Source: a virus. From it: 39,612 nt of DNA. The stretch spans positions 1-39,612 of the IMG/VR virus record IMGVR_UViG_3300022707_000822; one strand, given 5' to 3'. The position numbers and the translations under genes were made by a program. Each line of letters starts with the position of its first letter. Position 1 is the first letter of the stretch. Under the pieces are notes generated by a model, which saw only the letters and a program-made list of their open reading frames with translations, made no database searches and had not been told where the DNA came from. Below are positions 1 to 39,612 of the stretch, piece by piece.

Positions 1-77
1 TATCTATATCTTTAGTGATTCTACAAATTCCAGAATACGACATTCCAAATTGTAAGATATCAAACCAATCAGTTGCC
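1..77. repeat. Left arm of a perfect 77-bp inverted repeat at the window edge
   Basis: Positions 1-77 are the exact reverse complement of 302-378. The match runs to the first base of the window and stops at 77/302, where positions 78 and 79 no longer pair. The arms are 224 bp apart. An inverted copy that ends exactly at a sequence edge is typical of a fold-back chimera or assembly artefact. A natural invertible segment is the alternative, but no recombinase gene is visible. Confidence 0.95.
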
Positions 78-2027
78 CATGCCGCAGACGTACAAATTAG
101 AGCAACCGAAGAATTCGACAATACCAACGCAAGATTCTTTTCTGAATTAGGATTACCAGCAACTCAAGGGTGGATAGACACTGAAACTTTAAACGGGACT
201 ATAACCGTTTTTGCTGATAATGTCTTCGGAACTATGAAAGACGTTATTAAATATGATGTTCCTGCCAGTGGAGATATAGTAAAGTCAAAAATCCCATTAA
301 CGGCAACTGATTGGTTTGATATCTTACAATTTGGAATGTCGTATTCTGGAATTTGTAGAATCACTAAAGATATAGATACACAGTCTATTTTTTCAGGTGC
401 AGGTTTCTCAAGCGTTAACGATCCTAGAATATCATCCATTGAAAGCAGAGTGGGCGTTTTCATTAGCGTAAACGCTACTCATACGACAATTCGATTAGAT
501 GGGCAAGCTACTGTTGTTCTTGATGGTACCTCAGGAAAACCCTTAGTATTAAAAGACGAATGGTTTTCGTGGGAAATATTTGTTGATAAAACTCCTGATG
601 GATTAGCCTTCGGTGCAGCCACTATGTTTGTTAATAGTATACAAGTTGCAGTTGGAGGAATAGTCTCGTCAAATGACGCTGTTAGTGATGAGATTTCAGT
701 TGCTAATTCATCATCCACAGGATCAACTACTTTTTACTTTGATAATTTCGGTGCAACAATTTACAAAGAAAGCGCAATCAAGACATTGTCTACAAAGACA
801 ATGGAGGCCAATGCGATTCAAATTTTTGTACCGAGCGGAAGACGAGACTATACAGTCATATTGCCTGATGAAAATCCTAGAGGATTAGGCGATGTGTTAG
901 ATTTTGTTTTACAAAACGTTAGCGGTAATTTTAAAATCCAGACTGAAAACACTGCAGCACCACAGGTATTATTCAATGGTGTTAACGAACTTGAAAAATT
1001 AGTAATAGCAATAGAACCGTTTAGATTAACTAATACTATTGAAGGTGGTAATGTTTACGTTGGTCAATTTGAAGAGAAAATATTTTATGATCACTCAGGT
1101 TTAATATCAAGTGGCGATCTCGGTGGCCCATCAGGGATATCAATAGTTGACGCTGACACATTCAAGTTAGAAAAAATACATGCGGTAATAACTGATAGAT
1201 CCCTTACTCCTTGTCAGCCTCTATTTACTGACATCAGATTACCGCAAACAGACCATACAATTACAGGTGGTGGCGATCAAATAATCAATACATACATTAA
1301 TAAGCAAGGGGTTTTTGAATTCAGAACCGATGAGCCAACAGTAAAGTCAGTGACAGATGAAATATTCATTAGTAAGGCTGTCATGGTCGCGGGAGTGATA
1401 ACAACAGTAATATTCACGCCCACAGTCGCATACACAAGCACTGTTGATGGTATGGCCGAGTTAATATCCATTGGTGGGCATAAGACCAGTGGCTCTATAT
1501 TATCAGAGGGTGGTGCTAATTTAACCCTTAGTGTAACTGCTGGTAATCACCATCAGCTCGGACGGGGTTTCCTAGTTGATCCTAACACACCGAATTTATG
1601 CCAAACCCCTGCAGATGCAGTCGTTGCATTCACTGGCGCAAGCGGGGATTTGTTATTAGTTCATGCTGATTCAGGTGGAAACTTTGTTATCGATTCAATA
1701 CCTACTGGAGCTAATCCCGATATTGACCCCGCTCAGTTTAATGATGGTGGAACTTTGGCATCAGTTTCCCCTAATAACTTTACTGCACTTCGTGTATTTC
1801 AATTCTGCGAAAGTAATGACGTAATTGTCTATTATGGAACAGTGGAGTATGCAAATTTAGCAGCCGCCGAAGCAGCTTTTTCATCAGAAACACCAGAGAC
1901 ACTGACAACAAGAGATGGCTCTTACATATGCACAATACTGGTTAAAGAGAATGTTACCAATCTAACTACCGCAGTAGCAGGTAGTGATGCTAAGTTTATC
2001 AACCGATCTGGCGATAGAGATTTATAA
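3..2027 (+). CDS. Large tail-fibre/virion structural protein, 5' end missing or scrambled
   Basis: The frame is open from the window edge to a TAA at 2025-2027, with a GTG at 15. The first 77 bases are an inverted copy of positions 302-378, so residues encoded before about position 78 are antisense translation and not the real N-terminus. Genuine coding sequence starts at or before 78 and spans about 650 residues. Roughly the first third reads like a lectin-type beta-sandwich (alternating hydrophobic strands, a WFSWEIFVD segment and a closing strand TTFYFDNFGA). A beta-rich fibre-like body and a small C-terminal domain follow (YYGTVEYANLAAAEAAF ... ICTILVKENVTNL). Downstream virion-type genes on the same strand support a fibre or baseplate-periphery role. 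It may be the distal part of a receptor-binding gene like the one cut at the right edge, but continuity cannot be shown. The family assignment is inference. Confidence 0.7.
   Translation, partial: SISLVILQIPEYDIPNCKISNQSVAHAADVQIRATEEFDNTNARFFSELGLPATQGWIDTETLNGTITVFADNVFGTMKDVIKYDVPASGDIVKSKIPLTATDWFDILQFGMSYSGICRITKDIDTQSIFSGAGFSSVNDPRISSIESRVGVFISVNATHTTIRLDGQATVVLDGTSGKPLVLKDEWFSWEIFVDKTPDGLAFGAATMFVNSIQVAVGGIVSSNDAVSDEISVANSSSTGSTTFYFDNFGATIYKESAIKTLSTKTMEANAIQIFVPSGRRDYTVILPDENPRGLGDVLDFVLQNVSGNFKIQTENTAAPQVLFNGVNELEKLVIAIEPFRLTNTIEGGNVYVGQFEEKIFYDHSGLISSGDLGGPSGISIVDADTFKLEKIHAVITDRSLTPCQPLFTDIRLPQTDHTITGGGDQIINTYINKQGVFEFRTDEPTVKSVTDEIFISKAVMVAGVITTVIFTPTVAYTSTVDGMAELISIGGHKTSGSILSEGGANLTLSVTAGNHHQLGRGFLVDPNTPNLCQTPADAVVAFTGASGDLLLVHADSGGNFVIDSIPTGANPDIDPAQFNDGGTLASVSPNNFTALRVFQFCESNDVIVYYGTVEYANLAAAEAAFSSETPETLTTRDGSYICTILVKENVTNLTTAVAGSDAKFINRSGDRDL
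302..378. repeat. Right arm of the 77-bp inverted repeat
   Basis: This is the exact reverse complement of 1-77 and lies inside the fibre-like reading frame. Here it is read in the natural sense (it encodes the TATDWFDILQF region). Because this arm sits in continuous coding sequence, it is probably the original and the edge copy is the derived one. Confidence 0.95.
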
Positions 2028-2060
2028 TAATTAGAATAACGTTAAGAGGAAGGGTTAATT

Positions 2061-2822
2061 ATGACTATAGGATTTAATCTTGTTGGAAGAAAATCACAAT
2101 TTTTCCTTGATATTGCAAGGGGTTTAATTCCCGGATTCTCAACAGATTCGATATTATCATTTAATCCTGATGTTGATATAGCCTCAGAGGAAACAATTTG
2201 GGAGCAGGGTGGTCTTTACACTTACCTGACAGCAGATACTGAATTGTTTTTCTCATCCTCGGATGCATCTGACACTAATATAGGATTAAAAATAGAGGGG
2301 ATGACTGATGATTTTTTGGTTAAAAATACCTTATTCACATTCACCGCTGGACAATCTCAGCAAAGTATAGGGGTATTTTTTAGGATTTTTAAGATAACCG
2401 TGATTAGCGGTAACTCCCCTGTTGGTGATGTGTACATTGCTGAAGCAGATACATTAACCCTCGGGGTGCCAGATACTGCATCAAAAATAAAAACTAAGAT
2501 GCTGCAAGGGACCAATATCAGCCAATTGGGTGCAATTACTATACCTTTAAACCATACTATGTACGTAGTCCGTGTGATTACTCACACAAGAAAAAACAAA
2601 GATGCAGTAATTAAGGCCGTCGTTAGACCAGATGGGTTTCCGGGGTTTATACAGACCACCCAATTTCCATCTTTTCAGAATAGTTTTGAACTAATACTAG
2701 ATCCACCATTCGTTATCAATGAAAAAACAGATTTGGAGTTGAGGGCAACAACGACAACCAATCAAACTGAAGTCGTGTCGAATGTTGGTTTCATTTTAAT
2801 AGACAATAGCATTGTTTCATAG
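2061..2822 (+). CDS. Putative phage virion structural protein (253 aa)
   Basis: The ATG at 2061 follows a purine-rich ribosome site (GAGGAAGGG). The N-terminus has a pattern I know from virion proteins of diverse tailed phages: a hydrophobic LDIARGLIPGF segment, then a loop with NPDVD, then WEQGGLYTYLTA and a run containing SSDASDTNIGLKIEG. The rest is beta-rich, with alternating hydrophobic residues and no membrane segment or catalytic motif. It sits 33 bp behind the fibre-like gene and 8 bp before the next small beta-rich gene, all on the late strand. This suggests a tail- or capsid-surface component. The specific role is unknown. Confidence 0.6.
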   Translation: MTIGFNLVGRKSQFFLDIARGLIPGFSTDSILSFNPDVDIASEETIWEQGGLYTYLTADTELFFSSSDASDTNIGLKIEGMTDDFLVKNTLFTFTAGQSQQSIGVFFRIFKITVISGNSPVGDVYIAEADTLTLGVPDTASKIKTKMLQGTNISQLGAITIPLNHTMYVVRVITHTRKNKDAVIKAVVRPDGFPGFIQTTQFPSFQNSFELILDPPFVINEKTDLELRATTTTNQTEVVSNVGFILIDNSIVS

Positions 2823-2830
2823 GAGATAAT

Positions 2831-3202
2831 ATGTCTGATTATAAATACCCAAAAGACGGAACTTCCTCAGGAAAAGAATCATTAACTGTTAATAAGACAA
2901 TAATGTTTCCAGAAGAAAGAATGGAAGATGGCTCTATTTGTGCATTTGAGATTCTAATTGAAGGAGCTACATCTTTGGACACTAACGTATCCTTTAAAAT
3001 ATATTCAGCACTAGATTCCGATGCCCTAGATGCTGTAAATATACCTGAATCTATAGTAAGTTCCAATCTTACAGGTCTTACTGGTAAGCTTGTGTTTCAA
3101 AGGTTAATTGTTGATACGCTCAATATGATGTTTAAAATAGTGATATCTGGGACAAATGCTTCAAGTACTGCAACCTTCCTTATTCGTGCTAGATCTAAAT
3201 AA
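2831..3202 (+). CDS. Small hypothetical virion-associated protein (123 aa)
   Basis: The gene has a strong ribosome site (GGAGATAAT) directly before ATG 2831, and the previous stop (TAG, 2820-2822) is 8 bp upstream, so the two are probably co-translated. The protein is soluble and beta-rich (VSFKIYSALDSDA, LVFQRLIVDTLNMMFKIVISG), with no signal peptide or known motif. It resembles the C-terminal part of the preceding 253-residue protein in style and could form a complex with it. This is inference from position only. Confidence 0.5.
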   Translation: MSDYKYPKDGTSSGKESLTVNKTIMFPEERMEDGSICAFEILIEGATSLDTNVSFKIYSALDSDALDAVNIPESIVSSNLTGLTGKLVFQRLIVDTLNMMFKIVISGTNASSTATFLIRARSK

Positions 3203-3217
3203 TTTAAAAGGTTAATT

Positions 3218-3373
3218 ATGTCCAAACATACCAAAGAAGATAAAAGGAGAAAGCAGAAAAGGATTTCTGATGATATAAGAAAGGAAAGGGCTAAAGGTAC
3301 TCCTCGTGAGAAAGCTATTGCTGTGGCAATATCAAAAGAGCAGCAACGTGAGAAAAAGAAGGAAGGTAAATAG
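3218..3373 (+). CDS. Very basic 51-aa protein
   Basis: This short gene starts at ATG 3218 behind AAAGG and ends at TAG 3371-3373, one base before the next start (ATG 3375). The product is about 40% Lys/Arg, highly charged and probably helical (HTKEDKRRKQKRISDDIRKE), ending in KEQQREKKKEGK. It has no membrane segment. Such small basic proteins near structural or lysis genes may bind nucleic acid, but no family was recognised. The tight packing and good ribosome site support that it is expressed. Confidence 0.6.
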   Translation: MSKHTKEDKRRKQKRISDDIRKERAKGTPREKAIAVAISKEQQREKKKEGK

Positions 3374-3374
3374 T

Positions 3375-3650
3375 ATGACAGTTAATAGTTATGTTAAAGG
3401 TATCTTATCAGCTACAGCTGCATCTCTTTTAGCAGTGATTGTTACAGTTGGTGTCGCCACATATTCTGATGTAGAAGCTAATACTTTGCACAGACAACAA
3501 TCTGAGATTCTATTGAAGTCTATAAATGATACAGTGATCAGGGTAGAAGAGAATCAGAAATTTCTGCGGATCAATCAAGACAATCTAGATAGTAATCAAA
3601 GATATTTACTGGAAAGGATTGATGGTCTTTATGATAAGAAAAGGGAATAG
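3375..3650 (+). CDS. Small membrane protein with an N-terminal TM segment and coiled coil (91 aa)
   Basis: The start at 3375 has a ribosome site (GAAGG) inside the end of the preceding gene. A longer in-frame start at 3306 would overlap the preceding gene extensively and lacks a site. Residues about 9-29 form one hydrophobic segment (GILSATAASLLAVIVTVGVA), followed by about 60 charged helical residues (VRVEENQKFLRINQDNLDSNQ). One membrane anchor plus a coiled coil is the layout of phage inner-membrane spanins and of some holin accessory proteins. The gene lies directly upstream of a multi-TM protein and a terminator, so a lysis role is plausible. No lysozyme or outer-membrane spanin was identified, so this is not settled. 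Confidence 0.55.
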   Translation: MTVNSYVKGILSATAASLLAVIVTVGVATYSDVEANTLHRQQSEILLKSINDTVIRVEENQKFLRINQDNLDSNQRYLLERIDGLYDKKRE

Positions 3651-3653
3651 AAT

Positions 3654-4115
3654 ATGGGATTATTAGACATTTTTAGTTTTATAACCAAACCGATCACTTC
3701 TGTTGTAAGTGGTTGGCAGGACAGAAAGACATTAGATGCTGAGAGTATAGTACATCTTAACAAAGTTAGACTTGAGCATAAAGTAGCTCTAGAAGAAGCA
3801 ACTAACAAAGCTAAGATAGCTAGATTGGAAAACGAGGCCTCTGTAGTTGCTGATTACGACACTCAAGCAGTTAAGAATATGCAGAGTAGTTGGAAGGATG
3901 AATACCTCATACTGTTGCATACACTCCCTGTCTACGGGTATGTTATCCCTTCTACAAAACTACATGAGGGATTAGATAGGTTGTGGGAAAAATTAGGGTC
4001 TGCAGGATACGAGTGGTGGATCGTATATATTGGCATCGTGGCATCCACTTTTGGTCTTAGATGGTTATTCAATAAAAGAGTTGATAAAATACTAGAAGGT
4101 AAGAAAACTAACTAA
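3654..4115 (+). CDS. Holin-like membrane protein (153 aa)
   Basis: The gene starts 3 bp after the preceding stop. The N-terminus is amphipathic (MGLLDIFSFITKPITSVVSG), followed by a charged helical stalk of about 60 residues rich in E, K and A. A C-terminal half with two hydrophobic stretches comes next: about 98-115 (EYLILLHTLPVYGYVIPS) and about 128-147 (WWIVYIGIVASTFGLRWLF). This order resembles the 3TM holin family found in phages and gene-transfer agents (PF11351-like), but I cannot run a profile search. It is the last plus-strand gene before a strong terminator, a common position for lysis genes. It could instead be a structural membrane protein. Confidence 0.5.
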   Translation: MGLLDIFSFITKPITSVVSGWQDRKTLDAESIVHLNKVRLEHKVALEEATNKAKIARLENEASVVADYDTQAVKNMQSSWKDEYLILLHTLPVYGYVIPSTKLHEGLDRLWEKLGSAGYEWWIVYIGIVASTFGLRWLFNKRVDKILEGKKTN

Positions 4116-4118
4116 CAA

Positions 4119-4152
4119 AAAGCCCCAATAACAATTAAGTTATCGGGGCTTT
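4119..4152. terminator. Bidirectional rho-independent terminator
   Basis: A 14-bp stem (4119-4132 with 4139-4152, one A·C mismatch) carries a GCCCC/GGGGC core, a 6-base loop and A/T tracts on both sides. It ends the plus-strand gene cluster and lies 25 bp downstream of the last minus-strand early gene, so it serves both converging transcripts. Confidence 0.85.
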
Positions 4153-4177
4153 ATTTATATAACTTTGTTTTAATAAA

Positions 4178-4354
4178 TTAAAAATATCCTGCTATCAATT
4201 TAACAACAGAACTCACACCACCAGATACTAAAATACAAAGTCCTAATAAACCATACATCAATGCCGTAGTATTCTCTGAGCTATCTATGTACTTAGCATA
4301 ACCAAGTATGGTACATCCTAGTATAATTAAAATTATGTTTATAATAAACCACAT
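4178..4354 (-). CDS. Small two-TM membrane protein (58 aa)
   Basis: The minus-strand ATG is at 4354 behind a strong GGAGGAT ribosome site. There are two hydrophobic segments, about 2-19 (WFIINIILIILGCTILGY) and about 32-50 (LMYGLLGLCILVSGGVSSV), joined by a short polar loop (AKYIDSSENT). The coding sequence overlaps the upstream small gene by 16 bp and is last in its operon. A size of 58 residues with two TMs would suit a class II holin or antiholin, but early-region phage membrane peptides have many roles and no family was recognised. Confidence 0.55.
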   Translation of the reverse strand: MWFIINIILIILGCTILGYAKYIDSSENTTALMYGLLGLCILVSGGVSSVVKLIAGYF

Positions 4355-4518
4355 GTTGATCCTCCTACTTTACATATTCGATTAATCCTCTCTCGCCATA
4401 GTTTATTATATTCAATAGCTTCTTGCTGTACTTGTTCGGGCGTCTTGGTACATCCGCTATTGGCTTCCTCAACCTTTTGCCTTTCAAGTCTTAGCTTTAG
4501 AATATCTGAATCAGTCAT
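4339..4518 (-). CDS. Small charged helical protein (59 aa)
   Basis: It begins at ATG 4518 behind AGGAG and ends within the start region of the next gene (16-bp overlap), typical of coupled early phage genes. The product is helical and charged (ILKLRLERQKVEEANSG, QEAIEYNKLWRERINRI) with three cysteines (residues 23, 49 and 56). No domain was recognised. Confidence 0.5.
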   Translation of the reverse strand: MTDSDILKLRLERQKVEEANSGCTKTPEQVQQEAIEYNKLWRERINRICKVGGSTCGLL

Positions 4519-4534
4519 ATTAAACTCCTAAAAA

Positions 4535-4666
4535 TTAATGGCGTTTTTCATACCATTCATAATTACAATATTTGCATTTGTATCCTATTTTGCAAATACC
4601 CTCGTACCTCACAGTTCTGTCATGTTATTTTCGATTACAAAGCAGCTCTTTAATAAAATTAATCAT
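4535..4666 (-). pseudogene. Small zinc-ribbon gene interrupted by an in-frame TAA
   Basis: Translation from ATG 4666 gives MINFIKELLCNRK, then a TAA codon, then 29 more residues in the same frame (HDRTVRYEGICKIGYKCKYC ... YEWYEKRH) and a second TAA. Read through, the product has C10, H15, then C28/C31 within a KCKYC motif. That is the C/H...CxxC arrangement of many small phage zinc ribbons, such as the intact one at 10031-10228. The start overlaps the preceding stop (ATGA coupling), so the whole 43-codon unit looks like one former gene. It may be a nonsense mutation, a sequencing error or a readthrough gene. TAA is used as an ordinary stop elsewhere in the window. Confidence 0.5.
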
Positions 4667-4860
4667 ACCAACTCTTCTGATAATTCTTTAGTCATATTAT
4701 ACCCCCCCCTCCCTTCGTTATCAATTCCTTCACCGACACCGTGATCGGATATTCCTGACCCGCTACCCCAAATCATACTTTTAACTTTAGAGCCAGTAAA
4801 TTCACCATCCCAAACCCCTGCAGTTTGACTATCTGACCCACATACTTTATGATCTTTCAT
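4663..4860 (-). CDS. Glycine-rich hypothetical protein (65 aa)
   Basis: The gene starts at ATG 4860, 1 bp after the previous stop, with a purine-rich leader (GAGAAAAATTAAT). The stop TGA overlaps the next start. The product is Gly/Ser-rich (SMIWGSGSGISDHGVGEGID) with no recognised domain. A run of seven G residues lies near its end, followed by an internal ATG at 4695 (MTKELSEELV). A homopolymer error there could have joined two short frames. Confidence that the full frame is translated is moderate. Confidence 0.4.
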   Translation of the reverse strand: MKDHKVCGSDSQTAGVWDGEFTGSKVKSMIWGSGSGISDHGVGEGIDNEGRGGYNMTKELSEELV

Positions 4861-4861
4861 A

Positions 4862-5005
4862 TTAATTTTTCTCTTGTAATGTTCGTTTACGTTGTGCTAG
4901 CCGATCCTTAAAAGAACTTGATGACATTACTCGTCCTGCCTGCATATCGCCTTTGGCGAAACTGACAAGTTTTAATAGCGCAATAGCCTCTTCACGTTTA
5001 CTCAT
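4862..5005 (-). CDS. Small basic hypothetical protein (47 aa)
   Basis: First gene of the 5005-to-4178 operon, with GGAGAATAAT before ATG 5005. The product is basic (MSKREEAIALLKLV ... SSSFKDRLAQRKRTLQEKN). The segment GDMQAGRVMSSSSFKDRL superficially resembles the C-terminal neck of small antitoxins, but no toxin partner is visible and I do not make that call. A sigma70 promoter lies about 30 bp upstream. Confidence 0.55.
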   Translation of the reverse strand: MSKREEAIALLKLVSFAKGDMQAGRVMSSSSFKDRLAQRKRTLQEKN

Positions 5006-5031
5006 ATTATTCTCCTTTTGTTGTATACCCT

Positions 5032-5060
5032 ATTTTACCAAAATATGACAGTATTGTCAA
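5032..5060 (-). promoter_or_regulatory. Sigma70-type promoter with palindromic -35 region
   Basis: On the minus strand TTGACA (5060-5055), a 17-bp spacer and TAAAAT (5037-5032) precede gene 5005. The -35 box is part of the inverted repeat TGACA-N4-TGTCA (5046-5059), which could be an operator. Confidence 0.8.
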
Positions 5061-5416
5061 AATTGACTAGAATATAGGTTAGCTACCTCAATCAGCCCAG
5101 CTATTCCAATAACCACGGGCATAATATATACCATATTTACTATCATCAATGAAATATTTATCCAAACTAATGCTTTTAACCTGACCAATATCACACACGA
5201 TATGAGCGCAATTATTAACATCCCTTTAAGAAAACAAACGGCACCAAACCCATACTCTATAATTACCCACTTCATCAATGGATTAGCTTCAAGACCTATT
5301 CCTAATGAGGAAACTAACCCTTGTGTTATAATTGTGTCTAGTATATTTAATACCATTAACGAAGCAAGTAAAAATAAACTTAATGGAAGATTTTGTAATG
5401 ATTTTAAATTAATCAT
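5057..5416 (-). CDS. DUF5658-like integral membrane protein (119 aa)
   Basis: I place the start at ATG 5416, which overlaps the preceding TGA (ATGA). A start 12 bp further upstream is less likely. Three to four hydrophobic segments cover most of the protein. The first contains NILDTIIT, and the loop has LEANPLMKW, matching the D..(S/T)T ... E-x-NP(L/M) pattern I associate with DUF5658 membrane proteins. These have unknown function and occur in bacteria and phages. The gene follows an acidic soluble protein in the helicase operon. The stop lies at the -35 region of the next promoter. Confidence 0.6.
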   Translation of the reverse strand: MINLKSLQNLPLSLFLLASLMVLNILDTIITQGLVSSLGIGLEANPLMKWVIIEYGFGAVCFLKGMLIIALISCVILVRLKALVWINISLMIVNMVYIMPVVIGIAGLIEVANLYSSQF

Positions 5417-5766
5417 GTCTTCACCCATACACGTTCACCATCTGCCCAGTCATATAGTCCTCTCATGCATTCGTCAAATTCTTCCAAGGGTTCTATAGGG
5501 AAATAATAGCTTTCCATGTTATTATCTAATTGTCTTATATGAAATTCCCAATTATCGTCGTTAATTTCATCTGCCTGTTTTTCTGTGCAAATACTATCGA
5601 ATTGACCACAAATTTCATCAATGGTGTAGTCACCTTTAAAATGCTTATCTATGAGGAATCTTAATGCTTGTGATACCATCATTCCACATTCATGTGCATT
5701 TGAGTCATCCCATTCTTGTGTTTTATAGAACCCTGATAAATCTAAAGTGTGTTTCCATTTATTCAT
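5413..5766 (-). CDS. Acidic hypothetical protein (117 aa)
   Basis: ATG 5766 follows AAGGAGGAGAT, located inside the end of the helicase gene, and the stop overlaps the next start. The protein is strongly acidic (QADEINDDNWEFH, EPLEEFDECMRGLYDWADGE) and probably helical, with no known motif. Acidic small proteins of early phage regions often bind or mimic nucleic-acid partners of host enzymes, but nothing here proves it. Confidence 0.6.
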   Translation of the reverse strand: MNKWKHTLDLSGFYKTQEWDDSNAHECGMMVSQALRFLIDKHFKGDYTIDEICGQFDSICTEKQADEINDDNWEFHIRQLDNNMESYYFPIEPLEEFDECMRGLYDWADGERVWVKT

Positions 5767-5768
5767 GA

Positions 5769-7655
5769 TTAATCTCCTCCTTTGGTTTCATAAATTTTTC
5801 TCCTTCCTACAGCATCATCTTCTGATTCACAACTCCATAAGTCATTATCAGGGTCATACCAAGGGGATATACCGCCCCACTCTGAATGTTCATCAATGGT
5901 CAGCAGGTCGTCAGCGGCTCTTTGTTTAAAATAGTCGTTACGTCCCTTCATCTCGGATAAATCATAACCGTATTTATTACATATGTAAAGGTATTCCGCA
6001 CTATCTTTATCAGTGGTCATATTCCCCAATCTGCTTCTAAGTTGTCTATTAGTTAAGTTCTTCTCTACGTATTCGTAAGAGTCCTTTAAAGTAACATCCC
6101 TATCTTCCTGTATATCAATAAACTCTTGTACCAATTCATTATACTTAACCGAAAAACGTGCTCTGGTAATTGCAACATAGATAATATTACGTTCTTCGTC
6201 TGTAATACCTTTAAATTCTCCTTTGCTATTGTAATTACTAGGGAAATCTTCTGCGATCAATACTTGGTCATACTCTAGCCCTTTCGCTTTATGCGCTGTT
6301 GTTAAGGTTATTTTAGCAGATGTACTATTATGGTGAGAATGGAGAGTGTTAATCATTTTATCTCCGCCACCATCTTCAACAATACTGGTTATTCTTCCTA
6401 ACTCACGATCTTCTTTACCTTCTTCAACTAAATCCTCCCAAGTAGAAAAGGGGATGATATTCTCATGTTTTACTTTCTTTAATTCATTATTGTATAAAGC
6501 GCCAGCACTTCGTAATATAGCTACAAAATCTTTAAGATCAATATTTACACTGACATCTTCCCCTTTGCTTATCATCTCGACTGCTTTGAAGATCTGTTCC
6601 ATATTAGTTCTGAATAATATTGTGTATGGTTTATCAAAATCAATAACACTGTCCTCAAACCCGACTTTAGTATCAACCTCTTCGTTACCTTCTAAATTCT
6701 CTCCTAGGATGTAAGAAGCAACCTTGGCTAATTCAGTACCAAACCTAAAACTCTTTGATAACTTAGCGGCTTTACAATCAAGATTCTGCATAGTATTTAT
6801 ACTTCCATTCCACGCATATAATTGTTGGAATTTATCCCCTACAAATATAAGTTTACAATGATCTTTCTGACCTAGAATAATATCCAAAGTAACAGCATTA
6901 AGATCCTGTGCCTCATCTATGTAAATCACAGAAAAATTGGATAGTTTAGGTTTCTTTAGTTGATATAATTTTAAGTATGTATTATGTGTACAAAGCACTT
7001 CGCTATACTTATCTGTACGTTCGTTCCATAGTTTATTAGCATATCTTACAATAAGCTTGATGAAACTTTTCTTGTCAAAAGCCTTACCGTACCTACTTTC
7101 TAAATCTTTGATGTGATGATAAGGGACTGACTCTCCTGTAATACCTTCCTCAGCACTTATTTCAAATTTTCCTACTGTCTCTTTTATAATAAGCCCTAAG
7201 AAACTTTTTGTAATTGTTTTTAATTCTGTAATCTCAAATTCAGGAAGACGGAAGTATTTGGCAATCTCATTTCCTGTACCCGCTACATTAACATACCGTC
7301 CTGTAGGACGTTTGAGCTTATGTTGGTATCCTTTCCCGACATTACGGTACGCTAAACTATGCGTTGTCATACATTCAACATGATCAGGGAATTTACCTTT
7401 CGCTTCCAACGCCATACTCTTATTGAATGCCAAATATAAGCTAGGTTCAATTAAACTTTCAGAAATAAACACAAGCTCTGAGGTTTTTCCGGTTCCTGAT
7501 AAGGCATTTATCTTGCTCATTTTTTCTGCTAGTACAATTACCTTAGTTTCTAATTGCTCTTCCGTAGGTACAAAAGATTTCTTTACTACAGGTAATTCTT
7601 CATATTGATCAGTACTATCATCTTTCGTATATCCACTTGTATTTACTTTAAACAT
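5769..7655 (-). CDS. UvrD/Rep-like superfamily 1A DNA helicase (628 aa)
   Basis: ATP-dependent 3'-5' DNA unwinding is the expected activity. Visible motifs in order: Walker A GTGKTS near residue 55; motif Ia region TTHSLAYRN; Walker B YIDEAQDLN; motif III FVGDKFQQLYAWNGS; motif V TAHKAKGLEYDQVL; motif VI IIYVAITRARF. About 40 residues precede the ATPase core and a C-terminal tail of about 100 residues (EYLYICNKYGYDLSEMKG...) follows it, both unlike UvrD itself. The start is set at 7655 because GGAGG lies 8 bp upstream. The longer frame from 7685 would begin inside the -10 box of the promoter. It is the only replication- or recombination-type enzyme recognised in the window, first in an operon with two small genes. 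It is probably used in replication restart or recombination. Confidence 0.85.
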   Translation of the reverse strand: MFKVNTSGYTKDDSTDQYEELPVVKKSFVPTEEQLETKVIVLAEKMSKINALSGTGKTSELVFISESLIEPSLYLAFNKSMALEAKGKFPDHVECMTTHSLAYRNVGKGYQHKLKRPTGRYVNVAGTGNEIAKYFRLPEFEITELKTITKSFLGLIIKETVGKFEISAEEGITGESVPYHHIKDLESRYGKAFDKKSFIKLIVRYANKLWNERTDKYSEVLCTHNTYLKLYQLKKPKLSNFSVIYIDEAQDLNAVTLDIILGQKDHCKLIFVGDKFQQLYAWNGSINTMQNLDCKAAKLSKSFRFGTELAKVASYILGENLEGNEEVDTKVGFEDSVIDFDKPYTILFRTNMEQIFKAVEMISKGEDVSVNIDLKDFVAILRSAGALYNNELKKVKHENIIPFSTWEDLVEEGKEDRELGRITSIVEDGGGDKMINTLHSHHNSTSAKITLTTAHKAKGLEYDQVLIAEDFPSNYNSKGEFKGITDEERNIIYVAITRARFSVKYNELVQEFIDIQEDRDVTLKDSYEYVEKNLTNRQLRSRLGNMTTDKDSAEYLYICNKYGYDLSEMKGRNDYFKQRAADDLLTIDEHSEWGGISPWYDPDNDLWSCESEDDAVGRRKIYETKGGD

Positions 7656-7683
7656 GTAATTGCCTCCTTTGAAATATCCCTTC

Positions 7684-7711
7684 ATACTACCCCTACCTCA
7701 ACATAAGTCAA
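7684..7711 (-). promoter_or_regulatory. Sigma70-type promoter for the helicase operon
   Basis: Minus strand TTGACT (7711-7706), 16-bp spacer, TAGTAT (7689-7684). Transcription would start near 7677, leaving a leader of about 20 nt with the GGAGG site before ATG 7655. This supports the shorter helicase start. Confidence 0.7.
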
Positions 7712-7729
7712 CATGTATTTCACACAATA

Positions 7730-7761
7730 AAAACCTCCACAACTTTCGCTATGGAGGTTTT
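7730..7761 (-). terminator. Rho-independent terminator
   Basis: A 10-bp perfect stem (AAAACCTCCA at 7730-7739 paired with 7752-7761) with a 12-base loop is followed on the minus strand by a T-rich tract. It ends the monocistronic unit 8171-7803 and insulates the helicase promoter from it. Confidence 0.85.
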
Positions 7762-7802
7762 AATTTATTAAATTAATGTATTATAAGTAATATATAAATA
7801 TA

Positions 7803-8171
7803 TTAGTCGCCGATAAATACTACATCTAATGTCCATGTTTCTGTACTTTGAATTTGAGCAGCAACCATTGATAACTTTTTAACTTGAGTTGTGATATCAG
7901 TTACACCGTTAACATCTAGTTCAAGAACTAATGGAACACCAGCAGCTCCTAGATCAAATAATTGACCAGATGTGATCTCACCTGAGATTGTTATATCATC
8001 TCCTGCTACAGCCGCAACTGGAGCACCACCTATAGTTACTTTAATACCGGCACTGGTTATTTGAATACTCTTTGTATCTTTTGGGACATCTAAAGAGACT
8101 ACGTTAGTTTCTACGCCACTGATTGTGGCAAATGTACGTTTTACTACATTTGTATTTGAATTGCGAGGCAT
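7803..8171 (-). CDS. Small beta-rich protein, own promoter and terminator (122 aa)
   Basis: Two ATGs (8177 and 8171) are possible. AGGA has proper spacing only to 8171, giving MPRNSNTNVV. The protein is beta-rich, with strands such as TKSIQITSAGIKVTIGG and DDITISGEITSG, and no cysteine, membrane segment or enzyme motif. It looks more like a small structural or decoration-type protein than a typical early protein. It forms its own transcription unit with a strong promoter and strong terminator, implying high, separately timed expression. The function is unknown. Confidence 0.65.
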   Translation of the reverse strand: MPRNSNTNVVKRTFATISGVETNVVSLDVPKDTKSIQITSAGIKVTIGGAPVAAVAGDDITISGEITSGQLFDLGAAGVPLVLELDVNGVTDITTQVKKLSMVAAQIQSTETWTLDVVFIGD

Positions 8172-8201
8172 TGCCATTTTCCTTTATTTATTGTATAGAC
8201 T

Positions 8202-8230
8202 AGTATACCTGTTTATAGTAGGAAAGTCAA
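8202..8230 (-). promoter_or_regulatory. Strong sigma70-type promoter
   Basis: Minus strand TTGACT (8230-8225), a 17-bp spacer and TATACT (8207-8202) drive the monocistronic gene 8171-7803. Confidence 0.8.
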
Positions 8231-8261
8231 TGTACTGTTGTTCTTTTCTCGGTCATTATAA

Positions 8262-8486
8262 TTACGAATGTGGATAAATTAATTCCCATTTACCCTCTTT
8301 ATAATCATCTCCATTGGCTACCCCAATCCTCTGATTATCTGTTAAGGGTTTTCCAATACAATCTGTTGTTAACTCTATTTCAGCCCCTTTACATACGGTA
8401 CAGACTGATAATGCTCCATCGCATATCATACAATGCCCCTCTAATTCACACCCACATTCGGGGTATTCTAGGTATTTATGTTTCAT
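8262..8486 (-). CDS. Small phage zinc-ribbon protein (74 aa)
   Basis: Several Cys pairs are visible: CGC near residue 11, CMIC near residue 19 and CTVC near residue 29. They are followed by the segment KGAEIELTTDCIGKPLT. The C-x-VC...AE..LTTDC pattern recurs in small zinc-binding proteins of many tailed phages, whose function is unknown. The gene ends 32 bp before the promoter of the next unit and is last in the long operon reading down from 12158. Confidence 0.7.
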   Translation of the reverse strand: MKHKYLEYPECGCELEGHCMICDGALSVCTVCKGAEIELTTDCIGKPLTDNQRIGVANGDDYKEGKWELIYPHS

Positions 8487-8499
8487 ATTAACCCCTTAT

Positions 8500-9024
8500 T
8501 TACCATTTAAATTTTCTAGAATCTAAATAAACCTGTGTATGTCTTCTTATTGTTCCAGTATTTATAGTACAAGAATGTACAAATGCTTTAGGTATTATTC
8601 TAATAAAACACCTCCACACATGATCTTCTGCTACGGTACCTCTGTGTAGATCTGACTGTGTGAATGCACACCACTGTTGGCATGGTTTAGTATAAACCTT
8701 TTGGGTTTCTCTGTCTTTATATTCAGTCAATGGGTCTGAACTTACCCACATATACATTTTCAATTTAGATAATTGACCTTTAATTCTCTCACCTTGATCA
8801 TCTCTTGGATTAAAATCATAATGCCAATTAGGAATACAAGGAAATTGTCCGGGCATCAACATGTGGACTTTTACATCTATTAGGTACTCAGATTCATCAA
8901 GTTCCAGCAACGACTTAACTTCATCTAATATACCTTTAATTTCAGGCATTAATTCTACTGCCTTATCAAAATCACAAAGGAATATACCATTGTGCGATTT
9001 GCTCCAATTTATTAATTCACTCAC
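8500..9024 (-). CDS. Putative 2-oxoglutarate/Fe(II) oxygenase-like protein (174 aa)
   Basis: A possible facial triad is visible: H68 and D70 in CIPNWHYDFNPRD, then H127 in SDLHRGT, followed by R138/R142 in VWRCFIRI. This HxD...H...R order, with a beta-rich core between (VKVHMLMPGQFP, KLKMYMWVSS), is what a double-stranded beta-helix iron/2OG dioxygenase shows. The length of 174 residues is near the minimum for the fold. Substrate is unknown; phage members of this superfamily include base- and protein-hydroxylating enzymes. It overlaps the upstream small gene by 8 bp. The family call is inference from motif spacing, and a cupin-like non-enzyme is possible. Confidence 0.5.
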   Translation of the reverse strand: MSELINWSKSHNGIFLCDFDKAVELMPEIKGILDEVKSLLELDESEYLIDVKVHMLMPGQFPCIPNWHYDFNPRDDQGERIKGQLSKLKMYMWVSSDPLTEYKDRETQKVYTKPCQQWCAFTQSDLHRGTVAEDHVWRCFIRIIPKAFVHSCTINTGTIRRHTQVYLDSRKFKW

Positions 9025-9208
9025 CTCTCTCCTCCTTAAACCCTTTCACTAAAGGTTTTATTAATTTCATTAGGATTCTATCTGTCAATTCTCTAGTGAT
9101 CATATCCATTAAGTTTTGTTTAGTATGTAAAGTCCCTTTATATTTACAATTTATATAATCTCTTAATTTATATAAGGTCTCAGTATCCAAGTACTTTAAT
9201 TCATTCAT
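9017..9208 (-). CDS. Small helical hypothetical protein (63 aa)
   Basis: ATG 9208 follows GGAGG in the gap after the preceding gene. The product is helical and basic toward the C-terminus (NLMDMITRELTDRILMKLI, VKGFKEERGE). It ends inside the start of the oxygenase-like gene (8-bp overlap), suggesting translational coupling. No family recognised. Confidence 0.55.
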   Translation of the reverse strand: MNELKYLDTETLYKLRDYINCKYKGTLHTKQNLMDMITRELTDRILMKLIKPLVKGFKEERGE

Positions 9209-9217
9209 ACTGCCTCC

Positions 9218-9604
9218 TTACCATTCAATATAAACTTCAATACTCATCGTATTTTTATCAAACTCATCTGGGAATGTGTCAGCTATCTTTTCAATAATAT
9301 CTAGTTTCCATTCAGAGTCATTCTTGGCATCTACTTGTTTATCAACATCATATTTAAATTTATCTGCATCTTCTTTACCTAATGCATTAATTAGTAAAGG
9401 ATAACCTTCCCCCCAATCAGTTTTATATGTATGGAGGATTATCTTAGAAAAATCTATACGTATTGTACAAGGATTATTTATTTCATGTGTGTTTATAATC
9501 TCTTGCCAAAAATCAAGATAAACCCCTGTATCATTTTTATAACCGCTAAACTTTATCCTATGTTTAATTTCAACTTCTCTTTCCAGATGATTCCAATCTA
9601 ACAT
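9218..9604 (-). CDS. Hypothetical protein (128 aa)
   Basis: ATG 9604 is preceded by TAGGAGGAT, a near-perfect ribosome site. The product is mixed alpha/beta and soluble, with aromatic-rich edges (GVYLDFWQEIINTHEINN, NTMSIEVYIEW). No catalytic motif or known domain was recognised. A 152-bp noncoding gap (9605-9756) lies upstream. I saw no convincing promoter there, only a 20-codon frame without a ribosome site. Confidence 0.6.
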   Translation of the reverse strand: MLDWNHLEREVEIKHRIKFSGYKNDTGVYLDFWQEIINTHEINNPCTIRIDFSKIILHTYKTDWGEGYPLLINALGKEDADKFKYDVDKQVDAKNDSEWKLDIIEKIADTFPDEFDKNTMSIEVYIEW

Positions 9605-9756
9605 GTATCCTCCTAATTGTTCGTGTAAGGCTAGTAAACTATCATTTTAAGACACTTTAATATCTACCCCCTTATGATGGTATTACTTTACTGAGAAAGT
9701 GCCTGTATATACCCTCTCTATTTGATTTAAAGGCATTCTAATCATAGGGAGGTAAC

Positions 9757-10017
9757 TCAGTAGAGATTGTTATCTTGATCAAGTTTACTTATTTCTCCTA
9801 GTGGATTAGGACTAATACCTGTACCAATATTAAACTTAATCACCTCAGTAGTTACACTATCTCCTACAACACCATGGATGGCCTTCGCTTTATAGCCGTG
9901 AGGTTGTCTATAAAAATTCTCTAAAGTCGAGGCTACTTGTATACATAGTCTTTGGTCATCAGAAGTAACTTCAACCATAATTTCTACTTTTACGTACCTT
10001 TTATGTTTAATTGTCAT
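9757..10017 (-). CDS. Hypothetical protein (86 aa)
   Basis: ATG 10017 lies 13 bp after the stop of the zinc-ribbon gene, with AGGAGGC just upstream. The N-terminal half is a beta hairpin-like segment (KRYVKVEIMVEVTSDDQRL), followed by a helix (IQVASTLENFYRQ). No family recognised. Confidence 0.55.
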   Translation of the reverse strand: MTIKHKRYVKVEIMVEVTSDDQRLCIQVASTLENFYRQPHGYKAKAIHGVVGDSVTTEVIKFNIGTGISPNPLGEISKLDQDNNLY

Positions 10018-10030
10018 TCATGCCTCCTAG

Positions 10031-10228
10031 TTACACTTCATCTTTAAAATGTTTCAACTTACCACAATCTTCACAAGTCAAAGTTAAGATTCTAATTTTC
10101 TTAGCGAGAGCATTTGCGCCATATGGATTTCCTGCTGTGTTGCATGATCCTACCAATCTTATCTGTTGTTCAGATATACTCTCAGATACATGTTCACTTA
10201 ATACTTTCCACTTGTGTTTACAAAACAT
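10031..10228 (-). CDS. Small zinc-ribbon phage protein (65 aa)
   Basis: It begins MFCKHKWKVLSEHVSE, with C3 and H5 near the start and CEDC near residue 52, forming a C-x-H ... CxxC zinc site of a type common in small T4- and T5-like early proteins. The middle carries an insertion (GSCNTAGNPYGANA). It is 2 bp from the phosphatase gene upstream. The role is probably binding of a host or phage protein or nucleic acid; substrate unknown. Confidence 0.65.
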   Translation of the reverse strand: MFCKHKWKVLSEHVSESISEQQIRLVGSCNTAGNPYGANALAKKIRILTLTCEDCGKLKHFKDEV

Positions 10229-10230
10229 AG

Positions 10231-10950
10231 TTACCCCTCCCTTTTCAATTCAAATTTATGATGTGTAAATTCCCCTTTATTTACTTCTGTGATTGTCAGG
10301 TGTTTACCATACACTAAACCAGTATCGATATGCAATCTGTTTCCTACCATTAAAGGTTCTCTTATCACAGAATGTCCGTGTATTGTAAAATCAATACCTT
10401 CTAAAGGTTTCTGAAAATCCGAACAATTAGGATATTCTGCAAATTCCCTAATCCATGTACAATCTTGTTTAATAGCTTCATTGCCAGATTCAAGGCATTC
10501 TACAAAATCTTGCCATGATTTAAACTCCTGCGGTACCGCTGCATGAACAACTCCATACGAGGTATCTTCATGTTTTACTTCTATGGCATAGGGTAATATT
10601 TTCATCCAATCACCGAATAAAGTTCTTTCTGTTTGATTCATATCAATAAATGCCCATTGCCCTCCATTAGCAAACCACAGCCCACCATTCTGTTTTGTGT
10701 TATTTTCAAAGGAGAATACATCATGATTTCCTAAGACAGTGTGGTAGCATCCCACTTTATTCTCTAGGAAGAATTTAGCTGTATTATAACTGTTAGTGCC
10801 GCGATCAATTAAATCACCTGCACAAACTAAAGTATCTGTATCTTCGTTGAAATTTAACTCTTTAAGTCCTGAAAGAAGAGTATCCAATTCCCCATGTATA
10901 TCCGAGACAAAGAATAGTCGTCCTGTGGCGTTAATTTTCTTGTATAACAT
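10231..10950 (-). CDS. Lambda-type serine/threonine protein phosphatase (239 aa)
   Basis: Calcineurin-like metallophosphoesterase motifs are all present: DIHGE (D17-H19), GDLIDRG (45-51), GNHD (74-77), a VVHAAVP histidine in the middle, and HGH near residue 192. Size and motif spacing match phage lambda phosphatase and the bacterial PrpA/PphA family, which dephosphorylate Ser/Thr/Tyr residues and use two metal ions (often manganese). A role in resetting host signalling during infection is plausible but unproven. The start overlaps the upstream lipoprotein gene by 20 bp, so the two are translationally coupled. Confidence 0.88.
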   Translation of the reverse strand: MLYKKINATGRLFFVSDIHGELDTLLSGLKELNFNEDTDTLVCAGDLIDRGTNSYNTAKFFLENKVGCYHTVLGNHDVFSFENNTKQNGGLWFANGGQWAFIDMNQTERTLFGDWMKILPYAIEVKHEDTSYGVVHAAVPQEFKSWQDFVECLESGNEAIKQDCTWIREFAEYPNCSDFQKPLEGIDFTIHGHSVIREPLMVGNRLHIDTGLVYGKHLTITEVNKGEFTHHKFELKREG

Positions 10951-11221
10951 AGTTTATCCCTCCTCTCTTATATCGGCCTGTTGTATTGCACGGAACACCT
11001 TTTAGCAAATTACTCTCTGTCAAAGTTACCACGGGAGAATAAGAACCTCCGTGCGATTTAAATTTATAATAAAATATACCATTTAAACATACAGTATCAT
11101 ATGTGAATCCTTTAATTGCTTTTACAGTTTCTCCTGTTAAAGTGTTCTTATAGGAGTATTCCTTTTCCCCGCAGCCAATAAGTAATAATGGAATGAATAA
11201 GTATATTAACAAAGTCTTCAT
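10931..11221 (-). CDS. Phage-encoded lipoprotein (96 aa)
   Basis: The start is set at 11221, where AAGGAGGGTAGT precedes ATG; a longer frame from 11263 has no site. The N-terminus is a short lipoprotein signal, MKTLLIYLFIPLLLIGC, with a lipobox LIGC and C17 as lipidation site, followed by GEKEYSYKN. The mature part of about 80 residues contains two more cysteines (42 and 76 of the precursor) and is beta-rich. Small early phage lipoproteins include superinfection-exclusion proteins such as T5 Llp; that role is an inference here. Outer-spanin function is also possible, although the gene is far from lysis-like genes. Confidence 0.75.
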   Translation of the reverse strand: MKTLLIYLFIPLLLIGCGEKEYSYKNTLTGETVKAIKGFTYDTVCLNGIFYYKFKSHGGSYSPVVTLTESNLLKGVPCNTTGRYKRGGINYVIQEN

Positions 11222-11222
11222 A

Positions 11223-11975
11223 CTACCCTCCTTTTCTCTTACGGAAAGACATCTTCTTATCAAATCCCTTTCCTACTAATTTATCTACATCACTAATCTC
11301 AATCATCACAGGAGATGTTCCTCCCAACACCCCTGAAATATACATCTCTAGTTCCTGCAAGCAAGTATATGGATCAAATACTTTAGCAAATTGATAATCC
11401 TTAAGACGCCCGCCTTCTTCGAGACCACTTGTTGAAACAATATACACAGGAATATTAGATACCCTATGTATCTCTTCACAATCCATTTCCTGTTCAAACC
11501 ATTCACGTAGTTGCTTCTTATTTACTTTCCGTTGGAAACGGAATTGAGCTTTACATGTATCAGGAATAGTATGTGATATATTTTCATCTGTCAAGTATTT
11601 AAATAACTTATCTGAGGAATAGAAGGTGATATGATCATGAAGAGATATCCGATTAACTCCAGACTTTTTACATTGAATAAAAGGATAGGTCTTACCACAA
11701 AAGAATACATACCCTGATGAGAATTCATATACATCATGTCGTATCTGCTTGCAGAAATTAAAACAACTCCTAAGCTTACCTTCTACCCTTTTATGGTAAG
11801 TTATGAGATAATGTCCATTACCAAAGAAACTACCTGGCAAAGGTGATTCTATTTTACCTGTACCTATTACTTTCCCTTCATAAACAGTAAACTTACGTGT
11901 CCATTTACAAAGAGGGTCTTGCCCGAAGACTAAAGCTGAGTCATAATAGTCAGACTCTTTTCCATATATTTTCAT
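11223..11975 (-). CDS. Hypothetical protein of a phage early-gene type (250 aa)
   Basis: The gene follows the zinc-ribbon gene with a 3-bp gap and ends 1 bp before the lipoprotein start. The product is soluble and mixed alpha/beta, with recurring Gly/aromatic loops (LPGSFFGNGHYLITYHKR, SSGYVFFCGKTYPFIQ) and a basic C-terminus (KMSFRKRKGG). The segments ALVFGQDPL and VFFCGKTYP look conserved-like, but I cannot name a characterised family or an active site. Size and position suggest an enzyme or a binding protein used early. Confidence 0.6.
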   Translation of the reverse strand: MKIYGKESDYYDSALVFGQDPLCKWTRKFTVYEGKVIGTGKIESPLPGSFFGNGHYLITYHKRVEGKLRSCFNFCKQIRHDVYEFSSGYVFFCGKTYPFIQCKKSGVNRISLHDHITFYSSDKLFKYLTDENISHTIPDTCKAQFRFQRKVNKKQLREWFEQEMDCEEIHRVSNIPVYIVSTSGLEEGGRLKDYQFAKVFDPYTCLQELEMYISGVLGGTSPVMIEISDVDKLVGKGFDKKMSFRKRKGG

Positions 11976-11978
11976 ATC

Positions 11979-12158
11979 TTAATCCTCATGTAATGCTTGA
12001 CAATTAGGGCATTCATAGGTAATAGTCCCTTGTTTTATGGATATAAACCAATTGACATCATTAATTTCTTCCATACAATTATCACAAGTAAAGAAAGTAT
12101 TAGTAATTTCCATATCCTCAAGTAACCCTACTTTGACTTCACGTTCATTTATTCGCAT
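11979..12158 (-). CDS. Small zinc-ribbon protein (59 aa)
   Basis: The start is set at ATG 12158 because AAGGAG lies 7 bp upstream; an in-frame ATG at 12188 would lie upstream of the predicted transcription start. Two CxxC pairs are visible (CDNC near residue 25 and CPNC near residue 52), giving a four-Cys zinc ribbon. It is the first gene of the operon that runs to 8262. Confidence 0.7.
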   Translation of the reverse strand: MRINEREVKVGLLEDMEITNTFFTCDNCMEEINDVNWFISIKQGTITYECPNCQALHED

Positions 12159-12169
12159 ATCAATACTCC

Positions 12170-12385
12170 TTAAACTAAAAATGTCCAACCATAATAATAC
12201 AGTTGGACATTGGTGTCAAATATTATTATTGTAATAGCACTCTTCTGCACCCTATATCCACGAAACATAAAATATAATTTTTTAAATAGATTATCTGTAT
12301 GTAAGTATATCCCCGTAATACTGCCCTTTACACGGAAGAAAAACACCGATTGATCTTTGTTGGAATATGTTTTACTGCGCATCAT
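12170..12385 (-). CDS. Hypothetical protein (71 aa), uncertain
   Basis: The ATG at 12385 overlaps the preceding TGA, and GGAGGAG lies just upstream, favouring translation. The product begins MMRSKTYSNKDQ, is basic and aromatic, and has a hydrophobic stretch (SAITIIIF). Its last residues are encoded by the promoter/hairpin segment (12181-12219), which is unusual. Either the gene reads through a regulatory element or only its 5' part matters. No family recognised. Confidence 0.4.
   Translation of the reverse strand: MMRSKTYSNKDQSVFFFRVKGSITGIYLHTDNLFKKLYFMFRGYRVQKSAITIIIFDTNVQLYYYGWTFLV
12181..12210 (-). terminator. Palindrome acting as terminator and/or operator at a promoter
   Basis: Nine-bp perfect arms ATGTCCAAC/GTTGGACAT (12181-12189 and 12202-12210) have a 12-base loop. 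A transcript arriving from the 12588 operon would form this hairpin followed by a U-rich tract (TTTTAGTTT), fitting a terminator. As DNA, the arms flank the -10 box of the promoter at 12191-12219, so it could equally be a repressor site. Confidence 0.65.
12191..12219 (-). promoter_or_regulatory. Near-consensus sigma70 promoter inside a hairpin
   Basis: Minus strand TTGACA (12219-12214), 17-bp spacer, TATTAT (12196-12191). The predicted start is near 12184, giving a leader of about 26 nt to ATG 12158. The -10 box lies in the loop between two 9-bp inverted arms. Confidence 0.8.
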
Positions 12386-12588
12386 TTATCTCCTCCATAT
12401 AATGCTGTCTTAATTTTAGATCGACAACTTCTACAAACCGCAATGAGCGATCCCTGCTCAATTGCTAGTGCCGCATGTTGAGCATCTGTAAACATTCAGT
12501 TACTAGGTTCTTTACCGCACCATGTAACAATTTTACTTTTACGTAACTTTACCCCATCCTCATATTCATATTTAATTACACAGGGCAT
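12382..12588 (-). pseudogene. Small cysteine-containing early gene split by an in-frame TGA
   Basis: ATG 12588 overlaps the preceding stop (TAATG). The first part encodes 30 residues (MPCVIKYEYEDG ... TWCGKEPSN) and stops at TGA 12498-12496. The next codon is ATG (12495), and the same frame continues for 37 residues (MFTDAQHAALAIEQGS ... CRSCRSKIKTALYGGDK). Read through, the unit is one 68-residue protein with WCG, then DAQH, then CRSC, a layout I know as a single small zinc-type phage protein in which a tryptophan often precedes the F-DAQH segment. A TGG to TGA change would explain the split exactly. Alternatives are UGA readthrough or reinitiation at the adjacent ATG giving two peptides. 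Confidence 0.6.
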
Positions 12589-12836
12589 TACTCACCCCGT
12601 GCATCTGACAATACTGCTTCCAACATATACAGAGAACATTTACTTATTTCTCCATTCTGAATATTACTTATGCATTGCTGTGGCACAATTAAATATTGTG
12701 CAGCTTCTTTCTGCGTCCAACCTTTTCTTTTAATTAAGCCTACTATTTCATTCATCAGATTCGAACGCATGGTGTAACTCTCTACTTCTTTTGGATCGTC
12801 CGTTAGTAATTCGAACGCATTATTGTATGATTTCAT
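12588..12836 (-). CDS. XRE/HigA-type helix-turn-helix regulator (82 aa)
   Basis: A helix-turn-helix of the HTH_37/HigA type covers residues about 27-72 (LMNEIVGLIKRKGWTQKEAA ... VPQQCISNIQNGEIS). The N-terminus reads NAFELLTDDPKEVESYTMRS, typical of this class. Relatives act as antitoxins or as stand-alone DNA-binding regulators. No HigB-like toxin lies next to it, so a phage regulator is more likely. It has its own strong promoter (12875-12903) and is coupled to the split zinc gene downstream. It could regulate its own promoter, where the hexamer TAACCG occurs twice. Confidence 0.8.
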   Translation of the reverse strand: MKSYNNAFELLTDDPKEVESYTMRSNLMNEIVGLIKRKGWTQKEAAQYLIVPQQCISNIQNGEISKCSLYMLEAVLSDARGE

Positions 12837-12874
12837 AATATCTCTCCTATAAATTAAAATTCTTCGACACGGTT

Positions 12875-12903
12875 AATGTAGCAAGCGGTTAGTATGATGT
12901 CAA
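12875..12903 (-). promoter_or_regulatory. Sigma70-type promoter for the HTH regulator
   Basis: Minus strand TTGACA (12903-12898), 17-bp spacer, TACATT (12880-12875). Two copies of TAACCG, one in the spacer and one just after the -10 box, could be binding sites for the encoded regulator. Confidence 0.75.
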
Positions 12904-12907
12904 CTAT

Positions 12908-13087
12908 TTATTTACAATCTACTAAATCTCCAGTAGATAATAAGATGACACCTTTATCCTTTAATATTTTTATTTCACTTGTCCAATTATATCCTTCATC
13001 TTCGAAATCTTCATGATGGTAATAATGATGTACAACAGGTAAGTTCTCTCCTGAAAGTAATAACCTTGCCAGTTCATGTGTTGTCAT
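12908..13087 (-). CDS. Small hypothetical early protein (59 aa)
   Basis: ATG 13087 follows AAGGAG. The product opens MTTHELARLLLSGENLPV, close to the start of a widespread group of small phage proteins in which a leucine-rich helix leads into a (L)P.V strand. A histidine-rich loop (VVHHYYHHEDFEDEG) and a hydrophobic strand (GVILLSTGDLV) follow. The stop lies 5 bp before the -35 box of the next promoter. Function unknown. Confidence 0.6.
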   Translation of the reverse strand: MTTHELARLLLSGENLPVVHHYYHHEDFEDEGYNWTSEIKILKDKGVILLSTGDLVDCK

Positions 13088-13096
13088 TTTATCTCC

Positions 13097-13291
13097 TTAC
13101 CAATCATTAAAATCTTCGATATTATTACTACCTGCCCCTTCTAAATCCCATTGTTCATGCCAATCATTGTATTCGGATAAAGAGCAGTAAGGTATAACAT
13201 AACATTCTTCAACTACCCTAGGATAAAGATGCCAAGGGTTATACAGATACTCATGAACTACCCATTCAAAGTCCACACCCCAATCATACAT
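13097..13291 (-). CDS. Acidic aromatic-rich hypothetical protein (64 aa)
   Basis: The product has an unusually high Trp/Tyr content with acidic residues (MYDWGVDFEWVVHEYLYNPW, YNDWHEQWDLEG). The ribosome site is weak (AAGAGAG about 19 nt upstream), so translation may depend on the gene before it. Composition resembles small host-takeover proteins that bind host partners, but no family was recognised. Confidence 0.5.
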   Translation of the reverse strand: MYDWGVDFEWVVHEYLYNPWHLYPRVVEECYVIPYCSLSEYNDWHEQWDLEGAGSNNIEDFNDW

Positions 13292-13319
13292 TCTTGCTAG
13301 GGATTGTTGCTCTCTTTTA

Positions 13320-13496
13320 TTATATTTCCTCTACGATATCATTCAACCTTTCTAAATCCCTACGTATATTTTTAAATAGTAATTCAATCTCACCTTTGTC
13401 GTATGTGTTTACTTTTAAGACATAGGAATAGTCATCTAAGTAATCTAATGATGCTTTTATCTCGGTTATATTCTCTTTAAGCTTATCTTCGTCCAT
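13320..13496 (-). CDS. Small coiled-coil-like protein (58 aa)
   Basis: A GGAGAATAAC ribosome site precedes ATG 13496. The protein is almost entirely helical and charged (MDEDKLKENITEIKASLDYL, IRRDLERLNDIVEEI), with no cysteine or membrane segment. It is 9 bp downstream of the 109-residue gene, in the same operon. Function unknown. Confidence 0.6.
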   Translation of the reverse strand: MDEDKLKENITEIKASLDYLDDYSYVLKVNTYDKGEIELLFKNIRRDLERLNDIVEEI

Positions 13497-13505
13497 GTTA
13501 TTCTC

Positions 13506-13835
13506 CTAAACTGTTTTCAACTTCTCTGTCAATTCATCAATATACCGCATTACTACTTTCTTATCTTTTTGTGATTCATTTCCATATTCAAAATAATCAT
13601 CTATTTGATTAACAGTTCTCAATACTAACATTGATAATTTTACATAGTCTGTTTTATCTTTGGATTCACAAGGGAATTCATAAGTTAAATCTCCACTATC
13701 AATGAATTCTTGCATCAGTTCTTCTGCTCGTTCTGCAGAACCTAGCTCACCCATTTTAGACGTAGCATCTAATGTGTCATCAATACCTGCTAGATATGCT
13801 AGTCGCATCAGTTCTAAAAATTCTTGTTTATTCAT
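13506..13835 (-). CDS. Acidic helical hypothetical protein (109 aa)
   Basis: The ATG at 13835 overlaps the preceding TGA (ATGA), with GAGAAGGAG upstream. The product is helical and acidic (MNKQEFLELMRLAYLAGIDD, GSAERAEELMQEFIDSGDL). The LAYLAGIDDTL stretch followed by an EEL..FI segment recalls small phage proteins annotated only as hypothetical. No catalytic residues evident. Confidence 0.6.
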   Translation of the reverse strand: MNKQEFLELMRLAYLAGIDDTLDATSKMGELGSAERAEELMQEFIDSGDLTYEFPCESKDKTDYVKLSMLVLRTVNQIDDYFEYGNESQKDKKVVMRYIDELTEKLKTV

Positions 13836-14017
13836 CGTTGTTCTCCTTCTCTCGTCTTATCCATATTACTAAAATAATCCTTACCATAAAAAGCTTCCAT
13901 TAATGCTTCATATGCAAAGTTGGTATCGATCTCTTCACCACCTTCCAATTCTTCTTGATGGTAGGATTCTGCTAATTTACGAAGAGGGTCTAAATCTATT
14001 TCAGTGGTTATCTTCAT
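13832..14017 (-). CDS. Acidic hypothetical protein (61 aa)
   Basis: The start is set at 14017, where AAGGAGATTAAC precedes ATG; the ATG at 14044 has no site. The product is acidic (MKITTEIDLDPLRKLAESYH, EELEGGEEID) and helical. It is coupled by ATGA overlap to the next gene. No known family. Confidence 0.55.
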   Translation of the reverse strand: MKITTEIDLDPLRKLAESYHQEELEGGEEIDTNFAYEALMEAFYGKDYFSNMDKTREGEQR

Positions 14018-14027
14018 GTTAATCTCC

Positions 14028-14264
14028 TTATAAAATAACTTCAAACAAACTGTTACTTATCACGGTAACATTCTCATCAACAGGATTGCCATATAAACAA
14101 CGGCCTCTCTTGATAACTTTCAGGGACATTTTATTAAAAGTGTCGTGTGTTGCTTCTCCAACCACCACAGTGAGTATGCCATTTCTTTGCTGAGAGTATC
14201 CATATACTTTCCCAGCTTTGATGATATTATTTAATGCATCAGTAAAACCTCTTTTCATAGTCAT
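14028..14264 (-). CDS. Small basic beta-rich hypothetical protein (78 aa)
   Basis: The ATG at 14264 begins 1 bp after the stop of the tape-measure-like gene, so translation is probably coupled. The product is basic and beta-rich (NGILTVVVGEATHD, SLKVIKRGRCLYGNPVDENV). No motif recognised. Its tight link to the tape-measure-like protein makes a joint role worth testing. Confidence 0.55.
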   Translation of the reverse strand: MTMKRGFTDALNNIIKAGKVYGYSQQRNGILTVVVGEATHDTFNKMSLKVIKRGRCLYGNPVDENVTVISNSLFEVIL

Positions 14265-14265
14265 A

Positions 14266-14649
14266 TTATTTATTAAACCTTTCTTTTAATTTTAAAGAAA
14301 ATATTGGCAATATTTTATCTGACAATAATCCTCCTTTAATCTGAATATCAAACATAGCTGATGGTGTACTATTAAGAGTTATTCTTGCTTCAAAAGAGGC
14401 TTCTGCCATTAATGTTACAGCACAAGGTAAGCCTTCTGCTAGCTGACATTTAAGGTCTTCTGCTGTAATTACTCCTTTGGAAATCATACTTGTAATAGCT
14501 TTGATGCTCCTGTTGGTCTCTGACTCTGATAGTCGTAATTTATCACCAGTTATATGTATTGAGTTAAATAAATCATTTATATCTTCTAATGACATACTGC
14601 TTATTTCATCTAAATATAATATCAGTTCTTCTTCTGAATAACGTTTCAT
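14266..14649 (-). CDS. Stand-alone tape-measure-domain protein (127 aa)
   Basis: Residues 51-84 (AITSMISKGVITAEDL...) align without gaps to residues 342-375 of this phage's own tape-measure protein (AITQMLSKGKISAEEL...), with 20 of 34 positions identical by eye. After a linker, residues 98-118 (SAMFDIQIKGGLLSDKILP..) align to tape-measure residues 393-413, with 11 of 21 identical. This is the conserved tape-measure domain (TIGR02675 type) that normally occurs inside proteins of hundreds of residues. Here it makes up nearly the whole protein, behind an acidic helical N-terminus (residues 1-50). It is encoded on the opposite strand among early genes, 11 kb from the tape-measure gene. It might occupy tail chaperones or compete with another phage's tail assembly; function is inference. 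Confidence 0.8.
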   Translation of the reverse strand: MKRYSEEELILYLDEISSMSLEDINDLFNSIHITGDKLRLSESETNRSIKAITSMISKGVITAEDLKCQLAEGLPCAVTLMAEASFEARITLNSTPSAMFDIQIKGGLLSDKILPIFSLKLKERFNK

Positions 14650-14651
14650 AA

Positions 14652-14843
14652 TTATCCCTCCATCATTTTTAATATAAAATCTTTAGTAATATCAGCGGAG
14701 GATTGTGTGTCGTCAAAGGATGTATTTCCAAACATGCCGATACATTCCATAGTATCTCTCATGGTCATAAGATCTTCTCCTAACCTACAAGAGACTTTCT
14801 TGTGTATTGTGATAAAAAGTTTTTGTATTTCATTTGGTCCCAT
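14652..14843 (-). CDS. Small hypothetical protein (63 aa)
   Basis: ATG 14843 lies just past the methyltransferase stop with GGAGAAATAGC upstream, and the gene ends 2 bp before the tape-measure-like gene. The product is helical (MGPNEIQKLFITIHKKVSCR, ITKDFILKMMEG), with two cysteines. No family recognised. It may form a functional unit with the next two genes because of the tight spacing. Confidence 0.55.
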   Translation of the reverse strand: MGPNEIQKLFITIHKKVSCRLGEDLMTMRDTMECIGMFGNTSFDDTQSSADITKDFILKMMEG

Positions 14844-14844
14844 G

Positions 14845-15630
14845 CTATTTCTCCTCTGTATTATAGGTATTTAAAGTATCACAGTGTTTGATCCATTGCA
14901 AACTTTTATTGAACCGGTCTGTATCTTTCTCTATTACAATTGAATTCCTACCCTCAAGATAACATGCCACAGCAACAGAGAAGCTCCCTGCAGTAAAGTC
15001 TAAGACAGTATCTCCTTCGTTAGTGTATGTTCTGATCATCTCACGTAAGAACCATAGAGGCTTCTGTGTACTATGCAATTTAATCTTTTGTTTATCACTT
15101 GGACCTTTCAACACATCGCGAGGATAACGGTCTGTTTGCCCACCTCCAGAGATACCTAACTCCGTTTTACCATACAACTCTCCATCTCCTGTATGTTTGG
15201 TATAAGAGTTAGCAGGTTTATGCCCCATAGTCTTCTGTGGGTTGTACACAGGAAGTTTATCATAAAATACCATACAGACTTCATGTGATTTCATTGGCAT
15301 TTTCTTAGCATTAAGATGTCCAGTAGCTTGAGTCTTCTCCCAAACCCATTCGTATTTCAATTTACGTATATTAGATACAGCTAACACTTTATCAAAAGGT
15401 AATTGGCCCCACAAGAGAATAGGAGTTTGTTTTATTGTTATAGGAGATAACCAATTCCACATTTCAGGTAGGTTGATTGGTTGTTGGTCCCAATCCGATT
15501 GCGTAGTATTGTAAGGGAGATCAGTAAGGATCATACTAATAACTGGAAGGTCTTTCACGTCAAGGAAATCCCTGTTAATACAACGGTGCGTAGTGCCGTT
15601 GGGTTTTGTTATTGTAGTATCCTTAATCAT
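14845..15630 (-). CDS. Orphan DNA methyltransferase, N4/N6-amino type (261 aa)
   Basis: S-adenosylmethionine-dependent methylation of adenine N6 or cytosine N4 is expected. Motif IV TDLPYN (residues 36-41) stands for the canonical (D/N/S)PP(Y/F). The distal SAM-binding motif I reads VLDFTAGSFSVAVA near residue 215 instead of the usual DPF.GSGT. HSTQKP, typical of the beta class, precedes it. Motif IV before motif I is the beta-class order. No restriction endonuclease is adjacent, so it probably protects phage DNA against host restriction or marks it. The start overlaps the preceding stop region by 8 bp. Confidence 0.85.
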   Translation of the reverse strand: MIKDTTITKPNGTTHRCINRDFLDVKDLPVISMILTDLPYNTTQSDWDQQPINLPEMWNWLSPITIKQTPILLWGQLPFDKVLAVSNIRKLKYEWVWEKTQATGHLNAKKMPMKSHEVCMVFYDKLPVYNPQKTMGHKPANSYTKHTGDGELYGKTELGISGGGQTDRYPRDVLKGPSDKQKIKLHSTQKPLWFLREMIRTYTNEGDTVLDFTAGSFSVAVACYLEGRNSIVIEKDTDRFNKSLQWIKHCDTLNTYNTEEK

Positions 15631-15898
15631 TGGTACAGTACCAACCTAGTTTACCCAATTTAAAACTTCTCCAAACAATATCAGATAAGTTATCGGGATG
15701 ATTAGGATCTTGGTTAACTCCGTCGATAATCATAGAAGTATCCTCTTCGTAGTCTTCCCAAAGTTTAGCCTCATTCCTTAGCCACATAAGATTAGGTCCC
15801 TCTTCTCTAACCGTATCAATAATATCGGTATCCATATTTGAAAATTCTTCTTCTAATACCTTGTAAGCTCTTTTGAATCTTTCATTGATTGTTGTCAT
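15623..15898 (-). CDS. Acidic hypothetical protein (91 aa)
   Basis: The start at 15898 is chosen because AAAAGGAGTAATT precedes it; the upstream in-frame ATG at 15928 overlaps the preceding gene and has no site. The product is acidic and helical (VLEEEFSNMDTDIIDTVREE, LWEDYEEDTS). Its end is read through the methyltransferase start. Function unknown. Confidence 0.55.
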   Translation of the reverse strand: MTTINERFKRAYKVLEEEFSNMDTDIIDTVREEGPNLMWLRNEAKLWEDYEEDTSMIIDGVNQDPNHPDNLSDIVWRSFKLGKLGWYCTND

Positions 15899-15909
15899 AA
15901 TTACTCCTT

Positions 15910-16287
15910 TTATTCTATAAAATCCCAAATCTCTTTAGGTTTATTGTGTACAATACCATTGGATGCACATCTAAGAGCTGCTGTCCATTGTTTAATATAA
16001 CTATTAGAATATTTCCCGCCCTCTACCTGTTGTCTTTTCATATTTAAAATAGTACTAACAGCTGAGGTAGATATCTCCGCAAGTATTAATAGTAAAGAAA
16101 ACAACTGATAAGCGCTAGGTCTTCTATTCCCTGTAAATTGTCCTGTTGCTCCTCTTAATATATCATCCACCCAAGGCTCTACGAATAGTCCATAAGACTC
16201 ATAATCATACACCATATCAAAATCTTTAAGGATAGCCCTCGCCTCCATATTATCATACACAGCAACAGACCCTTTCTTTCGTGCCAT
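15910..16287 (-). CDS. Hypothetical protein with a possible helix-turn-helix (125 aa)
   Basis: First gene of the methyltransferase operon, with GAGGAGAATTTT before ATG 16287. The N-terminus is basic (MARKKGSVAVYD). Residues about 57-90 (RPSAYQLFSLLLILAEISTS, then AVSTILNMKRQQVEGGKYSN) could form helices of a DNA-binding domain, with ISTSAVSTILNMKRQQ as a turn-plus-recognition-helix candidate. The hydrophobic run is too short and interrupted for a clear membrane segment. A regulator of this operon is plausible but unproven. Confidence 0.55.
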   Translation of the reverse strand: MARKKGSVAVYDNMEARAILKDFDMVYDYESYGLFVEPWVDDILRGATGQFTGNRRPSAYQLFSLLLILAEISTSAVSTILNMKRQQVEGGKYSNSYIKQWTAALRCASNGIVHNKPKEIWDFIE

Positions 16288-16773
16288 AAAATTCTCCTCA
16301 AAATTATAAAAATAATAAAAGACACCTTAAGTATATTAAATAACATTAAACATACTAGTAAGTCAAGATATATTTTAAATATATTCTATGTACTTAGGTG
16401 AGTCCAAGAACGTAGTGATTGGTTAACGAACCTTAATAGTAAACTTACTCTAGAGTATACTTCTTATTAGAAAAGATCAATAAGAATGTTAGAGTTTTAC
16501 GAAGTAAATTAATCAACTGAACGTAGAGAAGCTGAGTAAAACTCTTATAAATAAAGTACTAAGTAAATGAATATATTAAACTATAAATAAGATGATCGTT
16601 CGTACCTAACTACAACAATCTACTCATAACTACGTTATTCCTATATTGTGTTCATCTAAGTCTACAAGCTTACTACTAAGAATCACTAACATACTAACTG
16701 CACTTCGTTTGTTACCATGTTGTTCTTCTAATATGTTGTGTTGGTTACATAATATTATATATTGTTGGTTAAC
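16288..16773. other. Noncoding structured region of 486 bp (possible replication origin or RNA)
   Basis: No frame with a ribosome site was found on either strand. The region holds GGTT-aacg-AACC (16421-16432), the 12-bp palindrome TACTCTAGAGTA (16446-16457), an 8-bp hairpin TTCTTATT/AATAAGAA (16461-16468 with 16479-16486) and a 10-bp hairpin AGAGTTTTAC/GTAAAACTCT (16491-16500 with 16536-16545). TTGGTTA occurs at 16419, 16741 and 16765. It separates two minus-strand operons and contains the promoter of the downstream one. It is the longest gene-free stretch of the window. An origin or a small RNA is possible. Confidence 0.5.
16337..16366 (-). promoter_or_regulatory. Probable sigma70 promoter for the methyltransferase operon
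   Basis: Minus strand TTGACT (16366-16361), an 18-bp spacer and TATTTA (16342-16337) lie about 50 bp upstream of ATG 16287. The spacer is longer than at the other promoters, so the call is less certain. Confidence 0.55.
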
Positions 16774-17103
16774 CTACCCACCATACCTTAAAATAACCTC
16801 ATCCTCTAACTTCTCATTAATACTACCAACATAAAATTTAGTACCTATCACATCCATAAGCCAACCCATACCAAATAAACCTGCTGTGAATGTGTATATC
16901 AATCCTATAATAAAATGCCCTATACCAAAATTACTACCTTTACGGAAAGCAAGATAGTAATGGTGCCCTCCCCACATTCCAAGAACAAACCAAAGGAGAT
17001 ATGCTATCCACATAGTCTTACTTCCTTGATCAATCTCATGTCTAGCTAATATCCTATCATCAGGTGATAGTTTTAATAATTTCTGTAATGTTTCTGTTTT
17101 CAT
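16774..17103 (-). CDS. TM2-domain membrane protein (109 aa)
   Basis: The C-terminal two thirds is a TM2 domain. The first membrane helix with the Gly-rich turn reads AYLLWFVLGMWGGHHYYLAF. A short basic loop (RKGSNFG) leads to a second hydrophobic segment (IGHFIIGLIYTFTAGLFGMG), ending in the conserved WLMDVIGT. The first 28 residues are a charged cytosolic stretch (LQKLLKLSPDDRILARHEID). TM2 proteins occur across bacteria, eukaryotes and some phages, with no settled biochemical role. It ends a run of three coupled membrane or small genes and precedes the noncoding region. Confidence 0.85.
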   Translation of the reverse strand: MKTETLQKLLKLSPDDRILARHEIDQGSKTMWIAYLLWFVLGMWGGHHYYLAFRKGSNFGIGHFIIGLIYTFTAGLFGMGWLMDVIGTKFYVGSINEKLEDEVILRYGG

Positions 17104-17104
17104 A

Positions 17105-17293
17105 TCATACCTCGTTCATCGATAATATATCTAAATCAGATAATTTGTCAGATGAGATTATACTATCTGCAAGACTAGATAAGGCATCGTAAGCGTTGTC
17201 TGTAGCTAATAGTAAGTATCTTCCTTCCCCACTTGAAGACATCTTAGAAGTTAGCCACTTTGTTACTGTGTACCTAATAAAATAAGTTTTCAT
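17105..17293 (-). CDS. Small hypothetical protein (62 aa)
   Basis: The ATG at 17293 overlaps the preceding TGA (ATGA), with GAGGAGAAG upstream. The N-terminus forms a strand-like stretch (MKTYFIRYTVTKWLTSK), followed by a Ser/Asp-rich helical part (AYDALSSLADSIISSDKLSD). No family recognised. Confidence 0.55.
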   Translation of the reverse strand: MKTYFIRYTVTKWLTSKMSSSGEGRYLLLATDNAYDALSSLADSIISSDKLSDLDILSMNEV

Positions 17294-17463
17294 ACCTTCT
17301 CCTCACCAACCCATCGGCGTGTGTAGTCTCCTACTACATAACCACTGATCAAACACCATACAACCCCCACGAATAACTCGGTATTACTTTCTATCACTAA
17401 CACTCCCATGACTATGTTGAATATAACCAAGCATACTGCAGGGATAAGTTTAAAAAGGTTCAT
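17290..17463 (-). CDS. Small two-TM membrane protein (57 aa)
   Basis: The start is set at 17463 because AGGAGAAAGAAT precedes it and a promoter lies immediately upstream; the longer frame from 17607 would begin before the promoter. Two hydrophobic segments are visible (LIPAVCLVIFNIVMGVLVI and ELFVGVVWCLISGYVVG), then a charged tail (DYTRRWVGEEKV). It heads the operon with the TM2 protein. Role unknown. Confidence 0.6.
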   Translation of the reverse strand: MNLFKLIPAVCLVIFNIVMGVLVIESNTELFVGVVWCLISGYVVGDYTRRWVGEEKV

Positions 17464-17493
17464 ATTCTTTCTCCTATAAATTAAGTTAACAAG

Positions 17494-17522
17494 AGTATAC
17501 CAGTGTAGAAGACAAATTGCAA
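17494..17522 (-). promoter_or_regulatory. Sigma70-type promoter with extended -10
   Basis: Minus strand TTGCAA (17522-17517), 17-bp spacer ending TGG, TATACT (17499-17494). It would drive the three genes 17463-16774. Confidence 0.65.
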
Positions 17523-17551
17523 CAATAATAATACATAGTATCACTCTCCTT

Positions 17552-17806
17552 TTAATCCTTCCAAGTATGCCCACAATTTTTACATCTGTAATGATTATGA
17601 ATATCATTTAAATGTTTCACATAAATAAGATTAGCGCCGAAAGTCTTTTTATTCTCAGGTGTCCATCCATAACTAGCAGCTGCTTTGTGCAACTTGGTAA
17701 TGTCTTTATAATCTTCAACATCAGGATTACCTTCGAGTAACCCTTGCGGGATTTCTAACCCTACGAAGGTGATATTACAATTGTCGCAATTTGTTTTGGC
17801 GGTCAT
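17552..17806 (-). CDS. Zinc-ribbon hypothetical protein (84 aa)
   Basis: The start at 17806 has ACAGGAGAAAACAC directly upstream; the longer frame to 17965 overlaps the next gene out of frame and lacks a site. CDNC near residue 7 and CKNC near residue 77 (RCKNCGHTWKD) form a split four-Cys zinc site around a central helical insert (YKDITKLHKAAASYGWTPEN). This resembles small phage zinc-ribbon proteins of unknown function. Confidence 0.65.
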   Translation of the reverse strand: MTAKTNCDNCNITFVGLEIPQGLLEGNPDVEDYKDITKLHKAAASYGWTPENKKTFGANLIYVKHLNDIHNHYRCKNCGHTWKD

Positions 17807-17819
17807 GTGTTTTCTCCTG

Positions 17820-18137
17820 TTAACAAGGATAACCTTCGTGTAAAGTGTTATCATTTTCATAAGTATAATAATGACCATTGTGGGAAGAACTCTCACAAAA
17901 CCCATCTTCCCATTTATCCCAACCACAATCATGAAACATCCTCCAAGGATCTTCTGGATTGGCAAAATTTAAGTATGCTTCAAAATCTTCTTCAGTCTCA
18001 AAACCTTCATGATTTGGACATTGATAGATGTCACCTTTCTTGGTGAAACCATACCCATACTTTTCTTGGGCTGAGAGATTACCTTGACCAAAGTAATCAT
18101 GATATAGTAGTTCAGCACCACACTCAGGACATTCCAT
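17820..18137 (-). CDS. Zinc-binding acidic protein (105 aa)
   Basis: It begins MECPECGAELLYHDYFGQG, a CPxCG zinc knuckle, and has a second cysteine/histidine set (YQCPNHEGFE near residue 39) plus several more Cys and His in the acidic C-terminal half (DCGWDKWEDGFCESSSHNGH). This is the layout of a rubredoxin- or zinc-ribbon-like fold with an extension. It lies 1 bp from the neighbouring gene. Function unknown. Confidence 0.65.
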   Translation of the reverse strand: MECPECGAELLYHDYFGQGNLSAQEKYGYGFTKKGDIYQCPNHEGFETEEDFEAYLNFANPEDPWRMFHDCGWDKWEDGFCESSSHNGHYYTYENDNTLHEGYPC

Positions 18138-18138
18138 G

Positions 18139-18348
18139 TTATTCCCCTTTTAATTGTGAATATAATTCATAGAGAATTTCTTCTGTCACATCAGGTTGTT
18201 CAAAAGCAGAGTAGTTCCAATCCCATCTACCATAACTGCCACATAATGTCCCGTTCTGTTTTATCAAGGGAATGTCCATCGCTTCATAAGATATATAACA
18301 GCCTTTAACTAAAGATATTAAACTTTTCTTGTCTAGTTCTACTAACAT
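18139..18348 (-). CDS. Small hypothetical phage protein (69 aa)
   Basis: ATG 18348 follows AAAGGAGAAAGGTT. The central part (LCGSYGRWDWNYSAFEQPDV) and helical ends (KKSLISLVKGCYISY, TEEILYELYSQLKGE) resemble small early proteins seen in several tailed phages, all uncharacterised. It sits between the membrane protein and the zinc-binding protein. Confidence 0.55.
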   Translation of the reverse strand: MLVELDKKSLISLVKGCYISYEAMDIPLIKQNGTLCGSYGRWDWNYSAFEQPDVTEEILYELYSQLKGE

Positions 18349-18360
18349 AACCTTTCTCCT

Positions 18361-18840
18361 TTAAATACTAATATGTTTAATCACATGCCCTATTGGAACA
18401 ATAATAGTTTGTTTACTATACTTACAAGTTTCCTTGGGCTTGGTGCTCCCAGTTTTCCAGATACCAAATAAATCAACATAATGAGAAGTAGAAACACAAT
18501 CAAAAGTTTGTATAAATTTACCTTTGGTTTTAAGAGAAGCATCTTCTTGTATGTAAACTTTGTGGTTCCCTTTGAAATCCAAATATAAACCTTTTGAGAT
18601 TTCTTCTCTGAGCAAGTATGTTGTACTTTCACCGAAAGACCCACCACCCATACCTAAAAAGAAATGTATACTTCCATCTAGTGTTTGGTAAGGTGGAGCC
18701 GAAGAAACGATGATTCTTGATTGCTCCTTATAAGTATAAGCCCCTTCCTTGACCTCTACCGAGATACCAAACAGATACAGTAAGATAACTGCAGTACAGA
18801 TAGGCCTAATCCCTCTTACCTCTATACAGACAAAACCCAC
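18361..18840 (-). CDS. Membrane-anchored hypothetical protein with GTG start (159 aa)
   Basis: The start is a GTG at 18840 that shares its G with the TAG stop of a 21-codon upstream frame, so initiation probably depends on translation of that leader. Residues about 12-30 (IRPICTAVILLYLFGISVEV) form one membrane segment. The remaining 130 residues are beta-rich, with RIIVSSAPPYQTLDGS and FLGMGGGSFGESTTYLLREE, recalling phage proteins that anchor a small beta domain to the inner membrane. The function of that group is not known to me. Confidence 0.5.
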   Translation of the reverse strand: MGFVCIEVRGIRPICTAVILLYLFGISVEVKEGAYTYKEQSRIIVSSAPPYQTLDGSIHFFLGMGGGSFGESTTYLLREEISKGLYLDFKGNHKVYIQEDASLKTKGKFIQTFDCVSTSHYVDLFGIWKTGSTKPKETCKYSKQTIIVPIGHVIKHISI

Positions 18841-18905
18841 TACAGCAGGAAAAAAACAAACAAAAACATAAATAATGCGTTATGGTACCCGCTAAACTCC
18901 GACAT
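18840..18905 (-). CDS. Hydrophobic 21-residue leader peptide upstream of a membrane protein
   Basis: ATG 18905 has a strong GAAGGAGAAAATT site. The product is MSEFSGYHNALFMFLFVFFLL, mostly one hydrophobic segment, and its stop TAG overlaps the GTG start of the next gene (TAGTG). It may be a short membrane peptide or a leader coupling the two genes. A frameshift in a formerly longer protein with an extra N-terminal membrane helix is also possible. Confidence 0.45.
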   Translation of the reverse strand: MSEFSGYHNALFMFLFVFFLL

Positions 18906-19128
18906 AATTTTCTCCTTCATAAATATGTTTTGGTAAGATACCCTTAACTTTCACAAACTCAATGTAGTCAGAGAAACCTTGTTCCCAATTACCCCACCTG
19001 TAGTCCGTTATAAGCATTTCTTCGTCTAAGTAATAGGATAGAGAGGCTACAGTGTTATAAGTGTCTTCACGTTCCTTGTACAGCCTCTCAGCGTCTATTA
19101 CTCCTTGTAGGTATGTAGGTCTTTTCAT
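18892..19128 (-). CDS. Small hypothetical early protein (78 aa)
   Basis: First gene of the leftward unit starting at the divergent promoter region, with a modest GGAAT site before ATG 19128. The product is aromatic and acidic in the middle (SYYLDEEMLITDYRWGNWEQ) and helical at the start (GVIDAERLYKEREDTYNTVA). Being the first gene of an early operon, it is probably made early. No family recognised. Confidence 0.55.
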   Translation of the reverse strand: MKRPTYLQGVIDAERLYKEREDTYNTVASLSYYLDEEMLITDYRWGNWEQGFSDYIEFVKVKGILPKHIYEGENYVGV

Positions 19129-19156
19129 CAGTATTCCAATTCGTTAAGGTGGATAA

Positions 19157-19185
19157 ACAATATATTAGATACAGTAGGATGTCAA
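19157..19185 (-). promoter_or_regulatory. Leftward sigma70 promoter of the divergent switch region
   Basis: Minus strand TTGACA (19185-19180), a 17-bp spacer and TATTGT (19162-19157) drive gene 19128 and those following it. It lies about 30 bp from the rightward late promoter. Confidence 0.75.
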
Positions 19186-19213
19186 ACTTTATTTTAGGGA
19201 AAGGTTAGGTGTG

Positions 19214-19222
19214 TGGTATAAT
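19214..19222 (+). promoter_or_regulatory. Rightward extended -10 promoter element
   Basis: TGG followed by TATAAT (19217-19222) precedes gene 19246. The matching -35 region is poor (TTAGGG), which suits a late promoter needing activation or an extended -10 type. Confidence 0.55.
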
Positions 19223-19245
19223 TAGGAAATAGAAAGGGGAAAATA

Positions 19246-19776
19246 ATGGCTGCTTTGAAATTGGCGAAGAACGGGATGCAGGGGTTGAAGAATTTGAGGA
19301 AGAGATTGGAAGCACTAAACAAAGCTGAGTTCTCTGTGGGATATTATCCCGAAAATGGTATCCACTCTACGAGTGGGCTATCTTATGCGGGACTCTTTGC
19401 GATTCAATCATTTGGAGCACCAAGTGTTAAAATCCCACCAAGACCTATACTCGACTTGGAGTTTCAACTTTTCAATCCAATAAGAACTAATAAGAAACTT
19501 AAGAAATTGTTAACCAAGTATCTTTCTGGTATCAATAAGAAAAACCCTCCCGTGAAGTTGAGTGTATTGCTAGAAGATATTGCTGGTGATTATGTTCAGA
19601 AGGTTAGGCAAGGTTTTGGCGATACATCAAAACTAAAATCTAATAGCGACTTCACTCAGAGGATGAAGGAAATAGCAGGTGTTAAGGGGAATAATCCTTT
19701 AGTGTGGACGGGCGATCTGAGGGATAATTTGAGCTATAGTGTAAGTACGAGTGAAGGGATAATTACTCCGAGTTAG
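19246..19776 (+). CDS. Phage virion morphogenesis/tail completion protein, HK97 gp10-like (176 aa)
   Basis: The family pattern is visible: an N-terminal helix (GLKNLRKRLEALNKAEFSVG), then SYAGLFAIQSFGAP and the marker IPPRPIL, a basic helical middle, and a closing strand after PLVWTGDLRDNLSYSV. Proteins with an IPPRPF-like turn and a C-terminal (W/T)G.L..S element are HK97 gp10, Mu gpG and P2 gpS-type proteins that finish the tail or join head and tail. It opens the late rightward operon. The ribosome site is AAAGGGGA. The assignment to a specific neck position is inference. Confidence 0.75.
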   Translation: MAALKLAKNGMQGLKNLRKRLEALNKAEFSVGYYPENGIHSTSGLSYAGLFAIQSFGAPSVKIPPRPILDLEFQLFNPIRTNKKLKKLLTKYLSGINKKNPPVKLSVLLEDIAGDYVQKVRQGFGDTSKLKSNSDFTQRMKEIAGVKGNNPLVWTGDLRDNLSYSVSTSEGIITPS

Positions 19777-19790
19777 TGGTAACAAAACTC

Positions 19791-19819
19791 TTGAATATAC
19801 ATGGACATTGTGGTATACT
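19791..19819 (+). promoter_or_regulatory. Rightward sigma70-type promoter
   Basis: TTGAAT (19791-19796), a 17-bp spacer ending TGG and TATACT (19814-19819) lie 40 bp upstream of the neck gene at 19860. Confidence 0.7.
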
Positions 19820-19859
19820 CTAATATATAACGTCTAAGCTAAAATTATAGGAGGTCATT

Positions 19860-20267
19860 GTGGCACTTGGCTTTACCTTATTAGATGATGACCAACTTTT
19901 CAAAGAAACTACTGTCGTATTGGGTCAGTGGATAAACCGTCAGTATGTTGAAAGCCCCGTATCCAGTATAGATTCATTTGATGGCATCTGGGAACCCTTT
20001 AATGAGGGGGAGTCTTCTCTAAATCTTCCAACTGGAATAAGTAGCACAGATGCCATAACCCTGTTTACAAATGATGTATTGAGGGTAGCTAATGATATAG
20101 CGGGTAACGTGTCAGATCGCCAAATAATATTCCTCGAAGATCCAGCAGTCATTACAACAACGATTCCATACGTGGTGATGGATAAAGCCTTTTGGAAAGG
20201 AAATTCAGCTTTCTCATTCGTATCTGAATATACCGAGTATTTATGTATCCGAGAGGAAAAAATATAG
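19860..20267 (+). CDS. Neck/head-closure-type protein (135 aa)
   Basis: The start is a GTG at 19860 with a near-perfect AGGAGGT site. The central part (ESPVSSIDSFDGIWEPFNEG, LPTGISSTDAITLFTNDVLR) follows a layout I know from small head-tail joining proteins: beta strands, then a (L)P.G....D.I.(L/I)(F/Y)T segment, then D-containing strands. Position between the gp10-like and tail terminator genes agrees. It may act as a stopper or adaptor in the neck. Confidence in the structural class is good, in the exact role modest. Confidence 0.6.
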   Translation: MALGFTLLDDDQLFKETTVVLGQWINRQYVESPVSSIDSFDGIWEPFNEGESSLNLPTGISSTDAITLFTNDVLRVANDIAGNVSDRQIIFLEDPAVITTTIPYVVMDKAFWKGNSAFSFVSEYTEYLCIREEKI

Positions 20268-20276
20268 GAGTGTCTT

Positions 20277-20900
20277 ATGGCATGGGACTTTGATTCAGAT
20301 GCTGTTTTAGTAAAACTTGGTGATATAATTGAAACCATGGTTGGTCCCAGATTATCATTCTTACCAAAACCAGACGGCACCCCGTCAATAGCAAGATCGG
20401 TAATAATTGACAATCAATCTGGCCCACAACCACCACTACCTTTCATCACACTTTCTTATGAAGGGAGTAATGATGATGAAGGATTTATTTTGGATACCGG
20501 AGTTATCGACACAGATCCTCCTAATTTAGTGTTCGCTTCATTCTGGGATAAATTTACAGTATTCGGCATCACGATAAGGTGTGAAGGTGATGACTCCGAA
20601 TCGATTCTAAGATCTATTAGAAAACAACTCCTCCTAGAAAGACATCGTAAGACATTAAGAGATGATGTATTTTCAAGCGTTCAATTGATAAATACTGTAC
20701 GAAGAACACCCGACTTACTTAGTAAAGATTACCGAGAGGTTGGTAGTTTTCTTTTAACAATGAATACTATAGATAGACTGATCGATACCGATACAGGGGT
20801 TTTCGACACGGTTGAATATGAGCAGACTACAAAGAGAATTTCAGATGAAGATCCAAACCCGATAGTGAAAACTGGATCTGTAGGTCCTGTAACTCCATGA
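20277..20900 (+). CDS. Tail/neck terminator protein (207 aa)
   Basis: An alpha/beta protein with the order expected for a myovirus terminator: an N-terminal helix (VLVKLGDIIETMVGPRLSF), PLPFITLSYEG, a strand KFTVFGITIRCEG, then two helices with a conserved basic patch (SILRSIRKQLLLERHRKTLRDD) and a final strand REVGSFLLTMNTID. Such proteins cap the tail tube and sheath and bind the neck. It is the last gene before a strong terminator; in comparable phages the sheath gene follows directly. The final 30 residues are acidic and Pro/Thr-rich. Confidence 0.7.
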   Translation: MAWDFDSDAVLVKLGDIIETMVGPRLSFLPKPDGTPSIARSVIIDNQSGPQPPLPFITLSYEGSNDDEGFILDTGVIDTDPPNLVFASFWDKFTVFGITIRCEGDDSESILRSIRKQLLLERHRKTLRDDVFSSVQLINTVRRTPDLLSKDYREVGSFLLTMNTIDRLIDTDTGVFDTVEYEQTTKRISDEDPNPIVKTGSVGPVTP

Positions 20901-20904
20901 TAAT

Positions 20905-20929
20905 AAAAACCGCTATAATAGCGGTTTTT
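20905..20929. terminator. Bidirectional rho-independent terminator
   Basis: A 10-bp stem AAAAACCGCT/AGCGGTTTTT (20905-20914 and 20920-20929) with a 5-base loop. It ends the neck genes on the plus strand and the endonuclease gene on the minus strand. Confidence 0.9.
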
Positions 20930-20936
20930 ATTTGTT

Positions 20937-22229
20937 TTAGGAATACTTATTAGATAAACCTCCCAATACTGACTCTGCTATATAATGGACATTATTTATA
21001 TCCTGTTCTGATAATAGAAATAAATCTTTAACTATATCCGAATCTATAATATCTAAATCAAAACATTCCCCTTCTCCCGCAAAAGTCATTTCAGGGAGGT
21101 AAGCATGTTTTTCAAGAAGGTCTTGAGTCTCCTGCTCAGTATCATACACGACCTGATGCCTGCTTTTGAACAATGCTATAGGAAATACAGTATACTCGTT
21201 AGGGAATTCATTGTACCTCCTAGAGGGGTTAAAAGACCTTCCTATCTTCAAAAAGTACTCACCGTCTTTATAGAATAGTATCAAATACAAATAGTCATCT
21301 TCATCAACCCTTTCAGGATAAAATCCCCAATCTTGAGAAGATTTAGAACAACGATAACACCTATGACCAGAATTTATATAATTGTTTACTTTAGAACGAC
21401 AAGGATGTCCTTTAGGACAAGTCCATTCAAACCTAGACATACTACCTAAATACTTCCCAAACCACTGGTCGAATACCCCTGAATTTTCTGATTCCATAAT
21501 GCTTTGTATTTTGAATTGCCTTTGCTCCAAGGTAAAACGTCCCACTTTACTACATCTACACGGAAGTTTACCTTCCAAGAAGTGACCAACAGTTGCAGTA
21601 AATACCCCACTACATACCCCAGCCTTGACGTATTCGTCCTCGGAGCAGACACCACAGTACATATCCCAATAGTTACAATGTCCATTAAGACTTTTCTTAG
21701 TTAAATTTTTACTAAACGTAGTCCCTTCAGGGTAGTTATTATTATTCATAAAACTAGTTACGTAAAACTTATCAGGTTTAGTTTTAATGCGACCAATTAA
21801 ATTTGCCTTACATTTAGGACAACCCCTATTTTGAAATAAAGCATCAATGGTCGTGGAGGTCCACAAGTTACCATCAATTTCACAGAATAACTTTAATTTA
21901 GTTCTTTTGTGCTTCCAATCCCCATAAAAACCTTTAAATACCATTTTTCTTTTTATACACTCCCTCTTAATACGTATTTTATACTGAGCCTTACTCCACA
22001 TAACTGCCTTGGAACAACCGCAAGGTATAACCCCTCTTTCCAAAGAACCTTTTGTGCTTGTGATGTTATCAGGGAAAAGCTCTGTATCTTTACTGCATAC
22101 ATTACACTCAATTCGATATTTTGTACTAACTCCCTTTACTTTTGGGATTTTAGATACTACAGTCAGGGTACTTCCTTTAGGAGTAGTAAAAGTTCTCCCT
22201 ATAAAATCATCTACAGTTTCTTTACACAT
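20937..22229 (-). CDS. Homing-endonuclease-like protein with C-terminal GIY-YIG (T5orf172/MUG113-like) domain (430 aa)
   Basis: The C-terminal 120 residues carry YLYLILFYKDGEYFLKIGRS followed by NPSRRYNEF, the YLY...KIGRS.NP..R pattern of T5orf172/MUG113 members of the GIY-YIG nuclease superfamily, with a candidate catalytic Glu in VYDTEQETQDLLEKHA. The first 300 residues hold repeated Cys-rich modules (CNVCSKD, CGCSKA, GCPKCKANLIG, CRCSKVG, CPKGHPC, CYRCSKS), probably zinc-binding DNA-recognition units. The gene is opposite in direction to the surrounding tail genes and lies between the tail terminator and the sheath. It has its own promoter and terminator, as expected for a mobile homing gene. 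The start overlaps the small HTH gene by 19 bp. Confidence 0.75.
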   Translation of the reverse strand: MCKETVDDFIGRTFTTPKGSTLTVVSKIPKVKGVSTKYRIECNVCSKDTELFPDNITSTKGSLERGVIPCGCSKAVMWSKAQYKIRIKRECIKRKMVFKGFYGDWKHKRTKLKLFCEIDGNLWTSTTIDALFQNRGCPKCKANLIGRIKTKPDKFYVTSFMNNNNYPEGTTFSKNLTKKSLNGHCNYWDMYCGVCSEDEYVKAGVCSGVFTATVGHFLEGKLPCRCSKVGRFTLEQRQFKIQSIMESENSGVFDQWFGKYLGSMSRFEWTCPKGHPCRSKVNNYINSGHRCYRCSKSSQDWGFYPERVDEDDYLYLILFYKDGEYFLKIGRSFNPSRRYNEFPNEYTVFPIALFKSRHQVVYDTEQETQDLLEKHAYLPEMTFAGEGECFDLDIIDSDIVKDLFLLSEQDINNVHYIAESVLGGLSNKYS

Positions 22230-22417
22230 ACCCCAACCTCATAGCCTAACTCATTTAAATAACCTTCAATAGCAGCTTCACTTACACCCTTTCCCTCTTG
22301 TTTTAATACTATATACAATTGCGCCCTATTAAATGTCCCTTCCATTTCTGTATACGTCCAATTATGATTTTTCTTAATTGCAATCAAAGCCTCACAAAGT
22401 TTTTTCTTTATACTCAC
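22211..22417 (-). CDS. Small helical, possibly HTH, protein of the endonuclease cassette (68 aa)
   Basis: The start is a GTG at 22417 with AAGGAGTAAGT upstream. The sequence LIAIKKNHNWTYTEMEGTFN, then YIVLKQEGKGVSEAAIEGYL has the spacing of an XRE-like helix-turn-helix (LY.(V)LK..GKGVSE.AI). It overlaps and precedes the endonuclease, so it may regulate it. Its promoter is back-to-back with that of the sheath gene. Confidence 0.6.
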   Translation of the reverse strand: MSIKKKLCEALIAIKKNHNWTYTEMEGTFNRAQLYIVLKQEGKGVSEAAIEGYLNELGYEVGVCVKKL

Positions 22418-22447
22418 ACTTACTCCTTAGTTTTATGCCCTAACTAA

Positions 22448-22476
22448 ATTATACTATTAATTCTAGTATAAGTCAA
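22448..22476 (-). promoter_or_regulatory. Leftward sigma70 promoter of the endonuclease cassette
   Basis: Minus strand TTGACT (22476-22471), a 17-bp spacer and TATAAT (22453-22448) drive the HTH and endonuclease genes. Confidence 0.85.
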
Positions 22477-22489
22477 ACATATTAAGTCC

Positions 22490-22518
22490 TTGAGTCCTCT
22501 TTAAATTTGTGTTATACT
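22490..22518 (+). promoter_or_regulatory. Rightward sigma70 promoter of the sheath operon
   Basis: TTGAGT (22490-22495), a 17-bp spacer and TATACT (22513-22518). Its -35 box begins 14 bp from that of the leftward cassette promoter, so the two promoters diverge. A leader of about 90 nt precedes the sheath start. Confidence 0.75.
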
Positions 22519-22613
22519 TACACTAAGATGAGTATGCCTTGCAGGTTATCTAATTGCAACATACAGTAACCATACAAAAATAATATTGTCGTATATATCT
22601 ACAAGGAATTATC

Positions 22614-24005
22614 ATGCCTTTTACCCCAGTAGTTCAAAGTACCATAACTCGCCAAACAACGAGTGTATCAGGTACCACGTTTGACACCCCGATCTTCGCG
22701 GCAACACACATGTATTTCCCTGAGATCTCACGAGTGAGATCCTACAATTCGTGGGATGATGTTAAGGACGATACGGACGTAGTTGTTAATAGTCCCAGCT
22801 ATCTAGCCCTTCGTCTGTCTTTTTCTCAGTCACCTGCACCTTCTACTATATTTTTAGGTAGACGCAAAGCGGATGACGTAACTCTTACGCCATCCCCTGT
22901 CAGTAATCTAGCCACTTATAGCGTAACATTAGCTGTTACTGAGGATATCCCAGCTACTACTGTCACTACAGTCAGCTCCGTTGTCTCCGATGCCGACGCT
23001 ACAGCTGTAGAAATAAGTGCGGCACTAGCTCTCGATATGATAACAACTAATCCTGTAGCTGATGTAACTGTTACAGACGAAACCGGCTCAATTAAAGTTG
23101 TTCCAGATTCGGGTTTCTCTATTCAGATTAAGAGCCTTACCAAACTGGTAGACACGTATACCACAACTGAAACAGCATCAGCATTACTAACAGCTATCCA
23201 AGCTGAAAACGATGACTGGTATTTCATGTGTGCCGAAGATCATACTGAGACATTCCAGCTCGCTATGGCAGCATCTATTGAAGCCACAGCAAGCAGTGAC
23301 TTCCCTAAAATGTACTTCACTAGTACACAAGATGCCAATGTATTAGTTACTCTGCCTGATCCAGCCGTTGAAATCATCGGTAAACTTAAAGCACTAAATT
23401 ATGTACGTACAGTGGCAGATTGGCATGATAATGCAGATATTTTATTCCCAGAGATGGGTGATGTAGGATTTAATGGTTCATTTGCCCCCGGTACAACTAC
23501 TTGGAAATTCATGCAAGTTGTGGGAGTTACAGCAGCAGCTGATCCTGTGACAGGAAAAACACTATCAACCCCCAAACAAGGCTTCATCGATGACCGTAAT
23601 GGTGGTTGGATGGGCATTGAACGTGGCGTTAATTTCTACCATGAAGGTAAGACTGTTGGCGGCGAGTTCATTGATATCACGCGAGCTGTAGATTTCTTGA
23701 ATGATGAAATTGAAAAAGGTTTATTGAATCTGTTGCTTAATCAGAAAGGGGGTAAGATCCCCTATACTAATGCTGGGACCTCTTTAATAAGAAGCACCGT
23801 TGATACCGTTTTAGACGCCGCCGTATTATCTGGTATCTTATCAGGGTATACCCCAACCACAATACCTGATACAGGGGATATCGCATTTGCTGATAAGGTT
23901 GCACGTATCTTGAAAGATGTTAAGTGGGTTGGGTTCTTGGCAGGTGCTGTACATAGCATCATTGTTGATGGAAATCTCACCTTCGAAGAAGATGTTTTGG
24001 TTTAA
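22614..24005 (+). CDS. Contractile tail sheath protein, DUF3383 family (463 aa)
   Basis: It forms the contractile outer tube of the tail. The N-terminal region (THMYFPEISRVRSYNSWDDV, LRLSFSQSPAPSTIFLGRR) and the C-terminal region (DRNGGWMGIERGVNFYHEGK, then FIDITRAVDFLNDEIEKGLL) match the layout of DUF3383 sheath proteins, distinct from the T4/P2 sheath families in sequence. Residues 105-195 form a variable beta-rich surface insert. It is followed after 15 bp by the tube gene, the usual order. The ribosome site is AAGGAA. Confidence 0.88.
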   Translation: MPFTPVVQSTITRQTTSVSGTTFDTPIFAATHMYFPEISRVRSYNSWDDVKDDTDVVVNSPSYLALRLSFSQSPAPSTIFLGRRKADDVTLTPSPVSNLATYSVTLAVTEDIPATTVTTVSSVVSDADATAVEISAALALDMITTNPVADVTVTDETGSIKVVPDSGFSIQIKSLTKLVDTYTTTETASALLTAIQAENDDWYFMCAEDHTETFQLAMAASIEATASSDFPKMYFTSTQDANVLVTLPDPAVEIIGKLKALNYVRTVADWHDNADILFPEMGDVGFNGSFAPGTTTWKFMQVVGVTAAADPVTGKTLSTPKQGFIDDRNGGWMGIERGVNFYHEGKTVGGEFIDITRAVDFLNDEIEKGLLNLLLNQKGGKIPYTNAGTSLIRSTVDTVLDAAVLSGILSGYTPTTIPDTGDIAFADKVARILKDVKWVGFLAGAVHSIIVDGNLTFEEDVLV

Positions 24006-24020
24006 TAAGGAAAATATAAT

Positions 24021-24494
24021 ATGTCATTACCTACTTATGAATCGGGAAACGTCACAGTTACCTGGTTCACAGAAGATTTAAGCAGTGGTTGGGCGGAAGA
24101 TACCTTCTTGACAATCGAACCACTAGAAGCACGTAATAGTACCACCTTCGGTGCAGATGGTCAAATGGCTGTCAGTAAGATGGCTAATCGTGGTGCAACT
24201 ATCACCATGACTTTCCAGCAGACAGCACAAGTTAATAAGAATTTAGCTAATATATACGCTGTACAGGATAAAATTGGCGGCGCAATACCTTTTGCCCCTT
24301 TCACTGTTATAGATAATACAGGTGGCTCTACCCATTTTGTTGCTCTTAACGCTGTACTAACAGAAGTACCTACTCAAACTTTCGGCAATACCATTGGAGA
24401 GAAGACTTGGGTATGGGTGTGTGAATCTTATTTACAAGCTGAAGATCCTGCTACTATCACGGCGGCACTATCTGAATACCTGAATATAGGTTAA
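24021..24494 (+). CDS. Tail tube protein, DUF3277 family (157 aa)
   Basis: It builds the inner rigid tube inside the sheath. The beginning (YESGNVTVTWFTEDLSSGWA) and the middle (FGADGQMAVSKMANRGATIT, followed by MTFQQTAQVNKNL) match the tube family DUF3277, which always accompanies DUF3383 sheaths. Length is typical. A hairpin terminator follows the gene, so tube and sheath are probably made in excess over the chaperone and tape measure. Confidence 0.88.
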   Translation: MSLPTYESGNVTVTWFTEDLSSGWAEDTFLTIEPLEARNSTTFGADGQMAVSKMANRGATITMTFQQTAQVNKNLANIYAVQDKIGGAIPFAPFTVIDNTGGSTHFVALNAVLTEVPTQTFGNTIGEKTWVWVCESYLQAEDPATITAALSEYLNIG

Positions 24495-24520
24495 TCATTT
24501 AACAGAAAGATATTTAGGGA

Positions 24521-24564
24521 GGCTAACAAGAGGCAGGAGATAGCTTTTTGTTAGCCTTTTTGTT
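24521..24564 (+). terminator. Hairpin terminator/attenuator between tube and chaperone genes
   Basis: A 9-bp perfect stem GGCTAACAA/TTGTTAGCC (24521-24529 and 24548-24556) with an 18-base loop is followed by TTTTTGTTTT. It probably reduces transcription of the chaperone and tape-measure genes relative to the sheath and tube. Confidence 0.75.
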
Positions 24565-24581
24565 TTAACGAGGAGAGAGAA

Positions 24582-25109
24582 ATGAAATATAGTACAGTTA
24601 TGATCAGTAAGGTCATCAAAGGTATTGATGGCACAGAACGTTTGTACAAAGCACGTAAGATGTCGTCCATGACAGTCGCTAAAGAGGGGTTTAAGCTGTT
24701 AAAATCAATCACCCCTAGCATAGGGGCTGGTGTAGACAGTATGGTGGCACAACAGACTCGGGAGAGCTTATTCGAGGATGGGCAAGCCCACACCTTCGGT
24801 GCAATGATGCAATTACTCTCAGAGAATATTTCAGATGAGCACTTTGAAGATTTATCTATGAGATTATTGGGTAGCCTAATGCTCGGTGATGATGAAATCA
24901 AAGATTTAGATAAACACTTCGATGAATTTTCAGGGGATTTTATAGAAATTCTTTGGTGGTTAGGTAAGGAAAACTTTGCAAATTTTATAATGGGGAGCGG
25001 TACGTTAGTCTCTTTGATGAGTCAGCTAACAGACCTGATGAGTCCGACAATGAAAGACGCAATAGAGAGTGTCAAGAACTCACTAAGCACCGCTTCCAGC
25101 ACAGAGTAA
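24582..25109 (+). CDS. Tail assembly chaperone (175 aa, zero-frame product)
   Basis: A soluble helical protein in the position between tube and tape measure that is occupied by G/GT-type chaperones in contractile and non-contractile tails. Helices are visible in SLFEDGQAHTFGAMMQLLSE and EEIL-like regions such as DFIEILWWLGKENFANFI. The ribosome site is GAGGAGAG. A slippery heptamer at 24980-24986 lies in codons 133-135, and the -1 frame is open from 24968 through 25351, so a longer fusion protein is likely. The product should bind the tape measure during tail assembly and be absent from the mature tail. Confidence 0.75.
   Translation: MKYSTVMISKVIKGIDGTERLYKARKMSSMTVAKEGFKLLKSITPSIGAGVDSMVAQQTRESLFEDGQAHTFGAMMQLLSENISDEHFEDLSMRLLGSLMLGDDEIKDLDKHFDEFSGDFIEILWWLGKENFANFIMGSGTLVSLMSQLTDLMSPTMKDAIESVKNSLSTASSTE
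24980..24986 (+). promoter_or_regulatory. Candidate -1 ribosomal frameshift site AAATTTT
   Basis: The heptamer A-AAT-TTT matches the X-XXY-YYZ slippery pattern in the zero frame (GCA AAT TTT, residues 133-135). It lies 12 bp after the last -1-frame stop (TAA 24965-24967). Slippage would give a fusion of 135 zero-frame residues and 121 -1-frame residues. No other heptamer in the overlap fits the pattern. Confidence 0.6.
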
Positions 25110-25162
25110 TAAAACATGCTGAAAAGAAAAGACCAGAATTCGTAATTGATAACTGGTTTTTT

Positions 25163-25351
25163 ATGATTTACAACAGTGAATTCTGCAATGAATCTATGAA
25201 GACCTTGGAAGAAGATATGAGTTTTGAGCAGTTTGCTGATCTATCTGACAAGGTTATGTACTATATGGATTTGAAGCAAGCCGCAGAAGAAGACTCTAAA
25301 ACAGAACAAGCAAGACAAGATGCCATAAATAAAGTAAGACCAAGAGGATAA
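25163..25351 (+). CDS. C-terminal part of the frameshifted tail chaperone
   Basis: The first ATG in this frame is 25163, but it has no ribosome site. The same frame is open upstream without any ATG, GTG or TTG and encodes plausible protein right up to it (KKRPEFVIDNWFFMIYNSEF). The segment after it (LEEDMSFEQFADLSDKVMYY) continues that fold. The real product is therefore probably the -1 frameshift extension of the 175-residue chaperone, comparable to lambda gpGT or P2 E+E'. It ends 6 bp before the tape-measure start. Confidence 0.7.
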   Translation: MIYNSEFCNESMKTLEEDMSFEQFADLSDKVMYYMDLKQAAEEDSKTEQARQDAINKVRPRG

Positions 25352-25357
25352 TATCTA

Positions 25358-27418
25358 ATGGCAGAAGAAATCACTAAGTATACGGTCTCGGTAAGCTTTG
25401 ATTCAGCCTTGAAAAAGTTGGGTAATTTTGAAAAAAAGATGACTAACTTGAATAAAAAACAGGAAAGTAGTCTTAAGAAACAAATAAGCTTACAAAGACA
25501 ATTAAATAGTTTATCGGCAATAACTAGAGGAAGGGGCGGCTTAACCGGTGGCGGTGCCAGAAGAGCTGCAATACCTTCTCAGAAAGCAACTATCAAAGCC
25601 TCTAAAACAGCTTTCGCTGATATGTTACGTAAAGAAGATGCTGCAATAAAGGCTGATTCTAAAGCAAGACAGAAATTAGCAAAGAGTAGGTTCAAAGGAC
25701 AGATACAAGGACTTGGCCCTACAGGGACTGCAGGGAAAGCCTCTCAAACAGCTTTTGCAGATATGCTTAGGCAAGAGGAAAAAGCTGAACAAATCTCTAA
25801 GAGAAGGGCAGCTAATTTAGAAAGGGCAGTAAAGGCTGTAAAACGTACAGCTCTTTGGCAAGATAAAGTCACTACTAAAGCGGAAAAGGAAGCTAAAGCG
25901 AGACTAGTATCTAGTATAAGAGCAGCCAAGACCGCTGATGAAGTAAGAAATATAGTAGCTAGCGAACGTCAACGCCTACGAGAGATGAAACGCCAAGAAA
26001 GAAGTTTGCGCAAGCAGAGTTTTATCTTACAACGGATGAAATCTTCTAGTAAGCAATTAGCTGGAAACATGGTTAGTGCTTTTGCTATTGGTGCTGTAGG
26101 TGTTGGTATTGTCAGAACAGGACAACAATTTGAAGCGGTAAGAAACACTATGCTGGCAGTTAGTGATACTAGTGAAGATGCTGCTGATAATTTTAAATTT
26201 GTAAGAAACGAAGCTTTTAGATTGGGACTAGGTTTAAGTCAAAGTGCTAAAGGTTTTGCTAAAATGATAGCTGCTCAAGGAGAGTTGTCAAAACAGGATA
26301 TAAGAAAGATATTCATAGGAGTGTCAGAGTTAGGGACTGTATTGGGGCTTACAGCGGAAGAGGCAGGTAGAGCTACAAATGCTATTACTCAGATGTTATC
26401 AAAAGGCAAAATCTCGGCAGAAGAATTGCGTCTACAACTTGGCGAAGTATTGCCATCTGCTATACAAGATATGGCAAGAGCCGCGCAAAGAGCAGGTAAA
26501 ATTGATAAAGCTTTGGGGCTTAATGAAGCAACAGCTGCTATGTTTAAATTACAAGAGCAAGGTAAGCTAATCTCCTCAGAGATACTCCCAGCTTTTGGTC
26601 AGATACTTTCAGAATCAGCCAGTAAAGGTTTAGCAGGAGCATTAAAATCTAACCGAGTAGCAATGAATAGGTTTGTTTTCAGTATGCAGGAAGCCGCCGA
26701 TATAATTTTCAAAGGAGGCCTAGCCACTGGACTAACAGAGTTCTTTAATACCACAGCAAAATCAACCGTAGAGCTGAAGGAATTGTGGCAAGGCTTAGGA
26801 AAAGTATTTGGTGCCGTATTTAGAATAATAGCAGCGGGTGTTAGACTAATAACCCCGACTCTTATAGCATTAGGTAGTATAGTTAACGGACTTGCAGATG
26901 CCTATGGTGAAGTTGGTGCAGCAGCTATACTAATATTCAACCCTTTTATGTTAGGGCTGATCCATAACTTCGGTATAGGTATACTCAGAATAATGGCTCC
27001 TGTTTTAGCAATAGCTGCAGGATTTAGAGAAGCTGCATTTTGGGCAGAGGAATTAATGAACTTATTCGTTACAAGGGATAAGGTTGGCATTCTTTTTGAT
27101 CCAAGAAAACAAGCAGACGAACAAAACGCTGCGACTAGGGCAGCTCAGTTTGGAGCACAACAGTTCGAAACAGGTACATTAAGCGGTTTGTTAACCTCAG
27201 CGGTATTACTACCAGCCATTATTGCTAGAAAAATAGGTACTGATAAACTGTTTGGTGGAGGAAGTGCAGCGGCCAATCCTTTCAAAGGTGGTGCCACCCC
27301 AAGCACACAGGTCAATGTTGAGCTTAAGCTAGACAGTGAAACTGTGGCAAAACAAGTAGTAAAGACCTCTCAGTTTGAATCTGGTGTCATTGATCAAATA
27401 GCTCCGCTACTTGAATAA
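25358..27418 (+). CDS. Tail tape-measure protein (686 aa)
   Basis: It sets tail length and fills the tube lumen. Features: an N-terminal coiled coil (NFEKKMTNLNKKQESSLKKQ); a repeated 15-residue unit KASKTAFADMLRKED/KASQTAFADMLRQEE at residues 80-94 and 127-141; the conserved tape-measure domain at about 260-416, including AITQMLSKGKISAEEL and ILPAFGQIL; and hydrophobic segments from about 490 to 570 (VFRIIAAGVRLITPTLIALG, LIHNFGIGILRIMAPVLAIA), typical of the membrane-active part. At about 0.15 nm per residue, 686 residues imply a tail of roughly 100 nm. The domain at 342-413 is duplicated in the early gene 14266-14649. Confidence 0.88.
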   Translation: MAEEITKYTVSVSFDSALKKLGNFEKKMTNLNKKQESSLKKQISLQRQLNSLSAITRGRGGLTGGGARRAAIPSQKATIKASKTAFADMLRKEDAAIKADSKARQKLAKSRFKGQIQGLGPTGTAGKASQTAFADMLRQEEKAEQISKRRAANLERAVKAVKRTALWQDKVTTKAEKEAKARLVSSIRAAKTADEVRNIVASERQRLREMKRQERSLRKQSFILQRMKSSSKQLAGNMVSAFAIGAVGVGIVRTGQQFEAVRNTMLAVSDTSEDAADNFKFVRNEAFRLGLGLSQSAKGFAKMIAAQGELSKQDIRKIFIGVSELGTVLGLTAEEAGRATNAITQMLSKGKISAEELRLQLGEVLPSAIQDMARAAQRAGKIDKALGLNEATAAMFKLQEQGKLISSEILPAFGQILSESASKGLAGALKSNRVAMNRFVFSMQEAADIIFKGGLATGLTEFFNTTAKSTVELKELWQGLGKVFGAVFRIIAAGVRLITPTLIALGSIVNGLADAYGEVGAAAILIFNPFMLGLIHNFGIGILRIMAPVLAIAAGFREAAFWAEELMNLFVTRDKVGILFDPRKQADEQNAATRAAQFGAQQFETGTLSGLLTSAVLLPAIIARKIGTDKLFGGGSAAANPFKGGATPSTQVNVELKLDSETVAKQVVKTSQFESGVIDQIAPLLE

Positions 27419-27436
27419 TATTAATAAGGATAGGAT

Positions 27437-27985
27437 ATGTCTGTAGTCTTTTTGTTGGACAAAGAATCCAATATATTAACTTTTGATGCTGTAACTCAAG
27501 TAGAGGTTAGCAGGACTGCAGCCTTAACTAAAAATACGGTTCAATCAGGTAAAGTTTTAACTGACAATTATCATTCAGAAAAACCTATTATATCATTTTC
27601 TGGGTTAGTCACAAGTTCTAAACTAAGAAATATAGCACCTACCCCTGAAGTCTTTATTCGTTTAATGGACAAACTTATAGATACTAAAGAGGTATTTACT
27701 CTATACGGGGATGGGGTTATTCCTGATTTTGATAAGTGTTTTATAACCAGTTTCTCTTATGTCAAAGGACTGTCCAATCTAGACTCGTTAGAGTGCGCTA
27801 TAGCTATACAACAGGTTGATATAGGAGAGAAGGCCAAATTAGATGTTATAGCTCCTACAAAAGCTACTGGAGGCCAACTAGCATCTACATCGGATACTGG
27901 TACAGGTAGTAAGACTGAAGCCAGTACCACTACTGTAGATGGATTCGCATTAACACAATTAGCATTAAGAGAAAGGAGTCTTTAA
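27437..27985 (+). CDS. Dit-like baseplate hub/distal tail protein (182 aa)
   Basis: A beta-sandwich-type protein. The first residues (VVFLLDKESNILTFDAVTQV), a strand-turn with SEKPIISFSGLV and the closing EVFTLYGDGVIPDFDKCFIT match Dit-like proteins of myoviruses that join the tube end to the baseplate hub. The C-terminal 40 residues are Thr/Ser/Gly-rich and probably flexible (GGQLASTSDTGTGSKTEAST). It follows the tape measure, as expected. Confidence 0.7.
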   Translation: MSVVFLLDKESNILTFDAVTQVEVSRTAALTKNTVQSGKVLTDNYHSEKPIISFSGLVTSSKLRNIAPTPEVFIRLMDKLIDTKEVFTLYGDGVIPDFDKCFITSFSYVKGLSNLDSLECAIAIQQVDIGEKAKLDVIAPTKATGGQLASTSDTGTGSKTEASTTTVDGFALTQLALRERSL

Positions 27986-27987
27986 TA

Positions 27988-28350
27988 ATGGCATCCATAT
28001 TAAACACAAACAATGCATTAAATAATCAAATACAAGATTTCCAGATAGAAGGTATCACATATCGGATAAATACCTATTGGAATGTAAGGTCTGGTTGGTA
28101 TGTAAGTATATTTGACCAAGATGGGATAGATATTTTAACTGGACTATTATGTGTTCCAGATTATAATTTAACTTGGAGATATTCTAGAGCTGGAGGGCTA
28201 TTCCCCGGTGATTTGTGGGTTATAGATAATGAGCCAACAAAAGGGGAGCCTGTGATAAATCAAGGTGATTTCGGGGATGGTAAGAGATTCCAATTAATTT
28301 ATTTCACACAAACAGAGATGAATGATGGTGATTTCAATCCAAGGTCTTAA
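27988..28350 (+). CDS. Baseplate plug protein, Pam3 gp18-like (120 aa)
   Basis: The pattern GITYRINTYWNVRSGWYVSI, then DQDGIDILTGLLCVPDYNLT, LFPGDLWVIDNE and a closing FQLIYFTQTEM follows that of the plug protein of cyanophage Pam3 and relatives. That protein closes the tube at the baseplate. The start lies 3 bp after the previous stop with AAGGAG upstream. Confidence 0.7.
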   Translation: MASILNTNNALNNQIQDFQIEGITYRINTYWNVRSGWYVSIFDQDGIDILTGLLCVPDYNLTWRYSRAGGLFPGDLWVIDNEPTKGEPVINQGDFGDGKRFQLIYFTQTEMNDGDFNPRS

Positions 28351-28360
28351 TGATACGTTG

Positions 28361-28389
28361 TTTACTATATTGATTTACTGTGCTATAAT
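28361..28389 (+). promoter_or_regulatory. Rightward sigma70-type promoter inside the baseplate operon
   Basis: TTTACT (28361-28366), a 17-bp spacer and TATAAT (28384-28389) lie in the 72-bp gap before the hub gene. It would give extra or separate transcription of the baseplate genes. Confidence 0.65.
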
Positions 28390-28422
28390 AGAGCTAAGAC
28401 ATTAGCGAGGTTTATAAAAATA

Positions 28423-29427
28423 ATGGAAAATATTAACTTCGGACGCAGCTATAAGATTACCTTCGGGAAACCAGAGATACAAACCTCCGCTTATATAACA
28501 CAGGGCGCTGTGGTTGGTAAACTTCCTGCTCCAGATATTGAACATTCAGCTGTTACTATCCCTGCTGGTGATATAGTAAGTATAAGTAATTTAATCTCTG
28601 AAGGTAATGACCAAAGGGGATTTTTCTTTAAGTTCAATTCTATCAGGGGCGCATCTTCCTCTTCATCTAAAAAAGAAAGAACCACATTATCTCTTTATAA
28701 TCTTAATGATGAAAGTATTGGTATTTTACACCAAGAGGGTGTGAGAGTAATAATAGAGGCTGGGTACGATGATGTAACCAATGTTGTGTATGCTGGCGAA
28801 GTTGTTTCTATTTTACCAAAAACAGAAGGTCAGGATCAGATACAATTCATCACATTAAAAGATGGCTATTCCGATATAAAAAATACAAGGGTTAGTTTAG
28901 ATATAGACGAAAGCCTGAGCGCGGAAGATGCGTTAAAAGCATTAGTATCTACCTTCCCTACAGCCTCCATTGGAAATTTCTCATCAGAAACTTTGAAGAA
29001 TACTTTTATCACAGGTGGATTTAACTTCTATGGTAGGACAGAACTCCTTATTAATAAATTCTGCGAGAGATATGGACTTGTCTGGTCAAGATTTAATGGA
29101 GTTATCTCTGTAACAGAAGAACAACTTGTCCAAGGAACACCTAGTTATTTATTAGCTGAAAGAAATACTTTTACTATCGATGCAGACAATATTAAGAATA
29201 TTGATGCTTCGACATCAAATAAAGGTAAACTCTCTGATCAAAAGAATGTGAAACGAGGGGTAACATTATATACCTTCTTACTTCCCATAAGATTAGACCA
29301 ATTTTTTACTGTTCCAGAAGAAGCAAGCAAAGAGTTTGCAGGGACATATAAGATAACATCTATAGGGACTAACCTAGATAGTAGATTAGGTCCGTGGGAT
29401 ACTGTCTTAAAAGGAGAACCTTTATAG
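28423..29427 (+). CDS. Baseplate hub protein (334 aa)
   Basis: Beta-rich hub protein of the gp27/gpD structural class. The middle reads ERTTLSLYNLNDESIGIL, then GVRVIIEAGYDD and VYAGEVVSILPKT, the typical first barrel. An alpha/beta insert (SLSAEDALKALVSTFP) and SYLLAERNTFTID follow, and the protein ends FAGTYKITSIGTNLDSR. It should form the ring beneath the tube that holds the spike, whose gene overlaps this stop (TAGTG). The ribosome site is weak (GAGG 12 nt upstream). Confidence 0.7.
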   Translation: MENINFGRSYKITFGKPEIQTSAYITQGAVVGKLPAPDIEHSAVTIPAGDIVSISNLISEGNDQRGFFFKFNSIRGASSSSSKKERTTLSLYNLNDESIGILHQEGVRVIIEAGYDDVTNVVYAGEVVSILPKTEGQDQIQFITLKDGYSDIKNTRVSLDIDESLSAEDALKALVSTFPTASIGNFSSETLKNTFITGGFNFYGRTELLINKFCERYGLVWSRFNGVISVTEEQLVQGTPSYLLAERNTFTIDADNIKNIDASTSNKGKLSDQKNVKRGVTLYTFLLPIRLDQFFTVPEEASKEFAGTYKITSIGTNLDSRLGPWDTVLKGEPL

Positions 29428-30179
29428 TGACTAGTCAAAAAAGATCCTTAGATATAGGAATACCCTCAGTCCCCCAGTTGATCCAATCAGCTATTACAGA
29501 GTTCACAAAAGAAGATTTATATATAGGTATACCCGTAAAGGTAACGGATGTTTCTGAATATGAAAGTAAGCAAGTTGTTTCTGTACAACCCCTTATAAAT
29601 GATACGTATAAAGATGGAATCACTCTCACTGCACCAACATTAAGGTCTATATTTGTTAAGTTACCTAGTGGAGGTGGTTTTGCTATAAAACTCCCTATAG
29701 CTGTTGGAGATTTAGCTACATTACATTATTCTCACAGGGACATATCAACTTTTTTAGATGGCACAGGAAGCCCAGTAAACAACCCTATAGAGCGTTCTAT
29801 TGATATAAAAGACTGTTGGGTGACTCATGGCTTCGGTACGAGAAGTAATCATCAAAACCCCAGTGTGACAGACCTTATAATAAAGGGGCCGAATACTACA
29901 ATTACGATAACCCCAGATGGAATTCTAACAGCAGAAACATCTGGGCAATCAACCATTAAATCTTCTAAACATATTATTGATGCGCCAGAAACAGAGATTA
30001 CAGGGACATTGAAAGTTATAGGGGATGTTACCAATTTGGCAAATGTCGCCACAACAGGAACCACAACATCTGGTGTAATAGAAGCATCTACTTCTTTGAA
30101 GATAAATAATGTAGAAGTTAAAGATCATGTACATGGTGGTGTTACTTCTGGTGGATCAAATACTGCACCACTGCAATAA
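29427..30179 (+). CDS. Baseplate spike, Gp138/gpV-like, with HxH tip (250 aa)
   Basis: The start is GTG 29427, overlapping the previous TAG, with AAGGAG 11 bp upstream; a longer frame from 29394 lacks a site. An N-terminal OB-fold region (EDLYIGIPVKVTDVSEYESK, GGGFAIKLPIAVGDLATLHY) follows the Gp138_N pattern. A beta-prism-like repeat region (GTLKVIGDVTNLANVATTGT) follows it. The end, DHVHGGVTSGGS, carries HVH, the iron-binding HxH apex seen in spikes of P2 and phi92. The spike pierces the outer membrane on contraction, consistent with a Gram-negative host. Confidence 0.8.
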   Translation: MTSQKRSLDIGIPSVPQLIQSAITEFTKEDLYIGIPVKVTDVSEYESKQVVSVQPLINDTYKDGITLTAPTLRSIFVKLPSGGGFAIKLPIAVGDLATLHYSHRDISTFLDGTGSPVNNPIERSIDIKDCWVTHGFGTRSNHQNPSVTDLIIKGPNTTITITPDGILTAETSGQSTIKSSKHIIDAPETEITGTLKVIGDVTNLANVATTGTTTSGVIEASTSLKINNVEVKDHVHGGVTSGGSNTAPLQ

Positions 30180-30189
30180 GGAAAAATAA

Positions 30190-30609
30190 ATGGCTGATTT
30201 TAAGCTTGATACCTTAACTGGGGATTTAGATCTTGGCGTAAATAATGCCATAGGATTACAACTCCACACAAACTTCGGGGATGAAGCTGCACAAAGAATC
30301 AATCAAGCATTGAATATAAATATAGCAGAGTGGTTTGCAAATTCATTAGCTGGCATCCCTCTGATCGAGAATATAGAAGAAGGTATAGGGCAAGGACTTA
30401 GATACTTCCTAGGAGATAAGAATCCTAATACCCCTCAATTTATATTCTCTTCATTGAATAAATATATAACAGACTTAACTATTGTAACGAATTTTGTATC
30501 CTCCTCTTTTACATTTGATAACAAGACAAGAAAATTTAATTATACATTTACCGTAATAGTTACTAGCGGAGAAGAAATATCCTTCCCTTCGTTAATCATA
30601 GAAATTTAA
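30190..30609 (+). CDS. Baseplate wedge protein, gp25/W-like (139 aa)
   Basis: It begins with DTLTGDLDLGVNNAIGLQLH, then GDEAAQRINQALNINIAEWF and SLAGIPLIENIEEG, the order of a gp25-like/Mu gp46-type wedge protein: short strand, helix with QRI...L...EWF, then GIP. The C-terminal half is two strands (SSSFTFDNKTRKFNYTFTVI). It should trigger sheath contraction by polymerising like sheath at the baseplate. A receptor-binding gene follows directly instead of the usual J-like gene. Confidence 0.75.
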   Translation: MADFKLDTLTGDLDLGVNNAIGLQLHTNFGDEAAQRINQALNINIAEWFANSLAGIPLIENIEEGIGQGLRYFLGDKNPNTPQFIFSSLNKYITDLTIVTNFVSSSFTFDNKTRKFNYTFTVIVTSGEEISFPSLIIEI

Positions 30610-30621
30610 AGGAATTATAAG

Positions 30622-32637
30622 ATGGGAAGAAAATTAACAGATCTACCTGCGGTCAATATAGTAGCTGATACAGATAAGATGCTGATGCGCCAAGGTGCTA
30701 CATCTAAGCAAGTTGATTTCTCTAAGATTGTAGACAGATTAGATACTTCTTATACTAGATATGTAGATACTCTTGCAGATGCAATAGCCGATACTACAGC
30801 TAAAGTAGGGATGGTTTATATTGTTAAAGAACACACTGCAGGTAATGGTGGAGGTGCAGTTTGGGATGTTATAACAAAGGGAACAACAGTTGATGTTGAT
30901 CTACCTAATACATTTGACATTGCAGCTTCGACTGGAGATTTAACATTAGCTTTAAAATTGCGAGTGGAGTATTTTATTAACCCATCAATGATAGGAGGGG
31001 TTGCTTATAGAGGATTGAGGTCAGGCGAACCTTCAAGTATCACGCAAATAAATAGAGCATATCAGATTTCTTTTAATGAAGGCGTTCCGTTAACATTTGG
31101 AGGTCTTAATAATAAATTTTTCGTAGATGACGAATTTAAAATTAACCATAATTTCTTTAAATTTGATGGTGGCATTCTTGAGTGCCTTCCTACTTACACC
31201 GGAGTAGTATTACGGCTGGGTACTTTAGATCCCTTGGAAGCTATTGACGACAGTGTTGGCGGTAGTTTAAAATTTCAGACTACGTTAGAAAATGATGCTA
31301 CAAAAACACGAGCGGAAAAAGAAGGAAATTATATAGGAGTATTGCACGACACTGCCAAAAGACCAGTATTCAATGTTCATCTGGATTCACTCTTTATAAT
31401 GAGGCCAGATGTCGCGCTTCAATGGGATGGTGGTGATGGCTCTGGAAACGACTTTTCAACTACTGTTATTTACAATAATTTAAGCATTCTTGGTTATAAG
31501 ACAGGCATTCAGGTATTGGCTACAGCTGGTATCGTCGGCGAAAATCAATTAAATAATTGTGTATTCTTAAATCAAAGAACAACGCCGGGAGCTAAGCTTT
31601 TTGATATAAGAAAAGGCACTAGTTTTATGGTTAACGATTGCTACCATTGGAATGATGGCGATCAAACATTCCAGTTATTCGACATAACAGTAGCGTCTAG
31701 AATGGCAGTTATATCTATCAATGGTGGTTATTGGGAAGCGGATGCCAACGCTTTTATAAACTCTCAGGTTGCAATTAATGGTAATCTAAAAATAACGAGC
31801 AAGCCGGGAAGTACTCCTTCTGCACAAAGTATTATATTTCAACCAAATGTTACGAGTGGACAGGTTGATAACCTGATTGCTAGTGAATTTGCATACTGGA
31901 TTAAAATCGGAGGCGCAACTGTTAGCTCTCCAGTGAGCTACTTTCAAGGCCGACCTATGAGCACTCTGAATGGTATAATACGCTACGACATAGGGGCAGA
32001 ATTTAGATTTGCAGAATCAAAAGGCTTTACATTTAGTTGTTGGATGGAACCGGACACAGCGTCAACAGCTTCAATAGATATCCAGATAACCTATGGAGAC
32101 GCAACATCAGATACGTTCAGCTCTGGTTTTGCAATATCAAACGGAGTTCCTCAATTAATCGGCGTAGACGTTACACCTACAGGACTAGATGCGGGAAAAG
32201 TCCCAACTCGAATTTTGGTAACAGTAAGTTCAGGGTCAGGAACTTCACTAATTGGTATACCAGTGATTTCGCTAACACCTTTGATGCCACTTTATAATGT
32301 TCCTCTTGCAGAAAATGGTTTGCCGAAACTTTTTTATAACACATTTGCTGATGGAGATGCCACGCCAAAGATCAGAGATAGTTACTGGCACGAAACGGCC
32401 AATACTTCAGCGACAACATTAACTGATTTTGATGACGGATTTGTCGGCCAGGAAATTTACATAAAAGTTAAAGACGCTAATACTAGCATTGACTTAACTA
32501 GTGCAGGTAATATTAGAGGCAACAATCCTACTGGAGGAATATCTGTTTTTCCTTTAGGATTGTCGGATGTTATTAAATGTGAAAAAGATATCGAGGGGCG
32601 ATGGTATTGCAATATAATGCGCGGCGCTGGATTATAA
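30622..32637 (+). CDS. Tailspike/receptor-binding protein 1 (671 aa)
   Basis: Residues 1-83 form an attachment domain (MGRKLTDLPAVNIV, then YTRYVDTLADAIADTTAKVG at 44). Over a 40-residue block it shares 32 of 40 residues with the partial protein at the right edge. The body (about 110-530) is rich in short strands with Gly/Asn turns and polar repeats (INGGYWEADANAFINSQVAI), fitting a right-handed beta-helix. A C-terminal beta-sandwich-like part (FTFSCWMEPDTAS) and a compact end (CEKDIEGRWYCNIM) follow. It probably binds or cleaves a host surface polysaccharide. Its location between the gp25-like and J-like genes is unusual and suggests insertion. Confidence 0.72.
   Translation: MGRKLTDLPAVNIVADTDKMLMRQGATSKQVDFSKIVDRLDTSYTRYVDTLADAIADTTAKVGMVYIVKEHTAGNGGGAVWDVITKGTTVDVDLPNTFDIAASTGDLTLALKLRVEYFINPSMIGGVAYRGLRSGEPSSITQINRAYQISFNEGVPLTFGGLNNKFFVDDEFKINHNFFKFDGGILECLPTYTGVVLRLGTLDPLEAIDDSVGGSLKFQTTLENDATKTRAEKEGNYIGVLHDTAKRPVFNVHLDSLFIMRPDVALQWDGGDGSGNDFSTTVIYNNLSILGYKTGIQVLATAGIVGENQLNNCVFLNQRTTPGAKLFDIRKGTSFMVNDCYHWNDGDQTFQLFDITVASRMAVISINGGYWEADANAFINSQVAINGNLKITSKPGSTPSAQSIIFQPNVTSGQVDNLIASEFAYWIKIGGATVSSPVSYFQGRPMSTLNGIIRYDIGAEFRFAESKGFTFSCWMEPDTASTASIDIQITYGDATSDTFSSGFAISNGVPQLIGVDVTPTGLDAGKVPTRILVTVSSGSGTSLIGIPVISLTPLMPLYNVPLAENGLPKLFYNTFADGDATPKIRDSYWHETANTSATTLTDFDDGFVGQEIYIKVKDANTSIDLTSAGNIRGNNPTGGISVFPLGLSDVIKCEKDIEGRWYCNIMRGAGL
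30751..30870 (+). repeat. Attachment-domain block, copy 1
   Basis: Codes for residues 44-83 of receptor-binding protein 1. It matches positions 38787-38906 at 32 of 40 encoded residues and clearly at DNA level, so the two genes share a module by duplication or recombination. Confidence 0.85.
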
Positions 32638-32691
32638 CTCAAACAAAGTTCCCATAAGGGTTTAAAATATAAGATATAGACGAGGAAAATC

Positions 32692-34134
32692 ATGAGTAGT
32701 GGCGTTAACCCAACAGGCTTTACCCCTAAAACCTTCCAAGAATTGTTAGACGATATCACAACAAGAGCTAACGATCCAGCATTCTTTGGAGTAGAATTTC
32801 CTACAACACCAGATTCTGTTTTTGGGATATTAGCTAGTGTTATGGCATCCCAATTTAAAGATCAATGGGACCTATCATCTAATGTAGCAGACCAGCAAAA
32901 CAGGGATAAAGCAGAAGGTAAGTTTCTAGATGACTTAGCAGCTCTTGTAGGCCTCACTAGGCTACTTTCCGTAGGAAGTAATGGTGACCTATTATTTACA
33001 GGAACACAAGGCACTACAGTCCCTGTACAGACCCCTGTGCAAGACTCAGACGGTGGATCAGTCCTCACACAGAACGTTTTAACGCTTAACAGAGCATTGT
33101 GTTATAATTCAACTTTCTCTGTTAAAAATTTACTTAATAACCAGCTCTATACATTAAATATTGAATCTGATGTATGGCAAATAACTTCTGATGCTTCTGC
33201 TACTAAATTAGAAATAGCATCCTCGTTTGTGACATTGATTGGTGCTCAGGATGATTACACAGCAACTTTAGGTACTGATCCAGAGACTGTCTTAATCACA
33301 TTAAACACTTTCAATAACATTCTTACTACAACTAACGACTTAAACCTAAATTTAGATTCTGTTTCAAATCTTACTAATGCAGTTGCAATAGAACTTGGGC
33401 CATTACAGTTCTTAGCGAACACCCTTACTAATCTGTTATCCACTCTTCCCAACATTTCAGCTGTAACTAATCTATCTGATTTTTCTTTAGGCAGATTAGA
33501 AGAGACAGACTCAGAACTTAGAACAAGGATGGCTTTAAGGGAACAGAGTACGGGGACAGCCACCAAGCCTTCTATAGAAGCCAGTATTAGCGAGTTATCT
33601 GGCGTTGGAAGTACATTGGTAGTAGAGAACGTCACATTCTTTGTAGACGGTGATGGCAGGCCTCCTAAGAGCTACGAGGTGTTTGTAGAAGGTGGTTCAG
33701 AAGATGATATAGCTGAGGAAGTTTTTAGAACAAAACCAGCAGGCATGGAAACAGACGGCGATATCACCAAGATAGTTATCGATCTGAATGGAGATCAACA
33801 AGCAGTTAAATTCTCTAGATTCCTCATTAAATTTGCACATATCCGAATTACTTACATTATAAATGTAGAAGAGGTGTTCCCCTCTAATGGAGAAGACCTT
33901 ATAAAGCAAGCTGTGGTTGAAACAGGGAATGCGTTAAAACGAGGGGAAGACCTTGAACCAACTAAATTCTTTGGTAACATATACGACAAAGTAGAAGGAG
34001 TATTTGTTACACTTATAGAAGTTGCTATAACCAATTTAGCAGGAGACACCCCTACTTTTCAAAGCACAAGAATTCCTGTAGCCAATACCACTGATCTTGA
34101 TTTTAATGTCAGCAGAGTACTTGTATCAACATAA
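32692..34134 (+). CDS. Baseplate J-like protein (480 aa)
   Basis: Features of baseplate protein J are an N-terminal FTPKTFQELLDDITTRANDP, the segment VMASQFKDQWDLSSNVADQQ, EGKFLDDLAALVGLTR, then a beta-rich central insert and the conserved LEETDSELRTRMALREQ with STGTATKPSIEASIS. A C-terminal DFNVSRV end closes the fold. J-like wedges hold the fibres and form the baseplate outer ring with gp25-like and I-like proteins, both encoded nearby. Confidence 0.8.
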   Translation: MSSGVNPTGFTPKTFQELLDDITTRANDPAFFGVEFPTTPDSVFGILASVMASQFKDQWDLSSNVADQQNRDKAEGKFLDDLAALVGLTRLLSVGSNGDLLFTGTQGTTVPVQTPVQDSDGGSVLTQNVLTLNRALCYNSTFSVKNLLNNQLYTLNIESDVWQITSDASATKLEIASSFVTLIGAQDDYTATLGTDPETVLITLNTFNNILTTTNDLNLNLDSVSNLTNAVAIELGPLQFLANTLTNLLSTLPNISAVTNLSDFSLGRLEETDSELRTRMALREQSTGTATKPSIEASISELSGVGSTLVVENVTFFVDGDGRPPKSYEVFVEGGSEDDIAEEVFRTKPAGMETDGDITKIVIDLNGDQQAVKFSRFLIKFAHIRITYIINVEEVFPSNGEDLIKQAVVETGNALKRGEDLEPTKFFGNIYDKVEGVFVTLIEVAITNLAGDTPTFQSTRIPVANTTDLDFNVSRVLVST

Positions 34135-34143
34135 GGATTTATA

Positions 34144-34959
34144 ATGTTACCTGTAGAAATAAATCAGATTGATAAAGGTATTGACAGAGTAATAACAGTA
34201 CTCAAGGAAAAGGAAAATTTCAAGAAGCTGTTAGAGATATTTACCACTGAAACACAGGAATTAGAAGAACAAAATATCCTTCTAGCCGATCAGAAGAATA
34301 TCGCAATAGCAGAAGGGGAATGGCTTAATTTTATAGGTCTGATAGTTGGTGAGGACAGACAGGGTAAGAATGATGTAGATTATAGATCAGCAATAAATAC
34401 TAGAATTGGTATTAATACTTCTGATGCCACCCCAAATAATATCATATCACTCACCAAACAGCATACAGGTTCTTCTAGTTCAAAGATAATAGAGTATTAC
34501 CCAGCATCATTTTTTTCTGTGGTAACAGGAAGCGTAGGATTAGACACAGGATTATTTGATCTTGTGCAAGGAACTAAACCAGCTGGCGTTAGTGCTGAGG
34601 TAGTTAGTAATTTAGGCGGAACCAGATTCCTACCAGCATGGCTTAATTCAGCATCACAAACAACAGTAGAAGATGATTTTCTATTAGATGCTGGTGATGA
34701 ACTTCTTTTTGATGATGGATTAGATCCTCTTGATTTCTTAGAAATATTAATAGCCCCTGAAGATATTTTCGCTACAGACCCTGATTTGGCTATATTAGCT
34801 TGGATAGAAGAAACCCCTTTTGAAGTAAATAATGCAGGAAATATAGAGCCTTTAGATTTATCTGTAGGCGGTACTTTAACAGTAGTTACAGTAACACCAC
34901 CAGTAATTCCTCAAGGATTGCTTGCCCAAGTAATAACACAAGATACCATAGCCTTGTAG
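34144..34959 (+). CDS. Baseplate I-like/DUF2612-like protein (271 aa)
   Basis: It opens with DRVITVLKEKENFKKLLEIF, ALADQ-type helix NILLADQKNIAIAEGEWLNF and IGLIVGEDRQGKNDVDYRSA, the layout of DUF2612-like phage tail proteins which follow J-like genes. The second half is acidic (EDDFLLDAGDELLFDDGLDP). It probably connects the J ring to the collar-type fibre encoded 21 bp downstream. Confidence 0.65.
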   Translation: MLPVEINQIDKGIDRVITVLKEKENFKKLLEIFTTETQELEEQNILLADQKNIAIAEGEWLNFIGLIVGEDRQGKNDVDYRSAINTRIGINTSDATPNNIISLTKQHTGSSSSKIIEYYPASFFSVVTGSVGLDTGLFDLVQGTKPAGVSAEVVSNLGGTRFLPAWLNSASQTTVEDDFLLDAGDELLFDDGLDPLDFLEILIAPEDIFATDPDLAILAWIEETPFEVNNAGNIEPLDLSVGGTLTVVTVTPPVIPQGLLAQVITQDTIAL

Positions 34960-34980
34960 GGCTTTATAGGAGATAAACAC

Positions 34981-35724
34981 ATGGCATTTAGAGATGATTT
35001 AAGAATATGGGCAACGACTTTAGATATAGACGTAGTAACAAACACCCCTCAAAGATTAACATTAAGTGACGATTTGTGGGATAAAGGTTGGTTAAGAGAT
35101 AATCCTGTAGCAGCACAACATATTAATGAATTATTTTTTATAATTACGGGTGCATTAAAAGATGAAACCTTAGTACCAGCTAATAATTTAAGCGATGTAA
35201 CTAATGCTGCGACAGCTAGAACTAATCTAGATACTTATACTAAATCTCTTAATTTATCAGATATACCAAATGCTGCAACTGCAAGAACAAATCTAGGAGT
35301 TAATACTTTAACAGAAGTGCTAGAGGCTGTCTACCCTGTAGGATCTATTTACACTGTCACAGGTACTGCTATTAATCCCGGAACATTATTAGGGATTGGC
35401 ACATGGACAGCGTTTGGTGAAGGTAGGGTATTAATTGGTGTTGGTACAGGTACTGTTGATGCTAATGGAGACGCTTTAACTGTAACAGATGGCGCAACAG
35501 CTGGTGAGGTAAATCATACACTCACCGAAGCAGAGATGCCATCACATACTCATCCTCAAAATGGTAGCGCGGATACCGGGGCAAATTTTGGGTATCAAAT
35601 GGATTCAAATAATACAGCAGCAAATCCATCTACTAATGTGATTACTTCAGCTACAGGCGGGGATGCTGCACATAATAATACCCAAGCATATATTGGTGTT
35701 TTCATGTATAGGCGTATATCTTAA
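34981..35724 (+). CDS. Collar-domain tail fibre (247 aa)
   Basis: The middle has two copies of a short unit, NNLSDVTNAATARTNL and LNLSDIPNAATARTNL, a repeat common to tail fibres. The C-terminal part has the phage collar layout: VYPVGSIYTVTG, TAFGEGRVLIGVGTG, GEVNHTLTEAEMPSHTHPQ and the end AYIGVFMYRRIS. Collar proteins form trimeric fibres that contact the host. It is the first fibre gene behind the baseplate genes. Confidence 0.8.
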   Translation: MAFRDDLRIWATTLDIDVVTNTPQRLTLSDDLWDKGWLRDNPVAAQHINELFFIITGALKDETLVPANNLSDVTNAATARTNLDTYTKSLNLSDIPNAATARTNLGVNTLTEVLEAVYPVGSIYTVTGTAINPGTLLGIGTWTAFGEGRVLIGVGTGTVDANGDALTVTDGATAGEVNHTLTEAEMPSHTHPQNGSADTGANFGYQMDSNNTAANPSTNVITSATGGDAAHNNTQAYIGVFMYRRIS

Positions 35725-35793
35725 ATATAAACAACTTACATATAATCTAAATAATATTTCATAGAAAATAATAACAATAAGAAGTGATGGATC

Positions 35794-36051
35794 ATGGGCA
35801 ATATTGAGATTAGTGCATTAATAAAATATCTTTGGGCAGCTTTCATACCAGTAGCGATGAAGGGTTGGGCGATTATAGATACAAGATTTACAGATACAGA
35901 AAAACGAGTGGAAAGTTTAGTAAAAGATCAATCAGAGATTAAAACTTCTGTCAGAGTATTGATAGAGCGATCAGAGAATCAAGAAAAAACATTACAACGT
36001 ATAGAAGAATTGCTAATGAAACATTTATTAGCAGAAAGAAAAGATAAATAA
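35794..36051 (+). CDS. Small membrane-anchored coiled-coil protein (85 aa)
   Basis: A hydrophobic segment at about residues 8-27 (ALIKYLWAAFIPVAMKGWAI) is followed by a charged helical stretch (RVESLVKDQSEIKTSVRVLI, then ERSENQEKTLQRIEELLMKH). The layout is like the small protein at 3375-3650 and like phage lysis accessory proteins. It sits between fibre genes, so a virion role is also possible. Confidence 0.5.
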   Translation: MGNIEISALIKYLWAAFIPVAMKGWAIIDTRFTDTEKRVESLVKDQSEIKTSVRVLIERSENQEKTLQRIEELLMKHLLAERKDK

Positions 36052-36063
36052 AAAGGTAATATT

Positions 36064-36492
36064 ATGGCGCAAGGCGATCTAACAATTTTTGATGAGGCAA
36101 AGCTTGCTCTCCTCAATGGAACACATGATTTAGATACACATGTTATCAAGGTGATGTTTATTAGCAACGCCGTGGTACCTACCGCAGCTGATACAACACC
36201 AGCTAAAGCAGATTACACAGAAGTATCTGGTGGCAACTTTGTCGCTGGAGGTGATACGATGACAGTATCTTTAACAGAAGCAGCTGGTACAGTAACTTAT
36301 GATTTCACCACCAACATATCTAATGCCAAAAATGCAAGTAACCCTACCAATGTGTATTATGCTGTCATATACAATGATACTGATGCAGGAAAGGCCGCGT
36401 TAGGGTTTGTCGAAATAGATGTAGCTGGAGCTGATGGTACTGCAGGTTTAATTAGTTTAACATGGGGCGCGAATTTCTTTACGCTAAGTTAA
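36064..36492 (+). CDS. Putative virion structural protein (142 aa)
   Basis: Beta-rich and Ala/Thr-rich; it opens MAQGDLTIFDEAKLALLNGT and has KVMFISNAVVPTAADTTPA, GGNFVAGGDTMTVSLTEAA and a closing GLISLTWGANFFTLS. This layout is common among small structural proteins of tailed phages and prophages. Located in the fibre cluster and 1 bp before the repeat protein, it may form its base. Role inferred. Confidence 0.6.
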   Translation: MAQGDLTIFDEAKLALLNGTHDLDTHVIKVMFISNAVVPTAADTTPAKADYTEVSGGNFVAGGDTMTVSLTEAAGTVTYDFTTNISNAKNASNPTNVYYAVIYNDTDAGKAALGFVEIDVAGADGTAGLISLTWGANFFTLS

Positions 36493-36493
36493 G

Positions 36494-38299
36494 ATGGCAA
36501 CTGAAACTAAACTACCTGATGGGTTGCTACTATCTGATAACCTCACTGGCGGGTTATCGGCAATAGATGTTGATGATACAACATGGCTTGTTGCGTCAAG
36601 TAATAATGCCGACTCGGTTGTTGCTGTCTCTTTCCCTACTCCTACTGGCGATCCCGATACGGGCACTGATGTTCAAAACTGCACATTAAAATACCGAGTA
36701 ACAGCTAATGCTTCGACGGTTACTTTTAACGCATACCTAAGAGAATCAGGGACTCGTCTTAATGGCGGCTCTGCTATAGACACTTGGACCTCCTCAAGTA
36801 CATCAGAGGTTACAAGAGAGATAGGATGGAATGCTTCATTACTTGGCACCTCAGATGGTAGCCTTGTAGAACTGGAAGTTGTTGCGTCTAAAACTGGCGG
36901 ATCTCCTAGTAGCAGAACAACAGGTGAGTTCCAATTTATCGATTGGGATATTGTATATACTGTTGGAGATATAGACACAGAAGTAACAGCCACTAGTGAA
37001 ACCCTCGTATTATCAAAGACCAATACTAATGTTGTTGTAGAAAACGATATAGAAGTAATTGCTAGTAATGTTAATTTAAGTCTTACGAGTAATAATACTT
37101 CAGTAGTTGTTGATATAGATATTGAGGTAACATCGACTACTAAAGTATTAACACTTACCAGTACTAACTCTATTGTAGTTGTGGATGTAGATATCACAGT
37201 TATTGCTACCAGTAGTGTCCTGAGTGTAACCCCTTCATCCCCTACAGTGGTGATTGAAAAAGATGTCGCTGTTGTAGCTAATACAGAAGTGTTATCTCTG
37301 ACCAAAAGTAATGCTTCTGCTAGTGCAGATCATGAAATCGATCCTAGTTCTTCGGTTATTAATTTAACAATATCCAATACTCAAGTTGTTATTGAGAAAG
37401 ACTTTGAGATAATAGCAAGTGTCTCAACTTTATCAATATCCCCTACAAATACTGTTGTTGTCACAGAAGAAGATATTAATGTAATAGCTACCTCTGTAAG
37501 TATTAATATAGGAGCTAGTAATACCTCTGTCGATATAAGCAAAGAGGTATTGTCAGGAAATGAATCTTTAGTATTAACAGAATCAAATACATCTGTATTA
37601 ATAGAGTCTGATACCGAGATAATAGCAGGGACAGTTAGTTTTAATATAGTTACCAATAATGTTTCTATTGTTATTGAAAAAGACACTTTAGTTGTAGCCG
37701 ATACCACATCTTTAGGTATAATAGCAACTAATCCTGTTGTTAGTGTTTCAGAAGATGTAACCGTAATAGCTGCATCTAAATCGTTATCTTTAGTGATCAC
37801 TAGCCCTTTCATAGTAGTTGATGTCGATACACAAGTTATTTCGACATCTGGTATATTATCATTAGTACCAACGCAAACTACCATTACTATTGATAAGGAT
37901 GTGGAAACAACTGCTAACAAAGTTACCCTGTCCATAGTACCAAATAATACAATAGTTACAGTAGACTCTGAATTAAATATTGATGCCACAAATGTTAATC
38001 TAACTTTAGTTGTTTCCAATACAATTATCAATATAGATAAAGATGTAGAGATAAGTTCTACTCCTGTTATTCTTTCTATCGTACCCCAGAATTTATATAT
38101 TTCAGTAGATACTGAAATTATTGCTTCTACAAAAGTATTAAATATGTCCTATGATAATACACTTATTTTTATAGGAGACCCTATTAATAGTATCCACGGG
38201 CTTACATCGTCAAATATAGGAAGGAAAGGGTCAGTATCTAGATCCTATGAAAGGGCATCATCATCTAGAACAACAAACTCCAGATCAAGGTCAGTATAA
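36494..38299 (+). CDS. Long repeat fibre protein, 17 repeats of 22-24 residues (601 aa)
   Basis: Residues 1-158 form a beta-sandwich-like virion domain (DVQNCTLKYRVTANASTVTF, then NAYLRESGTR). Residues 161-562 consist of 17 consecutive units of 24 (three of 22) residues with the pattern D-x-[DE]-x-x-V-I-A-x-x-x-x-L-S-L-x-x-x-N-T-x-V-V-V, for example DIEVIASNVNLSLTSNNTSV. The strict two-strand periodicity suggests a beta-solenoid or a thin beta-rod. The last 39 residues are Arg/Ser-rich (SYERASSSRTTNSRSRS) and may anchor or bind. The gene follows the preceding stop by one base and has no good ribosome site, so it is probably coupled. The repeats have diverged strongly in DNA. Confidence 0.75.
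   Translation: MATETKLPDGLLLSDNLTGGLSAIDVDDTTWLVASSNNADSVVAVSFPTPTGDPDTGTDVQNCTLKYRVTANASTVTFNAYLRESGTRLNGGSAIDTWTSSSTSEVTREIGWNASLLGTSDGSLVELEVVASKTGGSPSSRTTGEFQFIDWDIVYTVGDIDTEVTATSETLVLSKTNTNVVVENDIEVIASNVNLSLTSNNTSVVVDIDIEVTSTTKVLTLTSTNSIVVVDVDITVIATSSVLSVTPSSPTVVIEKDVAVVANTEVLSLTKSNASASADHEIDPSSSVINLTISNTQVVIEKDFEIIASVSTLSISPTNTVVVTEEDINVIATSVSINIGASNTSVDISKEVLSGNESLVLTESNTSVLIESDTEIIAGTVSFNIVTNNVSIVIEKDTLVVADTTSLGIIATNPVVSVSEDVTVIAASKSLSLVITSPFIVVDVDTQVISTSGILSLVPTQTTITIDKDVETTANKVTLSIVPNNTIVTVDSELNIDATNVNLTLVVSNTIINIDKDVEISSTPVILSIVPQNLYISVDTEIIASTKVLNMSYDNTLIFIGDPINSIHGLTSSNIGRKGSVSRSYERASSSRTTNSRSRSV
36974..38179 (+). repeat. Protein-level tandem repeat, 17 units
   Basis: Region coding residues 161-562 of the fibre: 14 units of 72 bp and 3 of 66 bp. 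Each unit encodes two beta strands joined by short Asn/Ser/Thr turns. Confidence 0.85.
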
Positions 38300-38631
38300 T
38301 GATAATAATTACAGAAGAAACAATATTTGAAGGAAGAGATAATACATTCACCATTGAATATGTCGTAAATGGGATACCTTTTGATTTTACTAATACTACG
38401 AAAGTTGAATTCACTTTAAATAATAAAATGGTAGATAGTGTTACTTACCCAGATTACTTTGATTTTTCTGTAGGAACAGATGGTAGGATTATATTTAACT
38501 TTGGCAGTGCAGGATATACGAGGAAAGATTCTGGCGGAGCCTCAGTGATAATATTTGATAATAGTAATACCCGAGGTTTAGTATTGTCTACCCCGAGAGG
38601 TTTGGTGCAGTTGAATATAACTGTTATTTAA
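38299..38631 (+). CDS. Small beta-rich virion-type protein (110 aa)
   Basis: The ATG overlaps the preceding TAA by one base, so it is coupled to the repeat fibre. The product looks like a single immunoglobulin-like beta-sandwich: TIFEGRDNTFTIEYVVNGIP, FTNTTKVEFTLNN, GTDGRIIFNFGSAG and a final GLVQLNITV. It might cap or decorate the fibre. Role unknown. Confidence 0.6.
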   Translation: MIIITEETIFEGRDNTFTIEYVVNGIPFDFTNTTKVEFTLNNKMVDSVTYPDYFDFSVGTDGRIIFNFGSAGYTRKDSGGASVIIFDNSNTRGLVLSTPRGLVQLNITVI

Positions 38632-38672
38632 TAAATCTAGACAATAAAATAATATACAAATGGAGATAAATA

Positions 38673-39612
38673 ATGGCTCAGATTTCAGATTTAGCAGCAG
38701 CCACGGCAATAAATGATGCAGATGAGTTTTTGCTTAGACAGACAGGAGAAGATAAGAGAGCCACCACGGGTTTACTGGATAGTAAATATACACGTTACGT
38801 AGATACCCTTGCGGATGCTGTAGCTGATGTTACAGCTAAAGTTGGGATGGTTTATATTGTTAAGGAAAGGGCTGCGGCTAATGGCGGAGGAGGAATATGG
38901 GATATTGTTTTATTATCCTCCGTAACACCCAATACTATAGATATAATTGCTTCAACAGGAGGTCAAATCCCAGCTCTAGCGTTAGTACAGCGGGATGCAG
39001 AAATAAAAGCAGTACAATTTGATACTACAACAGTCACAGTTTTGATACCGACTGATTTTCCTGATTTGCAATCGGCTGTCGATTTTTACCTAAATTCAGA
39101 AACAAAACAAAATGTACCTATAGAGATAAAAATTGAAGCTGGTCACGCATTAACCAAAGGGGTTGGAGTATATAATGCTGATGCATCGAATATAGTCGTA
39201 ACATCAACTGATTCAACTGTGTTATTGGCTGCTGGATTCACTGGTGTTGCAGGTGTCACAACAGGCACGATAAACGGTGAGTCTCCTGATCCTCCTTTAT
39301 TCTATACATTCAATGGTAGTGCGCCGCAATTAAAATGCTTAATCGATATGGCTAATAAAGCTGGTACTGGTACAGGGTATATGGGTGTTAACAGCACTGG
39401 TTTTGTTCATCCTGGCGCTGGCGTTAAGAACGCTGGGTTTAGGGGAATGCAATGGAGAAATGGCAACTGTTTTGCAAATCAGTCAATTTGGGATGGAGCA
39501 AACGGTGTAGGGATTAGATTACATCAAGCAGCGCGAGTTAACGCTAATGAAGCAAGTGCAGATGATTGTTGTAAAACTGTGGATTCAACCCTTGCTGCTA
39601 TTTATGTTTCTA
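38673..39612 (+). CDS. Tailspike/receptor-binding protein 2, cut at the right edge (313 aa visible)
   Basis: ATG 38673 follows TGGAGATAAATA. Residues 1-78 repeat the attachment domain of receptor-binding protein 1 (MAQISDLAAATAINDADEFL, then YTRYVDTLADAVADVTAKVG at 39). A pectate-lyase-like beta-helix start follows (FPDLQSAVDFYLNSE, then VPIEIKIEAGHALTKGVGVY) with many short strands (GAGVKNAGFRGMQWRNGNCF). The gene continues past the window. Together with protein 1 it gives the phage at least two depolymerase- or receptor-type spikes on a common anchor. Confidence 0.75.
   Translation, partial: MAQISDLAAATAINDADEFLLRQTGEDKRATTGLLDSKYTRYVDTLADAVADVTAKVGMVYIVKERAAANGGGGIWDIVLLSSVTPNTIDIIASTGGQIPALALVQRDAEIKAVQFDTTTVTVLIPTDFPDLQSAVDFYLNSETKQNVPIEIKIEAGHALTKGVGVYNADASNIVVTSTDSTVLLAAGFTGVAGVTTGTINGESPDPPLFYTFNGSAPQLKCLIDMANKAGTGTGYMGVNSTGFVHPGAGVKNAGFRGMQWRNGNCFANQSIWDGANGVGIRLHQAARVNANEASADDCCKTVDSTLAAIYVS
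38787..38906 (+). repeat. Attachment-domain block, copy 2
   Basis: Codes for residues 39-78 of receptor-binding protein 2. It is the counterpart of 30751-30870. Confidence 0.85.

Follow-up and report, generated by a model that had tools for sequence, protein, structure and literature searches.

What could a phage gain from a solitary domain of a tape-measure protein (TMP) that is encoded outside the tail module? The question is posed by P0001, a 127-aa protein encoded on the minus strand (14266..14649) of a 39,612-base viral contig, here called the window, and recognized from sequence, profiles and predicted fold. Judging by its sequence, the window is part of the genome of an ICP1-like phage (marine Vibrio virus). 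This assignment is based on the 67-70% identity of its methyltransferase to those of ICP1, 10AMN and qdvp001, and on the likeness of its TMP to vibriophage TMPs, the nearest being those of vibriophages 1.063.O and 1.170.O. At the DNA level, nothing among deposited phages closely matches the late half of the window.

A stand-alone tape-measure domain

The reading frame of P0001 is intact, and its product aligns in BLASTP with residues 310-423 of the phage's own TMP (46 of 114 positions identical, 40%; E 2e-21). The latter (P0002; 25358..27418, plus strand) is an uninterrupted 686-aa protein in which the homologous domain occupies approximately residues 296-423. The two blocks of similarity reported in the first-pass annotation held up on recounting, with 20 identities among 34 positions (P0001 51-84 against TMP 342-375) and 11 among 21 (98-118 against 393-413). 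The TIGR02675 model narrowly exceeds its curated cut-off (21.7 bits; cut-off 21.35), and Pfam TMP_3 (PF20155), a longer model, scores 22.4 bits (E 1e-4), short of its gathering score of 41. Many PHROG tape-measure families match P0001, the best at 5e-15, and a TMP-only profile yields 97.6 bits, compared with 9.3 bits for the top of 3000 shuffles of P0001; PADLOC returned no match.

The AlphaFold (AF2) model of P0001, built with 48 homologous segments, consists of seven helices (pLDDT 93.8, pTM 0.87). The model of the counterpart region of the phage's own TMP contains the same helices along with two preceding ones and a longer last helix that runs into the rod. The TMP domain opens with two helices that P0001 lacks. 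The seven after these are all present in P0001, which stops where the TMP enters the rod; with this helix content and end point, it could present the domain surface but not scaffold a tube. Nearly all BFVD matches of the P0001 model are TMPs (TMq ~0.8, rmsd mostly 1.3-2 Å). Among the 50 matches listed, a single target is shorter than 200 residues, namely, A0A2I7QTX1 (113 residues; TM 0.69 by target length), which may be the vibriophage protein NVP1063O_176 discussed below, as the length and the accession series fit. A fold search of the PDB with the P0001 model matched no solved structure, and deposited TMP chains containing this domain are detectable by sequence. P0001, as modelled, would offer a small soluble handle on a TMP domain for which that search found no folded solved structure.

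Compared with TMPs of the TIGR02675/PF20155 type, such as those of RYC, 1.063.O and ICP1 (about 650-710 aa), P0001 is alike in the seven-helix domain, with up to 42% identity, the near-invariant residues and the close structural match, but is devoid of the rod, the coiled coil, the membrane part and the first two helices, and its gene lies on the opposite strand, away from the tail module. The features expected of a functional TMP, a long length-setting rod and a tail-module position following the chaperone, are both missing. The original description of a domain without the coiled coil, the membrane part or the length of a TMP thus agrees with the BLASTP, TMP-only profile, fold and BFVD results, and its relation to the TMP domain is borne out by profile (TIGR02675) and structure comparison alike. 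P0001 is a real, complete and intact stand-alone TMP domain without rod or membrane parts.

HK97 gp15, which mediates superinfection exclusion, is a membrane protein that acts at DNA entry from the membrane side. It is linked to the TMP, as is P0001, and an exclusion role of this type was among the earlier suggestions. Inspection of the P0001 sequence and model reveals no evident membrane segment or signal, and the protein is predicted to be a soluble all-helical domain, in effect the TMP domain itself. Given this predicted solubility and the action of gp15 at injection, on the membrane side, a gp15-type role is not supported.

Genomic neighbourhood

P0001 belongs to a minus-strand block (~5.0-19.1 kb) that consists chiefly of small genes and includes a helicase and a phosphatase; the plus-strand tail module with the chaperone and the TMP comes after this block. 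The gene is separated by gaps of 1-2 bases from both neighbours, a 63-aa frame immediately upstream in the same operon (14652..14843, minus strand) and a 78-aa frame immediately downstream (14028..14264, minus strand), neither assigned to a family, and is preceded by a putative Shine-Dalgarno sequence, GGAGGG (14656..14661, minus strand), in accord with the earlier view of an intact frame coupled to its neighbours. A DNA methyltransferase (14845..15630, minus strand), about 63-70% identical to the enzymes of ICP1, qdvp001, 10AMN and other vibriophages, lies nearby. The first-pass annotation had placed P0001 in an early operon, on the strand opposite the TMP and next to this methyltransferase. 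The strand and the proximity are correct, but the 63-aa frame lies between the two genes, and the early assignment derives from gene layout. In ICP1, the methyltransferase and the TMP are encoded on the same strand, so that opposite strand alone is no evidence of timing. We infer early expression of P0001 from the gene layout together with the pattern in ICP1, where most of the early genes are short and hypothetical (PMC7567579).

In relatives, the slots flanking the methyltransferase are filled by different small genes in each phage, so that the corresponding region of the window (13097-16287, minus strand) is a hypervariable accessory locus; the slot after the methyltransferase contains other small genes in these phages, none with a TMP domain.

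The tail assembly chaperone (24582..25351, plus strand), a candidate partner of the domain, has its second part in another, overlapping frame; this frame stays open through the end of the first one, in keeping with programmed frameshifting. Just before the tail genes, in the late region, a gene for a CapR + T5orf172-type nuclease occupies the opposite strand (20937-22229, minus strand). Tail operons bracketed by nuclease genes are known for ICP1 relatives (PMC10448857), and the placement of this gene is similar.

Free-standing copies in other phages

Whole-record profile searches covered 23 relative phage records, two of which are ICP1 isolates. TMPs are present in all 23, and short stand-alone proteins in two; no direct counterpart of P0001 was found in any. 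The two proteins, NVP1063O_176 (113 aa, phage 1.063.O) and NVP1193O_049 (116 aa, phage 1.193.O), are unannotated, much diverged and 41% identical to each other. Each is encoded near a POG1963 gene (L059 3500-3841; L141 4959-5309), on the strand opposite the TMP and outside the tail module, and together they comprise a candidate new family. With the TMP-only profile, NVP1193O_049 scores 22.0 bits (best shuffle 8.9) and NVP1063O_176 12.4 bits (best shuffle 8.5), and profile-profile comparison of the pair with the domain family, in an alignment that contains P0001, gives a probability of 94%. NVP1193O_049 has NRATDAVIQMITKGMVTPEEYKMQLVEAYP at the place where the 1.063.O TMP has NRATNAIQQMMSKGVVSAEELKLQLGEVMP. 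Like P0001, these proteins are short and free-standing, come from non-tail regions and share the helix-turn-helix motif at the core of the TMP domain; unlike P0001, they have other neighbours, and their sequences show no recognizable C-terminal part of that domain. From the alignments, only the core motif can be considered certain for this pair.

Thus, with the window included, free-standing TMP-domain genes occur in 3 of 24 records, at different loci. Such copies are recurrent in one phage group and yet rare, accessory and fast-evolving. The literature searched describes no free-standing TMP fragment, consistent with the original statement to that effect, which now has to accommodate two unannotated vibriophage proteins that carry the core. 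The short homologues sought in other phages exist as two diverged non-tail proteins but not as direct counterparts.

No further stand-alone copies were detected in 93 viral contigs and 50 genome contigs, in searches that are biased towards TMP-like sequences and that diverged copies would escape. A few phage records have a second place that matches. No close relatives of P0001 were found in viral contigs, genome contigs or plasmids. The short domain frames picked up by the profile turned out to be TMP exons, frames cut by contig ends or frame-broken TMPs; two of the latter (L084, L149) have a small chaperone-like gene upstream.

Constraint, age and origin

Conservation was gauged on the columns of 57 TMPs, where near-invariant columns show >=90% agreement and variable ones <50%. 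P0001 retains 14 of the 16 near-invariant TMP residues, compared with 12 of 59 residues at variable columns. When neutral substitution was simulated from the phage's own TMP domain, with substitutions only and frameshifts not counted, a stop-free frame survived in 2.6% of the cases at divergence to 50% identity and in 1.3% at divergence to 40%. Little is left of the DNA likeness between the P0001 gene and the TMP gene, which implies that the copy is old.

In the phylogenetic tree, P0001 falls within the vibriophage TMP clade (98/93), near RYC, 1.063.O and others (87/91). Its branch is very long (2.39 changes per site), so its exact position appears unsure. A simple recent duplication of the phage's own TMP seems unlikely from these comparisons.

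These data bear on the possibility that P0001 is the leftover of a decaying TMP gene, which the first-pass annotation had entertained, or a stray TMP copy of recent date. The failure to find a close orthologue outside TMPs would fit such an origin. The retention of the near-invariant residues and the gene's own ribosome site argue against a remnant, as do the intact frame, the tight spacing to the neighbours, the rarity of stop-free frames in neutral simulations, the age of the copy and the confidently predicted fold. Neither relaxed constraint nor a broken frame, the marks of a pseudogene, is seen, and the lack of a direct counterpart in relatives is accompanied by constraint that is kept. 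We consider this origin highly improbable.

Tail-directed immunity and the possible role of P0001

That bacterial immunity can be directed at tail assembly (Tab, Tai, Rta) has been recognized only recently, and little is known of phage counters beyond TMP mutation or anti-Tab. Rta, an 80-aa protein of the satellite PLE11 that is already there before infection, blocks ICP1 tail assembly, and all reported ICP1 escape mutations, including the natural L362P and N355S, map to TMP residues 314-387 (PMC12987554). With the numbering of the ICP1 TMP fixed by placing the exons such that N355 is N and L362 is L, this region maps to P0001 35-108 (14326..14547, minus strand), with N355 corresponding to C76 and L362 to E83. 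Thus, if the inhibitor is Rta-like, P0001 holds the targeted region. By simple arithmetic, a stretch of ~107 aa placed at random in a 678-aa TMP would cover all of 314-387 ~6% of the time.

We tentatively propose that P0001 is a decoy that protects tail building from a tail-assembly inhibitor, a role we rank slightly above those of a regulator, a dominant-negative agent or an exclusion factor. A TMP domain would have split off from the tail ruler and been relocated among clustered small genes that are probably early. Made ahead of the late genes, P0001 would bind and soak up a putative resident inhibitor of the Rta or Tab kind that attacks this TMP domain, so that the full-length TMP, made later, could nucleate tails unhindered. 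In this scheme, we infer the early timing, the inhibitor binding and the benefit to the phage.

Several observations point to the proposed decoy: P0001 covers the Rta-escape region of the related ICP1 and would be a copy of the target of Rta; the domain is accessory, occurring in few records and at different loci; and the combination of constraint at near-invariant positions with fast change along the branch fits an arms race. There is also a precedent in the anti-Tab protein of Pseudomonas phage JBD26: the prophage protein Tab targets the TMP C terminus, and anti-Tab counters it by binding Tab (PMC10884400). If P0001 is a decoy, both are phage proteins that neutralize a TMP-targeting blocker by binding; anti-Tab differs in that it is not described as a TMP fragment and is encoded in the late operon of a temperate phage. 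Other observations weaken the case. N355 and L362, the two escape positions singled out in ICP1, have other residues in P0001 (C76, E83), although they are variable among TMPs too; no Rta-TMP binding was detected by co-immunoprecipitation (PMC12987554); and the target of Tab is a different part of the TMP. Furthermore, the overlap with the escape region could reflect merely the main, best-conserved folded part of the TMP.

An alternative that we find doubtful is that P0001 poisons the tails of satellites or competitors by occupying a putative partner, the chaperone or the baseplate hub, that their TMP needs. PLE satellites, which carry genes for a TMP and a chaperone of their own and make chimeric tails (PMC12987554), would be a natural target, and in the tree P0001 stands with other vibriophage TMPs (RYC, 1.063.O) and not with that of its own phage, a weak indication given the long branch. 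However, the TMP of PLE11 is merely 20% identical to that of ICP1 (PMC12987554), and the phage's own tails should suffer as well, unless spared by timing or specificity. The same partners figure in the less likely case that P0001 regulates assembly of the phage's own tails, holding the chaperone or hub until the TMP is made or capping premature nucleation. The phage has a matching chaperone and TMP, and the predicted fold of P0001 is intact, but 21 of the 23 relative records make tails without such a gene, which indicates no general need, the gene lies outside the tail module, and the own TMP is not the closest relative of P0001 in the tree. Recruitment of the fold for a non-tail role, such as early binding of a host protein, appears less probable again: it would suit both the location of P0001 among small genes of no assigned function near the methyltransferase and the two other short proteins that have just the core motif in common, and is at odds with the retention of nearly all TMP-invariant residues, beyond what a bare scaffold would need.

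With a shade more reserve than for the P0001 decoy itself, one may ask whether phages of the ICP1 group use free-standing TMP domains as decoys or poisons in conflicts with satellites and prophages over tail assembly. P0001 is a real, constrained, free-standing TMP domain with a putative function linked to tail-assembly immunity. If the decoy proposal is true, freeing the attacked domain as a separate protein would open a new route of counter-defence, a target mimic directed against TMP-targeting immunity of a kind undescribed in the literature searched.

Introns in the tape-measure genes of relatives

Introns interrupt the TMP genes of relatives within this domain (PMC10448857), which is also seen in the relatives compared here: apparent introns occur at several different points of the domain in many of them (L002, L051-L057 and records W12, W16, W20 and W22). 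We considered whether P0001 could be a stray copy generated through intron homing and rejected this scenario, given that the gene has no adjoining nuclease gene and its DNA likeness to the TMP gene is near zero. In phage 11895-B1 (W12), the TMP domain seems to carry two introns with a tiny middle exon between them. In Vibrio phage PS17B-2 (L002 2155-4480), two tape-measure genes are annotated, with several tiny hypothetical genes between; this pair is more likely to be a single intron-interrupted TMP.
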